From Isoetes taiwanensis (Eukaryota > Streptophyta > Lycopodiopsida > Isoetales > Isoetaceae), in the NCBI GenBank assembly GCA_021234155.1, contig JAJEKV010000034.1, forward strand, positions 7,114,028-7,178,027: a stretch of 64,000 bases of DNA, given 5' to 3'. The position numbers and the translations under genes were made by a program. The first letter of the stretch is position 1; the number at the start of each line of letters is the position of its first letter. A model generated the notes under the pieces. The model saw only the letters and a list, made by a program, of their open reading frames with translations, was not told the origin of the DNA and did not search any database. This document shows positions 1 through 64,000 of this stretch, one piece after another.

Positions 1-190
1 AGTATGTAAACTCCCAAGCCATTAATATGGACCGAGGGATCGCTTACATATAGGACCCCCAACCCATCTGGCCTTAGGATCCCAAAGCCAAAGCCGATCG
101 TGAGCCGTAGGATCTGGGCCGGGATGTAAACTCCCGGATCGCCAATGCGAGCCGTAGGATCCGGATCAATGGGACAAACATAAGAACATA
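1..190. repeat. Degenerate direct repeats at the window start
   Basis: The phrases TGTAAACTCCC (near 5 and 125) and GAGCCGTAGGATC (near 103 and 148) recur in order, so this is a short diverged tandem array. No coding content is recognisable. Confidence 0.5.
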
Positions 191-320
191 TATATGTTAG
201 ATATTATACAATGATTCTTCGGCATATTCGTGTATCGGGGCACTTATCCGGACCGTCCCCTTCTTCATCGGCTGTTGGTTGCGATTCAATTGACTGTCAA
301 AATTCTTCCAGCTTGCATCG

Positions 321-470
321 AATGGGTATGATAGCGACCTCGATTGCATCGAGAAATCCTGAAAACGACAGAGGTGAAATCCTGAAAACGACAATGGGTA
401 TGATAGCGACCTCGATTGCATCGAAAACGACAGAGGTGAAATCCTGAAAACGACAGAGGTAAACCTTGGA
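321..470. repeat. Tandem repeat, about 71-bp period
   Basis: A block starting AATGGGTATGATAGCGACC at 321 returns at 392. The tail phrase AAATCCTGAAAACGACA is repeated three times. Open frames on both strands here follow the repeat and match no family I know. Confidence 0.65.
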
Positions 471-780
471 AAAGGTATTGGCGTTTCTAACATTGAGGTG
501 TCTTCATTCAGTGAAATGCTGGGGATAATAGATTGGATGCTTTGCTTCGAAGTCAAGGAACCGGGAATCGACGGTGCAACCAAATTCTTATGCGATTTTT
601 GTTCTTTGCTTGCATTCGAAGGCAAGTATCATAAGGATTTAGGGCAAATACCTCCGTCGTTTTAAGTTTTCCTTTAAAGTCCCGCCTTCCTTTTGATTGA
701 GCTCTGTATTGAAGACTGCTGTGTTCCGCTTTTGATTGAGCGATAGAAGACGAAAGACAGGTATTTCGCTTCTATTCTAG

Positions 781-2490
781 TTCCAGTTGGAACAGAAACC
801 TTACCTCGTGGTATCATTGTTGCAGAAACGGATCTCTATCAAAGGAGATTGTGGGGTAATCCTGATGAGGTATATAGAAGCTTACTTTATTTACTTACCA
901 GGAAAAAGAAGTATATGAAACAAGGAGCGTTTAAACATCATATGTATGTTAATGAAAGGCACTGTTCCTTCAGGATCTATTATTCAAGCCAAAGTATCTC
1001 CTTACGTTAACTGTGGGTCTGGAGCAAAAGGATTTCGTGAACAAAGCTGTGCAAAAGGTAGATTACAACTAGTTAAGATCAGATGTACTAATTTTCATAG
1101 GAAATTTGGATAAGCTATGGGATCAAAGTTTCCAAATGAGATGCTAATGTGTTAAACATTGTTTCAGTTCCCAAAAGACTGGTTAATTGTACTTTTCCAC
1201 TATGATGGACACACAGATAGATGGGATGAGTTTGAATGGTCCCAACATCTTTGTCCATATCGGTGTGAAACAAACAAAGTGGTAAATACACATTTTAATA
1301 AGTTTTAGCAGGTTTTCGCACTCCAAAGAAGAACGTAATGGGATTTTTATTTGTAGGTGGTATGCTAGGTTCCTTCATCCAGATGTAATAGCACCATATG
1401 AATACATCTTCATATGGGACGAGGACCTAGATCTTGAACATTTTAATGCTGAAGAGTACGTTCTATGTTGTTTGAATTACTGTTTCTATACATATTTAAA
1501 CATGGCAGATGACTAAAAGAAGAGGTGACGTTGAAGTTCACAAGTAAGTGATTTAAGGTGTTTTCTAAGTTAAAGGCACTCGATCTTTGATTCGGATTCT
1601 TTTTTCTTTTGACCGTGCAAGCGGAGGAGAAGCCCGGGCTGGTGTACTCAAGGTCCTCGAAGCCACCCGTGCAGCGTAAGCTCTGGTCCTTAGTTTTTGT
1701 CTCTAGTTTTTGTCAATACCGAGATTGTTGACCCAAGAACATAGCTTTCTAAAACACGAGAGAGAAAAAAATCAATAGCAGGATTTTTCTTACTTTTGCG
1801 GGTTTGTGGAGATTATGGCGCCCGTGATTTTCGCGAAAAAGCTTGGCGTTGTGTTTGGCATATGATACAGGTATCGGGAGTAGGTAGATGTCTTCCGTTT
1901 TCAACAATGGATGCTTTGCAGGGAAATTCCGGCTAGTTACAGTATAGTCAAATACTTACAGTTTGCTGTCTTCATTGTCTTTTCTAGAACGATCTAGTCC
2001 ATGGATGGGGGCTAGACTTCAGTTTACAGAAATGTGCACATGTACATAAATAGTCTATTTTATGAATGAGAAAATGGCAAGAAATATTGGACTGAAAATA
2101 TGTTTGTTGTTTATTTGGCAGCCTGCACATGAGAAAATAGGTGTCATCGATGCCCAGTATATAAAACACAAGGGAGTACCCTCTCTTGAAAATCAGGTAA
2201 TTTATCCTCGTCCATTTAGCAATTGAATTTTTATAGAACTGATTTAAAGGATACAAGCCAACATTTGTCAGAAGGGATAAGTAGCTTACGAGCTTCTCCT
2301 CGTTACATTAGGAGTGACCCAATCATCAAATGTGCAATTATCTCCATTCAAGTCATGGCATCACCTTAAAGTTTAACTGGAAGAACATGCTTTTACTGAT
2401 CTTAAAGTTTTTCAACCTTGCTAAATCTATTTCGTTGCTTTGCTTTCTGAGCAGGGACGCGCATCAGATGGAAAACAGCCATGGGAAGGG
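781..2490 (+). pseudogene. DUF707 family protein, decayed multi-exon gene
   Basis: DUF707 is a conserved plant family of unknown biochemical role. Exons recognisable by family motifs and GT/AG borders are 781-869 (LPRGII..TDLY..RLWGNP), 974-1057 (KPKYLLTLTVG), 1168-1281 (VLFHYDG..WDEFEW), 1357-1459 (FLHPDVIAPYEYIFIWDEDL), 1503-1543 (TWQMTKRRGD), two pieces near 1619-1680 and 1813-1870 (PGWCT; EIMAPV, AWRCVWHMIQ), 2122-2196 (PAHEKIGVIDAQ) and 2455-2490 (PWEG). The upstream part, the start of the 1503 exon and the last exon are missing. Single-base insertions break the frame after WSQH (about 1250), after PGL (about 1635) and twice between 1828 and 1850. The retained introns show that this is not a processed copy. 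Identity is certain; the gene is dead. Confidence 0.9.
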
Positions 2491-2715
2491 GTGAGTTTTG
2501 ATGTACACATATTGCCATTGGCTTAAATTAGGGAGAATGTGTTAAAATCTAGTGTACATGTTATCAAAATGTAAATGATATTTTTACTGTAAGGCAGTCG
2601 GTTATATGCCTTGACATCGGGGCTATTCTTTTTGTATGTGAATTGGGACAAGCATAGCAAGTTCAGATAAAGGAAGCTAAAGGCAGCATATCGAAAAAAC
2701 TTACATATGTATATA

Positions 2716-2745
2716 ACCATCATTCATTTAAATTGGATTTATGTC
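2716..2745 (+). repeat. Left terminal inverted repeat
   Basis: A 30-base sequence identical to the reverse complement of 14109-14138. The next bases (TGTTCCAAAAGCACG) differ from the right end but are shared with the left end of the 51.5-kb element, so the left subterminal region is conserved within the family. Confidence 0.88.
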
Positions 2746-3602
2746 TGTTCCAAAAGCACGCCACTTTTGCATACCCTTTTATCAATATAGTGTTTTGTTG
2801 TGTGACATGCTGTTTTGCATTGTTGCAAATTTTTGCATTGTAGTAGTGGGTGGTTTAACATTTTCTTGTTTTAGTAAGAAGAATGTGGTGTTTCAATAGC
2901 ATTTGTAGATAACAACACATCAATATACACAGAACACTTTTTACATTGTATTCACTTGATATGAAGATTACATCATGGAGGGACTAGTCCTTTCTTTGTC
3001 AAATAACTCTCCAGATAGGGATCCATCTCCTTAGTCCGATCTAGTTCTGGATGCATTTTCACAACATCTGATACTGTTTTACCAGAAGCCAAGCCACTCA
3101 TGATGGACATGAATAGTACTAGAAACTCATCTGTTGAGTAATCTTGTGGAGTATAAGTTGGTGGATTTAGAGCCTGACCTTGATTATAAAAGCACTTAAG
3201 AGCATCATCATCTACTATTATGATGTCCTCTTTCTTTTGAATGCCAAGCTGATCCATCATAGTACCAAGATGTTTCACGAAGACCGGTTTGCCATCTGGA
3301 TCTCTTGGATTATACACTTACTTTGGTCCCAAATCGTCACAAAGTCTCGATTCATGCCTGGTAACACCCTAAGTACTTCATCAACATTTCTGCGTTCCAT
3401 CGAGGACCAGATGGCAACTCGAAACAATCTGAACGCCTCATTCATCATATCTTCTAAGTGTGGACGAGGATAGATCCACTTAGTATTCGATTCTAGAGGG
3501 ACTTGCTCGAAGTCATCCCTGTTAATAAGCTTCTTAGGAAACGTTTTACACAGGACACCATTCAGATCGAAGACAATGATTTTGTCACAAGCAGGTGGAG
3601 GC

Positions 3603-3711
3603 CTGAACCATGGAAAACAAAGAGTTAGCCATGCAAAAGTGTTCTGCAATACACGCCAAGCGCGTTTTATGCTTCATAAATAAGCTACATATCGCGCCTG
3701 GCGTGAATTAC
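3603..3711 (-). other. 109-nt intron carrying an inverted pair of motif A
   Basis: In the minus-strand sense the intron begins GTAATTCACGCCAGGCGCG. Further in, near 3650-3675, it has ACGCGCTTGGCGTGTATTGC, and it ends TTCAG. The two motif copies are inverted, so the intron RNA could fold into a hairpin beginning five bases after the 5' splice site. The splice keeps the reading frame of the exons on both sides. Confidence 0.7.
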
Positions 3712-5774
3712 CTTTCATCATCGCCGTCATCCACGTCTAGACTCCCCGGATGCTTACTGTCAGAAGCATGAACGCCACCGTTAAGTTCGGACACGTTCTC
3801 TTCTATGAAAGCTACCACAGGGGGTTTGATTCCTAACCTCAGTGGTTGCATCTGAGCTTGCATGATCATCCTGGCTGGTATCAGGAACTGCCGCAGTCGT
3901 ACCCCCAAGCTGGACATTACCAGTTGGAATGTTATCAAGCATGGACGCCAAATTTTTCTCCATGGTCTCACGTTCCAGCGCTAGCATTTCGGCCTTTACC
4001 TCGGGGGTTGCATTGCTTTTTAAACATTCTGGAGTTGCACTCGTAGGCTTTTGTGAACTAGTATTCTGCTTCTGCCCTTCGTAAGGTACCAAAGCCAACG
4101 GTTTTTTATCTTTGACAGGACCCCAATCAGCCGTGGCTAGTACCTTTTCGAAAAACACTTCAAGGAAATCCCTGGACTGGTCATCGTTGACGAAACTCAA
4201 ACACCTTCTTGATGTCTTCAGGACCTCTCTACCAATATACCCTCCAACATGCAATTCACAGCAAGTGGTATCAAGTGGTGCAAATGCCTCAACAAGATAG
4301 CTTGCCAGATTGATTGCAAACCCATGTTTATTCAAGGGTCCCTTTTCTTTTGTCAGCAATTCCAGAGTGATGTCTTTCCGGTAGAGGTTAGGAACATCAA
4401 ATTCCTCGCATTCATTTGCTTCATCCTCATCATCTGCTTTGTAGAAAACATTTTTCAAGTTGGGTTCATCCAAAAGAAAACACTGCCATGCACCTTTATC
4501 CGATGCCCCTTTGCTCTTAGCTACCTCATAGTCGTCATCTGGCACAAGGGATATCATTATGAAGATTATACAAGCGCTTTTTATCTTTGATCCTCAAATC
4601 AGTATCCTTTGTCTCAAAGAGAAGAGAGCCTTCCCTAACGATCTTTAGGCATTCCAAGTCGTATGAAGCCACCAAAGCATGCATATGAGGCTCTCCTGGG
4701 GGGCATATGATAACAATAGTAAAGAGCTTCTGAGTTGTTAAGCCTATGCAGCTACTAAAAAAACTGCTGTACTCCTGTTGAGTCATCCCCTTCTCTCCTT
4801 TTGCAGTCCTGCTATCCAATACAAACAGAGAAATATTACGAGGGCCTATTGTTGTATCGGATAGGAGACCTTTATAGCCAGTAGAGACCAGGTATTGGAG
4901 TGCAGGTAAGTCACCACCAAATCTTTCAGGACGACAACCTTTCTTCTCAGCTCAGCCATCACCTTATCAGATAGCTTTGAGGTGTGCTGTTGGTTCTTTG
5001 ATTTCCTGTTTTGCAGAAATTCCTTCGACCAAAAGACGTATTTCTTGATGTCATCAGCAGACACGCCATACTTGTCTAGCAGGCCAACTTCAGACAATGT
5101 TACATCACCAGATAGCTTCTGAAGTTCTTCACCAACTGCTACCTTCATAACTCGCATGTTCTTTATATGAGTGCAACAATCAATGAAGGACATTTTGTCC
5201 TTAACTGAAGAACCCTTCTTGTACAGAACTTCTTTGTTTATGCATTGATTTAACAACCAAATGATTTCATCATCTTGAAGGCCCTGTACTTTCCTCATCT
5301 CGGTAGTCTTGAGATCAAATATTGAAGTATCTTGAGGAGGCACTCGTCCCATTTGGTCTGGTAGCTGTTTCTGAGCATAAGCATCCCAGAACTCGTTCCA
5401 CTTCGCCCAGACTTCGTCCTTAGCGAAGGCGATCTTGTAGGCATCTGTGGGACCTCTGGAAACTGCTTCAGACGTCTCGCCTGCTTCCTCCCCAGTTTTT
5501 TTTCCTGTTTTTTTGGCCCTTGGTTTCCTATCTTGGATGATAGTCTGAGCCAAAAGTCTTTTCCAATGCCTTAAACTCCTCAGACTTCGTTCCTCCCTGT
5601 TTTGTTTGCAGGGGTCTTCCATATTCTATCCATTGCTGGCGGGCATGACGGAGTTGTTCCACGTAAGGGCTGCACATGTAAGGAAAGCATGTCAGCCAAT
5701 ATGAGCAGGGCATACAAAAATTAACCGCTTTTAAGATCAAGCAAAAAGGATAATCAGGAAACGTCAAAGGCAGC

Positions 5775-6066
5775 CGTGCCAATTCGCGCCTGGCGTGAAA
5801 TCATGCTGACAATTCGCGCGTGGCGTGAATTCATGCTGCCAATTCACGCCTGGCGTGTATTCGTCCGCGAATTGTCAGCATGAATACACGCCACGCGCGA
5901 ATTGCCAATGTATTGCATTTTGATCAGGCGGTGCGTTGGCAATTCGCGCGTGGCGTTTATTCATGCTGACAATTCGCGGACGAATACACGCCCGGCGCGA
6001 ATTGGCAGCATGAATACACGCCAGGCCCGAATTGGCAACGCACTGCATTCGCGCCTGGCGTTGCCA
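5775..6066. repeat. Motif A palindrome array inside an intron
   Basis: At least eight copies of a partly palindromic motif, consensus close to AATTCGCGCCTGGCGTGAAT, occur in both orientations, often separated by CATGCTG. Positions 5862-5911 and 5937-5987 are inverted 50-bp arms, so the array can form a long hairpin. It lies between the ParB-like exon (ends about 6093) and the next exon (starts about 5669), both on the minus strand. Confidence 0.85.
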
Positions 6067-7299
6067 CATAATATATCTGACTCTATTCCACCAAATATAC
6101 TAATCTTTTATAAAGAAAGACTTCGCCCATTTCGTTCAATGTTGCACTAATCTCTGCCAGGTCCTCTGCAGGGGTATGGGGGCTTAGAAACCGACACCTC
6201 CTGTGGTTGTAATGTAGCAGATACATTGTTTGTCCGGTTTGCTTAGCCTGGTTGGATAGGGATCGTTGTGCCTCAATAGAATGCTGTCCGTCAATAATAA
6301 GGAAGCATACATTAGGGTTCTCCACTGTTAGCTCTTCTAGTGTTGTCCACTGGAGTGGAGCATCCTTTTTCTTATCCCAAGGAAGCACGTCAGCTGGCAT
6401 AGGAACTTGGCCTGGATTCCTCACCATCGCCCTCAATATTTCTCTTGCATGCTCAGGATCATACCTCCTGCTAACAAGACTTGACTTATGTGATCTCACC
6501 AGACGGTCAACATGGATGGGATGTGTAAAAGATTGGCCAAGTGGGTAGTTGTCTACATACTTGACTAGCCTACTCATTGCCTCCAGCTGCAATTTCTTTT
6601 CGGAGTCATTTTCTGCCAAAATGCCATCAATCAAGGTGCGTGAGGGATGTCCTTTCTTAAGTCCAAAGAATCTTCGTGACATCCCCGATATCATTTTGAT
6701 GCTTCATATCCTCCGTAGTAACTTGGAGAAGGTCCTCGCAAAGCTCTCCTCACCGCATGACACACCCCTTCACTAATAGAAACCGGAGTGAGGACAATGA
6801 TTTTGAGGCCATCCAGATTTGAAACATGACTCAAAGACTCATGTCCTTCTTCATCGCACCATCTTTGAAAGCAGTTGCCCCGCATGTGTAAACGGACGAG
6901 ATCTTTCTTGTGGTTCTTCACAACCTCCACTAGGAGTTGACAACATATGTCATCCTCGCTCCTCACAAGTGATAAGAATACCTTGTTTCTTCATAAGATC
7001 GGTCTCTTTCTTTTCCGGAGTGTAACACAAGATCCACCTTACCATTTGTTTTGCCTACATCAACATACCACTCCACTTGTCATCCATCTTCTCCTCGGGG
7101 CATGGAGGATCTCGGTAATACCCTTTCGATAATGGATCCGCTATCATCCATCGACAATGCATAGGATATCTGCGTCCTCATTGGCGTTCCCTTCTTCATG
7201 AGCTGGAGCTCATTTGGAGTATCTTCCGAGCCTCTTGCTTTCTTAGGAGGAGGTGTAGGAGCTACCAATCGGTTTTGTCTCTTCTTCCCTGCAAACGGA

Positions 7300-7322
7300 T
7301 GCAATACACGCTTAGCGCGATT
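7300..7322. repeat. Single motif A copy upstream of exon 2 of the composite gene
   Basis: The minus-strand sense reads CGCGCTAAGCGTGTATTGCA, about 12 bases before the exon-2 acceptor TTTGCAG. The same motif plus TATTGCA phrase occurs in the 3603-3711 intron. Confidence 0.65.
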
Positions 7323-7932
7323 TCGGGTGGTCATCAATTCCGGCCAGGCTAAAGCACAGAATGGCATACAGTCCCCAATTACAGACATGCACTCATAAGG
7401 CGTGCCAATTACAAAGATGCCACTGCACAACGGAAGGCAGGCCAACTAAACACGGTCATACTACTTTACAAATTATAGACAGAACAGTTAATCACGAGCA
7501 GGACAATTTAACACAGGAAGGACATTTATTATGCACATGCAAATACAAGTCACAGCAGAAAAGAGCAGCTAAAGAAATGATAGACAGGAGTGTCAGCAGC
7601 TATAGAAATTTAAGTCACTGCTACAGAAATAGTAGACAGGAGTATAGGCGGCAAATACAGTAAATACAGAGCAATAAACAATGAATGAATAACACACAGA
7701 ATGATGACAATACTGACCTTGAGCATCTTCTCTCGCGGCTCGGCCTGAGTTTGGAGCAGCACGACCTTTGGGCGGCATCTTCGCGATGATCTTGAGCCGG
7801 AGTTCCCTGGCGCCCGGAGTTCTTGAGCGCCCTGAGCAAGTCGACAATCAAAAACCAAGAAATGGAATTCAAAAACTTATATAGATTTCCATATGGCGAT
7901 TAGGTCGGCTTTCGATCGACGGGTTTCATTCG

Positions 7933-8062
7933 GATCGACTTTTCATCGACGGTCCGATAGAAGCGAGCGGTTATTAAAATTTCGCGGAGCGACTTTTAAT
8001 CGACGGTCCGATAGAAGGGAGCGGATATTTAAATTTCGCGGATCGACTTTTAATCGACGGTT
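7933..8062. repeat. 54-bp tandem repeat upstream of the composite gene start
   Basis: Units begin at 7933, 7987 and 8041 (third partial) with GA[TG]CGACTTTT[CA]ATCGACGG. They lie 155-285 bp upstream of the minus-strand ATG at 7778 and could be promoter or transposase-binding repeats; that role is inference. The plus-strand frame that runs through them has no recognisable product. Confidence 0.75.
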
Positions 8063-8908
8063 AGCAATCTTACGATTGGGCCTAATGGGACGGACGCGAT
8101 CAGACGAAAGCAAAGAAATGGCTCTAACGACCGCCATATTGTCAAATCCCATAATTAGATTTCACTCAGCGGCTAGAAAAGCAGTACAATTAACGGATAA
8201 TTTGAAAGTACCACCTAATCTTGCCGCCAGCCTTTCTTGTCATTCGAACTCGAAAGAACTTGGAAGAACAGAAGAACTCAAAAGAACTCGGAAGAATGAA
8301 GAAGAAGGCTACCGGGCGATGTCGGCGCCTTCATGTAAGTTCATCTAATCTTCCAGAACCCAAGCTCCAAATTAATCCCATGATCTTGCGACATTGAACA
8401 GCGTTGGAGAAGAATGCTACATGCTGACGACGAATTTGAAGAGGAGGGTGGGAAATTGCAAGATAGAATCAGTCGATCCGGAAGCAATCTGCCATGGAGT
8501 TCCTCTTGGAAATGATCATGTGAAGATTCTAGTAATCATTGCCATTTCAACGATTTAAGCATTACCCGTAAGGCATCCCGATGGAGACACAAATGGGTGA
8601 AAGCATCGGAACCTTTGTTGCATGGCGGTAGAATTCGCTTTAAAGAAGGTGAGTTTCATTTTCTTGAAAGACATAGAGAAAGATTGAGTGCTAATACTAA
8701 AATGCACAAGCTGATTCTGTCATATGTATGAAATTGAAACGCTTGCATGCCAGACCATTCATTCAATATTGCAAAACTATAAGGCCTGCAGACCAGAGCA
8801 TTCAGGAATTTAAAAAACACTGTATTCTTTACATGGATGGGATATTATTTAAAGAACCTGCATTCTTTACATTGTTTTAATTACATCTGTGTGTTATTCA
8901 TCTATGTG

Positions 8909-9062
8909 TCATTCATCTGTGTGTTGTTCCTCAGTAGTCTCAAATGCTGGCAAAGAAGATGGTGCAGCTATTGGGATATTACCCAAAATGGCTTCGAGGT
9001 CTGCAACTCTAATTATCAGCTTAGCATTCTCCATTTCAAGCCCCTCCAGAGCACGACACTAC
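8909..9062 (-). CDS. Last exon of a small coiled-coil protein
   Basis: The minus strand reads RALEGLEMENAKL, then IIRVADLEAILGNIP, and ends ETTEEQHTDE followed by a stop at 8909-8911. The heptad-like Leu/Ile spacing suggests a short coiled coil. An AG acceptor sits just before it near 9062. It may be the 3' exon of the acidic gene at 9958-10436, with the motif A hairpin in the intron, but the join is not proven. No family recognised. Confidence 0.45.
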
Positions 9063-9136
9063 TCATTGAATAAGCTTATGCTTGTAGCCTATGCTGGCAC
9101 ATGAGGAACTTCAGTTGAATACGTATGTTCAGTTGA

Positions 9137-9156
9137 ATACGCGCCAGGCGCGAATT
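9137..9156. repeat. Motif A copy
   Basis: The sequence GAATACGCGCCAGGCGCGAATTC is a near-perfect palindrome. It stands alone between the coiled-coil exon and the hairpin at 9305-9532. Confidence 0.7.
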
Positions 9157-9304
9157 CATAAATCTGTAAGTTAGAGAGAAAAAACAAATTAGTGATTTCG
9201 CGCCATGAGCTAATACCATTCACTTGAATTTAAATGCCATGCGTGTATCCTATGTTGTACTTTAAAGCAGTACTGTAATTTCTTCAAAAGCTGTACTGTA
9301 ATTC

Positions 9305-9532
9305 TTAATTTTGAGAGAGATGAAGTGAGATCACGCCAGGCGCGAAATATGTTTGTGCAAAATGTTTACATTGTACAGGTCCAATACACGCCTGGCGTGA
9401 ACTGCATAAAGCTAATTATCAGATGCAATTCACGCCAGCGTATTGGACCCGCTTGACAATTTAAACATTTTGCACACAAACATATTTCATACCGGGCGGA
9501 TCTCACTTCAGCTCTCTCAAATTTAAGAATGA
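9305..9532. repeat. 230-bp foldback carrying motif A
   Basis: The left arm (about 9305-9412) and right arm (about 9413-9532) are inverted copies. Both contain GAAATATGTTTGTG, GCAAAATGTTTA, GGTCCAATAC and motif A. The outermost motif copy in the right arm has decayed to CGCCCGGTATG. The block lies inside the transposon in a presumed intron or spacer. Confidence 0.75.
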
Positions 9533-9540
9533 AAGAGACG

Positions 9541-9815
9541 GAATTCAAAACAAATATTCCAAGAAATTACAGTTATGCTTTCAAGTTAGAGTTGACACTA
9601 AAGAAACATATTGCAGTCAGTAAATCCTTGTATTGCCATTGAAAATTTTTACATAAGGCCTTTTATTAGAGTTGCCAGAATTCAAAACAGCTTCTGCAGA
9701 AATTACAGTTCTGCTTTCAAGTTAGAGTAGAAACTAAAGAAACATATTACAGTCAGTAAATCCTTGTATTGCCATTGAAAAATTTTACATAAGGCCTTTT
9801 ATTAGAGTTGCCCAG
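9541..9815. repeat. 137-bp tandem duplication
   Basis: Two copies start GAATTCAAAAC at 9541 and 9678 and end in TTTTATTAGAGTTGCC. They differ by a few substitutions. Decayed echoes of GGAGATGCC[CT]AGCTC follow to about 9915. No coding content. Confidence 0.8.
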
Positions 9816-9957
9816 CTCTGTATTACAAAATTACAGAAGTTCTAGGCAGTTTAAGGAGATGCCTAGCTCCATTCATAATCCTCATTTGAGGCCTTTTTTG
9901 GAGATGCCCAGCTCGCTTTTCTGAACCAAAAATTAAATAACAAAAACAAAAAAAAAA

Positions 9958-10436
9958 TTCAGCCCTCTACCTCCTCCTCCTCCTCTTCCTCCTCCTCCTC
10001 TTCTTCCTCTGAGCTTTCATCTGCCATCTTCGTCAGGATGTCTTGGCAAAGATCTTCGCCTTCTTGAGGAGGAGAGGGCGTCCATAATCAGCTGCTTTTT
10101 TTCTTCGTCTAATTCTTCCCGCCATTCTTCATCTGCTTCCTCCATTTCTTCTTCTTTCTCAATCTCGTTCTCCATCTCCTCATCTGAATCAAGGGGAGTA
10201 TGGGGGGACTCGGGGCTGCTGGTGCTGGTGCTCAGATAATCTTTTCCCGGGCGAAGCTTGCCCTGAAGAAATAACTCCTTGCAATTATCCGGACTGTGGT
10301 GCGGAGAGCAGCCACACAATGCATCATGGGGGGGGGGAATGGATTTCTTTATCAATTTTTTTATCTGCCTCTTCGCCTCTCGGAGGCGAGTCCGGCGGGA
10401 TGGAGCGGGAAGAGGCCGGGCAGCATGGCTCACCAT
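9958..10436 (-). pseudogene. Acidic protein gene of the transposon, probably frameshifted
   Basis: The minus-strand frame starts MVSHAARPLPAPSRR at 10436. It has a basic helix (RLREAKRQIKKLIKK), a Cys/His patch (DALCGCSPHHSPDNC) and a long Glu-rich region (EEMENEIEKEEEMEEADEE), and it stops at 10017. The next frame continues as LCQDILTKMADESS and then a run of about 13 Glu before a stop near 9958, so a single-base shift has probably cut the C-terminus. No family recognised. It lies between the composite gene and the transposase-like gene inside the same TIRs. Confidence 0.5.
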
Positions 10437-10439
10437 GGT

Positions 10440-11100
10440 AAGGAAGGAAGAAAGAACGGATTGGCGCTAGAAGGAAGAAAGGATTGGCGGTTGAAAGAAT
10501 GGAGGGTTTCATGCATGCAAGGTTTCTTATAGGCGCGGTTGTAATTATGATTCCATCACATCATACAAGATTTATATCCTAACCTATAATACGAATTAGC
10601 TATCATTACTTCTATTAAATTAATTACGCCCTAAGTTATCATTAATTCTCTATAGAATTACCCACATGTCAGCTATACTTAAAACCTATGTTTTCATTAA
10701 TTTTGTATAATTACCTAGACCTCAGCTATACTTACACACAACTTTGGCCTATCTAGATTTACGACCTATACTTACCTCATTAGTACTACTAGCATACACC
10801 CTATGTTACCATTAATTTTGCAATAATTACCTACACCTAAGCTATACTTACAATCTATTTTTGGCTGCACTTACAACATATATTTGTCCATTTAATGGTT
10901 TTTTTGGTATTTCTTAAAGTTCCTTTTAATCGGTTCTCAAAATTACTTTGTCCTTTTTTCGAACTAATATTAAGACATTTAACTTTATATAGGTGAAGCG
11001 TGTGGATCCTAAAAAGGGTAAAAATGTAATACCTATCCACCCAACATGTTTCAACATTGTTACCACATGTTCTTATCACATTGTTACCCCATTGTAAACA
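10440..11100. other. AT-rich spacer without a gene
   Basis: The stretch repeats the phrases CCTA..CTTA, ACCTAAGCTATACTTAC and TTACCATTAATTTTG several times between 10570 and 10860, a diverged short tandem array. No coding content was found. Confidence 0.5.
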
Positions 11101-11109
11101 TTGTTCTTG

Positions 11110-13961
11110 TAGGTCAATGCTGTGGACCACCCAAAGGGTGTTGAGGCTGAGGCTACTAAGCAAATTATCCTCTACAATAGGTTGGATTGGAAGAATAAGA
11201 AGGTGAAACTGAAGCACCAATGCAATAAGGAGCTAGTAGGTGAAGGAACTATCATACTAGCTGATCCTATCCAGGCTGTCAATAATGAAAGGTTACGAGA
11301 GGATAAAGTGGGTGTGGCCATAACAAGTTTAGAGGAAAAATAGAAGGAAAAAGGATCAAATCACCAGGATTGCACTGCTTGTATTAAACAATTGGAGGTT
11401 CCATGCATCATGCCATAGCCTATAGCCTGCATTGAGTTTATAGGAGAATTCCTTTTACCAGAGCCAGAGGTTGTGGATGACATTGATTTTCTTAATGCAC
11501 CTCCAATAGCTGCCAGGACCACATTTTCAGAGAAGAGGGCACACTCAGTGGTGAAACATTATCCTAGCAAGAGGTCCAAGTCAAGTAGTGATTGTTCACG
11601 TGAAGCTCTGACTAAGGTAAGGGGAATGGAATGTTGTTGGGCTAATTGTGTTCAGAAGTTTGAAATTGATGAATTGGTGGAAGCAAGAGCCACCTTCCAA
11701 GAGTATACTTGTGATGAGAGGAGGACTTACATGTACTCCATTCATGAGCTTGCACTTCAAGATGAAAAATTTCCAAAGAAAAAAAAATACCCACTGCTAG
11801 GGACATGGATATGTAAAGTTGCATGGATACATATTCATGCCATTCCAATTTCGTCTTGGCAAAATTGGCAAGCAAGTCATGCAAAGGGGAGTAAAATTGC
11901 ATTACATGGAAATAATGGCATGTTGAGGCCAACTTCTAGGATCCTGGCTGCTAGGGAGGTTTTTGAAAAATATGTTGAATTCAATGCTGAGAATATGCCA
12001 CATAAAAGTAGGAAAGATCAACAGGGAAAAATAGTTGTCGATAAGAGATTGCCATCCCATTGTACCCAGAAGAGCATATTGGAGGAAGTGAATGCTTTGC
12101 TTCGAGAACTGTTGTGTACCGCAATATCTCAACCCGCCTTGAGAGACTATGGAGCAAGCACTTCAAGCATGTCACTATAGACACTTCGAACCACTTTGCA
12201 AAGTGCAACTTGTGTGCTAAGTTGAAAGAGATTCTTGATAAGACCAAGCAACCAAGCCAAAGGGCTAAGATAAGGGAGCAAATGAAAGATCACATGACAG
12301 ACCAACTATCATGTAGATCCACTTATTGGATGTGGAGAACATTATCATGTTTGGAACCCAATAACTATGTTTGTATTATCCATGACAAGATGGATCAATC
12401 AAGACTTGTTTGCCCAAAGATAGTTACATACCCAAGCAAATCAATAGAGCTTATCCTTTGCAAGTCTCTCCGACAGTGCAATAGTGCATGGCTCGGTGCC
12501 AATTTATTATGGCCATTTTAGTTTGAAATTGTGGAGTGATGGTCCTGATTTTCATATTGGAAGTGTGATGAGGTGCTTGAGGAACTATGAGAGTGGTTAT
12601 TCTGGTGACCTCCACAACCCTGGAGGTGGTAGCCAACCACTCTTCAGTGCATTGTTGGATAGAAAGCCTAATAATTTAGAGAAGTTTACTAAGGCAAGGT
12701 TTAGGAAGTCAGGTGCTTCTGAACATGTTGGAGCCTCAAGTTCACGTCCCCAACCTCGAGATCTACCACCAAGGTTCCTCCTCCAACTTAATAAAAACAG
12801 GTATATGTTCTCATTCCTATCTTATTTAACAGCCGTGGGTGTCTTTGAAAGAGTGAATTTAGGGTTCTTAATGCCTGGACATACTCATGAGGATGTGGAT
12901 GCATTGTTTGGGAAGTATAGTGCGCAGTTGAAATCTCAAACTGTGACCAATCTTCCTAGACTAATGGAAGTTCTTAGTGAATGCATTTCACCTTCTCCTA
13001 TAGGGTTGATCATACAAGAGGTGCCTGATTGGAAGAATTTTATCGAAGGTTATGCTCTTGATATGGAAGGTCAATCTAAACCTCTTCAGTACACTTTCTG
13101 GGTCATGGGAAATAAGCCAATCATGTAATGGAAGATGAGACCTTCAGATGATAAATGGAGGCCAGATGAGGGAGTACCTATATGGCACGAAGATGAAAAT
13201 GGTAAACCTAAGATTCCAAGGGGTCAACCAAAAGCTCTTAAGCCTTTTCCAGAGGTGGATTCATTGCAAAGCACATTGGACGGCATTTCTGAATACGTCA
13301 AGTATTGGAAAAATAACCCCGATGATACCAACCTTGCATTGATAGATTATTGGACACGTGTACATGGATTATTGGGACAAGTAGACACATCCTCCCGATG
13401 AACTCAAAGATGGATGGCTACCTAAGACTAGGTGGAGAGACTTGATAACACCCGAGGAAGCCGATGATGTGGTTAGTAGTATTCGCAAAGTCCATGGCTC
13501 CTCCAAACCTGCTGAAAAACACTATGTTGGTCCTAGGAAAGGAAGGCCTAAATATCTCGGCTGGAGGATTATGATCCCAAAGATGACTTGCTTTGCCATC
13601 AATTTGCACTTATAGTACCCGAGGAGCGCAAAGAGATATACCCCGTGGTGGATGGGTTACACCATCTCGAGAGGTTTGCAAAGAAGTAGGTGACCGCAAT
13701 GTGAACAAAGTTCGTGGTGGAGTGGTGGTGTCCAAAGGCACCGCTTAAATGCAAAGGGCTTGAGAGGAAGAAAGGTATAGAGACTGTTGGACAAAGAGAT
13801 GGAAGAGAAACCCTATTGAAGGGGATGATTGGGTTGAGTTAGATACTATTTTGTTTTCATGGACCCCAAAGGCCATCCCAGGCAAGACTGCTAGGGTTAC
13901 AATACCTGTGGAAGTGAGGAAGAAAGCTATGATATCTCTAGGGGTCACTTCTGAGAAGTAA
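11110..13961 (+). pseudogene. DUF7869-type transposase-like gene
   Basis: The family is common in seed-free plants and other eukaryotes and is probably an RNase H-like transposase; that role is inference. In order: a divergent N-terminus (11110-11650), VCK-like and Gly-rich region (GTWICKVAWIHIH, HGNNGMLRP), MPHKSRKD, the FKHVTI..FAKCNLC region (12150-12220), CIIHDKMDQSRL holding the first conserved Asp (12370-12410), HGSVPIYYGHFSLK (12487), LPPRFLLQLNKNRY, where the usual LDN Asp/Asn step is deleted, and PGHTHEDVDALFG (12875-12915). The C-terminal part has RPSDDKWRPDEG and RKGRPKYLG. Frame breaks occur near 12115, 12475 and 13385, with an in-frame TAA at 13126-13128. The tail ends SLGVTSEK, stop at 13959-13961, 150 bp before the right TIR. 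Confidence 0.8.
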
Positions 13962-14108
13962 TTGGCAATATGTAACTCGACATGCATATGTGAAGTATTT
14001 TTAATTTTTAATGCAATCATGTTGTGCTGTTATAAAAAAAAGTCACATTCTCGATGCAAATTTACTAACCCGGGAAAAAGTTGCAGTGCCAAAATGGTCC
14101 AAAATCCT

Positions 14109-14138
14109 GACATAAATCCAATTTAAATGAATGATGGT
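14109..14138 (-). repeat. Right terminal inverted repeat
   Basis: The reverse complement equals 2716-2745 over 30 bases. It lies about 150 bases after the stop codon of the DUF7869-type gene. Confidence 0.88.
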
Positions 14139-14149
14139 TATATTGTTTG

Positions 14150-16920
14150 AGCGAAGGACGATCCATCATACGTTGTGTGAATCCTACCATTGCTTCACAG
14201 ACGGAACATGATGCGAGACAGAAGGATCACAGGATTTGGATTTCGCATTGCATTGGCTAGTCTGCTGTCTGTGCAATCAGAAAAGAGGGTAGTTGTGAGA
14301 GCTTAAATCGACCTCAAGTGGTCTAGTATCTCAACAACATCTAAGTAAATTCTAGAAGAGATCCCTATCTTCATGATGTTACTGTTCAACGTACAATCTT
14401 GAACATTCCAAAAATTTGACTCGTAAACCTTTCGTAGAAACATATGATGCCCACAGATGCTAGGTTGTGGACCTTCCATGTGTCTCTCATACCTAATGCC
14501 TCGTGCCCTTCTTCTGCAAAAAAACTGTAAAAAACGATAAAAGTGCCTTGCCTTGCCATCTTGCTGGCTCTTGCTACGGCACTATACTTGGAATTGATAG
14601 ATATTCTATAGATGTTTACAGATCTACTGTTAGTATTTACAGATCCATTCCAATGTCTGTCTTGGTGTGATGCTTATGAGCTTGGGCATTCGTTTCGTTG
14701 CAAATAGAGCCAAGGGGAACACGGCAAGGAATGCAGAAGATGGATTAAGGGACTTCTAATCTTTCTAATATGTAACATAACATCTAACATATGAAGCTCT
14801 AGAATGCTTTTTGGCATGGCCACCCAGCTTGTGTTCCTTAGTTCCTTGATTGAAGCATACTATACAAAATATTTTTTTGCCTTTTCCAATTATGGACTTT
14901 CGTATTAAAGTCAACCTTTAAACGTTTCAAGTTCACAAAAAATCCTCAATAGCACTTGGGCATCTCCATTTGCTATCTTCATAATCTACATTAATGCAAT
15001 TAGAAATGTGGTGTTTTTATCAATTTGTTGAAGTAGATCTTAATCATGCTAGGGGATATGTGTCGATTGCATGCATCTATTTGGATGCCACATGGAAAAA
15101 ACACTCGTTTCAACATTGGGTATTTTAACACCTGATAAATTTTGAGCCGAATATGTTATACACAAGGTGTCCTTTACACCAAATTGAACAAAAAAAATTG
15201 CTCGCGGCGGCCTTGGCCGCCGCGATAAATTTCTTGTACATATAAAATGTATACTGTGTCCTTGTGGAGTCGTTCTTGCCCCCCAAAGGTTTTGCAACTT
15301 AATATTGATGAAATAACACACTTAAGGGATAATTTTATACATTAATATTAGTTTTTTAGTTCAAAAAGTTCTAAATCGATTCTAAAATTTCTGAACTTGT
15401 AATGCAATATTAGAGCATAAACTAGTCAAATCGTGTTGTTATTTTTACTTTTTTTACTCTACACACATGCTAACTTCACTTTAACAGCTTAAAAGTTGCT
15501 ACTAAAAGCAAAGAAACCCCAAAATGTTACGGAAACACGAAAGTTCTAAGAAGGAAAGCACATGATTTGTCTAAAGGGGTGCGACGAGTAGCAATCCCTC
15601 AGAAGTTTACCTATTTATTTGCAAACAGACAGGAAAGGGCAAGACAGATAAATACTTTGCTGGTAAAGAAATGTGCAGTGACACCCACTGCTACAGATGA
15701 CAAAATTGTGATGAAGATGCTCAACATTGACAAGGAGGATGACTATCTTCTGAGCATCACCACGTTGCGGATTGGTTTGTGCAAGCCTAGAGACATGTAC
15801 TAATACATCTCCGAGAACAACAACGAACGGCATGGAAGCACAAACCTTCATTACTTCAACTTTTGCTTCCTCAGTGTAAATTTTATACGGCATCCTCAAC
15901 TGAAACTTCAGCTAATTGTGAAATATTGTGGATGTATTGGCGTCTGTAATACTATGTGATGCAAAAACAATGGTTTGTCATTCAAGCAGTTTGTTCAACT
16001 GGCTCTGGATGTGTTTTAAGGTCAACTAGGACGTTTAGCCAAAACGGTTGTAAAATAAGAACTTTTTTTCTTCTATAACTGCCAACAAAAAAAATTTCAG
16101 GGACAAGGTACAAAAGCATTTAATTTTTTCATATGAATTTGCCCCATAATAAATCTTTGGCTTTCGTAGCAGTTCTTTTCCCCTCCAAAATGTGATATTT
16201 TTTTTTTTGTTTCCTCCGTAACGTTAAGCCTTCCTAAAATGTCTGTTTTCATGAGCAGTTTTGTAAATATTTGGACTAAAGATAATAAAAGGATCCTTTT
16301 TAGGGGGATTTTAAAATTTTGTAAATTTTCAGAAGGAATCTTTCAAACGCACTTCTTAAATAAGTGCGTTTCATTTTAAACATTGTTACACCACAAAAAA
16401 AGGGGACGTGGCTTATGTGGCTGTTTAGGGATGCTAGGAAAACAAGGAGATTTTTCTATACTACATGCCAAATAGACATGTGCCATCTTTGTCAAGTACC
16501 GAAGCAAACCTTAACAATCGTCTACGATATTATAGGACTTTCTAGCCCACCAAATGCTTAAATAAGACACATTCTGGACAACTTCAGTGGTTGAAAATTA
16601 TAATCGGGATGTAATGTACCAATGAGGAGAAACATTGTAGTTGTCTAATAGCAAATATGTCTAATTTAAATATGCTGCATCTAATAGTCCCGTTCTTGAC
16701 ATGTATCCTCGCATTGCAGTCAGATTACTATTTTATGTAAAACGACAGCTCTCATCCAAACACTACGTCGAAATCACAAAAAATGCACACATAAACTGTG
16801 TTTATGCAATTTGCTGTTCAAAGTTCAGATCGTTTCTTAGCTAAGTTCCTAACAACCTCCTTTTCTAACATTCTTAAAAACTCAAACTACATGTGGTTTA
16901 ATCTTTGTTCTTCTTTCTAT
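14150..16920. other. Non-coding AT-rich region
   Basis: No protein family was recognised. A perfect GC-rich hairpin (arms 15203-15212 and 15215-15224, CGCGGCGGCC, two-base loop) stands out in AT-rich DNA. A 78-codon plus frame at 15567-15803 (MSKGVRRVAIPQK) has no recognisable domain and no codon-level support. Confidence 0.5.
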
Positions 16921-16924
16921 TCTT

Positions 16925-17085
16925 ATGGCATACCCGACAAATGAGGATTGTTTATACGGCCCAAAATGAGATATAACTCGTGAATATGCCCATCCAACAG
17001 CTCTCATTCCACTGGGGTTATAATCATGTCTTTGCATTTTATGTTGCTCTAGTTTTTAGTTGGTGAATAAAGCTTGTCATCCTTC

Positions 17086-17117
<32 letters not shown>

Positions 17118-17215
17118 AATAGCTCTCATGTCCGAAGATATCTCTCGTGTGAAATATGCACCTAAACAAAAGGGGGTTTTAGGGGGAATTTAATTATATC
17201 AACACATATATAATT
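16925..17215 (+). repeat. MITE copy 1, split by a retro-insertion
   Basis: The phrases GGCATACCCGACAAATGAGG, GTGAATATGCCCATCC and AAAGGGGGTTTTAGGGGGA match the 45.5-46.1 kb foldback in order. The match is interrupted by the 17008-17114 insertion. Confidence 0.75.
17008..17114 (+). mobile_element. Short poly-A retro-insertion (SINE or LINE 3' end)
   Basis: About 107 bp ends in a run of about 30 A. It is flanked by TCCAACAGCTCTCAT (16993-17007) and TCCAATAGCTCTCAT (17115-17129), a 14-of-15 match that looks like a target duplication. The uninterrupted copy at 45.95 kb has one copy of this phrase, which confirms the insertion point. Confidence 0.85.
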
Positions 17216-17560
17216 CTTTCTCTCAAGGTTCGATTCTTATATTCTATCTCGTTATTTTGACACGTGCGGCTATGTTTCTTGGGTACATATTTAATTAGTT
17301 GTAGATGTAATGGTTTGTATTGTGAATACACTACTCTATTTTATGAGGAAGTTACATCTATACAAGTGTTTATTAGGAATGGAGGAAGCTAAATAATCTT
17401 ATGCTATAGCTACATGATTAGCATTGCATTTATAATACAAGGTTGCTACATCTTCTCTTTTATTTTGGGAGTGCTTTGGGTTGCGTGCCAAGGGAACGCC
17501 GCATCTTATGCCGCATGCGGTGTTCCCTTCCCTCCTGCGTCTTACTCAGCTCCAGCATTC

Positions 17561-17653
17561 ATTGAATGCAAATTATTTGAAAGAAGGCGTCATTGAATGC
17601 AAATTATTTGAAAGAAGCCGTCATTGAATGCAAATTATTTGAAAGAAGGCGCC
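17561..17653. repeat. 31-bp tandem repeat, three copies
   Basis: Units start ATTGAATGCAAATTATTTG at 17561, 17592 and 17623. Confidence 0.85.
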
Positions 17654-17910
17654 AGCATTCAAACTAGATGAGGCATGTCGAGCTTGCTTACGAAATTTTT
17701 CCTGTCTGCTCCTCAAAATTTGTTCTACTATTCTCCTCTGCGCCTCAGAACTGGAGGCCTCACCTGGAATGATTTTGGACAGTGAGTACTACATTGCTTT
17801 TCCACGATGCTGTTGCTGAAATACGAAGTGCGAAATGCTGACATTTATAATTTTTTTGTTTCAGAAACAAGCGTTTTCTTAAGATTATCCAGTTTTTTTT
17901 TAAGGAGACA

Positions 17911-17998
17911 GCTCTCTTAGAAACGCATCGTGCAACTGAACAGATCGGTTCTGGCTCTCTTAGAAACGCATCGTGCAACTGAACAGGTCGGTTCTTGC
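17911..17998. repeat. 43-bp tandem repeat, two copies
   Basis: Units start GCTCTCTTAGAAACGCATCG at 17911 and 17954 and differ by a few bases. Confidence 0.85.
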
Positions 17999-18365
17999 TC
18001 ACATTAAAGACTGGCGTTTTTCCTCAGGTCAAGGTTTTTGAGTTGGGCTTCTATTGCTTCTCGAACTTATTTCTCAAGGTCTGAAAAATCGTACTTTGAA
18101 GTCATTTAAAATCATCCTAGAAATCGTCTTGAACTTGCTATTCTTGCAGATCACACAGAAGCCTCAGACTTTGCAAGCAACAGCAGGTTACTCCCAATGC
18201 TTCCAATGCTCAAAACATTTTTGTCTATACTCCAACATAGCTTCTTAATCAATCCTATTTATATTGCAGCTTGCACACAGGTTCTTTGCTGGGTAACTGG
18301 GCAGGATCTCTTTTTCCAAAGGTACGTTCATAGTTATAAAGTATCTAAACTTCTCAAAGCACTAG

Positions 18366-18392
18366 ACCTCCTGAACCAATTATTTGTGCTAG
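18366..18392 (-). pseudogene. Micro-copy of the kinase glycine-loop exon
   Basis: The phrase CCTCCTGAACCAATTATTTG is shared exactly with 18936-18960, where on the minus strand it encodes the start of a kinase glycine loop (QIIGSGG). Only about 27 bp are shared. Confidence 0.55.
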
Positions 18393-18794
18393 ACTAAGCA
18401 GTTGAAATTGCTGCTCTGAAATTGCTGCTCTGTTTCTCTTCTATGTACTTCTACCATACATTATCCAGTTTAAACCTTACATGTGACACTAGCGATTCTT
18501 CACGTGCATCTTCCAATCGATTAGCTTTATTAAGTGGAAGTTATGATCAGCTGCAGCATGTAGCATATCAAAGAAGACCTGCATTCCACACCTTTCTAAA
18601 CTTGCAGAATTGTTAGGCGTGCCATTTTTCATGTCATTCTGCAGGTCACCATCTGAAGTTCTAAAGATTTAAGAAGGTATTTGAATTTAGAGTAAACAAG
18701 AAGTAGAAAAGTCCCTACGTCTCTTCTTTAAAATTGTTTGGGTACAGGATTTTGTTTGGGTCTGATCCTACACCATGCTGACTGTGCACATAGA

Positions 18795-18972
18795 AGAAAC
18801 TGATGCTTAATTTGGTCTATTATTGAAAGTTCTGATAACAACTCTGCTGTCCCTTGCTTGGAATTTGATGACAAGACTTTGACTGCTACCATAGATCCAT
18901 CCTTGAGCTTGCCTTTATAAACCCTTCCAAATCCTCCTGAACCAATTATTTGTGCTTGAGGACTACACTGCC
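18795..18972 (-). pseudogene. Receptor-like kinase exon fragment (N-lobe)
   Basis: The minus strand reads QIIGSGGFGRVYKGKLKDG, then VAVKVL and ELLSELSIIDQIKH. This is the glycine loop, catalytic-lysine strand and start of helix C of a plant receptor-like kinase. Nothing before or after extends the domain. It is a captured or relict exon, not a gene. Confidence 0.85.
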
Positions 18973-19029
18973 AAATAATATGCCTCGAAAATGGTAGCGA
19001 GATTGAATGCTGGCTGTCTAGAAATGCTG

Positions 19030-19335
19030 GAGATGATAAACCAGCATTGCTGCTGGTGCATGGTTTTGGCACAGATGGAGTGATAGAATGGGTTCATCAG
19101 ATTCAGGCATTATCTAAGCATTACTCTCTTTACATACCAAATCTGTTATTCTTTGGCAGATCCACAACTACAAGTAAGCAGAGGTCAGAGCATTTTCAAG
19201 CAGAATGTTTGATGAACATGATGAAGAAGTTGGGGATAAAGGAGTGGCATGCATATGGAACCAGCTATGGTGGGTTTGTAGTGTTTGTAGTGTTCAGATA
19301 TCTGTTATTACAGCTTAAATTCCTCTTTCTTTGAG
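19030..19335 (+). pseudogene. Alpha/beta hydrolase fragment
   Basis: The frame reads KPALLLVHGFGTDGVIEW, then YIPNLLFFGRS and, at the nucleophile elbow, GTSYGGF (G-x-S-x-G). HGFG is the oxyanion-hole strand. The frame ends at 19335 after FVVFVVF, before the cap and the Asp/His part, so only the N-terminal half exists. It starts about 60 bp after the oppositely oriented kinase fragment. Confidence 0.8.
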
Positions 19336-19388
19336 CGTAAATCTGCATCAGGTTTCAGTTCATCTGATGAAGAACCATTACCTCCTTT

Positions 19389-19475
19389 TGAGCTACCTGC
19401 AAAAAAGAAATTACATGTTTACATACCACCACCTCCTTTATGCGTTGACCTTGGAACCACCTATGGCCTATGCCA
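19389..19475 (+). pseudogene. Possible Hsp70-like N-terminal fragment
   Basis: The frame reads LHVYIPPPPLCVDLGTTYG. DLGTTY is the first phosphate-binding motif of Hsp70-type ATPases, and a proline-rich stretch before it occurs in some divergent Hsp70s. It is only about 25 codons, so the call is tentative. A plus frame at 19470-19652 (PHGPYMDHDPDAARR) may be another captured piece. Confidence 0.35.
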
Positions 19476-20872
19476 CATGGTCCATATATGGATCATGATC
19501 CAGATGCTGCAAGGAGAACTTTTGTGGAACCAGCTTTAAGAAGAGCTCTATTGATCTTCTTTGTGGTAGCGTTGGCAGGATCAGCTGACAATAGACGTCA
19601 TATTGTATGCCTTTATCATTTCTTTAGCAGGGTTTGGGTGGTATGTCTTTAGCATTTCTTTGTTTAAAGCATTTGCCTTGAGTTTATCACATGCTTGCTT
19701 CTTGCAGTTTTAGACAGAAATATTGGAGGTACATGCGAATTGTTACATACATTTCTACATGTTTTCCTTTGAACGCATCCTGAAGGCAACTTCTTGAACA
19801 TATATACAATGTTTATTCAACAACTTAAGTTTGCATTACGTCTCACGCTAATATAGTTTCTTTTGACACCAAAAGCTAACTCAAAACTGAAGTTGGTCTA
19901 ACGGAGGTATTTAATGTGCTTTGTCAAAATATGGATCAATAGAACTGCATGCTCCAGTATAACTACATAGTTAATAATGTATTTGTCTGCCTCTTGCTTG
20001 GCAGGCTGAGGATGACATACGGGCTGCAAAGGATTTGTTGGATATTATCATGTTATTTATGAGATGGAGACAGAGGTGCAGTAACCATGAAGTCTTGAAT
20101 AACCTAAGTTCAAAACAGGAGCAAAGCATGAAGTGCAGGATCTGTGAAGCTATGCATGCTCTAAGTTGCCAAAAGGATATTAAGAGAATACATTGTTGAA
20201 TCTAGGGTGAATGCATGGTTGAATGCATGGTTGAACCTAGCAATGGTTATAAGGGAAACATGGTTAATGGTTAACCTTGTTAATGGTTAACTTAATAATA
20301 TCAACGGGGAAGGTCATGATCCAAGGGAAAAGCATGTGGGATATTTCGTGATAAGTATGACAGTTATAGAATGCCGATGCACAAGGCTTGCCGATCGGAT
20401 TCGGCAGGATAAGCTCATTGGAGCAGACTTATTAAGGCAGAACGTCACTGAGAGAGTGATGTAAGTTGAGGTGTGTAGAAACGGATCGAATAGAAGCAGT
20501 ATTCGATGCCCGAGCTCTCGTGGAAAAATATTGCTACAGTGCTTTGTTTAATCCCATTTGAACAATAACTCCTATGATTTGGCTCTATGGTAGAAAATAA
20601 TACATGTGGTGTGTTCTTAGTCTAAAGGAATAAGCAAAGTTGCATTATAAGTGTTTCCTTGGGAATTTATTGAAGTCTCATTTGAATCAAATATCTTTCT
20701 CAGTTTTCTAACAGGATTAATATCAAAGAACTCTATCTATTATGCAGAAGCTTCATTTTGACTCAAAGTTTGCATCCTTAAAAGCGTGGGTCTGGGAAAA
20801 TGCAATAGTAGGTGATTATCATCCTTGCGGACCAGCAGAGTTAATCATGGAATTAAAATATCATGCATAATG

Positions 20873-21697
20873 CGACTTGCAGGTATCCTCCTTCGGCTCC
20901 CGCACTTGGCTTACGCTGTGGCGATGAGCCCGCAACGACTCAGGGCTTATTGGAAGGACAAGAGAGCCCAGTGGCTGGCGCGCTGGAACGTAGACGCACA
21001 TAGGTGCGTCCAGGTGCACATAGATGCCGGCCGGGATAGGCTGAGGGGGTACTTGGACTCTTGTTTCCTGGGGAAGCTCTGGGACCACCATGCTCTGGAA
21101 CAGGTAAAGGTGGCACACTACAAACATCACATAAACCCCACCCTGGTTCAAGGTCCGCAGCTCTACCTGCGTTCTCAGTTGCCCATGAAGAAGCGCAGGA
21201 TCATCGCGTCCATTCGAACAGGGGCCCACCATCTTCGGCTTGAGATGGGTCGGTGGGTTGGAGAGCCGCGCCAGGACAGGCTTTGTCAGTGTTGCCCGCT
21301 GGGGGTTGTTGAGGATGAAAGCCATGCCTTCCAGAGCTGTCCAGCCTATGGTCAGATTCGGGCTCGCTACATTCTCTTGGTGCGACCTGGTCTGCCCCTG
21401 CACGAGCTACTCAGTGCGCCGTCAATTCGATCCCTTGGCTCCTACCTCCAGGAGGTTTTGGATCTGCGGATTCACCTCTGCCCCCGGGCGCCTACCTGAG
21501 GTGCCGGGAATTCATATGTGTATGTATATTTGTACAGCTGCCAGCAGACTTGTTGCTGCGACAGTTTTTCCCTCCTAAGGTGAGGTTTTTTAATCCGGGT
21601 AGCAACGGGCTTGCTGCACCCGTGTAATTTGGGTCCCATAGGCCGATTGGCCTCCGCGGACGATAAAAGAACCTTCCTTCCTTCCTTCCTTCCTGCT
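20873..21697 (+). mobile_element. 5'-truncated LINE with a (TTCC)n tail
   Basis: The frame to 21499 carries the region downstream of the reverse transcriptase: YAVAMSPQRLRAYW, HINPTL, PMKKRRIIASIRTGAHHLR and a Cys/His cluster (CQCCPLGVVEDESHAFQSC). The 3' UTR holds TAATCCGGGTAGCAACGGG and GGTCCCATAGGCCGATTGG, then GACGATAAAA followed by TTCC repeats. The frame is open from the truncation to the stop, so this is a relatively young insertion. Confidence 0.88.
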
Positions 21698-21699
21698 CA

Positions 21700-23143
21700 T
21701 CATACGTACCTTGGGTGAAGCAGGTGTGCAATGTCCCATTGGAGACCTGCTTAACTACGACCCAGGTGATTTGGACCTAGAAGTGCTAAAAGTGTTGCAA
21801 ATGTCACCATGAGCAGTGAAGGAGATAGTGTTCTAGGTTCCTATGCTCGAAGAAACTACAGTTAAGAATGAGGTTTTTGTAATGTTATTATTAGTATTAT
21901 TGCACATGATGAAATAATGAACGTGATCTTAAAATCTTACTTATAGTCCTTGCATAGATAAGTGCATGTGGACGTAGAGTTCTGTTTCTAACAAGAAATC
22001 TCGAGGTAAAGTTTTTCAATTTTCAGATATTGGCATGGAATTTTACATAGATGGGCTGACATGAGGACATACAACAAAAAATCATTGTTTGTGTTGTGTT
22101 TATAGGGTGTCCATCTTAATATGAGCTTTGTACTGTTTGTTTTATGTATTGTAGTGCAGCTTGGATTATGAATTTCATGTCGATCACGGCATTGCTTTCA
22201 CCAGTGCAAGATCAATTGCAGGCCAACGGCCAATTTTCTATATGATTACAGTGGAACAATGGCAAAGGAAGGTGTAGCGGGATGCATGTAAGGGAGGTTG
22301 ACACTTTTATTTTGAAGAAATTACTCATGTTTCTATGACAATCTGTTAACATAGCGTGTTCCACGTTCCAGTAGTTTTGATGCAATAGCTTAGGTTAGAC
22401 TGCTAGATTTCATGTGTTTCTCCATTTTGATGTGAGTTAGATAACATATTTATCACTGAACATATCGCCAAATAGAAGACCTATCTTCTATGTTCTGGGC
22501 TTCAAGTACACGCCATTTTGAAATGCCTTTGAGTTTTCTATTCCTACACATTTGAATTTGGATGCCTTTGTTCAAGTTATGTTTGGAAAATGTTATGGGC
22601 TTTAGAGTCTTCTACAATAATGCTATTATACAATGATATATGCTGTATATGTATGCCATTACGACCAATGATGATGAAAACAATGAAGGACAGAAAAATA
22701 CGACGGTACACTTCCACCTATAGTTGATGACCATGAACGTTTGACTATTTAAGAGAAGCATGGAATATGCAGATAAATTGTAGAATGCTAACAATGCGTA
22801 GTAGACATTTTATGTAATTCTTCTTTTCGGATATTATCATGTGTGCAATTATTGGCCCTTTTCGGATATTATCATGTGTGCAATTATTGGACCCCAACTA
22901 TTGCAGCTTCAGTCCTAAAGGACAAGGCCATGGAGAAAATTATTCATGAAACTGGGAAGATAAATATGAATCCCTTATTTTAACTTCTGACTTGCACCAA
23001 CATCTACATGTTTTAAGATAATATACCACATAATTATGTATTCTCATATTCACAGTCACCACAAATCAAAGATGTTACTAATACTAAGCATGTAGCAAAA
23101 CCAATCGACAATTGATGCGATAATTGGGCATGACATAAAAATA
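21700..23143. other. Non-coding region
   Basis: No family was recognised. A 38-bp phrase (TTTTCGGATATTATCATGTG and following) is duplicated in tandem at about 22824 and 22859. Confidence 0.5.
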
Positions 23144-23258
<115 letters not shown>

Positions 23259-23454
23259 GTACTACTAATTGTTTCATAATCGTTTCATACAATTTTTTGT
23301 GTTAAATATCACAAACTTGGCAACTCTACCCTATCAATCTTTATGGACATCTCCAATCCTTCTAATCTTCAATTTAATGCACAACTACTAATGCACAAAT
23401 TTCATCATATCCTAAGTTATTCGATGGTTTTATGTACGCCCGATTTGGGTTGGC

Positions 23455-23592
23455 CTCCTGTGGAAACCCTTCCTATTTTCCGTGGAAACCCTTCCAAATT
23501 TCCATGGAAACCCTTCCTATTTTCCGTGGAAACCCTTCCGGTTTTCATTAAAACCAGGAAGGGTTTCCATGGAAACCCTTCCTACACTAATA
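23455..23592. repeat. Motif C array (GGAAACCCTTCC)
   Basis: Six copies of GGAAACCCTTCC or its complement, mostly followed by [AT]ATTTTCC[AG]T and spaced about 21-24 bp, switch orientation near 23550. Outer GGAA..TTCC bases pair, so each unit is partly palindromic. Confidence 0.85.
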
Positions 23593-23609
23593 GAATTTAG
23601 GGGGGTTTG

Positions 23610-23905
23610 ATACGCTCTAATAGTAACGCTTTAAAACTTTGAAACGCAAAGTTAGTTGTAGCGCATAACAAAGAACAAAATTCATTTCTTGAAATGCGTT
23701 ACAAAATTTAGCATTTGTAATGCGTTACAAATATATTTGAAATGCGTTACAATCAAATATCGTTTCAACTCTGAAACGCGTTTCAAAGTAGAAGTTTGAA
23801 ATGCGTTACAACTCCTCTGAAACGCGTTACAAATTAAATGCGTTACAACTTTGAAACGTGTTTCAAGTTAGATGTTGAAATGCGTTACAACTGACCCTTA
23901 CGTTA
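23610..23905. repeat. Motif D array (GAAATGCGTTACAA)
   Basis: Around twelve variants of GAAA[CT]GCGTT[AT]CAA occur at irregular spacing. The array is directly adjacent to motif C and just upstream of the Cys-rich exon. Confidence 0.8.
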
Positions 23906-23999
23906 CAAAAGCTAACGTTCTAAAAACTTTTAAATTATTCTATTTCTTCGTTTCAAAGATCGGTAGCCGCCTTCCTCGTTGAATCCGCGATTTCTTTCT

Positions 24000-24870
24000 T
24001 CTTAGAATCAGCTCCAACATGCAAAGCGATCCCCGGCTGGGTTATCGCCCTCACGAGGAAGAGAAGGGCTCGTGAGCTACGTAAACAAGGAATAGAACAA
24101 CCAATTCTTCCAAGGGAGAGTTATGCGGGCCAATTCTCACCTTGTTGGTGTAGAGATTGTTGCGGTCGACATGAACGAATACCAATGATTATAGCAGATC
24201 ATCTACAAAAAGTTGGTCCATCTTGGTGTGCTCCAGAGAGTTTTTGCAAGCAGCATAACCTGCCCTATCATTCCACTTCTGGACAGGTTAGTATATGGTT
24301 AAGTTTATTTGCTTTCATATTTTTATTCCCTTTAAGTTCTATGTAATGGTGTTTGACATAACACATCACATCGCAGAGTGTAACTCAATTATGTTACATT
24401 AGTTTTTCAAACGGAGTTTGGAGAAATATCCCAGAGGAAGATGATGAGGTGGACTCAGCATAATGTCAGTCTAGATGTCGTACTCGCATGCATACATTGT
24501 GTGCCTCTATGATGGGGGGAAGTACGAATTCATCTTTAGCTTGTTCTGTGCCTAATTTATCTATGCCTTTAGATGTTGAAAAGATGATAAAGCAAGTTGA
24601 TCGAAGGCGTCTTGGATTATATGAAGGGCCATTGCCATCTATAGGTCAAATATTCTCTTATTGGGGTAATAGATACATGATTAAAGATTCTACAATTTCT
24701 GGTGCTGGTAGAGGCTTATTCATTCTAAATGATGTAAAAGTTCCTTACAATGGGGAGGTGTCACTGATGATATATGGAGGTCCTATTTACAAGTCAGCTG
24801 AGTGGGAGAAATTGACACAATACTCATTCCGTATGATGGTGTATGGGGCTAATTTCCATGGAAACCCTTC
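24000..24870 (+). pseudogene. Cys-rich plus SET-domain-like gene, partial
   Basis: Exon 1 (about 24000-24288) reads TRKRRARELRKQG and then a Cys/His cluster (PCWCRDCCGRHERIP, PSWCAPESFCKQHNLPYH). It ends at a good donor (ACAG|GTTAGT). A later frame (24488-24870) has RRLGLYEGPLPSIGQ and the start of a SET domain, STISGAGRGLFI followed by YNGEVSLMIYGGPIY. It then runs into a motif C array at 24853. The catalytic NHS..PN and ELDYDY parts of SET were not found in the next 3 kb. SET proteins methylate lysines, but no activity can be claimed here. The Cys cluster resembles those in some plant DNA transposon proteins. Motif C arrays surround this gene as motif A surrounds the 2.7-14.1 kb genes. Confidence 0.5.
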
Positions 24871-25010
24871 TGAATTTCTAAGTTTGGAAAATAGGAAGGG
24901 TTTCCATGGAAATTAGGAAGGGTTTCCATGGAAAATGGGAAGGGTTTCCCCTTTTGAAAACCGGAAGGGTTTCCATGGAAAATGGGAAGGGTTTCCACCC
25001 TTCCTTTTTA
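24853..25010. repeat. Motif C array
   Basis: Five copies of GGAAGGGTTTCC or its complement, most joined as GGAAGGGTTTCCATGGAAA. The array starts inside the open frame of the SET-like exon. Confidence 0.85.
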
Positions 25011-25125
25011 ATATTTATAATATTCACGCTTTTCAATGGACCACGCTTTTCTAGACGGACGCCGCCCATTAATGGGGCATGCTCATAAATATGCACGTCA
25101 CCCGAGAATTCAATATTTAATTCAT

Positions 25126-25212
25126 ATGGAAACCCTTCCTATTTTCCAATGTCATGGGAAAATGGGAAGGGTTTCCACAAACGGGGGAAAATAGGAAGGG
25201 TTTCCACATCTG
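25126..25212. repeat. Motif C array, inverted pair
   Basis: A GGAAACCCTTCCTATTTTCC copy at 25128 faces two complementary copies at 25155 and 25195. Confidence 0.8.
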
Positions 25213-26197
25213 ATCAAAAAATTTTGAAGGTCTATGCTCTTCTTGTGCTTGCACTCCGCCATTGGAGGACATTGGGATGTCAAATGGTAAAAGCATGCTA
25301 GGATGTTCTCTCACTTGCATTGCGACACCACAAACTTGACAGAGGTGCAATGTCGAATTCTGAAGGTGCAGGTTCTGCAATGCAACGTGAATGTTCGCAT
25401 GTACCACATGTTATCCACCTTGATTGGCTATCCAGAGGGAGGGGTTCCCATTGGAGGCTCCATATGTTGGAGTTGTCAAAGCAGCGCCAAAAACTTGGTA
25501 TGCACCTTTTTTTTTTTAATATCGCTTCAATTCAACTTACCAGTGTTGTTAGATACTAGAGGGACAACCACTTGTGTACAACATTTGTCCTTTTTTTGCC
25601 TAGTGGTCAAAAGCTGTACCCTAGTGTGCTAACACTCAAAAGCTGTACCCTAGTGTGCTAACACTTGTTAATACTGGTAGTCTTCTAGCACGCCTCCGTA
25701 TTGGTTTTCTATTAGATAATGCAAAGATATAACTAACTTCTTCTTGCCCTTAAGACTAATCTTGCATATATCTAGAGCAATTTTATTTCTAAGACTAAAC
25801 TTGCATATGGGTAAGAGCAATTTCATTTCAAAACCTTAAATCTTTACGATACTACAATTGAACTATTTTAGGTGGAATTGTAGAAGCTACAATACAATAT
25901 TAATGTGATGACAAAATTAATTGATAGTCGAAGGTTCCATCCTAGAAAAAAGTTCATAGGAACAAGAAAGCCATGTTGTGTATCCCTAAATGCAAAAGAA
26001 AAGTGGTTGTTACATTAAGCAACAAGCAAACAACTATTATAAAATGGTAATGAAAAGAAGAATCTAATATTTGAGGTGTTAGGACAGTGTTAGCTTTGTA
26101 GAACAAGATTATAAAAAGGCTCTTTAAAGAATAGCCGTAAGCATTTAATTCTAGAAATTAATTAGCCGTGGATATTTTCAACCAAAAAATTCTATTC

Positions 26198-26305
26198 TTA
26201 GCGGAAACCCTTCCGTGCTTCCCTATTGGAAACCCTTCCGGATTTCAAGGAAATTGGGAAGGGTTTCCATATGGAAGCTCGGAAAGGTTTCCGCTTATTT
26301 GTTTA
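26198..26305. repeat. Motif C array, last block
   Basis: Two forward copies (GCGGAAACCCTTCC; TTGGAAACCCTTCC) and two inverted copies form an overall inverted repeat beginning and ending near AGCGGAAAC and GTTTCCGCT. Confidence 0.82.
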
Positions 26306-28240
26306 ATAACCCAAATAGGGCGGAGATAGTGTGAGCGTAAGTTATTTGGCATTGTGATTTTGATGAATCATTTGAAACAACAATTGCTCTATAAAATGGA
26401 CAGCATAAAGAAAAAAAGTTGATCTTCTCCAGATAAATTTGATAACAAAAACAAATCTAAGATTAATCACATCCTTACATGCATCAATATTTGTTACTAC
26501 TACCTTTTCCCTTGCACAACTCCAAGCGATGTACCGTCCCATGAGCTAAATTTGAAGGAGGGAATGATTGTCATATTGAGGGCAACAATGTGTTCCTATC
26601 ATGCATTCTAATTGTGCCGACCAATTTTGGCTTGCCACTTCATTAGTTTGAAAGGATGCAATTTCCCTCTGCAGTCGACTTTTGCCATAGCCATTCAAGG
26701 GCTTATACATAGATAGTTCAAAATTTTCACAAAAAGCGTTGTGATGGAGGTAAGTTTCAGATCCTCGGCAAATGTTTAGATGTCTATATATATGTCTTTG
26801 TGAAGGCTTTTCATGTTTCTCTGGACTCTATTTACCTTGGACTCTATTTACCTTCTCAATTACTGCAGACCATGGAGCACTATACACCCTTCATATATGG
26901 GGAACTTAAAAATCCTAAGCCAAGGGCGATGGTTCACATACAACATAGAGATGGTGAGTGTGATTTGTTAGTAATGATAGCAATTGCCTCTATGCTTCTT
27001 AATAAGTCATTTCTTCTGCTGTAGGCACTGTTAGAGGAGATTTCGTAGCTATTAGCATTGCAAATTTACAGTTCTTTAGAATAGGTTCTTCATAATGGAA
27101 ATCCATTGAGGCCGATGAACATTAACTCTATGGTTTTAGATTGCACCAAAAATATTTTGTATTTATGTGGACTTAATATATTTACTTGAAGGCAATTTAT
27201 CATATACTTAAGGCAAAAGTTTTGCCCAACGGATGTGTGGTGAGTTGGTATATGCCTAATAATGCCAAAATAAATGTGCATTTGGTCATGGGTTCAAACC
27301 TTGCCAATGTATGTTTATCTTTGGGTGTTGGTTATTGGGGGTATACGATGATGATCCCCGACGTGGTAGAACTTAAAAGCCTATACGTGTCCTCCACTTT
27401 GGCTGCCGCAAGGTAGTGGACAATTGTTAAACGAAGAATCAAGATAATTTTTTCCCATACTTTTATTGCACTATCCTTATTGTTTTTTTAGGTTCGTTGG
27501 GTCTTGGCATATTCTTAGATATATGCCAGATCTAGGGTCCACAAATATACACCTCACACCCCCGTATACTTGAGCACTCCCCTTTGTATGTATATACATA
27601 CAGAAAATACGAATGAGAATGCTAAATACGAGAACACGAACCATTGGAATGGAAAAAAAAAATATTTTGCAATCAGAGGCGATCAGAGACGATCAGAGGC
27701 GTTCGTACGCTTCTCCAAAACCTCTTCATCTACTCTGAACCTCTCCGGGCATCAGATTGTGCATCAGATCTCTGGGCAGCCCAGTTGATGAATTCGGGCA
27801 TGGCATTGCATAGGTCATGGAAAAAAGCTTTATATACAAATTCAATAAAGAAGCTTGAAGCTTCACACAACAGCTCTTACATACAGAGATCTATAGAGCG
27901 GATCTGGACCCCTGCACCTCCATTGCAACCCCAAAATCACGAGCAACAATTTTGTTTGCTTCAATCCAGTGGCGAACAACGAAATTTTGGCCGCCCACGA
28001 TGCTTACCCCCTCTTCTAGCAGAGGAGCCGCGTGAACTGTCTAGCGACCATGCTCTGGCAACACATGGTAGGAAATCCTATTCTAAAACCGTTGATTGCA
28101 AACAAAACTTTTCTTAACTTCAATTCCATCCCCCCTTTCTCGCCAAACCATTGCAAGAATCTTAGCCCTAAGAAAATTTGCCAATCTTATCTATCTATAA
28201 CATTCTATTGTACCTGAAACATATAGTGCCATAAATGTAT
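26306..28240. other. Region without a recognised gene
   Basis: A plus frame at 27186-27416 (VLPNGCVVSWYMPN, SLGVGYWGYTMMIPDVVE) looks protein-like but matches no family I know. It could be a 3' exon of the SET-like gene. Short direct repeats of GATCAGAG occur at 27680-27710. Confidence 0.35.
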
Positions 28241-28249
28241 TCCACACAT

Positions 28250-28289
28250 CGACCAATAATGCCCGGCATCGCTGGGCACACGTTTCTAG
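28250..28289 (+). mobile_element. Helitron 3' terminus (plus strand)
   Basis: A hairpin (GCCCGGC, loop ATC, GCTGGGC) is followed by ACACGTTT and CTAG, then a T. A hairpin about ten bases before CTRR with insertion before T is the Helitron 3' signature. The same end occurs inverted at 61195-61225. The 5' end was not located; the element extends upstream. Confidence 0.75.
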
Positions 28290-29059
28290 TCTATTTTAAT
28301 TAGGAAGCTATTCAAGCGTTATTTCAACTAGGAAACTACATATATTCTATGCTACACCTACATAATTTTTAGAAATTTAAAGTATTTTTTAGGAATTCTC
28401 CTGTATTATCCGTTTTTGTGTTCCGTTGTCGTTTCCGTTTTCTAAAATTTAGGGACCCATTGCGTTTCATGTGACCATGTTTCGTAAATAAGTTTCATCT
28501 TGTTAAACACTTGCTTGGCATGGCCATGCGCAAACTAACTCTTACCATCCCGTATATATTGCTTAATATCAACAAATATATTCTTCTAGTAGTGGATGTT
28601 TGAATGAGGTTTGGAAAGGCGAAGATATCCTACAAATCCATTGTTCTATATCAGATGGACCTTGGAGATCTGAAACAAGGGCGGTAGAAATAGAAATGGA
28701 GCAAGACACTAAAGATTCATACTTTTGCTTATTCATCTACCCCTTCTTCGTCTGCTTCTTCATCATCTTTGCATCAAAATCACACACTTATTATTTTTAA
28801 TTCTTGCAAGAAGGTCAGTTTGACCTTCAATTTCAAGTGCTTTCTTCATTATGACAGGGTTCTTGTGAGGTTTCTTAAGGAATATGGCAAGCTTAGGGAA
28901 TCTACAAAAATAGGTAGGCCACACTTGACCGCCACATTATCTACTTTTAGAAGGTCCGGCTAAGCTTGCAAAGCCATGTTTTTATAGATCTTGCTTATTT
29001 TTGTATCAAATCAGGTGGTTAAGCTTGTAGATCGTTGTGGGGGTAAGAAACATGCCTCC

Positions 29060-29230
29060 TACAAAAGGATCTGAGATGGGACTATGGATTTTACCCGAGC
29101 GCTCGAGCCAGAAAGGCTTTCTGTACCTGCTCTTGTCCATTCTATGTTGGCAAGGATATGATCGGGCTCCAGACTTCGACCCCATATAGAAAAGAATAGA
29201 TTCCACTAAAACTCTGAAGAACACGCACAG
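29060..29230 (-). pseudogene. Decayed LINE fragment
   Basis: The minus strand reads FRVLVESILFY, then in another frame GVEVWSPIISLPT and EQVQKAFLARALG. These match the better-kept copy at 35350-35460. There are stops and a shift; no 3' tail. Confidence 0.75.
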
Positions 29231-29394
29231 AATTTCAAGAAAACGGTTTGGTAGTCGGTTTAGGGCTTTCGGCTGGTAAACCATCAAACAGGGGCGCCGC
29301 TTGCAGCCAATGTCGTTCCTAAAGGTTACGGGCCGAAAACCCCTCAATTCGGCCGGTTACCTAGTACAAACTTTGTTACACCCCATAGCAATCA

Positions 29395-29512
29395 CGATAC
29401 TGCGAATTTTGAGGGAACAAGCAACAATTGAGGGAACTATACTGCGAATTCTAGATGTATCAAGCAACAATTGAGGGAACTATACTGCGAATTTTGGATG
29501 ACAAATTGCAAT
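29395..29512. repeat. About 50-bp tandem repeat
   Basis: The phrases AGCAACAATTGAGGGAACTA and ATACTGCGAATT[TC]T repeat two to three times. Confidence 0.75.
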
Positions 29513-30076
29513 CTAACATAAACGGCCCTTACTGCCTTTAATTTGATTTTCCTAAGCAAGAGCATTATCTTCCTCTAATTTGATTTGATCACTAGCATTA
29601 TCTTTATTTTATTAGCTCTTTGCAAATTTGGGATTTCATGCCTTTGTTGTTTGGGTTCTATGGCCGAGCATCTTAAATATCATCCACTGTCATGTTTGAA
29701 CTGGCATAAAATCTGGAAAACTTTGTGTGTCTTTCTTTCGCTTTGGCATTAACATGACAACAGAGACAAAACTCGCCAAGTCCATAAAAACACCATGTAT
29801 TTTCTTTGCTTCAAACGTGACAGTGGATGATATTTAAGACGCACGTCCTATGACGTTAACCTGTTAATCTGTCGTAGACTCCATCCATCCCAAGAAATTT
29901 TATTTGTTGAAGTTTGTTTTGCAATACTTTGTGTTTTGAACCAGTAGCATAAGCAAATACAAGGGAAAGACAGGTGTAAGTAAGTAAGAAGGCATGCATT
30001 TACGTGGCAAAAAACCATGCAAATTTTTTTACATATAGTTGGCGATGGCTCCGTTCTTGCTTTCAGATTTTTGGCT

Positions 30077-31558
30077 ATGGCGGATCCGTCCATTTATAGC
30101 AGGGCCTTCGACCTCTCACGAAAATTTCTTCGCCATGAATACGAGCTCATCGATCCAAAATTGCCTTCCTTGCTCGCAGTTCTGGATCAGGCCGGAGCTG
30201 GAGAATGCTCTCACAAACATGGCACCTTTTATGAGCATTTGCTTGGAACTTATAGAATCCTTAAGCTTTGGGGCGCTCCAGATCCCGTTGCCAGATGTGG
30301 CTTGATGCATTCTGTGTATTCAAATTCTTATATCAATCTTGCAATCTTTGATCTTGAAAAAGATCGGCAGAAGGTACGAGATTTAGTAGGGGATACGGCT
30401 GAACATCTTATTTATCTGTTTTGTGTTGTGCCAAGGCATGAAATCATCCATGATATGTTGCTGTTTAAGTATTCTGATGAACAGATTTTGGCTACTCTGC
30501 ACGGCGATGCAGATGAATTAGAGGATTTGCTTGAATCGGTCAGGGAATCGGCAAAGATAGGCGATATTGGCAAAGAATCTGGAAAAACAGGGGATTTAGG
30601 TGCAACAACTGGGGAAAGTGATGAAAAAGAATTGCTGAGAACAGGGCAGATTGGAAAAAGTACGGTGGAAATTTTGGGAAAGAGTTTGAATGATACCGAT
30701 CTTTCTAGTCAAAAGCATAGAGGAAGAATTATTCATCATCATTTAGTAGGCAAGGAGATTCAAGGCAAAATTGTGCCGGAAGAGGGATTTACAGTGAAAA
30801 ACATCCGAACCGGAGAGGAAATTCAAATTTCCCGTCGTCTTGTTGGAATCTTTCTGCTTCTAACCATGGCCGACTTTGCAGATCAATATTTTTCGTGGCA
30901 GGATGAGCTCTTTGAGAATACAAATGGAAAGTTAGAATTCAAGGGCAACAATTGGACAGCGCTTTGGCCAGGAGATGCAAAGCCAGGTTTATGGATGAGT
31001 TCAATTTCTAGAATGGGGGCAATTTTGAATCTGCTTCTAAGGGAAGAAAAGGAAAAAAGAGTCATGCATCCAGGAAATAGGCCACAACAAGAAATACCAT
31101 TGGAGGAATCACGCATTACTAAAATTTTCAAGAACGAAGTTACAGATTTGGGGCTAATTGTGCCACCGATATACAACGATTGTTCGATGATTTTGGCAAC
31201 AGAAGATCAGATTATGGCGAGGGATTTATACATGGAGGCAGTGGCTGTGGATGTGAAGGAAAAAGGGGGATTAAGGGCAGCAGCAAAATTATTGGAAGAA
31301 GCAAGCAGGAGGAATCCATGGATTGGAGAACCGAGGATTGTTTGGGCTCAGATTAATCTGTGTGAAGGAAATTTTGAAGCTGCAGAAGCTGCTGCTAGTG
31401 CAGGAATAAGGTGTCTGGTGCAATGGGGCACTTGTTGGGATAAACGTATGAGTTGGGAGGGCTGGATTGCTTGGGCTCGTTTGCTCCTTAGTAATGCAAA
31501 GGCAAAAAATTGGCCCCATAGCTCGTGGGGTATCATCAACCTTGGCCTTGTCAAATGA
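30077..31558 (+). CDS. DUF6817 / TPR-like protein, intact and intronless
   Basis: The gene encodes 493 residues from the ATG at 30077 (MADPSIYSRAFDLSRKF); an in-frame ATG at 30017 would add 20 residues of a less conserved type. Residues about 15-150 are the DUF6817 region, with HGTFYEHLLGTYRILKLWG and CGLMHSVYSNSYIN, and its His residues suggest an HD-like metal site (inference). Residues about 150-215 are low-complexity and acidic (GDIGKESGKTGDLG). The C-terminal 110 residues look like TPR helices (ARDLYMEAVAVDV, AAKLLEEASRRNPW, EGNFEAAEAAASAG). Function is unknown in plants. It is the only long undisturbed frame in the window and the best candidate for a live gene. A fragment of it recurs at 49728-49865. 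Confidence 0.9.
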   Translation: MADPSIYSRAFDLSRKFLRHEYELIDPKLPSLLAVLDQAGAGECSHKHGTFYEHLLGTYRILKLWGAPDPVARCGLMHSVYSNSYINLAIFDLEKDRQKVRDLVGDTAEHLIYLFCVVPRHEIIHDMLLFKYSDEQILATLHGDADELEDLLESVRESAKIGDIGKESGKTGDLGATTGESDEKELLRTGQIGKSTVEILGKSLNDTDLSSQKHRGRIIHHHLVGKEIQGKIVPEEGFTVKNIRTGEEIQISRRLVGIFLLLTMADFADQYFSWQDELFENTNGKLEFKGNNWTALWPGDAKPGLWMSSISRMGAILNLLLREEKEKRVMHPGNRPQQEIPLEESRITKIFKNEVTDLGLIVPPIYNDCSMILATEDQIMARDLYMEAVAVDVKEKGGLRAAAKLLEEASRRNPWIGEPRIVWAQINLCEGNFEAAEAAASAGIRCLVQWGTCWDKRMSWEGWIAWARLLLSNAKAKNWPHSSWGIINLGLVK

Positions 31559-31627
31559 AAAAGCATTACAGTTAGATCATATATATAAATGTCAGTTAGT
31601 TACAGTCATTTATAGATGTTTATGGTA

Positions 31628-31890
31628 TAGGTTTTAATGGCAAATGTCGGGTTTTCTTCCTCTTTCCAAATTCTGTAAATTGCTAGTTAATTCTGGTCAT
31701 TTTCATGTAACTCTTTCTGATTTAAGAGGAGATGTATCTGCTGAACAAAAGAACTCTCAGGTATATGTTTTAATGGCAAATGTTTCCTCCCAAATTCTGT
31801 AAATGCTAGTTGAGTCTCGGGTCATTTTCATATCTCTTCCGGATATATAACAGGGGGATGTATCTGCCGGAAAAAAGAACTATCAGGTGG
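31628..31890. repeat. About 130-bp tandem duplication downstream of the DUF6817 gene
   Basis: GTTTTAATGGCAAATGT, CCAAATTCTGTAAAT and GATGTATCTGC.G.A.AAA occur twice in order, from 31630 and from 31766. The duplication probably lies in the 3' UTR or just after it. Confidence 0.8.
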
Positions 31891-32084
31891 CTTCAAATTG
31901 TCTTTATATGTTGTGGAGATCAAATATCTTGGTATTGTAATTTGCTGCATATGATTTTGGTACGAGATCTTACGAATATGATGGAAGAACAAAATGGAAT
32001 TAATCATACTAGTTTGAACAGCATCAACCATGGCATACACTCTTGTTATATTTTTTTAAGACACCCTTTTGCCATGTCATAATA

Positions 32085-33260
32085 AGACACGTCTTAAACA
32101 AATTAGTTTTCCATTACTTCAGAATAAGACATTTACTATTAAAATAAGACATGCCTTATAATCTTGGTTTTCCACATGCAGATTGAAGGGAAAGTTGAAC
32201 ATGGAGAGCATCGAACAGGGAAAGCAGATTGAAGCATCGAACAGGGGAAAAGCATCTCCTTCATACACTGACTCTTCATTCCCAATGTTTCTACTATTGT
32301 TTTTCATTGTTGCATCGGGCATGGAACATCAGAGAAGAGCAGGCTAACATCAGGCATGCAACACAATGCTCGAACTGAAACACAGAGCAGAGCAGAAAAC
32401 AGACTGTGCACAGAGCAGAAAACAGAGCTGAAAATACAGAGCTTCAGAAAACAAACTGTACTCTTTGAGCCTGGGTTGTACGCTTTGACCCATCGGCCTG
32501 ATTTCATCTCCAAATTTCGGCCTGCAAATGCTTGATTTCGGCAAGATTTCGGCGAGATTGGTGTGTTCGACAGTCTTATAATCACAGTTTTCCACTATAA
32601 TCACAGTTTTCCACTAAAATTTCAAAGAACGAAAAGCAAAATTTAACTTCGACCTGCCCTACTATTTCAATTTCGACTTGTCATGCTTTCGACCTGTCGT
32701 TTTTGCTTCAGTTTTGACCTGCTTCAATGACCTCGGCAAACTCGATCTGGCCTGCTCTTCCTTTTTCGACAAGCCCTGCTTCAATTTCTGACTCAGCACA
32801 TTCGATCTGCAGCAATTTCGACCTGAAAATTGGTCCAGCAAATTCAACCTATTGAAAATCCGACCTACAAAAGCACCGGAGATCCGCCTTCCTCTACCAA
32901 ACATGGGCTTTTGCCTTCGTCTACTAAACAGGGACTTTTGCCTTTTCATATTTGCCAAGAAATTGATTCGCCATCAATGGATTACAGGTCTGGTTGCAGC
33001 TGCAACGGTTACAGTGATGCTTCCATTTCTTCTTTTTTGCGACATCCATGAATTACGGCAGAGAAGGCCTCTAATTGGATATTTTTGGATGTCTTATTTT
33101 ATGGCCGCGGCCCACGGGTTTCCCCCGGAAGAAAATGAGACACTGAAGTTGTACGGCATCCATATAAGACATGTCTAAAAAGTTTCAGTGGAAAAACTAC
33201 GATGTCTTATTTGCTTATGTGGCCCAATCATCTTTTGATAAATTTAAGACATCAATGTAG
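32085..33260. mobile_element. Possible small element bounded by ATAAGACAT-rich inverted ends
   Basis: Both ends carry TAAGACA[TC] and TTTTCCA blocks in opposite orientation (32085-32180 and 33160-33270). The interior is a low-complexity tract of TTCGACCTG-like repeats (32650-32870) with no protein family. Arm identity is low. Confidence 0.3.
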
Positions 33261-33299
33261 TGGAAAAAGGGCCTGAAACTTGCCCTTTGGCTTGGATTG

Positions 33300-34200
33300 C
33301 CACCTTGGCGGTCTAGTTAGCTTGCCACATAAGCACTTCACGGATCTATTACGATGATATCTGTAATACTCCCCCTTGATCAATAGATCAATAAGATTTA
33401 AATTCCCTTTCAATCCCTTTACACCCTACTCCCCCTTGATAGCAGACCCACGCCCCCGCCGAAACCCACACAGAAACCCACGCCTCTGTCAAAGAAGAGG
33501 ACCAGGCAAGACAAGTGACCACCTCAGGGGAGTGCGGCCTTAACTTCTCGAGATTCCAGACACTAATGATGGCACCGTAAAGATTTCCTCAAATCAAGCA
33601 TATGATCTAGGAGTTGGTAACCGAGATCACAAAGGCTCTGACATATATATATATATTTTGGGCCCAAGGCTGTTGCACTATATATATCAATAGAGTTGGA
33701 TCTCAAGATTTTAGATGAGACTTAGTATCGTCTTGTTTCAAGTTTTGTGTCTCAGCTTCTCATGAGATCTCATGTACTCTTTCTGATATTCAAAGGATTC
33801 TTGTCTTGGCATATAGTTTCTTTTGCTTTAATTTTTTTTCTGTTCTTATCTCTCTGCAAAATCCCGCGTGACACTCCATACTAAGGATTTGTTTGTTTGA
33901 TCCAAGGGTCCTCACAGAGGGCTGTCTTGCAGACAATCCCGAACCCATACCAACAGAGACCATCCTTTTCTTTTCGTCGCAAAAAGGATTTCAGCATTTT
34001 CTTTATCTTCTCCTGATTTTCTTTATTTTCTTTATTCAATCTCTATCCTGATCAGCTCAGCGTTTTCTGGATTCCTTGCAACATTTCTTACTAGTGTAGA
34101 CAATTGATCATACTCGGTAAAAGCTCTAGATAGTGATAAAATATTAAGATCTCTAGTTATAAGAACTCCTACTGCGTCTATGTTAGTCACTATGTTATCA
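33300..34200. other. Non-coding region
   Basis: AATACTCCCCCTTGATCAAT and a TATATA run are present. Nothing coding was found. It may be decayed LTR sequence, but no paired LTR is visible. Confidence 0.4.
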
Positions 34201-34207
34201 CTAAAAA

Positions 34208-34240
34208 ACGTGCCCAGCGTTGCTGGGCTTTCCATCGGGA
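34208..34240 (-). mobile_element. Divergent Helitron-like 3' terminus (minus strand)
   Basis: The minus strand reads GCCCAGC, AAC, GCTGGGC (perfect seven-base stem), then ACGTTTTTTAG and a T. The ending is TTAG instead of CTAG, so this is a weaker match than the ends at 28.3 and 61.2 kb. Confidence 0.45.
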
Positions 34241-34394
34241 TTAAATTCAAAAGTTAATAAAAATACTATTTTTAAATTTAAAGGATGCCAATTCATATAT
34301 GTTGTCATTTTCATTATTTTGTAGCACGGATATTTCTCATCTATGTTACAATCTTGTAGAGAAAGAGCTATATTTACAAAAGCTTTGAAAAAAG

Positions 34395-35508
34395 AAGAAT
34401 AAGAATAAGAATAAGAATAGTTTTTTATCGTCCACTGAGACCAATCGGCCTATGGGACCCAAAAGGAGCGCAACAAACTTATTACTGTCCGGGTTAAAAA
34501 AACCCTCGCCCCAAAAGGTTTTCGAGGGAAAAACCGTGGCAGTAATAAGAATGCTGTCAAACTGTACAAGTATATATCATCATGAAATAAATGTGCATGT
34601 ACATGTCAAGCACGTGCCCGACATAGCTGATCTCGCATGTCCATGACCTCCTGGAGGTATGATCCTAGCACCCGTACGGATGCCATGATCAATGTCACAT
34701 GTAGCGGCTGGCCAGGCCTGACCAACTCAGCATAGCGCATCCGGATTTGATCATATGCTGGGCAACTTTGAAGGGTATGAGATTCATCCTCAATGACTCC
34801 CATATGGCAGCATTGACAGAGCCTCTCCTGACGTGGCTCACCAATCCATCTGCCTGTCTCAATTCGAAGATGATGTGCCCCTGTGCGAATGGAGGCAATG
34901 AGTCTGCGTCTTTTCATGGGCAAGTGGGTGCGCAGGTAGCATTGTGGGCCTCGTTCCAATGTGGGATTTATGTGGCGCTGGTAGTGTGCTGTCTTGACCT
35001 GTTCAAGGGCGCTGGCATCCCAAAGCTTGCTGATGAAGCAAGCGTCAAGATATTGTCTCAAGCTATGGCGATCTGCCTCTGTTTGCACATGTATGCACCT
35101 GTGCTCCTGCACATTCCATCTAGCCATCCATTGAGCTCTCTTTTCCCTCTAGTAGGCCTTGAGGCGCTGTGGCCCCATTGCCATGATATAAGCTAGATTA
35201 GGGAGACGAGCATCGTCCATATTGACCACCTTCTGAAAATAGACAATGTGGCGATCAAGGGCCGCCCTCTGAAGAGGCAAGAATCCTGTCTCCTGCAGTA
35301 GAATTTGATATGGGACTGTGGACTTCACCCCTAGTGCTCGTACCAAGAAGGCTTTCTGCACCTGCTCCAAGTCATTCCAAGTAGCGAGAGATACTACTGG
35401 GCCCCATACTTCAACCCCGTATAAAAGGACAGACTCCACTAAGACCTTGAACAGGTGTGACTGATGGGTCCAAGGAAAAGAAAACTTTGCAATATATTTG
35501 AATGACAT
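34395..35508 (-). mobile_element. 5'-truncated LINE with an (AAGAAT)n tail, one frameshift
   Basis: The minus strand reads FKVLVESVLLYGVEVWGPVV, then VQKAFLVRALGVKSTVPYQI and YIMAMGPQRLKAY, then after one shift (about 35150) WNVQEHRCIHVQTEADR, PMKRRRLIASIRTGAHHLR and CQCCHMGVIEDESHTLQSC. The 3' UTR has CAGTAATAAGTTTG, GGTCCCATAGGCCGATTGG and GACGATAAAA, then (TTCTTA)n. It is the same family as 20.9 kb but a different copy. Confidence 0.88.
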
Positions 35509-35509
35509 T

Positions 35510-37080
35510 TTAGCCTTATTAGGTGAAAAGTTGAAAATCTAGTATCTAAACCTTTTTATGTTCATATATATGTTATAAAACCAGAGAAAACAAAACCCAC
35601 TATTGTGGGCAAAAGTTGAAAAACTTGTAAAATTATCAAGCAACTTCTATTTCTTACATTTTATTAAAAATATATAAATAAGTGGTTTCTAACACCTATA
35701 TACAAATTTCACATTCCTTAGCACAAAACTTGTTGACTAAGGTTACATTGTTAAGAATTTTTGGGTCGCATTATAGTTGTATAGGCCTAATAAAGGTTGT
35801 TTATTAAGAAATTAATCAACACTCAAAACTACTTTGCCTGGAGTACTACATAGCTCTAATTTATATCCATGGTTCTTAATGTCATGATAAAAATTAACAT
35901 AATATATATTGTTGGAATTAAAAGACACAGTTAAAGCTAGCCAGTTTTATCTGTGGATTAATCTACGATCTTTTCCAACCAAAGTGATCATTTTTAAAGT
36001 GCAATAAGCTCTCTGACATGGATGCATAAGCTGGTTTTCTGCAAAATCTAGATTCCTTTAAAGCTTCTATCTTCTACAAGTTTTTAACTTACCAGAAAAA
36101 TTGAAAACCCACATAAAAGATAATTTGGTGCACATGTCACATGTGCATTCCTACTCTATTATATTGCAACTGCATTAAGTATGTCTGCTTCAAAAATATA
36201 GCATTTCATGTTGTTTTCTACATCTCAAATATGGTTTTTGAAGCTAACTAAAATGATAGATCCACAAGTCCAGCTGGCTTGAATATGTAGCATTATAACA
36301 GGGTTTTTTTTTTGTGATTTTATACGCTTTTTGGCATGGTTTTCATATGATTTCACGGGCGTATTCACGTGGACGTACGAAACGGTATTTCTAGAGTTTA
36401 GCCATTGATTTTAAAGAAGAGGGAAAATCGTGTGGTTGTGGGGCTTTTATTGTTTGCATGTTTTTTTAAGTTTAGGTTTCAAATATTAGGTTAATATTAG
36501 GTTTGTGGTTATGGTGCAACAGATTCGGCCAAGGTTCGTGTGATCCTCCACGCAGGGAAGTGTGGCCCGTGATGGGTGTGGTTCGTTGCTATCTCAGCAA
36601 CGGCTTGAGGAGCTATCGGTTGTCCTAAGGCCTTTCGGACATAGCAAAGTATCTCCAAGAGAAACTGCTATTTGGCTAACAAAAAGCCTAAAGGGGATGC
36701 TGGCAGATGAAAACCATGCTACGGAAGCTGTATTTTAGATGTTCTGTACATTGCCTTGCCCTATGGGCCTGTAAATTTCAAGGAAAGGCGTATTGACTTA
36801 GAAAGGATTATAAAGCTAGCGTAGTGTCAGGGCAAAAACCCAGGTTTTGGAAAGTGGAGGTGCTTACAGAAGTATTTGATTATGACAGTTCATTATATGT
36901 AAATTGACGGCTTTTATACTTTTCCTACATGCGATTCTTTTGCATGCATGGTGTTAGTTGTTCAATGAAAATGCTGGCTGCAGCTTGATGCTGAGATTCA
37001 CGAGTAGTTCATATAGCCTCATCTCTGTCATTATTCGTTTTGGGGCCTACAAAATGGCAGGAATTGTTTTCATCAAGGTT
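35510..37080. other. Non-coding region with a dispersed repeat
   Basis: The block 36270-36415 (GAATATGTAGCATTATAAC through TAGCCATTGATTTTA) is repeated at 43845-43990. No coding content. A 300-bp GC-richer stretch at 36500-36800 has no tRNA-like A/B boxes that I can support. Confidence 0.5.
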
Positions 37081-37084
37081 GCGA

Positions 37085-38322
37085 AGTAACATGATTAAAG
37101 ACATTGATCATTGTAACATTGTTTAAAGAAGTTTATGGAGATGTCTCGAAATTTGAGGCCAAAGGCAGTTATTCCAGATGCGTTTGCCAGAAAAGTGACG
37201 GGGGCAGGTCGTGAGAGGGTTTTAGCTTTCTTGCTCTTGAATAGGAACAAAATGGATCGGCAGATAGTGCGAGTTTTGATGTTCCAACTGCTTCTCTTCT
37301 TATTCATATCAAGGAGCAAATCTGTTCATACTTCCCGATTGGAGTACTACGCGGACAATAATTTCGATTCTTCCAGGAATTTACAGGTCTTGACAAGCCC
37401 TAATTTCGTCTCCTGCTTTTTTTAAGTAGATAACAGTTCCTTTTCTGAAGAATTTTGGTCACAAAACAGAGAAAAGGTGTTAATTAGTACAAAAAAAACT
37501 CGCATCATGCTTCTTGGGGAAAGATTCCGGACCTTTGTTGTATGGAATGATACCACTAGAACTCGTGGTGCAAATGGTATGCCACTAAAGACATTTCACA
37601 GCGCCACTGTAGAAGTGAATGTGGAAAAGTTTATCACACGGGACATAATATTTGAGGTACGAAAAATCCTTTAGATTTCTTTAATGCAAATATAACATGT
37701 CTGGTTTCTTCGTTTGCTGTTAACAGTCTTTGTTGCAACTACACATTTAGAATTCGCTTTTGCCCAAAACCTGCTCCAACGTGGAGGTCGGTATTTGCAC
37801 TTAGAATCAGCGGTGACAAAGCTGCATTTTACAATTGCATATTCTTGGGCCACCAAGACACGCTTTATGATCACAGAGGTCGCCATTATTGCTATATTGA
37901 AGGGACGGTGGATTTTATATTCGGCAATGGGAGATCATTATATCAGGTTTAGGTCATTTTTGAACTTTCTACTGTAATAGCACATGAAATTCCCCATATC
38001 CTTTTCTTGAAGAAAAAACTAATGCACAAACATTGTCTTTTGAATTGTCGATATATCTGTTGGCACATAACTTTGTTGGTTCATCCTTTGCCCAAAAGGA
38101 GATATAGGCGATCTTTTGCGAGGCGGGATTTTCATTTTTGCATAGCAGCATAAGTGGCTATGGCATGATTTATTTAGGGCGAGCTTGGGGCCCTAGCTCT
38201 AATGTTGTGTTCCTCTACACATGGATGGGAAACATAGTCTCTCCACAAGGCTGGAATGACTGGGGTAAAAGTGATAGAGACAACAATATCTGGCTTCAGT
38301 ATGGGGCAGTCCAAGAGCCATA
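37085..38322 (+). pseudogene. Pectinesterase (class of PME with separate exons), decayed
   Basis: Pectinesterases de-esterify cell-wall pectin. Visible pieces: a putative N-terminal exon (37135-37425) with a hydrophobic stretch (VLMFQLLLFLFIS) that fits a signal anchor; KTRIMLLGERF and KTFHSATVEVNVEKFITRDI (37467-37653, good donor); [22 protein letters not shown] and [10 protein letters not shown] (37780-37950); [22 protein letters not shown] and [13 protein letters not shown] (38060-38322). The catalytic Gln-Asp of QDTLY, the Asp of VDFIFG and the Arg of GRAW are present. The Gln usually found before AVALR is replaced (VFALR). An in-frame TAG at 38105-38107 stops the last exon, so this is a pseudogene. 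Confidence 0.88.
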
Positions 38323-38659
38323 AATCATGTACATTTCTTCATCCCTAGTTGCTTTGCAGCTGCAACCAGGCCGAGATAGGTCCTTAGGAAACTAGATTGC
38401 TCAGATATATGGTAAATCTGGAGCTCTGCAGGATGCCCATGTTGGATTGTACTGGCTTTATACTGGGCGCCATGGCCCCTTTCAGTAAATTTTATGATAT
38501 TATTGTTTTTGCCCATTTTATAATAGTGTGTTTGCGTATATTTGGGCGGCTCTTGGTATGCAATGGAAATAATTTGTTTGTCTTGATGTTATTGTGCTTT
38601 TTAGTAATTAATGCTAGATATTAATGTTTAGACCCATAAAGTTTACCTATGTTTGCTTT

Positions 38660-38900
38660 AGTTAGGGCCCGAAGGGCCCAATTTTTTTTTTTAATATAAT
38701 AATCAACGCAACTACCATTAACATTATTAACATAAACTATTGCATTTAACACATTTAAATTAAAATCCCCCTTAAACTTGTCGGATGGGCATATTTGCCA
38801 TTTATTCCAACATCTGGACCGTACATAGCGATCCTCGTTTGTGGGGTATGCATGTACAAGTTTTTGTATACTGTATATTAAAGTTTGCAAAATACTATAA
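38660..38900 (-). repeat. MITE copy 2, partial
   Basis: TTTAACACATTTAAATTAAA, ATCCCCCTTAAAC, GGATGGGCATATTTGCC and TGTGGGGTATGCATGTAC match the left half of the 45.5-46.1 kb foldback. Only one arm is recognisable. Confidence 0.7.
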
Positions 38901-39519
38901 GATTTGAGAGAATGTACTTAATGGTAGTTGTGCTGGCTGGAAACAAAACAATTTCACAAGACAAAAGAAAGGATGTTAAAACAATGGGAAAGGTCAATAG
39001 AGAAGTGGATGCTAATACCTGTTCGCACAACAAAGAAGCTTTGCATCTGGCGTAGACAGCTCCATAACATAGGTAGTCTGCTATATTTGATGTCATTCTC
39101 CTCAACATTATTTTCACATGTCAACAATGGTGTCCGTAGATAGTCTTAACAAGAACATCTTCGATTAGTACATACAACATTGTAACAACATTATATTTCC
39201 TCAGACACTTTTATCCAAAGTGTTCTACACTCCTTCCCTTGAGTTTATCTGGAATATCAAGGATAAACCCTATTTGATCATATAGAACTTTGGGAATAAG
39301 TGCATAGGATTCATCCGAGGCAACCAAAATAAAACCAGTTGGTCTTTATGCTTAAAGAACCCAAAGGCCTTAATTGCCAATTCGGGATGGGAGGAAAAGA
39401 ATCCCTTCACTCTTTGCTATACTGAAACTGCTTCATATAGGTTTGGAGGTGAAATACGATGAAATATCATGGTTTCTTGCATTTGAATCTGTTATAGCCA
39501 AGAGCATGCAAAATCAGGA

Positions 39520-40280
39520 AAAATCAAGTCCAACTTTCTCTTCAAGCTCATGTATTTGGTTTAAGAACATCCAAGTCAACTGCCAAAAAACATTCAGAAT
39601 CAGCTGCTTCCGACCATTACATTGAAGTTAAGCTATGGCTCAAGGTGTTTAGATGAGGTGCAATATGAACACAGTATGTTCCAAACCCATTGTGGAATTT
39701 TAAAGCTCCACCTGTTTTAGCATTTTGATTGCACAATCTAAAGATTCAATATAAATAATTTTTTCATCCAGACCAGGTTGCATTTATGGTATTTGAGTCT
39801 TTATATACTCGAATGGCAGACTCCATGCAGATGCAAAGAATCCAAAGACTGTGCTAGTGCCTGAAACAGCCTATCAATTTGCTTTTAGCCTCAGAAAAAA
39901 ATGCAAAATCATTTGAAAGTATTACCTTGGACATTTTTAGATTTTTAGATCCATAGAAGTTGTTAAACAAATGGATAACCTTATCTAGAACATTTTTATA
40001 TACACACAACCTTACCAATAACATTTATACATACATACAAGTTCTTAAGCAAACAGACAACCTTACCAAGAACAGTGGGAACCTTTGAGAAGCCCAGTGA
40101 ATCCATAAAAAATTCAACACTTTGATCATTGGAAGCAAGCATGTCCGTGTTCAATGCCATTGCACGAACAGCTGTAGAACCAGCTCCCTTTCATAGTGCT
40201 AAGACACCTTCATCTTTAGTGATCCTATAGAGTGCATGAAGTGCATTTACATAATTTCTTCTTTGAGTAGGAGGCAAAGT
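39520..40280 (-). pseudogene. Mitochondrial dicarboxylate/tricarboxylate carrier (DTC), decayed
   Basis: DTC carriers exchange organic acids across the inner mitochondrial membrane. Minus-strand exons: 40073-40280 (PPTQRRNYVNALHALYRIT, KGAGSTAVRAMALN, LASNDQSVEFFMDSLGF), 39650-39850 (GFFASAWSLPFEYIKTQI, LDCAIKMLKTGGALKF, YCVHIAPH) and 39520-39600 (TWMFLNQIHELEEKVGL, then a stop). The order and residues follow the last third of the family. In-frame stops replace the Trp of LWKGAG (reads L*KGAG) and break QIQKMQP (reads QIP*MQP). The 5' two-thirds are missing; a LINE fragment starts at 40300, just upstream of the first exon. Confidence 0.9.
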
Positions 40281-40299
40281 GGCATCTGCTTAAATTTGA

Positions 40300-40772
40300 A
40301 TGAAACTATTGCATCAATTCGCACAGGGTCCCACAGGCTACGGATTGAGACATGTAGATGGGAGCGGCCGCAATTGCCGCGAGAAGCGAGACTATGTGCA
40401 TGTTGCCAGTTACAGGTTATTGAAGATGAAAGCCATAATCTTCTGAGTTGCCCTGCTTTTGAGATAGTCCGGAATCATTTTTTGACCTTAGCATTCCATT
40501 CCACGCTTCCACACTTCTCAGAGCACCATCTGTGCATGACTTGGCATTATACATACTTGAGGTTCTAGATAAACATCTGCAATTACTGAGCCCTCAGTAG
40601 TCATTATCTCCGCGTGTCTAGTATCATCATTACTGCAAAGGTTTTTCCCTTGAAATCCTTTCGAGGCAGGGGTTTTTTAATCCTAGTAGTAATGATTGTA
40701 CTAGCCCATTGTATGGGTCCCATGACCTATTGGTCTCTGTGGACGATAAAAAAACTATTCTATTCTATTCTA
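40300..40772 (+). mobile_element. Short LINE 3' fragment with a (TTCTA)n tail
   Basis: The frame reads ASIRTGSHRLRIETCRW and CACCQLQVIEDESHNLLSC. The 3' UTR follows (GGGTCCCATGACCTATTGG, GGACGATAAAA) and then TTCTA repeats. It is the same LINE family, truncated to its last 470 bp. Confidence 0.85.
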
Positions 40773-40774
40773 TT

Positions 40775-42080
40775 CCACAATTTTTTCATCACTTTCCCCT
40801 ATGTTTGCACTTTGTTTACCTAATCCCCTGTTTTTCCAGATTCTTTGCCAAGATCGCCTATCTTCGCCGATTATCTGACCGAGCATGAGTACATTAGAGT
40901 GGAAGTTTGCAAACTAACCTCCGATTTTCGATGGAGGTCCCCAACTTGGAATCCAGATGGGATACTTTAAGCCACGTCATTTTCTTTTCTCTCTCTCCTT
41001 CTAATTTGGCTAGCTAGACCTCTGGCGATGGCACTAGAGCTTCATTTTCACTGGCACCAAGGATGATCGATCGACTTTTGAGCATGTCTACTCAGGTTCT
41101 AGGCTACAACAGCTCCTGGCAACATTGCAACAATTTTGGAGCATTTTGGCTTCCTTTCAATTTGGTTTTTTACTTTTCTTAGAAACTCATTCCAGCGACC
41201 TCATGGAGTTGCTTTCTTTGGTAATCTTGAAGCATTTGAGTTTACTTCTTGTAAAATCCACAGTTTCGTCGAGCATCCACATGCCTTCATTTTCTTGTTT
41301 GTTGCTTTGCTTCATGTTTTTTGAGACCCTTTTTTAACTCTCTTTTGTTTGTTTCTTGCAAGTTTGTAATGATGCAAACAACTGATCAGGGAAAATATGT
41401 GATGGGAAAGAAAGACTGGTTTTAAACATTTTTTTGCTTCTTTTCATGTTTTTACACCATTTTAAACCTTGTTTTAACTGGAAGCAAAAAATTGTGAAAG
41501 CTCTGGAGCTTTAAAAACTCTTGATTTAAAAAACTCTGGACTCTAAAAGTTCTTGATTAAAAACTGTGCTAAAAACTAATCATATAAAAACCTCAAAAAG
41601 CTGATCGTAGGGAAAAAAAACCTTGCTCTACATTTTGAAAAATATTTTGCAAGCGAATTTGAGACCTTACTCTACCTTTCTGGAAAAGATATTTTTTGCA
41701 CGTGTCATCTGCTGATTCGAAACGGAAGCAGAAAGTTGCCCACCGGGATTTTAGAAATATGAATGGAATATACACAAAATTCTATTGAAATACACAACTG
41801 TGAAAGCAAAGAGACATAACACCTTGTACAAGGCAAAGTGGTTCTGAGAATTCCTTGATGTGTGACATGGGTCTTTTGATAAAGATAAAGCTTTTATTTG
41901 CATGAACTTTATATTAGAAATGCCAGATATAGAGTCTTTTGGTGCATTTCATACTTTTTGCTCAGATTGTTCTTGAAAATTCCTTGATGTATGATATGAC
42001 TGTGCTCCTTCCAAGGATAAGAAAGCCAGATAGATTGCAGAGCATCACAGGAAGATGTTTTATCTCCTGGACTGCGATTC
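40775..42080. other. Non-coding region
   Basis: No protein family recognised. The short frames are AT-rich and unsupported. Confidence 0.5.
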
Positions 42081-42094
42081 TTGGACCTTCCAGC

Positions 42095-43560
42095 AAAGGA
42101 TGCTAAAAAAGCCAATCCAGCCTATAGGGAACATCACATCTGAGCAATGGAGGCATTACTTGCAGCGGCTCTATGATCCTCAACGTGCTAGAGCCGCAGT
42201 ATCCCCCGCATGAGGGCTCGGCACTAGAAATCACAGAAGCTGAAGTCTTCCAAGATTTACAACAGCGTGCCAATGGAAAAGCAACAGACTTGGATGACAT
42301 GTAGGTAAAGTTGCTCATGTGGGCAGGGTCTGCCATGCTACCCATCCTGACTACCTTGTTCAAGATGGCATTATAGGAAAGAGTCCCCCTATAGTGGACC
42401 ACTAGCGGGGTTGTTCCCATCTACAAGGCAAGTGACCTAGAATGCTCGACCAATTACCAAACAATCATGGTCAGTTCGATATTTTCAAATGGGGGCCATT
42501 GAGGATGAATGCCATACCCTACAGGGATGTCTGGCATATGATCAAAACTGGGCATGCTATGCTGAGTTGGTTAGGCCTGGGTCAACGCGGCTTCAGTCCG
42601 AATATTGGGATCATACCTTCAAGAAGTAATAGATCTGCGAAACCAACTCTGTCCCCGGACAAACACATGACCTGAATATATTTTGTCTCAACAGTTTAGC
42701 GGGCAACACTGACAAAGCCTGTCCTGGCGCAGCTCTCCAACCCACCGACCCGTCTCAAACCGACAGTATTCCTATTACTGCCACGATTTTTTCCTTGAAA
42801 ACCCTTCGGGGCGGGGTTTTTTAATTCGGGTAGTAATAGATTTGATGTGCTCTCTCTTTTGTGTCCAATAGGTCGATTGGTCTCCATGGACGATAAAAAA
42901 TATCTTATTCTATTCTCGAACAACAGTTGATAAGATGGGCAGAAGTAGCAAGCCCTTATGCAATTGACCATTTCTGCGAACTCTGGTTGAAGACAGTAGA
43001 AACCGTCGGCAAGACCTGTACTATTGCTTTGTCGACTTTGCCAAGGCCTTTGACACTGTCCCTCGGGAGACGCTCTAGGTGAGAATGCAAGAGCTGAGGA
43101 TTCATGTGGAGTTGCAGAATGCGGTATATAGGCTATATGCAATATGTTTAGGCCGTCTGGAATCGAGGGGCCTACCATTTGACAATAGTATTGGGGTCTG
43201 CCAGGCATGCCCTCTCTCTCCTATACTATTTGGGTTGTACACTGATCAGTTGGAGAATTAGCTTGCTGAAATTGGGGGCGGCAAATCTCAACTTTTGCAC
43301 CAGATCGCCAGGCAGCTCATATATGCTGATGATGTCGACCTTTTTGGATGCCCTAGACACATTCTACCAGGCCACAGACATGCATGTCAATCTGACCAAG
43401 ACTAAGGCGGTGCTCATCTCATCGTCCCATCAGCCAAAGCCTTTCTCCTTCACTTACCGAGGGTAAAATGTGGAAGTGACACACACACCTACAAGTATTT
43501 GGGAATAGAGTTTCCCTCTACCCTGAATTGGGACACTTCCATCGAGCTGTAGGTGACATC
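42095..43560 (+). pseudogene. Rearranged LINE: RT start, inverted Cys motif, 3' tail, then RT core
   Basis: 42130-42460: the pre-RT region (EQWRHYLQRLYDPQ, LEITEAEVFQDLQQR, NYQTIMVS). 42490-42670: a jump to the post-RT Cys region and C-terminus. 42694-42765: the Cys motif in reverse orientation. 42766-42920: the 3' UTR ending GGACGATAAAA and TTCTATTC. 42940-43560: the RT core with YCFVDFAKAFDTVPR (motif A) and YADDVDLF (catalytic YADD), with stops. At least two insertions or one insertion with inversion are needed to explain the order. Confidence 0.82.
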
Positions 43561-43844
43561 GGGTTGGAAATGTGGAAGTTATTAATGCTAGTATATTCAC
43601 AAATGCAGTCCTGTTAACCTAGAACTAATACAGAAAATAGGAGATGCTTCAAGGAGCAAAGTTACAATGGTCCATATTGTTTAATGCTTATTATTATAAA
43701 AAAGACCACAACACCAAATTTAGAATTAATTGTGGTCAAACAAGAAAAGGGATGGTGCTACGCCAAAATTGAATCTGAAATTGACTCTAGTCGGTTTTTA
43801 TCTAAGCTTAAATCCAAATAGAATGTTTGACTTGTATTATACGA

Positions 43845-43990
43845 ATATGTAGCATAATAACAGGGGGTTTTCTTTGTGTTTTTGTACGCTTTTCACTAAG
43901 GTTTTCCTATGATTTCGTGATGTATTCAAATGGATGTACTAATGCGTACATCTAGAGTGCACTATTTCTGAGCCATTGATTTTAGCCTTT
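43845..43990 (+). repeat. Second copy of the 36.3-kb dispersed repeat
   Basis: GAATATGTAGCATAATAAC, TACGCTTTT, ATGATTTCGTG and GAGCCATTGATTTTA match 36270-36415 in order at roughly three-quarters identity by eye. Function unknown. Confidence 0.7.
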
Positions 43991-44170
43991 TTTTTTCAAT
44001 GGTCAACAACCAATGGCTCACAACAAAAGCCTTTTTTGTGTGCGTGTGGTGCATAATGGGAACATGAAGGGCCATTGATTTTAGCCTTTTTTTTCAATGG
44101 TCAACAACGAATGGCTCACAACAAAAGCCCTCTTTTTGTGTGTGTGGTGCATAATGGGCACATGAAGGGC
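43978..44170. repeat. About 97-bp tandem duplication
   Basis: TTGATTTTAGCCTTTTTTTT, TCAATGGTCAACAAC and GGTGCATAATGGG.ACATGAAG repeat in order, starting at 43976 and 44076. Confidence 0.85.
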
Positions 44171-44174
44171 TTGA

Positions 44175-45530
44175 AGGGCGCATGTAGTGCAGTTTCCCTG
44201 TCGGCAACACATTTCTTATCATAACTTTTGATCCAGAGCTCTGTTTGAGATGATTTTCAGGGTAAATTTTAACGGCCCTAAATATTTTTCTATTCAAATT
44301 AAGGTTGGCTAAACCTATGAAAACAAAAGTTCTTAGATTTTTTCCTTGGCGAAATTTGATAAAATAAAGCCCTTTAATTATCTTCCCACTTGGCTAAAAT
44401 GTAAAATTTATATGACATAAAATTCTGATGTTGGCGAATTTTTCTTAGTCCCCAGCTAAAGTGCAACTATTTAACTTCAAACTTTGAGCACTGATTAGTA
44501 CATGAATGACATTGATTCAATATGCTTCTTTTACAAAACGATAACAAAGTTGTTCAAAGTACAATTCATAAGGAACAAACAATATTGTTTGAAGGAACAT
44601 GCATGTTTACGTTGGGGTCAAATGCATCCAAATGGTGAATTTGGTGATAAAGCCCTTTAGGGTCAACAATTGCAAGAAGAAAGCACTACTATTTAAAGCT
44701 TAAAATGCACATCATATAACATTCTTCATAGCATTTAACCTAAACAACTTATAGATACAAATTCAAAATATGATTGAGGTAGCTAATGGCAATTCCTAAA
44801 TGAAAGAGGTCCCTGAATAGAATTTGACATGGCTATTTGAATTGATCAGGGTTCTTCTAATCAACTTTAGAGAAGGCGATTCAGTACACCATGCAACAAA
44901 CAATCCCGGCTAAACTCTAAGCGTTCAGAATTTACCCCCTTTTGGAGTGGCTAAATTATGCTTTTTCTAAAAAAATTGCCTTTATAAACTTTAGCCATGA
45001 AATTTGACTAAAGGTCTAAAAAATCGCCATTTGGCGAATTTTAGCCACTCTTTATTACCCTGGATGATTTTTATTGCGTTGGAAAGCTCTCTCCGAGATC
45101 TTTTTGATAGTGTATGATATGGATATGTTTGGTTAAGTTATCTATGCTAAAACATCAATTTTTCGGCCGGGTTTGGTAGGCTTTCACATACTACTAGCTG
45201 ATTAATACAGGATTGCGCTATTGGATATTGTTTTATGGCTCATTCCGAATAAAGCTTGCAAAAAATTACCATGCATTTTTAGATTTTGAGGCAGTTATTA
45301 AGCAAATTCCAAGGCTTCTAGATCCTTGTGCTAACAAGCAGAAAAGTTTCCCACTTTGGTTTCTCACCACAAGAATCCATGGAGGCCAAAGGCTGCTGTT
45401 AAATTCCAGTTGAAAAATGTTTGTGTATGGGTGTTGCAAACTTTATGACTTTCAGAATAATGGGATCAATCTGCTCTATCTTTATGGTAACTTTTACTTA
45501 TGTTCTATTTGTTTTATTGTGATCAAATTC
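44175..45530. other. Non-coding AT-rich region
   Basis: Repeated phrases such as TTTAGCCA and GGCGAATTTT[AT]GCCA occur from 44390 to 45050. No gene seen. Confidence 0.5.
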
Positions 45531-45544
45531 AAAAGCTACAGGTG

Positions 45545-46122
45545 ATGAAAGCCAGGGGCCAAAATTTTTTTTTACAACACAAACCATTAACATCCAACAT
45601 ATAAAAATTAAATCCCCCAACATATAACAACCATTGACATTAACAACCAACACATAGCTACCATTGACATTAATTAACACAACCATTGGGTCCAACACAT
45701 TTAAATTAAAATCCCCCTTAAACCCCCTTTGGTTTGGGTGCATATTCACCACGGGGGTGGCGTGGGCAAGCGAGAGCCCTCATAATTGTATTTTGCATGT
45801 ACGAAATCAACACCATATAGTATTCCGCTTGAAATCTTATAGTATTTTGCGAATCTTGTTATACAGTATAGCAAATTTTGTACTTGCATACCCCACAAAC
45901 GAGGAACTTTACGTACGGTGTAGATTAAGGAATAAGGGGTGAATATGCCTATCCAACAGCTCTCGTTGCCCGGAGTCACCCACCGTGTGAATATGCACCC
46001 AAACCAAAGGGGGTTTAAGGGGGATTTTAATTTAAATGTGTTGGACCCAATGGTTGTGTTAATTAATGTCAATGGTAGTTATGTGTTGGTTGTTAATGTC
46101 AATGGTTGTTATGTGTTGTGAT
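45545..46122. mobile_element. MITE-like foldback, most complete copy
   Basis: The left arm (about 45600-45760) and right arm (about 45960-46122) are near-perfect inverted copies (CATAACAACCATTGACATT at the left, its complement at the right). The arms translate to the same peptide from both directions (NMHPNQRGFKGDFNLNV), which is an artefact. The centre has GCATACCCCACAAACGAGG. Related copies lie at 16.9 and 38.7 kb. Confidence 0.82.
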
Positions 46123-46334
46123 TATCAACATAGAGGAGTGTCGATTCCTATATGATCATATTCTCTCTTACTTTCTCAGTCAATACTATATGAATATGTA
46201 TTGACCGTGTAAGCTATAGTGTTTATGTCATATATATATAACTATTGTGTATGGATATTAAGTTAGTTGCCTATACATCTCTATATCCAACTTGAATATT
46301 AAAAGACTAAATTTGGTCTTGCAAAGATTGTTCT

Positions 46335-46750
46335 AACAATTTGACTTGGTTTTCTCACATTGGTAGCAGACATCGCAACTAGGCTTGGTTCTTCATTGTT
46401 AAATGGAGTTGACATGTTTCAAAGGGAAGCAGGCTTCAGGCTTGGAGGAGAATCAAGGATGTATAACAAGAAGAAGATCTGTGGAATTTGATTAAGTAGT
46501 GAAGGAGGCAGTACTGCTCATTCAGGAGAAAGTGGAGCTAGTGAGGACTCCGTTAATGCAGCTACAAATGCAAGTACTTCAAAAGGGGCACATAAACCTA
46601 AGTGTATCATCTCTAATAAGTTAAGTTCCAGTATCATGTTCAAATTAAAGAACGAGATAACTAAAGAGATGTCAGATTTTCTAACTAAATACTATGAGGT
46701 TAGGATTTCATCTCAGATTGAAATGCTTGATAGAGGAGAAAATTGAAGTT
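46335..46750 (+). mobile_element. Possible LTR retrotransposon leader remnant
   Basis: TTGGTAGCAGACATC at about 46361 resembles the plant initiator-tRNA primer-binding site (TGGTATCAGAGC) with changes. It is followed by a Ser/Lys-rich gag-like stretch with stops. No second LTR and no pol were seen. Confidence 0.25.
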
Positions 46751-46754
46751 TAAA

Positions 46755-48970
46755 GATGATGACAATCTTACTCAATTCTTTCAGAATTATCTATCTTATA
46801 TAATACTAAAGGAGAAATAGGAGGATAGTCTGTGCGCAATCTCATACGTTATTTTTTTATTAGGTTATTCTGAATCATTGATTATCTCCATGTTAGAAGA
46901 GAAACAATTTTTTTTCCTTATCAAACTGTGCGAAGCAGATTATGGCGATGTCTCATTGGGCAATGATGATGGGGAGGTTTTACAGAAGTGTTCCAAGCCT
47001 TTAGATTGAGGATTTCTCCTACAAAATCACCCAACAGATGAGTAGTTGGCTTATATTTGAGTTGGGCTCCTGTAAAAACCGAATTCCGGGCCTACATTTT
47101 GGTGTTTGAGCGCGGATATGCCAGAAGTTTTGCCTAAATCTCAACAGAGATCAGTTTCACCGAGTTGGATTCTTGAGAAATCAGCGGCAAAGATCGGATT
47201 TGCGTTTGGGAAGTTAAACGATAAGGATAGGAAGAATATTTTTCTGAGAATAGCGCCAGAATGAGCAAGGGGATAGTTTCTTGAGCATTTGGGGTTCATT
47301 ATTGGAACAAATCTGCAAAAAAAAGGATGACAATGAGCGAAGAAGCAGGGTCAGTGCTAAGAAAATCGGCGAGCAGGGATTCAAAAGTAATATGGATGGT
47401 TTTTTCTTCACTCGCGCGACCCTCTACCTGCCGCTCTGTTGTCCAAGATATATTATCTGCTGTTCTACCTCTGCTGGCATCCCTCCAGAGGAGATTGGGT
47501 TTCATTTGGATTGGATTGAACATGACATTTTCATTTTCTACTTTCGTGGTTTTCTTTATGGTTTTTTTTTTTATCATGGGCGTTGATCGACACCAAATCC
47601 ATTAACTTGGTTTTTTCTAGGGCATATGGCCTTTCTATCTGCACTATGGATCATAGCCATTGCGATGGCTTCAATGGGATTCAAATACCTGTTTGATCAG
47701 GGCTCTGTTTAGGACAGAGACAGTGTCCTCCCCATCTAGGGAATGGACCAGCGAAATCGTATTTTTCTGCATGATCCATGAACAAGCGAGACGTATGGCA
47801 AGAAGAAGATCATGGCATCTAATCATGATTGTTAGAGGACCGCATACTGTCAAACAACATTCTGATGTCATTTTTCTTTCCAAATACTTGTATTTATATG
47901 AAGTGATAAATATCAGACAGCTTGAAGATATCTTTCAGGACAAAATGCTATGGCGCAGTTGTCATTAAAGTATGAAATTATATTTTGGTGTCTTTTCTTT
48001 AGTGTAATTCTTCTTGCTTATTAGGCTGAGGCTGTTTTGGTCTTCAAGTCTTTGCTCAATCAAGGTTTGACGATGCACTCAGATGTGCAGAAATTATAAG
48101 ACAACAGGGCATATCCATGCCAAAAAAAACATGTTTATTTTCTGCTATAATTTGTAGGAGATTGCAGTCCTTGGTGGGTCACAGTGGAGGAGAATCACTG
48201 GCCATTTTGAATGACCATCTATGGTGCACCTTGAATGAGATGCAAAGCCAGATTTTTTTCTAGGTCTAGAATAGAATCGATGAACCAGAGTCTATTCTGG
48301 TAAGAAGGTTAATGCGCTGGAAGGGAAAACGATGTCCTATATGTTAGCTTCTATTTATCATATGATGACAATGAGCATGAAGAGGAGCCCTTGATTGACG
48401 GCCTCTATTCGACACAATTTGTTTCTTAATCTCCACGAGCTCACCATGGATTCTATCGGGTTTTTTAATCTCTTTTATTTAGAAGAGCCATTGACATATT
48501 TGAACTCCAGAACGAGCATCATGGAAGTTTTTATTTTCTCTCCTCTATGATCTTTAGAATCTCAGGCAATTCATTTGGCGGTTGAAGATTTTCAAAAACA
48601 TGGTTGTTCTGAAGTTTTGTATCTGAGAATCATATCTGTAGCTGTTGATGAAATCATTCGAACTAATTTATAGTGCTACATTGGATGGAATTCTGCATGA
48701 TGGTAAAAATTTTATTCATCGTACCTTCTACAAAAGCCACCAGTGTTCCAGCAGAACAGTGTTCACGCAACAGAAGGCAAGTGTACTTTTCAAGTTTTCT
48801 GTTTCTATAATGCCAGAGGGGATAATAATTATTTTACTTTTTGCAGATTGGTAATTTATTTCTTGCAAAAGAGGGATCGTTATTTTTGGAATTTGCACCT
48901 GCTATAGCCCTAAATCAATATCACTGGAACAAAAATAGGTACATACAATTATCTTAGTTAGAGAACATGC
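46755..48970. other. Degenerate region, possibly relict exons
   Basis: Protein-like short frames occur (PEVLPKSQQRSVSPSWILEK near 47130; ESQAIHLAVEDFQKHGC near 48560; LFLAKEGSLFLEFAPAIAL near 48855). None joins into a longer product or matches a family I recognise. Confidence 0.3.
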
Positions 48971-48974
48971 GAGA

Positions 48975-49600
48975 TTATTTGGAAATTTGTGCTTGGGGCC
49001 CTGGTGCCAAGGTGGGATTTATGTGTGCATGATAACGACCAGTTTTCACTTGGGCTAAAGTAACTGCCCATATCTTTTGAGAAAAACGACCATTGAGATA
49101 TTGTTGCAAAAGCTCAGAATCAGAACTGGCAAGCATCAGGCAGTGCTCTAGTTGCACAGCCCAACGAGCAAACTATGTAGTGCAATGCTCTTTCCAACAT
49201 TGTTTCAAACGCTGAGGAGATTCAGCCATGGCAAGTGCAAGAACAGGATACCTAACATCATCCATGTGGTGCACCTTGCAGATATAGTGGAGATGGCGCT
49301 TCATGGCAGAATGTTGAAGAGGCCAAAAACCTGTCTCTTGTAAAAGAATAGCATAGGACACCGTTGTTTTAACTCCGAGGCTGTAAGTGAGAAAGGACTT
49401 TTGCACCCGCTCCAAGCTCTCCCAAGCACTAGCACTAATGGCAGGCCCCCACACTTCAGAACGATACAGTAAAACAGGCTCTATCAAAGCCCGAAACAAG
49501 TGGGCTTTCTGTGGCCAATCATGAATTTCTGCGCGAAAACAATTGTTTTGCATTGCATAGAGTGCTCTCCATCCAGCAGCCACCCGCTTGGTAATACATT
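48975..49600 (-). pseudogene. LINE fragment without a 3' tail
   Basis: The minus strand reads HLFRALIEPVLLYRSEVWGP, then VQKSFLTYSLGVKTTVSYAI and MAESPQRLKQCWKEH, a stop, then HCLMLASSDSELLQQYLNGR and HINPTLAPGP. It is another subfamily of the same LINE, truncated at both ends. Confidence 0.82.
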
Positions 49601-49727
49601 GTTCCCAAAGTGTGTTCTTACAGAATTCTACACCAAGTTACTTATAACTATCTACAACTTCAACTTCGCGGCTATCATAGTGCATGGACAATTAGTCAGT
49701 TTCTAGTCAGAAGCATAGAAAAGGAGT

Positions 49728-49865
49728 ATGCATCTTTGTCATCTAGTAGGCAAGGAGATTCATGCAAAATTGTGCCGGAGAGGGATCTACAGTGAAAAAC
49801 ATCCTAAGTGGAGAGGAAATGCAAATTTCTCGATGTCTTGTTGCAATCTTCCTGATTCTATATCC
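49728..49865 (+). pseudogene. Fragment copy of the 30-kb DUF6817 gene
   Basis: CATCTAGTAGGCAAGGAGAT, CAAAATTGTGCCGGA, GTGAAAAACATCC and GGAGAGGAAAT.CAAATTT match 30745-30865 in order with small indels that break the frame. Only about 130 bp of the gene is present. Confidence 0.85.
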
Positions 49866-50340
49866 ACTGTCTACATGTCTTCGCCATCAATGTCTTTTAC
49901 ATGGAAAATATTCCTGACACTTCTACTAAGGCTCTCTCTCCTTCTGATTCAGATGAAGAACTTGTTGAGAAGTCAGTCCCCGTTGATATTTAACGTGGGC
50001 AAAAATATTAATCTGTGTAATCATTTTACTATGTTAAATTATTGAATTATAACTTTAACGTCTATGCGCGGATAGACATTCTTCATTTCCTTTGCATTTA
50101 TGTGTTTTAAATAAGTGTACTTTTTTAGTATGACATATAGCAAAAAGTATCCTCCTCTTTTAGTATTGCTCTATCTGAACTGCGCCTTTTTTGTTTGATG
50201 CTTGTGTTTATAAAAATAGGTTAAAAGTGCCGAATTTTTCTGTTTTTGAAACAGGAATCTGCAATTGCACAATATGTCATTAGTGCGTTTGCTAGGTCAC
50301 TGTGTTAAGAAAACTTTCTAGAACTCTAGAGAATATCTTC

Positions 50341-50530
50341 TTCTTCTTCTTTTTTTTTTTTTTTTTTTTTTCCGCGGGTAAGATTTTTTGATTAATATAA
50401 AAACAAGGTACACGACCTTCTTGTGGGCTCCACAATAGGCCTGATAGGAAGTATACAATGCTCTTGGTCACCAGATAGAAAGAATTGTAACAAAAAATAC
50501 ACGCAGCCATCAAACTGAAAAACTACCCTA
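50341..50530 (-). mobile_element. Retroelement 3' end with a poly-A tail (minus strand)
   Basis: On the minus strand, GGCCTATTGTGGAGCCCAC leads to AATATAAAAA, TCTTACCCGCGG and then A(20) and GAAGAAGAAG. A LINE or SINE 3' end is the simplest reading. Its UTR differs from the GACGATAAAA family. Confidence 0.55.
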
Positions 50531-50534
50531 AGAT

Positions 50535-51507
50535 CACGTCCATGTACTATGGTCAAGGTTCTCAACCTCTTCTTCATCCCTGCAAAATGAGATGCTCCTC
50601 AGCCTTTTAGTTCTTCCAGTACTAGAGGGCGTGGCCTTCTTCCCAACTATTGTAGGTACTATGGGAAGGTAATAGCACTTGTAGAGTGCAATCAAAATTA
50701 TTCCTCAAGATCTTGAAGAACGTAGCCGAAGGAATACTGAGAAGAATAAGATAGGCAAGTCACTCTTGATTGTATGAGAACACCTGAAGATTTGCCTTCT
50801 TCTCCTACTAGCAGTACTATCGAGGCTTACTTGCTCTTCCAGGAATACGCTCCACTACCAAGAAGCCCAACCCGCAAGATTTTAAGTAGAAGTAGAACTG
50901 TACTAGGCAAGATTGCCAACTGTCTCCCCACTAGCAAGGTACTATAGGCATTTCAACAAGGGCTCCCTCCACTACTAGAACAACCCGCTACTCCACTTGT
51001 ATAACTGCCTCAACCTCTTCTCTACAATAAAGGTACTATAGACTAGGCTACTCTTTCCATGTAGAGCTTCAAGGCAAAGTAACATATATTCAACAGTTTT
51101 GAATACTACAGGAGAAAGCCAATCGTAATTCTAATGGAAATTTTCCAGAGAAGCCTCCAGTAAGATGCTGCAGCCCCGCAGACTCATGGCAGCCCCGTCA
51201 TGACAAATAGGAGTTGCAGTGAACAAAATATCTGTTTCAATAGTATCTGCCTCCTGAACGCATTAACATTTAAACAGTATATGTGTTGCAGCTACAAGAG
51301 ACACAGGTCTCCCGTCCTGTATATCTTGCTTTACCAATCTGACCTGTACGTCTCTAGCTAGGATAGAGAAGGGGAAAAAACCCCTAACATGCAAGACCAA
51401 AAATAAGCCATTCTATGTCCCCTCCTGTCATGGGGTTCTAGAGAATATTTCAGAAGGTTCTAGAGAAATATTCTTGGAACTTTTGGAGGAAGGCTTGGAA
51501 TAATCCA
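50535..51507. other. Non-coding region
   Basis: Pyrimidine-rich phrases with ACTACTAG..AA recur (50800-51060) without clear periodicity. No gene seen. Confidence 0.5.
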
Positions 51508-53303
51508 TAGAAAACTATCATTCATTTAAATTGGGATTATGTCTGTTCCAAAAGCGCGTCAGTTTGGCCCTATACAAGCCAAATATTGTTGTTTTTACAT
51601 TAAACCAATTCATCAAAAATCTCACTCAAAAACACTTGTTGACTAGTCTAATTCAAATTATGCCATAAAAAGGAGACTTATTCATGCATTATTGAAATAT
51701 TTTTCTGAGGTAGAATAATGGAGAATGGCTATTGTTTTTCATGTTTTAATCTTCTAATATAATTCATAGGACATGAAAATAGCGTCAATATACATTAAAT
51801 GTATATTTAGCAACATTAAAAGTTAACCCAATATCCAGTGTTTGAAGACAGAATCAAGACAAACACAATACACCTTATAGTTGACATTCAACATAATCAT
51901 TCAAAAATACACTCTCGTTAACTTCCAAAGAGCCTACAAACAACAAAAAAAATGAGGTATATAAACATGTTGACTTGGCTTATAAAAACATATATAACGT
52001 AAAATCATGCTTTATGGTTTACACGCTTTAAACTTCAGAACATGAAAATGCGCTTGGCGCGATTTAGCTTGGATGATGAAGGTCCAAAAGTTTAAGTTTC
52101 ATACTAAATACTAATCCATCTTTCGTCCTCTTCTTTGAGAATGATAAGAGCCCAGGCATATAACGAAACATCTATCCCCTTCAGCAGCATGGCTCTGTAA
52201 CTGAGTTAGTTAGAACTGAGTACACGATCAGAACTCAGTTAGTTTTGCAAACAAATTGTAAGCAAAATAGAGCAAGAACCACATGATCTGTGTTGCTACA
52301 AGCCTTTGGAAACAAATATAATGTCATCGGACCAAGAATTGGGGTCTCGGCTAAATCTTCTGCCAAATAACTACAAATCCCAAGCAATCCCCTCTGTGTA
52401 GTGTGCTTTCCAGATATTCATAGAAGCTTACTAAAAGCTTACTGTTTCAGCTCATATCGTTCCTTTTGCTTCTGTATCATCTCCAAATTGAATCATATAA
52501 GATCTCAACGAACTGAAGAACACATTTCCACAAACCTGGTACATAAACTCTGATTCGGAATTGAAGGCAAATTAATAGATCATCATAATTGAAATAGAGA
52601 GATTTAAACTTGATGGTAATAATACCTGCAAATATGGCAGTCCCTCTATCTCTTGCATGCCCTAGTCATTTAAAATATGATCCTGCAGAAAACACATCCA
52701 TTGCAAGAGAACCTAAGGCAAACCATACTCACTATATCCTGAATGGCTGCATCCAAGAAATTGTAGAAAGAGCACACTGAGCTCATCTAGCCAGGATGGG
52801 CATGTCTACAAAGAATGGGCAGAAAAATAGGCACGTTTATGAAGAAGGTCAGAACAGGTCTTTCTATGAAGAACGAAATGGGAAAAATGCCGGAATAGGT
52901 TTGTCCATGAAGAAAGGGCAGAGAAATATATGGGAAGGAAAGTCAGAATGGCAAAAAGGTTGGAATAGACCTGGCTATGAAGAAAGTTCAGAGAAAAGAA
53001 AGCTGGAATGGGAAAAAAGTCGGAATAGGTCTGGCTATGAAGAAAACGCAGAGAAATATATGGCAAAGAGAGCCAAAATAGGCGTGCGTCCAAAAAAAAT
53101 GCAATGGGGAAAAGGGTGAATGGAAAGTGCCGAAAAAACGTGAGGAAGAAAAGCGGGAGAAAGTCTAGACAAGCGGGAAATTTTAGATGGAAGAAATTTT
53201 AGACGGGTGGGGGAAATTTTAGGCGGGCGGGCGGGAAATGAAAGATATTTTAAATTCCCAATATTATGACATAATCTAAATATAAATGAATGACGGTTAG
53301 AAA
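51508..53303. mobile_element. 1.8 kb non-autonomous relative of the 11.4 kb transposon
   Basis: The element runs from 51514 to 53297. The ends ACTATCATTCATTTAAATTG (left) and ACCGTCATTCATTTATATTT (right, complement) agree in 25 of 30 positions with each other and match the 2716 TIR. TAGAAA occurs immediately outside both ends (51508-51513 and 53298-53303), a perfect 6-bp target duplication. The left subterminal TGTCTGTTCCAAAAGC is shared with 2742-2757. A motif A copy (GCGCTTGGCGCGATTT) lies at 52050. No transposase is encoded. Confidence 0.88.
52796..53119. repeat. Imperfect tandem repeat, about 60-bp units
   Basis: GGAATAG[GA][TC]CTGGCTATGA and AGAAAG..CAGAGAAA recur five to six times. The open frame (TKNGQKNRHVYEEG and so on) follows from the repeat unit and is not evidence of a protein. 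It lies inside the 1.8 kb element. Confidence 0.75.
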
Positions 53304-53304
53304 T

Positions 53305-55370
53305 ATTCTCATATAAATATGGGTAACGATCGTATATGTATGATATATATATGGTCATCACATTAGCTTGGTCACGAATCACAAACCAAAATGTCCAAAA
53401 TTGCAATAACAAGAAGCAGTCAATGAACCACAATGGTAAAATTGTAACCCACCACGGAATCATGCAGCACCATCAATGGGCCTTTGCAGAACAACAAAAA
53501 GGCAGTTTCAGAAAAGTCAGAGCAACATGTCGACAGAGTAGCTCCATAGAAGATGCAAATGAGTTCCAAACTAGGGCAATCAATGCATCCTACTTCGGCA
53601 AATGGAGCTTCATGTCAGTGCAGTATGCATTAGAGTTTTTTTGAGATCAAATAAGGGCCCTTACTCGATGCCACGTCAAAAAGCTCGCGGCCAATGGGGA
53701 GTCGAGCTTGTACAGAACTTTTTTACCGAGCCTTGGTTTCACCTTTCCAGGTGTCGACTGCACGTAGCTTCGGTAATATCCGTGCCTCTAGCTTCGGGTG
53801 TCAGATTACACACGTGGCAATTATAACCGTTAGCTCCCGCCCTCAATTCCTTTTCGGTGTTTTCCACAACGAGTTTTGCGCCAAGATCGATTGCCGCGCC
53901 AAGGGAGCTTCGGTTCACTTTCGGGCCGCTGCCGACTGCGCTAAAGGGAGTTTCGACCCACGAAAAACTTCGATCAAGGTAAAATCGCGTAGCCTTTCCT
54001 AGTATTTCGATTCCGCTCCACATTCTGATTTGAATTACGTGACTAGATGGCTATAAGCTCTATCCGCGATTCGGAAATGAGTTTGAAAGCTTCGTGGTGT
54101 CGGCCAGGGAGCTTTGTTACACTCCAACCCGCAATGCGAGGTGAATGGCGAGTCAAAAGATGCGCAGGAGAAATGATGTTTACGCACATTTGGAAGGCTT
54201 TGGTGGTCGGATTTCGATCAGGCAAAGAGATATTTGTACAAGTAAGTCATGTATACACTCCAACGTGATATGGCAAAAAAAAAAATAAGCAAGCGGCGAA
54301 CTTTCCCGCGGTTAGAAAATTCTATGCAATTCATATTCAAATTAGTTCAGTTTTATCCGGTTCATTCCTATTCTCTCGGGTTTGTGTATATCGATGTGGA
54401 GAACAACGTCTCTTCACACTTTCGATAAGCGGTGTTTTCCATTGCTTTCACCAAGATATGGGCTGCTTGTTGTTCGAAGGTAGCACACCAAAGACATTTC
54501 GAGAGAAAGGGGTATATGGTTCCGGAGGTATGAATACTCTCCACGAAGATCCAAGCTAAGCGAGCTTCCATTGCCCAACTTTGTCCGATTTATCATTGCA
54601 TGCCTACGGATGCCACTTCTATCTTATTAGCACGGAGTAAGTTGTCGCGAGGAAATGTGCATGGCATTGAAGGAGAAGGGAGGAGTTTCTTGGGCATGTG
54701 AAGATAAATTTAGGAATTGATCTCATTCATTGCCATATTCAAGAGCCGACAATGTAAAGAAGACCTTGAAGATGTTTACAGTTCAATAGTCGGCAGATAG
54801 TTTTTAGATAGTGTATTTCTTGAAGGTTGGAGTGCTTTCGACTTCACGATGGAGCTGAATGTCTTGAATGCGGGGATAAGTCGAGACACGGTTGGTTCAG
54901 ATATTGCATTAGGGAAGCAAACTCGTATGTCACTTTTAAGTATAGGAGATGGCGAAATGTCCGGAAGTGAAGGAAGAAAGTACGTCCCCGGATTCTGTCC
55001 GAACAAGATGACAATGATGGCACGCGATTCCGTTGTCATAGACTTGAACATTCATAAGGATAATCAGCTGTTCAAAAGTCCGAGAGCGGGAGGCGAAAGT
55101 GGTCTCTATTCGATGTTCGTGGCAATTGGAGTTTGAGACATACTTAAACTTCTTCCATTTCATGATAGATGGCCGAAGGTGGGAAAGCCGCAGAAGAATG
55201 CTATAAATTGGGGTCATGCATGCCACCCAAAGTCATATCTCGTATATGAATCTATCTAATATAAATATAAGTGATTGTTAGCGGAGATCTATTGTATATT
55301 AATTGCAAACATTTGCTTTCATTGGGATATAAGACTTAAAGTAGCCATGTTATGTACAACTCGATTGTGG
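53305..55370 (+). other. Unrecognised, protein-like fragments
   Basis: Short frames such as MPRQKARGQWGVELVQN (53668), KASWCRPGSFVTLQPAMRG (54075) and GRKYVPGFCPNKMTMMARD (54970) look like decayed exons in order on the plus strand. No family could be named. They precede the motif B arrays and may belong to the same element. Confidence 0.3.
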
Positions 55371-55374
55371 ATGT

Positions 55375-55710
55375 GTTTTCACACACCGCACTTACGGTCG
55401 AAATTGTGGCTCTCATAAACTATGGAAGGCCCATTTTCGCGACCGTGAGCCACTGCAATCTTGAAAATGTGCATAGCATAAAAAAAAAGGGTATATTCGC
55501 GACCGTAGCCACGGTGCAGCGGTTATACATAATAAGATATTGAAGTATTGTTTTCGCACCATAGCCACGGTGCGAAAATGTGCAATGAAATAAAAAATGG
55601 AATGGGTATTTTTAGCGACCGTAGTATGCGGTCGAAATTGTGAATAGAATAACTTATCGAAGTCTTGTTTTCGCGACCGAAGTAGCCCGCGGTCGCTTAA
55701 TTTGTGCATA
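55375..55710. repeat. Motif B palindrome array
   Basis: Five copies of a palindrome near TTTCGC[GA]CC[GA]TAGCCACGGTGCGAAA occur at about 55435, 55497, 55555, 55615 and 55670, spaced 58-62 bp. The spacers share TAGCATAA and GAAGT.TT.TTTT. Confidence 0.85.
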
Positions 55711-56079
55711 GCATAAATTAAGGAAGTGTTATTTTAAGATCGTTGCCACGTTCTTAGTCTCTATTGCAAATCAAGCCGCTACAAAGGCTCACATTCTAAG
55801 TGTCATAAATCGGGCGCCGCTCCACGAGAATGGCAAATAGCCGGGTCGAGATAAGGCATGGGAGCCTGTTTTAGCGCATGGTATGACAAAATAGTGGAGA
55901 AAGAACGGGATTTTCGTCGAAGCATCCTGAAGAGTTCGAGGAGGAGCTAGAGGAGCCGTGGATGCAACCACTTTGTGTATAATAATTTTGCCCTGGCGTA
56001 GACATTATGGCGAGTGTAACAGGTTTCTTGATGCATATGGCGGCATCCTTCATAGCTTCATGGCTGGAGCTGGTCCGAC

Positions 56080-57300
56080 GTGAAACCATGTCCCGTGGAT
56101 GGTTTGCCTTCACTAAGCATCCAAGCTTTTCTTAAGATGTTTCGAAACCCGATCATGACCCGAATTAGAAGGTTCTTGAAGAAACTACAGAACTGTCGCT
56201 GTGCAAGAGGGGAAGGAAAGTTTTTAGGCCTAGATATCATGTTAAAGCACATACATGATTTACACTAAGCCAAGCAAAGATGCAGTTCTTCTTCAAGTGC
56301 AATGTCATTTGAAACAACGCCCCCGCCTCACCGATAGAGAGGAGCCGATAGATCCCGAGGAAGAGAAGCTTCGTCTTGGAAAATGAGGAGATCGAGGTTG
56401 TGGAAGAGGAGGTCTCAGAAAAAGTTATCTACTTGGGGGCTATCAGAAGCATATCCCATCCATGTGGGTGGGAAACCATACTATTTGTTGTCACGGACAT
56501 ATCCGAAGTAGCGAGGGTTGAGAGAAGGCGAGATATTGGGCCGGATATATGCCCATGTTGTAGGCTTTGGGAGGACTTATAGACTTTGAGACCGATGTCC
56601 CCGGACAAATGATAATTTGTGACTTATGATGGATCCTCAATACCTCCGGAGGATGCATTTGAAATTGTCATGCAGCAAGTGAAGCTGGGGTATGAAGCAA
56701 ATGAAAGATGTCAAATTTGAAGCTGCTAGCTCTTCAAACACCGCTTACGAATTCATAGAAGCGTGAGTCGAAGTCCTCTTTCAAAATAACAAACCCAATT
56801 TGTTGTCGAAGCGGGACAAAAGAGAGGTATTTATCTGGTTTCATTTTCTATTTCTTCTTGAATCGATGTTTCTTTTATCTTCGGGAGTTATTTATTGATG
56901 ACTTACGTGCAAGGCATCGAGAGTCACCCTAGTATTGCACATTATATGGGCTACCTTCACAAGGGGAAAATTATTGTGTTTCACAATAAATATAGTCCAT
57001 CCGAGATACTGGGAGGTCCTCAAGCTTAAGGCTCTTGTCATTAGTAGCCGGGCAACCACGTGCCCCTAGCCTCGAACTATGATCGAAAGTGGTTGATGAG
57101 ATAGGGCTATCGCAATGTATGTCTCGGGGCTTCAAAATGTACTCTGTCCTTGCAAATAAAGCAGCTCTAGGCTTGGGTGGAGCGGACAAGGAAATGCTAG
57201 CGCTTGTCACATTGCGGCACGGAAGGACCCGACATATTGTATACATTAGATGCAATTGGGGCTGGAGTAAAAGAAGAGGACTTAGAAGATTTTGATTAGG
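56080..57300 (+). other. Decayed coding fragments between motif B arrays
   Basis: Frames with a protein-like composition: NPIMTRIRRFLKKLQNC then GEGKFLGLDIMLKHIHDLH (56150-56268), an acidic stretch (ENEEIEVVEEEVSEKV, 56376) and TLRHGRTRHIVYIRCNWGW (57215). The GLD..L.H phrase is reminiscent of the C-terminal part of some plant transposase-like DUF families, but this is speculation. Confidence 0.25.
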
Positions 57301-57509
57301 GTTTTACAAGATTACGATGCCAAGAAAAGGAAATGTACTTAAAAAACTTATGTATTAATATAATGTCTTTTCTATAAATTGTCTTTTCTATAATGTATCA
57401 ATTGTTTTCATATGACGAAATTGTTTTCAATGTGAGCAATAAATCCTTGTTAGATATATATGTTAGGTATTCTTTAATGGTGGCTACAAGTCGAAAACAG
57501 GGATGCCGG

Positions 57510-58170
57510 CAGCTTTTTTGGGGCGGCGATTTAAGCACCGTATTTCTGATCTTTGCGAAAACAAGCGGTCGGCAATCATTAGGGATTTTTGAGATCATAA
57601 AGGGCCTTCTAAAGGCTGGCGACTAAGCTATATGAACTACCAATCTTAAAAACAGGCGGTAATCCGGTCGAAAAAAAGCGATTATAACTAACTCACTGGA
57701 TCACATTTTCTAGCATAAGTGTTGATAGAAAAGTCCAAATGAGCTCTTGTTTGGTGCAATAGATAGAGCTCATTGAGATCTTTCCAATCTTGGGTGGTTT
57801 GCATATTTTTTTAGCCCCGTAGGATAGTAAAAAATGGTAAAAACCATATTTTTTTGAGTTTTGACAATCATAAGTGGTTAAAATATGTGCAAAGCACCTA
57901 AGGTTGGAAAGATCTCAACGAGATCTATCTATTGCACTAAACAAGAGCTCATTTGGACTTTTCTATCAACAGTTATGCTAGCAAATGTGATCCAGTAAGT
58001 TAGTTATAACAGCTTTTTATTTGGACCGGATTTAAATCGCCGCTCGATTTCGATTGGTAGTTCATTTATCTTCATTTGGCTTAGTTGGCATGTTTTGAAG
58101 GCCCTTTTTTAATCTAAAAAAAACCCTAATGTTTTGGACTACCCATTTCGCAGACGGTGCGAAAATAGGA
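57510..58170. repeat. Long foldback (inverted repeat of about 300-bp arms)
   Basis: The left arm (about 57510-57825) and right arm (about 57855-58170) are inverted copies centred near 57840. GTCCAAATGAGCTCTTGTTT at 57738 is answered by its complement at about 57935, and AAGGGCCTTC at 57600 by its complement at about 58098. The inner arms are nearly identical; the outer arms have indels. The right arm runs into a motif B array. Confidence 0.88.
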
Positions 58171-58340
58171 TGTCGGCATTTTTTGGACTGCCCGATTTCG
58201 CACCGTGGCTATGGTGCGAAAAAATTTGTCTGCTGGGATTTTTGACTGCCCTATTTCGCCTGCGTGGCTACGGTGCGAAAAGCAGATGTCTCAAGTAGTT
58301 TTTGACGCCGCCCGTTTCGCACCGTGGCTACGAGAACATT
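58140..58340. repeat. Motif B array
   Basis: Four copies of TTTCGC[AC].C[CG][GT]TGGCTA[TC]GGTGCGAAAA occur at about 58145, 58190, 58252 and 58313, in spacers rich in TTTTTGACTGCCC. Confidence 0.85.
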
Positions 58341-59499
58341 TTTCAGTCTAGGGGTTTATGGGATGGGACGGACAATATTGCTTAATTGAATTTCTTGTCC
58401 TTGCTAAAATCGCCATGTCCATGGAAGGCGCTAGCTGAAATCCCACAAAATGAGGCTGGACGACCCCGGGGCTGAATGTTGATGAGGTCATTACTAGCTT
58501 GGCCGGAGACTTCTATTCCAATCACGAGGGCGCAGGCGCTTATTCCCATCACAAGCCGCCAGATGGGCGTAGAGGAGGTTGTCCTTACATAAGACTTGGG
58601 CAAACCCTTGGAAATGTCGCCCACACTATTAATAATAGTGTGGACGAATATTCAAAACCCGACCAGGTGCTTCCTAGTCGGGTCACCTTGCCGAGCTACC
58701 GGTAAGGTTGTTGGGGAAGGAGTTTTCCGTGGCATGCCATGCGCCACAATATTCCAGTTCGGATGATGGTATTGTGGTAGCATGGGACGACTCTCGATCA
58801 ACGGACCGCCGCCGTTCCCTACTTTGGAGGCGGAGACATTGGAGGAGGAAGCCGTCGGGTCATCGTCGTGTGGCCCAAAGTTGATGTCATCCATGTCCCA
58901 AGACGCGAGTCCGCGGCCATTCGGTTCTTGTGTAATGAGCTGGATTACGGTTGAAACCAAGGGGGTTCTACACAAGGCAGGTGCTTTGGCGGTTGACCGG
59001 GGCCATGGTGCCCGGTGGCTCATGAATCGGGCGTTGGGAATCTCCTCGTCTGGGACGTTGGGACCTCTATTGCATTCCCAAACGTTTGGCGGTGGTGGGG
59101 GGGAGGAACTGCGGAGACTATGGAAGTGCAAAGATGACCAAAGATCACTGGTCTAGCATGATCGCCGGATCGACGCCAGCAAGAAGATCGAGACGGGCCC
59201 AAAGAAGATGCATGGTGGTCCAAAGCAAGATGGCGAGGATCAGCCGCCCCACAAGATCATGATCAGGTGAACCCATAGTGATCGAGGGAACCCTAGTTGG
59301 AGTGGAGCAGGTGCTAGGAAGCCCCGAAAAGCCGAAATCCGGCCGAAGAAATCCGGAGCCGGCAAAGCCTCCTAGGCTTGTTCCTAGTCTTGAGACAAGC
59401 CGAGAGATGCGGGCAAGGAGACCGATAAGCTTGGTAATAAAGCGGAAGCCTAAGGAAGGGGAGCCTAGTGTTAGATATGGTGGCCCGAGAAGATGAAGG

Positions 59500-59858
59500 G
59501 TGCTCCTCCCGGCACTCGAGGGCTTTGAGGGAGATTAGATAATCGGCAGCACACTGACCTCTCGATTCCCAAGCTTGCCTTCGCTAGAATGGTCAGGTTT
59601 GAGATGCAGGAAATTATTGAGAGGAGGAAGGAATCAAGGAGGAGGAGGAGGGACAGAGCACCAGACTTCATCCCGATGGTGGAGGAGGAGGTAAATAGAA
59701 TCCAGGCAGAGGCCTTGGACATACTGCAAGAGGCAGCAGAGGCTCATCTAATTAGCCTCTTTGAGGACAGTGTCCGCTGTTGTGTGCATAGAGGACGTGT
59801 TACTGTGCAGGGCAACGATTATGCCTTAGCTAGATACTTCCGTGGATGCCTCCCTTAG
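59500..59858 (+). pseudogene. Divergent histone H3 / CENH3-like gene, frameshifted
   Basis: Histone H3 pairs with H4 in nucleosomes; CENH3 is the centromeric form. In order: PPGT and then, in the next frames, ALREIR (59518-59540), TDLSIPKLAFARMVRF (alpha-1), an insert ERRKESRRRRRDRAPDF, then VNRIQAEALDILQEAAEAHL (alpha-2), LFEDSVRCCVH, GRVTV and YALARYFRG (alpha-3), stop at 59856-59858. The fold segments align with H3 one to one, except for about 20 extra residues, Arg-rich, between alpha-1 and alpha-2. AEAL before LQEAAE is closer to CENH3 than to canonical H3. Frameshifts before ALREIR and before NRQHTDLS separate the N-terminus. A basic frame just upstream (59278-59496) could be its tail. 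It is followed by a motif B array at 59990. Confidence 0.75.
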
Positions 59859-59989
59859 CATCCTTTTGTAACACTTTTTTGTTTCTTAATATATGAGTGT
59901 TTTAGTATTTATCGTGATGAGTGTTTTATATTTATCTGTAATTATTTGCTATTCTATTTATTCTTGGCCGTGTGCATTTATCTACTAGT

Positions 59990-60190
59990 GTTGACCGTGG
60001 CCGCGGTGCGAAAATGACTATTCCACATACGTGGGAAGGTCTATCGACCGCGGGCCACGTGCGCTTAAAATGACTATTCCACATTCTTTGGGAAGGTCTA
60101 TTTCGCGACCGTGGCCACAGTCGAAAATAGTGGTTCCAAAGTTTTTGGGGCGCAATTTTCGACCGTGACTACGGTGCGAAAAATGCATCA
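59990..60190. repeat. Motif B array
   Basis: Four copies (GACCGTGGCCGCGGTGCGAAAA at 59993; CGACCGCGGGCCACGTGCGC; TTTCGCGACCGTGGCCACAG; TTTTCGACCGTGACTACGGTGCG) spaced about 55 bp, with spacers sharing TGACTATTCCACAT. Confidence 0.85.
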
Positions 60191-60194
60191 TTCC

Positions 60195-61050
60195 ACACAT
60201 TCTTAAGAGAATCTTTCGAATGAATAGACGGATCACATGTATCACTTATGGTTACATACTTATAACTCATATAATAGGCATAGCATGTACATAGAACTCA
60301 TATAAGAGGCATAGCATACATGAATGAAGAAGCTTATTCGCGTCGGGATCTTCATTAAAAGGTAGTTGAGTGATGCGATTAATCTCATAGACGCCCCGCT
60401 CCGGAACCCTCCAAAGGTGGATAACAACACGATAAAACCCTAGGGAAGAACAATTTCGGCCCTCTGCTACTCCTTCCGGCCAGGGGATCAAGGGGATACC
60501 CTATGAGAACATCTATAAAGATCATTATATGTCATAGTGCAAGTAATGGAGTCCATATATTAGGACGAGGAGGCGAGAGACATAGCAAATGGGCATATAC
60601 GCATTGAGTGGAACCGTACTTATATCGAACAAAATTATTGACATGCCTTTGTAGCGGCATTATTGGTTATACATACGAGCATAATGTACAAAATACACAT
60701 GTATATAATGTACGTATATGATATATATACATTCGAAAGTATTGATTTAGGGGGACTCTTCTGAGTCATTGTCACCAGGCACCCCAGTGATCTTTTCTAT
60801 CATGTATATTTGATGCTCTCTATTCCATTATTAGATGGATAATAACATCGAAGGGATCAGGATAATAGCGAGGATTGAGAGCGGCAGTGGTCATCCAGTC
60901 TTCCATGGGTATTTCTCGCGACGACTTCGCTTGAAATTTTCAGTGATTCATCTTGCGGGTAATGGAATCAACGTTCGGGACCAATGAGACCACATGGCTA
61001 GGCGGAGGCCAATATTTCGCTTTTCGGCAATTTGATGTATATTTATACCC
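60195..61050. other. Non-coding region
   Basis: The phrase ACTCATATAA[TG]AGGCATAGCAT is duplicated at 60262 and 60297. No gene was recognised. Confidence 0.5.
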
Positions 61051-61053
61051 ACC

Positions 61054-61140
61054 AAAATTATTGATGGTATATACCCACCAAAATTATTGATGGTATATAC
61101 ATAGAAATTATTGATGGTATATACATACCAAAATTATTAT
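61054..61140. repeat. About 28-bp tandem repeat
   Basis: CACCAAAATTATTGATGGTA and TATAC repeat three to four times. Confidence 0.85.
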
Positions 61141-61194
61141 TATATACATACTTGTATGGTACTCGTATGCTACATGAGCTACAATATATAAATA

Positions 61195-61232
61195 CTAGAA
61201 ACGTGTGCCCGGCGATGCCGGGCATTGGTCGT
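61195..61232 (-). mobile_element. Helitron 3' terminus (minus strand)
   Basis: On the minus strand GCCCGGC, ATC, GCCGGGC (perfect stem) is followed by ACACGTTT and CTAG, then T. It is the same terminus as 28250-28289, and the preceding ACGACCA is shared as well. The element body runs rightward from 61195; the 5' end was not found in the window. Confidence 0.75.
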
Positions 61233-61234
61233 GG

Positions 61235-63620
61235 ACATGTGAAGGCATGTATGTGTGTTAGTCATGGTTGTGTCATGAACGTGCGCAATGCATTTAACGC
61301 AATATATGTTTAGGTGCAATAGACACATATAGATAGGGAACAAACTTTACCTTTAAAATGTACACATAATATAAAGTTAAAACAAAATCTTACATAAATA
61401 TATTGGGTCTACACACAAATACAAAATATTTAAGGTGCAAATAGAGATTATGTTCGTCAGCCTCAACGGATCCACATCATGAAGAACCCATCCCAAACAA
61501 CTCTAGGAATGTCTGTCATTCCAAAAGAAGATAGGATAGATAGATAGTATTTTTAAAAATGCATTGATAAATTCCTTAATTAAGATGATAAAATAAATTA
61601 AGAAGCATATAAGGAATTGTCATTGTTAAAACTAAAAAATCTTACACTCACCATCCGATGTACATGAACTATCACCTTTGGCTTCGGATTTTCAAGTTCC
61701 CGAGGTACGAAGGGTGTGTAGGGCTTCATGATCTGTACAAACTCAGAAGGTCAATAAGTGCCCAACATGAGAACCTTTGGAGAAAAACACACATATATGC
61801 ACAATAGGGACGTCAAAACATTAGTTGAGGACATAACATTTACCTCCATCACAAAACCATAAGTGTCATGTGAGTGTCGTGCAATCGTAGGAAGTGGTAG
61901 ATATAATGGGTAATTACCATGATGGTAATTGAATGTTGTATACATACATGAAATATGTTGATGTTGTTGCTGTTGCATGCAAGCTTCATGTTGAAGATGA
62001 TCTTTTAACGCAAATCATGTGATGTCGGGTATATGTAAGGATGTGTGTTATATGATCTTCCAATATCTGAAGGGTTGTGTGTCCATGGCAAATGATACCA
62101 AATTTGGTGGCATTATATGTGCATACTCGAACTTCATGCAGCGAGTTGACTTTGATGGTGTAAACCGACAAATATCCTTGGACGTTATTCCTAAACATAT
62201 GAGGCAAGAGCTTGAAAGAACCCTAGAATACATATGCTCAATGATGTGACAATGGTTACATGTAATCTGAGAGGTTAATAGTTTCAATGTCAGATAAACT
62301 ACATAAAATGGGCTATTTATTGTGTGCTTTGCACAATCGTCGAAATAGCATGAGTATGAGCATCAAAAGGTTGAAATTTGATTATCTCAAATATAATGAT
62401 CATGCCTTGCATGAAGACTAACATGTCAAATTGAAGCTTGTTGCAAAATCTTGTTATTGTTAAGTGGGGATAGTGATCCCATAATTTGTGCAAATTGTTA
62501 AGTGAGGATTGTGAAACAAAGGAGATCATATGCAACATTATTTGAAACATTATCATACTGCATTATTTTCCTGGTGTTCTTTTAAAGGCCATCCCATAGC
62601 ATTTAGTATTGTTTAATATTGAGGTGCCTTGTCATCATAGCTGCATGCTACATTTGGTTCATATACTACCTTTTCCAATCCTCCTCCAACTATTAGAAAT
62701 GCAGCCAATAAATGTCATGTCTCTTTCACTATATCCATGTTCGTTGGTCTGATCAATTAAACTGAGTTTCATGCACAACAGCAAGGACAAAGGGATAAAA
62801 GGCAAGGAACCTAATATAAATATGTTTATGATATGCAATGTTCTACATATTCAAGAACGAATCCATATCAAATCAAAAGGAGGGTATGACAGCTTTGCTT
62901 TTGACAATTCCTTGTAGCTCCATCTGCAGCTAACAGCTTGCAAGCTTTAGGTCTAAATGAAAAAGATCTCTGTGAAGATTTAGTTACATGTAGTGAGCAA
63001 TTATTACAGTTACATTATTACAACAACCAATTTGTTATCTAGGAGCATGCTTAATCTAGGAGCAGACCTGATCATCAATAATTGCGCAACATCCTCTATC
63101 CTCCGTCTTGCAACATAGTTCAAATTAGAAATGCTCCTCCGTTTTGTTCTCCACACACAAACAGAATGCTAAAAAATATGATTCTATTTGACTTCAGTCC
63201 TTCTGATTGCATTTGTTAAAAGAGTTGCATTGCCTGTACAACATGGCCATGATGTACATATCCTGCCACAATATCATGACAGATATTTAGCAAGTGCTAT
63301 CTAGGCGTAGTTTCTCATAAATATCAAATTCAAGGTCACAACGAATGGCGCCATCATGAAATGTCTTACCCTCTAAAATAGAGGCAGAATCTACCTGCTA
63401 ACAAAAGTAATTTTCTTTGGGTTCCCCAATGCTCATTCACGCTGCCTTGAAAATTCAATGTTTATCACTTGGATAATGAATCTACATGAATTAAGAGCAT
63501 TCTAAAACGTTACACTCCAAAATTTAAACAATAAGCTCACAAAACTTTGAATTTGACATGCCTAATTTACACACTCCCCTGCCAAGCTCTAAAATCTCAT
63601 AGATTTACATGCACTCAGAA
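61235..63620. other. No recognisable gene; probably Helitron body or flank
   Basis: The frames are short and AT-rich. A plus frame at 62019-62249 (MANDTKFGGIICAYSNFMQR, VIPKHMRQELERTLEYICSM) has a protein-like feel but no family. Confidence 0.35.
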
Positions 63621-63639
63621 GCTCTCTCCAGCCAACAGG

Positions 63640-64000
63640 ATTAGGTTGCGGCTTGCAGAGTAACTTGGAGCAATTCGTGGGCCTCATTGAAGCATCCGGC
63701 TTGTGCCAAAAGGTCAATCATGTAGATTGGATCTGGAAATCTGGAAACAATCCATACCACTTACACATAGATTGGAAATAGTGATGACCTTCATGCACTA
63801 AACCTGTATTGCTGCAGCAATAAAGTCCTTACCATGCTGCGCATATCCATAAATGAATGCAGTCCATGTTATTACATCTCTATTCTTAGCCCTTAGCCTC
63901 ATGAACATTGTTCTTCTAATGTTTTCACTCCATAATGTGCACTAATTGATACAAAGTAGTGATGGCCCTCCTTTAACCTGCTTGCATAACCACATATAGA
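63640..64000 (-). pseudogene. PPR protein fragment (PLS class), frameshifted, runs off the window
   Basis: PPR proteins bind organelle RNAs. The minus strand reads RAKNRDVITWTAFIYGYAQH (63840-63905), then in another frame GLVHEGHHYFQSMCKWYGLF (63745-63808), and after one more shift YMIDLLAQAGCFNEAHELL (63660-63722). These are the standard repeat phrases (DVITWTA..GYAQHG; GLV.EG..YF.SM...YG; .MVDLL.RAG...EA..L). Two frameshifts show that it is dead. The rest lies beyond 64000. Confidence 0.85.

What the first reader, a model, noticed from the sequence alone, without database searches (positions are those of the whole stretch)
2973..7778. Transposon gene combining ParB/DGQHR-like, possible methyltransferase-like and FCP1-phosphatase domains
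Exons on the minus strand, joined by splice sites that keep the frame where tested (exon 1-2 and linker-HAD), give one protein with a DGQHS-type ParB-like domain and an FCP1/NIF HAD domain. Between them is a segment with LHVGGYIGREVL..RRCLS, which resembles the SAM-binding strand of beta-class DNA methyltransferases (known: DPFCGSGTT..A...RR.IG). ParB-like plus DNA methylase fusions are known in phages and bacteria; I know of no such plant transposon gene with an FCP1 domain added. The methyltransferase part is the weakest step.
Basis: partly seen in the sequence, partly recalled or inferred. Interest (0 to 1): 0.88.

Follow-up and report, generated by a model that had tools for sequence, protein, structure and literature searches.

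The report
Plant transposon gene with palindrome arrays
A large cut-and-paste transposon of a plant, probably the quillwort Isoetes, carries beside its transposase a second gene that joins a bacterial-type ParB-like domain to an FCP1-type phosphatase domain, and the introns of that gene hold arrays of one short palindrome that may be where the protein binds the element itself.

Summary
The gene is real. It belongs to a large repeat family (150 places scored of 4,102 candidates) in a 1.66 Gb genome, probably Isoetes taiwanensis. It is the accessory gene of an 11.4 kb DNA transposon (2715-14139) with matching terminal repeats, a 4-bp target duplication and a DUF7869 transposase on the opposite strand. 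Of 20 copies read, 17 keep the order ParB-like, middle, MT-like, FCP1; one is open for 1,021 residues across intron 2. FCP1/NIF is certain, with DLN where DxD is expected. ParB-like is moderately supported. The methyltransferase reading has no profile support and lacks DPPY. The window copy is broken. ParB-methyltransferase accessory proteins of algal transposons are in print, so this is a new variant. New here: a land plant, the FCP1 domain, and arrays of AAWTCACGCCWGGCGTGAWTT: 96 sites in 13.7 kb of intron 2, 1 in 46 kb of exons 2-3. I propose that the protein binds these arrays and tunes its own element's transcription; that is inferred.

The parts
2715..14139 (.). whole transposon, ATAT on both sides (4-bp target site duplication)
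   Evidence: 31-bp terminal inverted repeats AACCATCATTCATTTAAATTGGATTTATGTC, 0 mismatches at both ends; flanks
2715..2745 (+). terminal inverted repeat, left
   Evidence: the same end found in 16 of 20 fetched copies with 0-5 mismatches
14109..14139 (-). terminal inverted repeat, right
7718..7778 (-). exon 1, MPPKGRAAPNSGRAAREDAQ
   Evidence: start and donor seen in 9 of 20 other copies, all of the window's subfamily
6105..7288 (-). exon 2: basic N-terminus, N-terminal domain, ParB-like domain with IIDGQHSIEAQ (frame broken in this copy)
   Evidence: boundaries read by eye
3712..5669 (-). exon 3: middle domain, MT-like domain, linker (frame broken in this copy)
   Evidence: boundaries read by eye
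4090..4918 (-). MT-like region: LFVLDSR at the motif IV place, ELHVGGYIG at the motif I place
2973..3602 (-). exon 4: FCP1/NIF HAD domain, FDLNGVL ... WSSMERRN ... VDDDALKC (frame broken in this copy)
   Evidence: PF03031 E 8.8e-10 (38.9 bits, cut-off 21.8) and 1.2e-3 (18.9 bits); PDB profile UBLCP1 E 0.0026
5670..6104 (-). intron 2 with the main palindrome array (core sites from 5785 to 6062)
3603..3711 (-). intron 3 with palindrome cores at 3652 and 3693
9138..9403 (.). three further palindromes between the two genes (core starts 9140, 9332, 9387)
11419..13615 (+). transposase gene pieces (DUF7869, GHTHEDVDALFGKYS), head to head with the accessory gene
   Evidence: PF25273 E 1.7e-27; also upstream on the opposite strand in L042 and L044
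51513..53298 (.). short element with related ends and AGAA/AGAA 4-bp target duplication
   Evidence: ends with 3 and 6 mismatches

Best explanation
This is the accessory gene of a Sola-like cut-and-paste transposon of a lycophyte. From the exon lengths it encodes a protein of roughly 1,270 residues: basic N-terminus, N-terminal domain, ParB/DGQHR-like domain, a middle region, a region that looks like a catalytically dead beta-class methyltransferase, a linker and an FCP1-type HAD domain. Most likely the protein is nuclear, and its ParB-like part recognises the element's own palindromes, which lie in tandem arrays in its introns and between the two genes. The FCP1 domain then acts on, or merely docks to, the phosphorylated tail of RNA polymerase II, so that the element controls its own transcription or escapes silencing. 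Shown: the element, the gene order, the conserved splice join, signs of constraint on the protein, and the palindrome arrays. Inferred: nuclear location, that the protein binds the arrays, and that the FCP1 part works on polymerase II.
For: Order kept in 17 of 20 copies from subfamilies about 55% alike. L040 open through 1,021 residues over the intron. Between subfamilies protein divergence is modest while synonymous sites are saturated, in the N-terminal, ParB-like, middle, MT-like and NIF regions. Head-to-head transposase in the window, L042 and L044. Palindrome core with at most 2 mismatches, 18 copies: 96 in 13,660 bp of intron 2, 25 in 5,501 bp of intron 3, 1 in 19,577 bp of exon 2, 0 in 26,385 bp of exon 3. 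In the window 12 of 12 lie in the element, with 0 in 20 simulated sequences; a longer pattern gave 10 against 0.17 expected. In L040 the sites are 87% alike and the spacers 25%. PF03031.
Against: No binding data. The ParB-like assignment stays below curated cut-offs, and at least one of 59 shuffles beat its profile-profile score. Both AlphaFold models, made without an alignment, are uninformative (pLDDT 34.8 and 32.5). The FCP1 motif has N at the second acidic position, so phosphatase activity is doubtful. Some arrays grew by duplication (spacers 75% alike in L031). Sites were picked by likeness to the core, so their mutual identity is partly by construction. L021 and L034 have no site in intron 2, and L032-L035 none at up to 1 mismatch anywhere in the stretch. 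One site of L037 (7954 in gene orientation) lies about 1 kb beyond that copy's terminal repeat. No copy among the 20 is open through exons 2-4.
Confidence: 0.45

Rival explanations
1. The MT-like region is an active N4-cytosine or N6-adenine methyltransferase and the protein marks its own transposon DNA, as suggested for the algal ParB-methyltransferase accessory proteins.
For: The published Ectocarpus arrangement is alike: opposite strand to a Sola1 transposase, 1,104 aa, ParB-like plus methyltransferase (PMC12477816, passages). The best ungapped place of a beta-class motif I block along the 1,021-residue query is the LHVGGYIG segment, first of all positions.
Against: No N6_N4_Mtase hit in 7 of 7 members at E<=2, no PDB hit, profile-profile score 13.4 against a shuffle mean of 13.6. 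In the block test 230 of 300 shuffled blocks scored at least as high somewhere.
Confidence: 0.12
2. The palindromes have nothing to do with this protein: they are hairpin-forming or CG/CCWGG-context repeats that spread in introns, and the protein is a transposition or transcription cofactor with another target.
For: Some arrays expanded by duplication. Introns tolerate repeats, exons do not. In the window the array forms a large inverted repeat (102-bp arms). One site of L037 lies outside the element.
Against: In L037-L040 sites are 83-87% alike while the spacers are 25-41% alike, and a 32-bp step recurs in several copies; the sites were, however, picked by likeness to the core.
Confidence: 0.3
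3. A passenger gene: a captured fusion carried along by the transposon without function for it.
For: Most copies looked at are broken, the window copy included.
Against: The gene is shared by subfamilies only about 55% alike, with synonymous sites saturated and the protein conserved, and stays beside the transposase in two subfamilies.
Confidence: 0.08

Closest known systems
ParB-methyltransferase accessory proteins of algal DNA transposons (Sola1-1_Ec32 of Ectocarpus; green and red algal cases cited there)
   Same: Large DNA transposon, accessory gene on the strand opposite the transposase, protein of over 1,000 aa, ParB-like domain and a methyltransferase-like region (PMC12477816, passages).
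   Different: Here a land plant, an added C-terminal FCP1/NIF domain, no methyltransferase catalytic motif, and palindrome arrays in the introns. No algal sequence was on hand, so homology of the two proteins is not tested.
DndB / DGQHR proteins (ParB superfamily, DNA phosphorothioation systems)
   Same: Best relevant Pfam match of the ParB-like region, over the stretch with the DGQHS motif (5 of 11 members, best E 0.0027); DndB is placed in the ParB superfamily (PMC10853773, passages).
   Different: Below the gathering score; eukaryotic transposon.
Phage ParB_N + N6_N4_Mtase fusions (e.g. Streptococcus phage Javan113)
   Same: Order ParB-like then methyltransferase.
   Different: The phage proteins keep DPPY and a GSGS-type motif I; the plant protein has neither and is about three times as long.
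FCP1/SCP/UBLCP1 polymerase II CTD phosphatases (PF03031)
   Same: Clear NIF domain; best solved sequence UBLCP1.
   Different: DLN in place of DxD; joined behind ParB-like and MT-like regions in a transposon gene.
TET/JBP-carrying DNA transposons of fungi
   Same: Transposons that carry a gene acting on epigenetic marks, thought to help them escape silencing (PMC12730594, abstract and outline).
   Different: Different enzymes and transposon lineages.

Membership tests
Sola superfamily of DNA transposons | AT-rich 4-bp target site duplication | tested here: met
   ATAT/ATAT and AGAA/AGAA around two elements of the window; 4-bp AT-rich duplications are stated for Sola2 (PMC3627910, passages). 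Two cases only
Sola superfamily of DNA transposons | Sola-type transposase | not testable with these tools
   the transposase is Pfam DUF7869 (1.7e-27); no Sola1 transposase sequence was on hand
ParB/DGQHR superfamily | profile match above the curated cut-off | tested here: not met
   DndB 5 of 11 members, best E 0.0027; the one row printed has 12.9 bits against a cut-off of 29.1; DGQHR 1 of 11, E 0.09
ParB/DGQHR superfamily | conserved DGQH/GxHR-type motif at the expected place | tested here: met
   29 of 31 ungapped rows read DGQHS or DGHHS; hhalign lays it on the phage GGHQR
ParB/DGQHR superfamily | ParB/Srx fold | tested here: inconclusive
   single-sequence model, pLDDT 34.8
beta-class N4/N6 DNA methyltransferase (PF01555) | motif IV (D/N/S)PP(Y/F/W) | tested here: not met
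beta-class N4/N6 DNA methyltransferase (PF01555) | profile or profile-profile match | tested here: not met
beta-class N4/N6 DNA methyltransferase (PF01555) | SAM-binding fold | tested here: inconclusive
   single-sequence model, pLDDT 32.5
FCP1/NIF phosphatase (PF03031) | profile match above the gathering score | tested here: met
   38.9 bits, cut-off 21.8
FCP1/NIF phosphatase (PF03031) | catalytic DxDx(T/V) (motif recalled) | tested here: not met
   DLN(G/V/D)V in 6 of 6 aligned copies: first Asp kept, second acidic position Asn

The most novel reading that the evidence does not exclude
A eukaryotic transposon has its own ParB/parS-like system: a ParB-like protein that loads on arrays of up to about ten 21-bp palindromes, often one every three helical turns, in the introns of its own gene, and uses an FCP1-derived domain to act on RNA polymerase II, a self-recognition device by which the element senses its own copies and sets their expression.
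Probability: 0.2. Interest if true: 0.9.

Novelty: new variant of a known kind. Interest (0 to 1): 0.6.

Why it matters
In what I could read, ParB plus methyltransferase accessory proteins of transposons appear as a short mention in algae, with the suggestion that they bind and modify their own element but no target site named. If the intronic palindrome arrays are the target, that idea becomes directly testable. An added FCP1 domain together with lost methyltransferase motifs would show a self-marking protein turning into a transcription regulator in a land plant.

Tried and rejected
Methyltransferase as a working enzyme: rejected as best reading, see the membership test. Viral relatives: the search for related loci with the exon 2 alignment in viral contigs gave 32 pattern matches and no relative; the exon 3 alignment was not conserved enough to scan. 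Homologues in the 5.8-billion protein set: none at E<=0.01 among 7,994 scored for the spliced L040 protein; one for the NIF exon, a 143-aa piece 57% identical on an 800-base contig. PDB profile searches with exon 2 and exon 3 gave nothing meaningful. PHROGs gave nothing below E 0.08. Whole-genome counts of the terminal repeat and of the palindrome array could not be made because the genome search did not complete; that the arrays are special to this family is therefore shown in the window only, and a site of L037 outside its element speaks against a strict rule. Notebook corrections: entry 2 says 19 of 20 copies keep the order, but one search gives 17 of 20 when FCP1 is required; it also says 1,022 aa, the protein is 1,021.
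Full report
Setting. The window is G000:C1039:7114028-7178027 of a genome of 1,658,258,908 bases in 1,110 contigs. The Isoetes taiwanensis assembly is 1,658.30 Mb in 204 scaffolds plus 909 contigs (PMC8566536, passages), so the host is probably this lycophyte; this rests on size and contig number alone.

The gene. A search of the own genome with the ParB-like piece scored 150 of 4,102 candidates; all 150 matched (the window itself among them), from 100% to 54% identity, so the number is a lower bound, and some places may be parts of one copy. I fetched 20 of these 150, picked for open frames and for both subfamilies. In 17 of 20 the order ParB-like, middle, MT-like, linker, FCP1 is kept; L028 has the ParB-like exon only, L029 lacks FCP1 in the stretch, L038 lacks MT-like and FCP1. 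At the intron 2 donor 16 of 20 junctions displayed read GT; the window, L022, L029 and L033 read AT, and L030 was not displayed. Most acceptors displayed read AG before a CC-type start of exon 3; L034 and L035 read CGG. In L040 the join keeps the frame and gives 1,021 residues without a stop. The NIF exon is open through both halves in L022, L024, L025, L026, L027 and L033, 6 of 20, but L040's own NIF exon is damaged, and none of the 20 is open through exons 2, 3 and 4. Exon 1 with MPPKG and a GT donor is seen in the window and in 9 of 20 other copies, all of the window's subfamily; it was not found in the other subfamily. Exon borders of the window copy were read by eye.

Constraint. Codons under tblastn alignments were compared in 13 pairs for four regions and 8 pairs for NIF. 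Between subfamilies the synonymous estimate is saturated, while dN is 0.27-0.45 in the ParB-like, MT-like and NIF regions for pairs with few frame breaks (for example L040-L025, L040-L033, L031-L025; L026 or L033 against the others for NIF). The N-terminal region gives 0.26-0.53 and the middle 0.27-0.49 in such pairs. Higher values, up to 1.18, come from pairs with broken exons. Where the ratio could be computed it runs from 0.05 to 0.63 (MT-like 0.37-0.55, NIF one pair 0.54). The method picks codons by protein similarity, so it leans towards constraint.

The element. The terminal repeat AACCATCATTCATTTAAATTGGATTTATGTC stands at 2715-2745 and, inverted, at 14109-14139, without mismatch; ATAT flanks both sides. 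A second, shorter element at 51513-53298 has related ends and AGAA on both sides. The plus-strand gene at 11419-13615 matches DUF7869 (PF25273, 1.7e-27). Of four upstream stretches read, L042 (window's subfamily; 85% on one piece, only the first two of five pieces found) and L044 (other subfamily, 46-56%) hold the transposase on the strand opposite the accessory gene; L043 and L045 show none. A 4-bp AT-rich duplication fits Sola elements (PMC3627910, passages on Sola2); Physcomitrella Sola1 is listed in a review of land plants (PMC9033089, passages). Whether DUF7869 is the Sola1 transposase I could not test.

Domains. FCP1/NIF: PF03031 8.8e-10, above its cut-off; PDB profile best UBLCP1, 0.0026. 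The first catalytic Asp is kept, the second acidic position is Asn in 6 of 6 aligned copies. ParB-like: DndB in 5 of 11 members, best E 0.0027; in the same call unrelated models (DUF6742, SPT8 propeller, gp37 trimer) reach 3-5 members with best E 0.012-0.024, so the lead of DndB is modest. DGQHR models match 1 of 11 each, no ParB hit in PDB. Profile-profile against phage ParB-methyltransferase fusions: score 22.5, probability 4%, with DGQHS laid on the phage GGHQR; the reversed profile scored 12.9 and 59 shuffles gave mean 13.0 and maximum 25.3. 29 of 31 ungapped rows read DGQHS or DGHHS. The single-sequence model is uninformative. MT-like: no N6_N4_Mtase in Pfam, nothing in PDB, profile-profile at the level of shuffles. 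A motif I block has its best ungapped place at the LHVGGYIG segment, ahead of all other positions, yet 230 of 300 shuffled blocks did as well somewhere; a motif IV block does not point to LFVLDSR, its best place lies in the ParB-like region. The DPPY place reads LDSR in 14 of 19 rows listed. The single-sequence model is uninformative. I take it as a degenerate methyltransferase at best, mainly because published algal proteins have the same order.

Palindromes. The core CACGCCNGGCGTG with at most 2 mismatches occurs 12 times in the window, all 12 in the element, and 0 times in 20 simulated sequences of the element's length; a longer pattern gave 10 against 0.17 expected. In 18 copies (the window and 17 loci; L028, L033 and L040 were skipped by the script) it occurs 96 times in 13,660 bp between exon 2 and exon 3, 25 times in 5,501 bp between exon 3 and exon 4, once in 19,577 bp of exon 2, never in 26,385 bp of exon 3, 6 times in 10,240 bp called exon 4 (whose query began upstream of the acceptor, so these may be intronic; not checked), and 10 times in 21,600 bp upstream. 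L021 and L034 have none in intron 2; L028 and L032-L035 have none at up to 1 mismatch. Some sites lie elsewhere: six of L040 in the far upstream stretch (406-1985) and one of L037 about 1 kb beyond its terminal repeat. From 100 sites with at most 1 mismatch the extended pattern is AAWTCACGCCWGGCGTGAWTT. Spacing is commonly 30-42 bp and often 32, with some wide gaps. Within eight arrays sites are 76-90% alike, partly by construction; spacers are 25% alike in L040, 26% in the window, 28% in L022, 32% in L036, 41% in L037-L039 and 75% in L031, which plainly grew by duplication.

What it most likely does. Bound to its own palindromes through the ParB-like part, the protein would sit inside the transcribed element and bring an FCP1-type domain to the polymerase. 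This would let the element tune or shield its own expression. The binding and the polymerase step are inferences.

Prior work. [quoted passage not shown] those two are not held. For a plant or FCP1 version, one search found 0 papers with its six terms; in the listings (12 of 52; 15 of 36; 8 of 837; 6 of 44) I saw no title or abstract start describing one. DUF7869 is in none of the library's papers. Most subscription papers are not in that library.

Noticed in passing
51513-53298: A 1.8 kb element with diverged copies of the same terminal repeats and an AGAA 4-bp target duplication; no palindrome core inside at up to 2 mismatches.
   Followed up: partly
5777-6060: The palindromes of intron 2 lie in a large inverted repeat (102-bp arms, 93% complementary) that could fold as a hairpin in the transcript.
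   Followed up: no
7931-8061: Tandem 54-bp units in the upstream region of the accessory gene.
   Followed up: no
9562-9812: Two 115-bp direct repeats, 96% identical, between the two genes, plus several inverted repeats at 9259-9722; possibly a nested insertion.
   Followed up: no
10017-10466: Minus-strand open frame of 149 aa with a Glu-rich stretch between the two transposon genes; no Pfam match.
   Followed up: partly
L037, position 7954 in gene orientation: A palindrome core about 1 kb beyond the terminal repeat of this copy; its own context was not looked at.
   Followed up: no
   Followed up: partly
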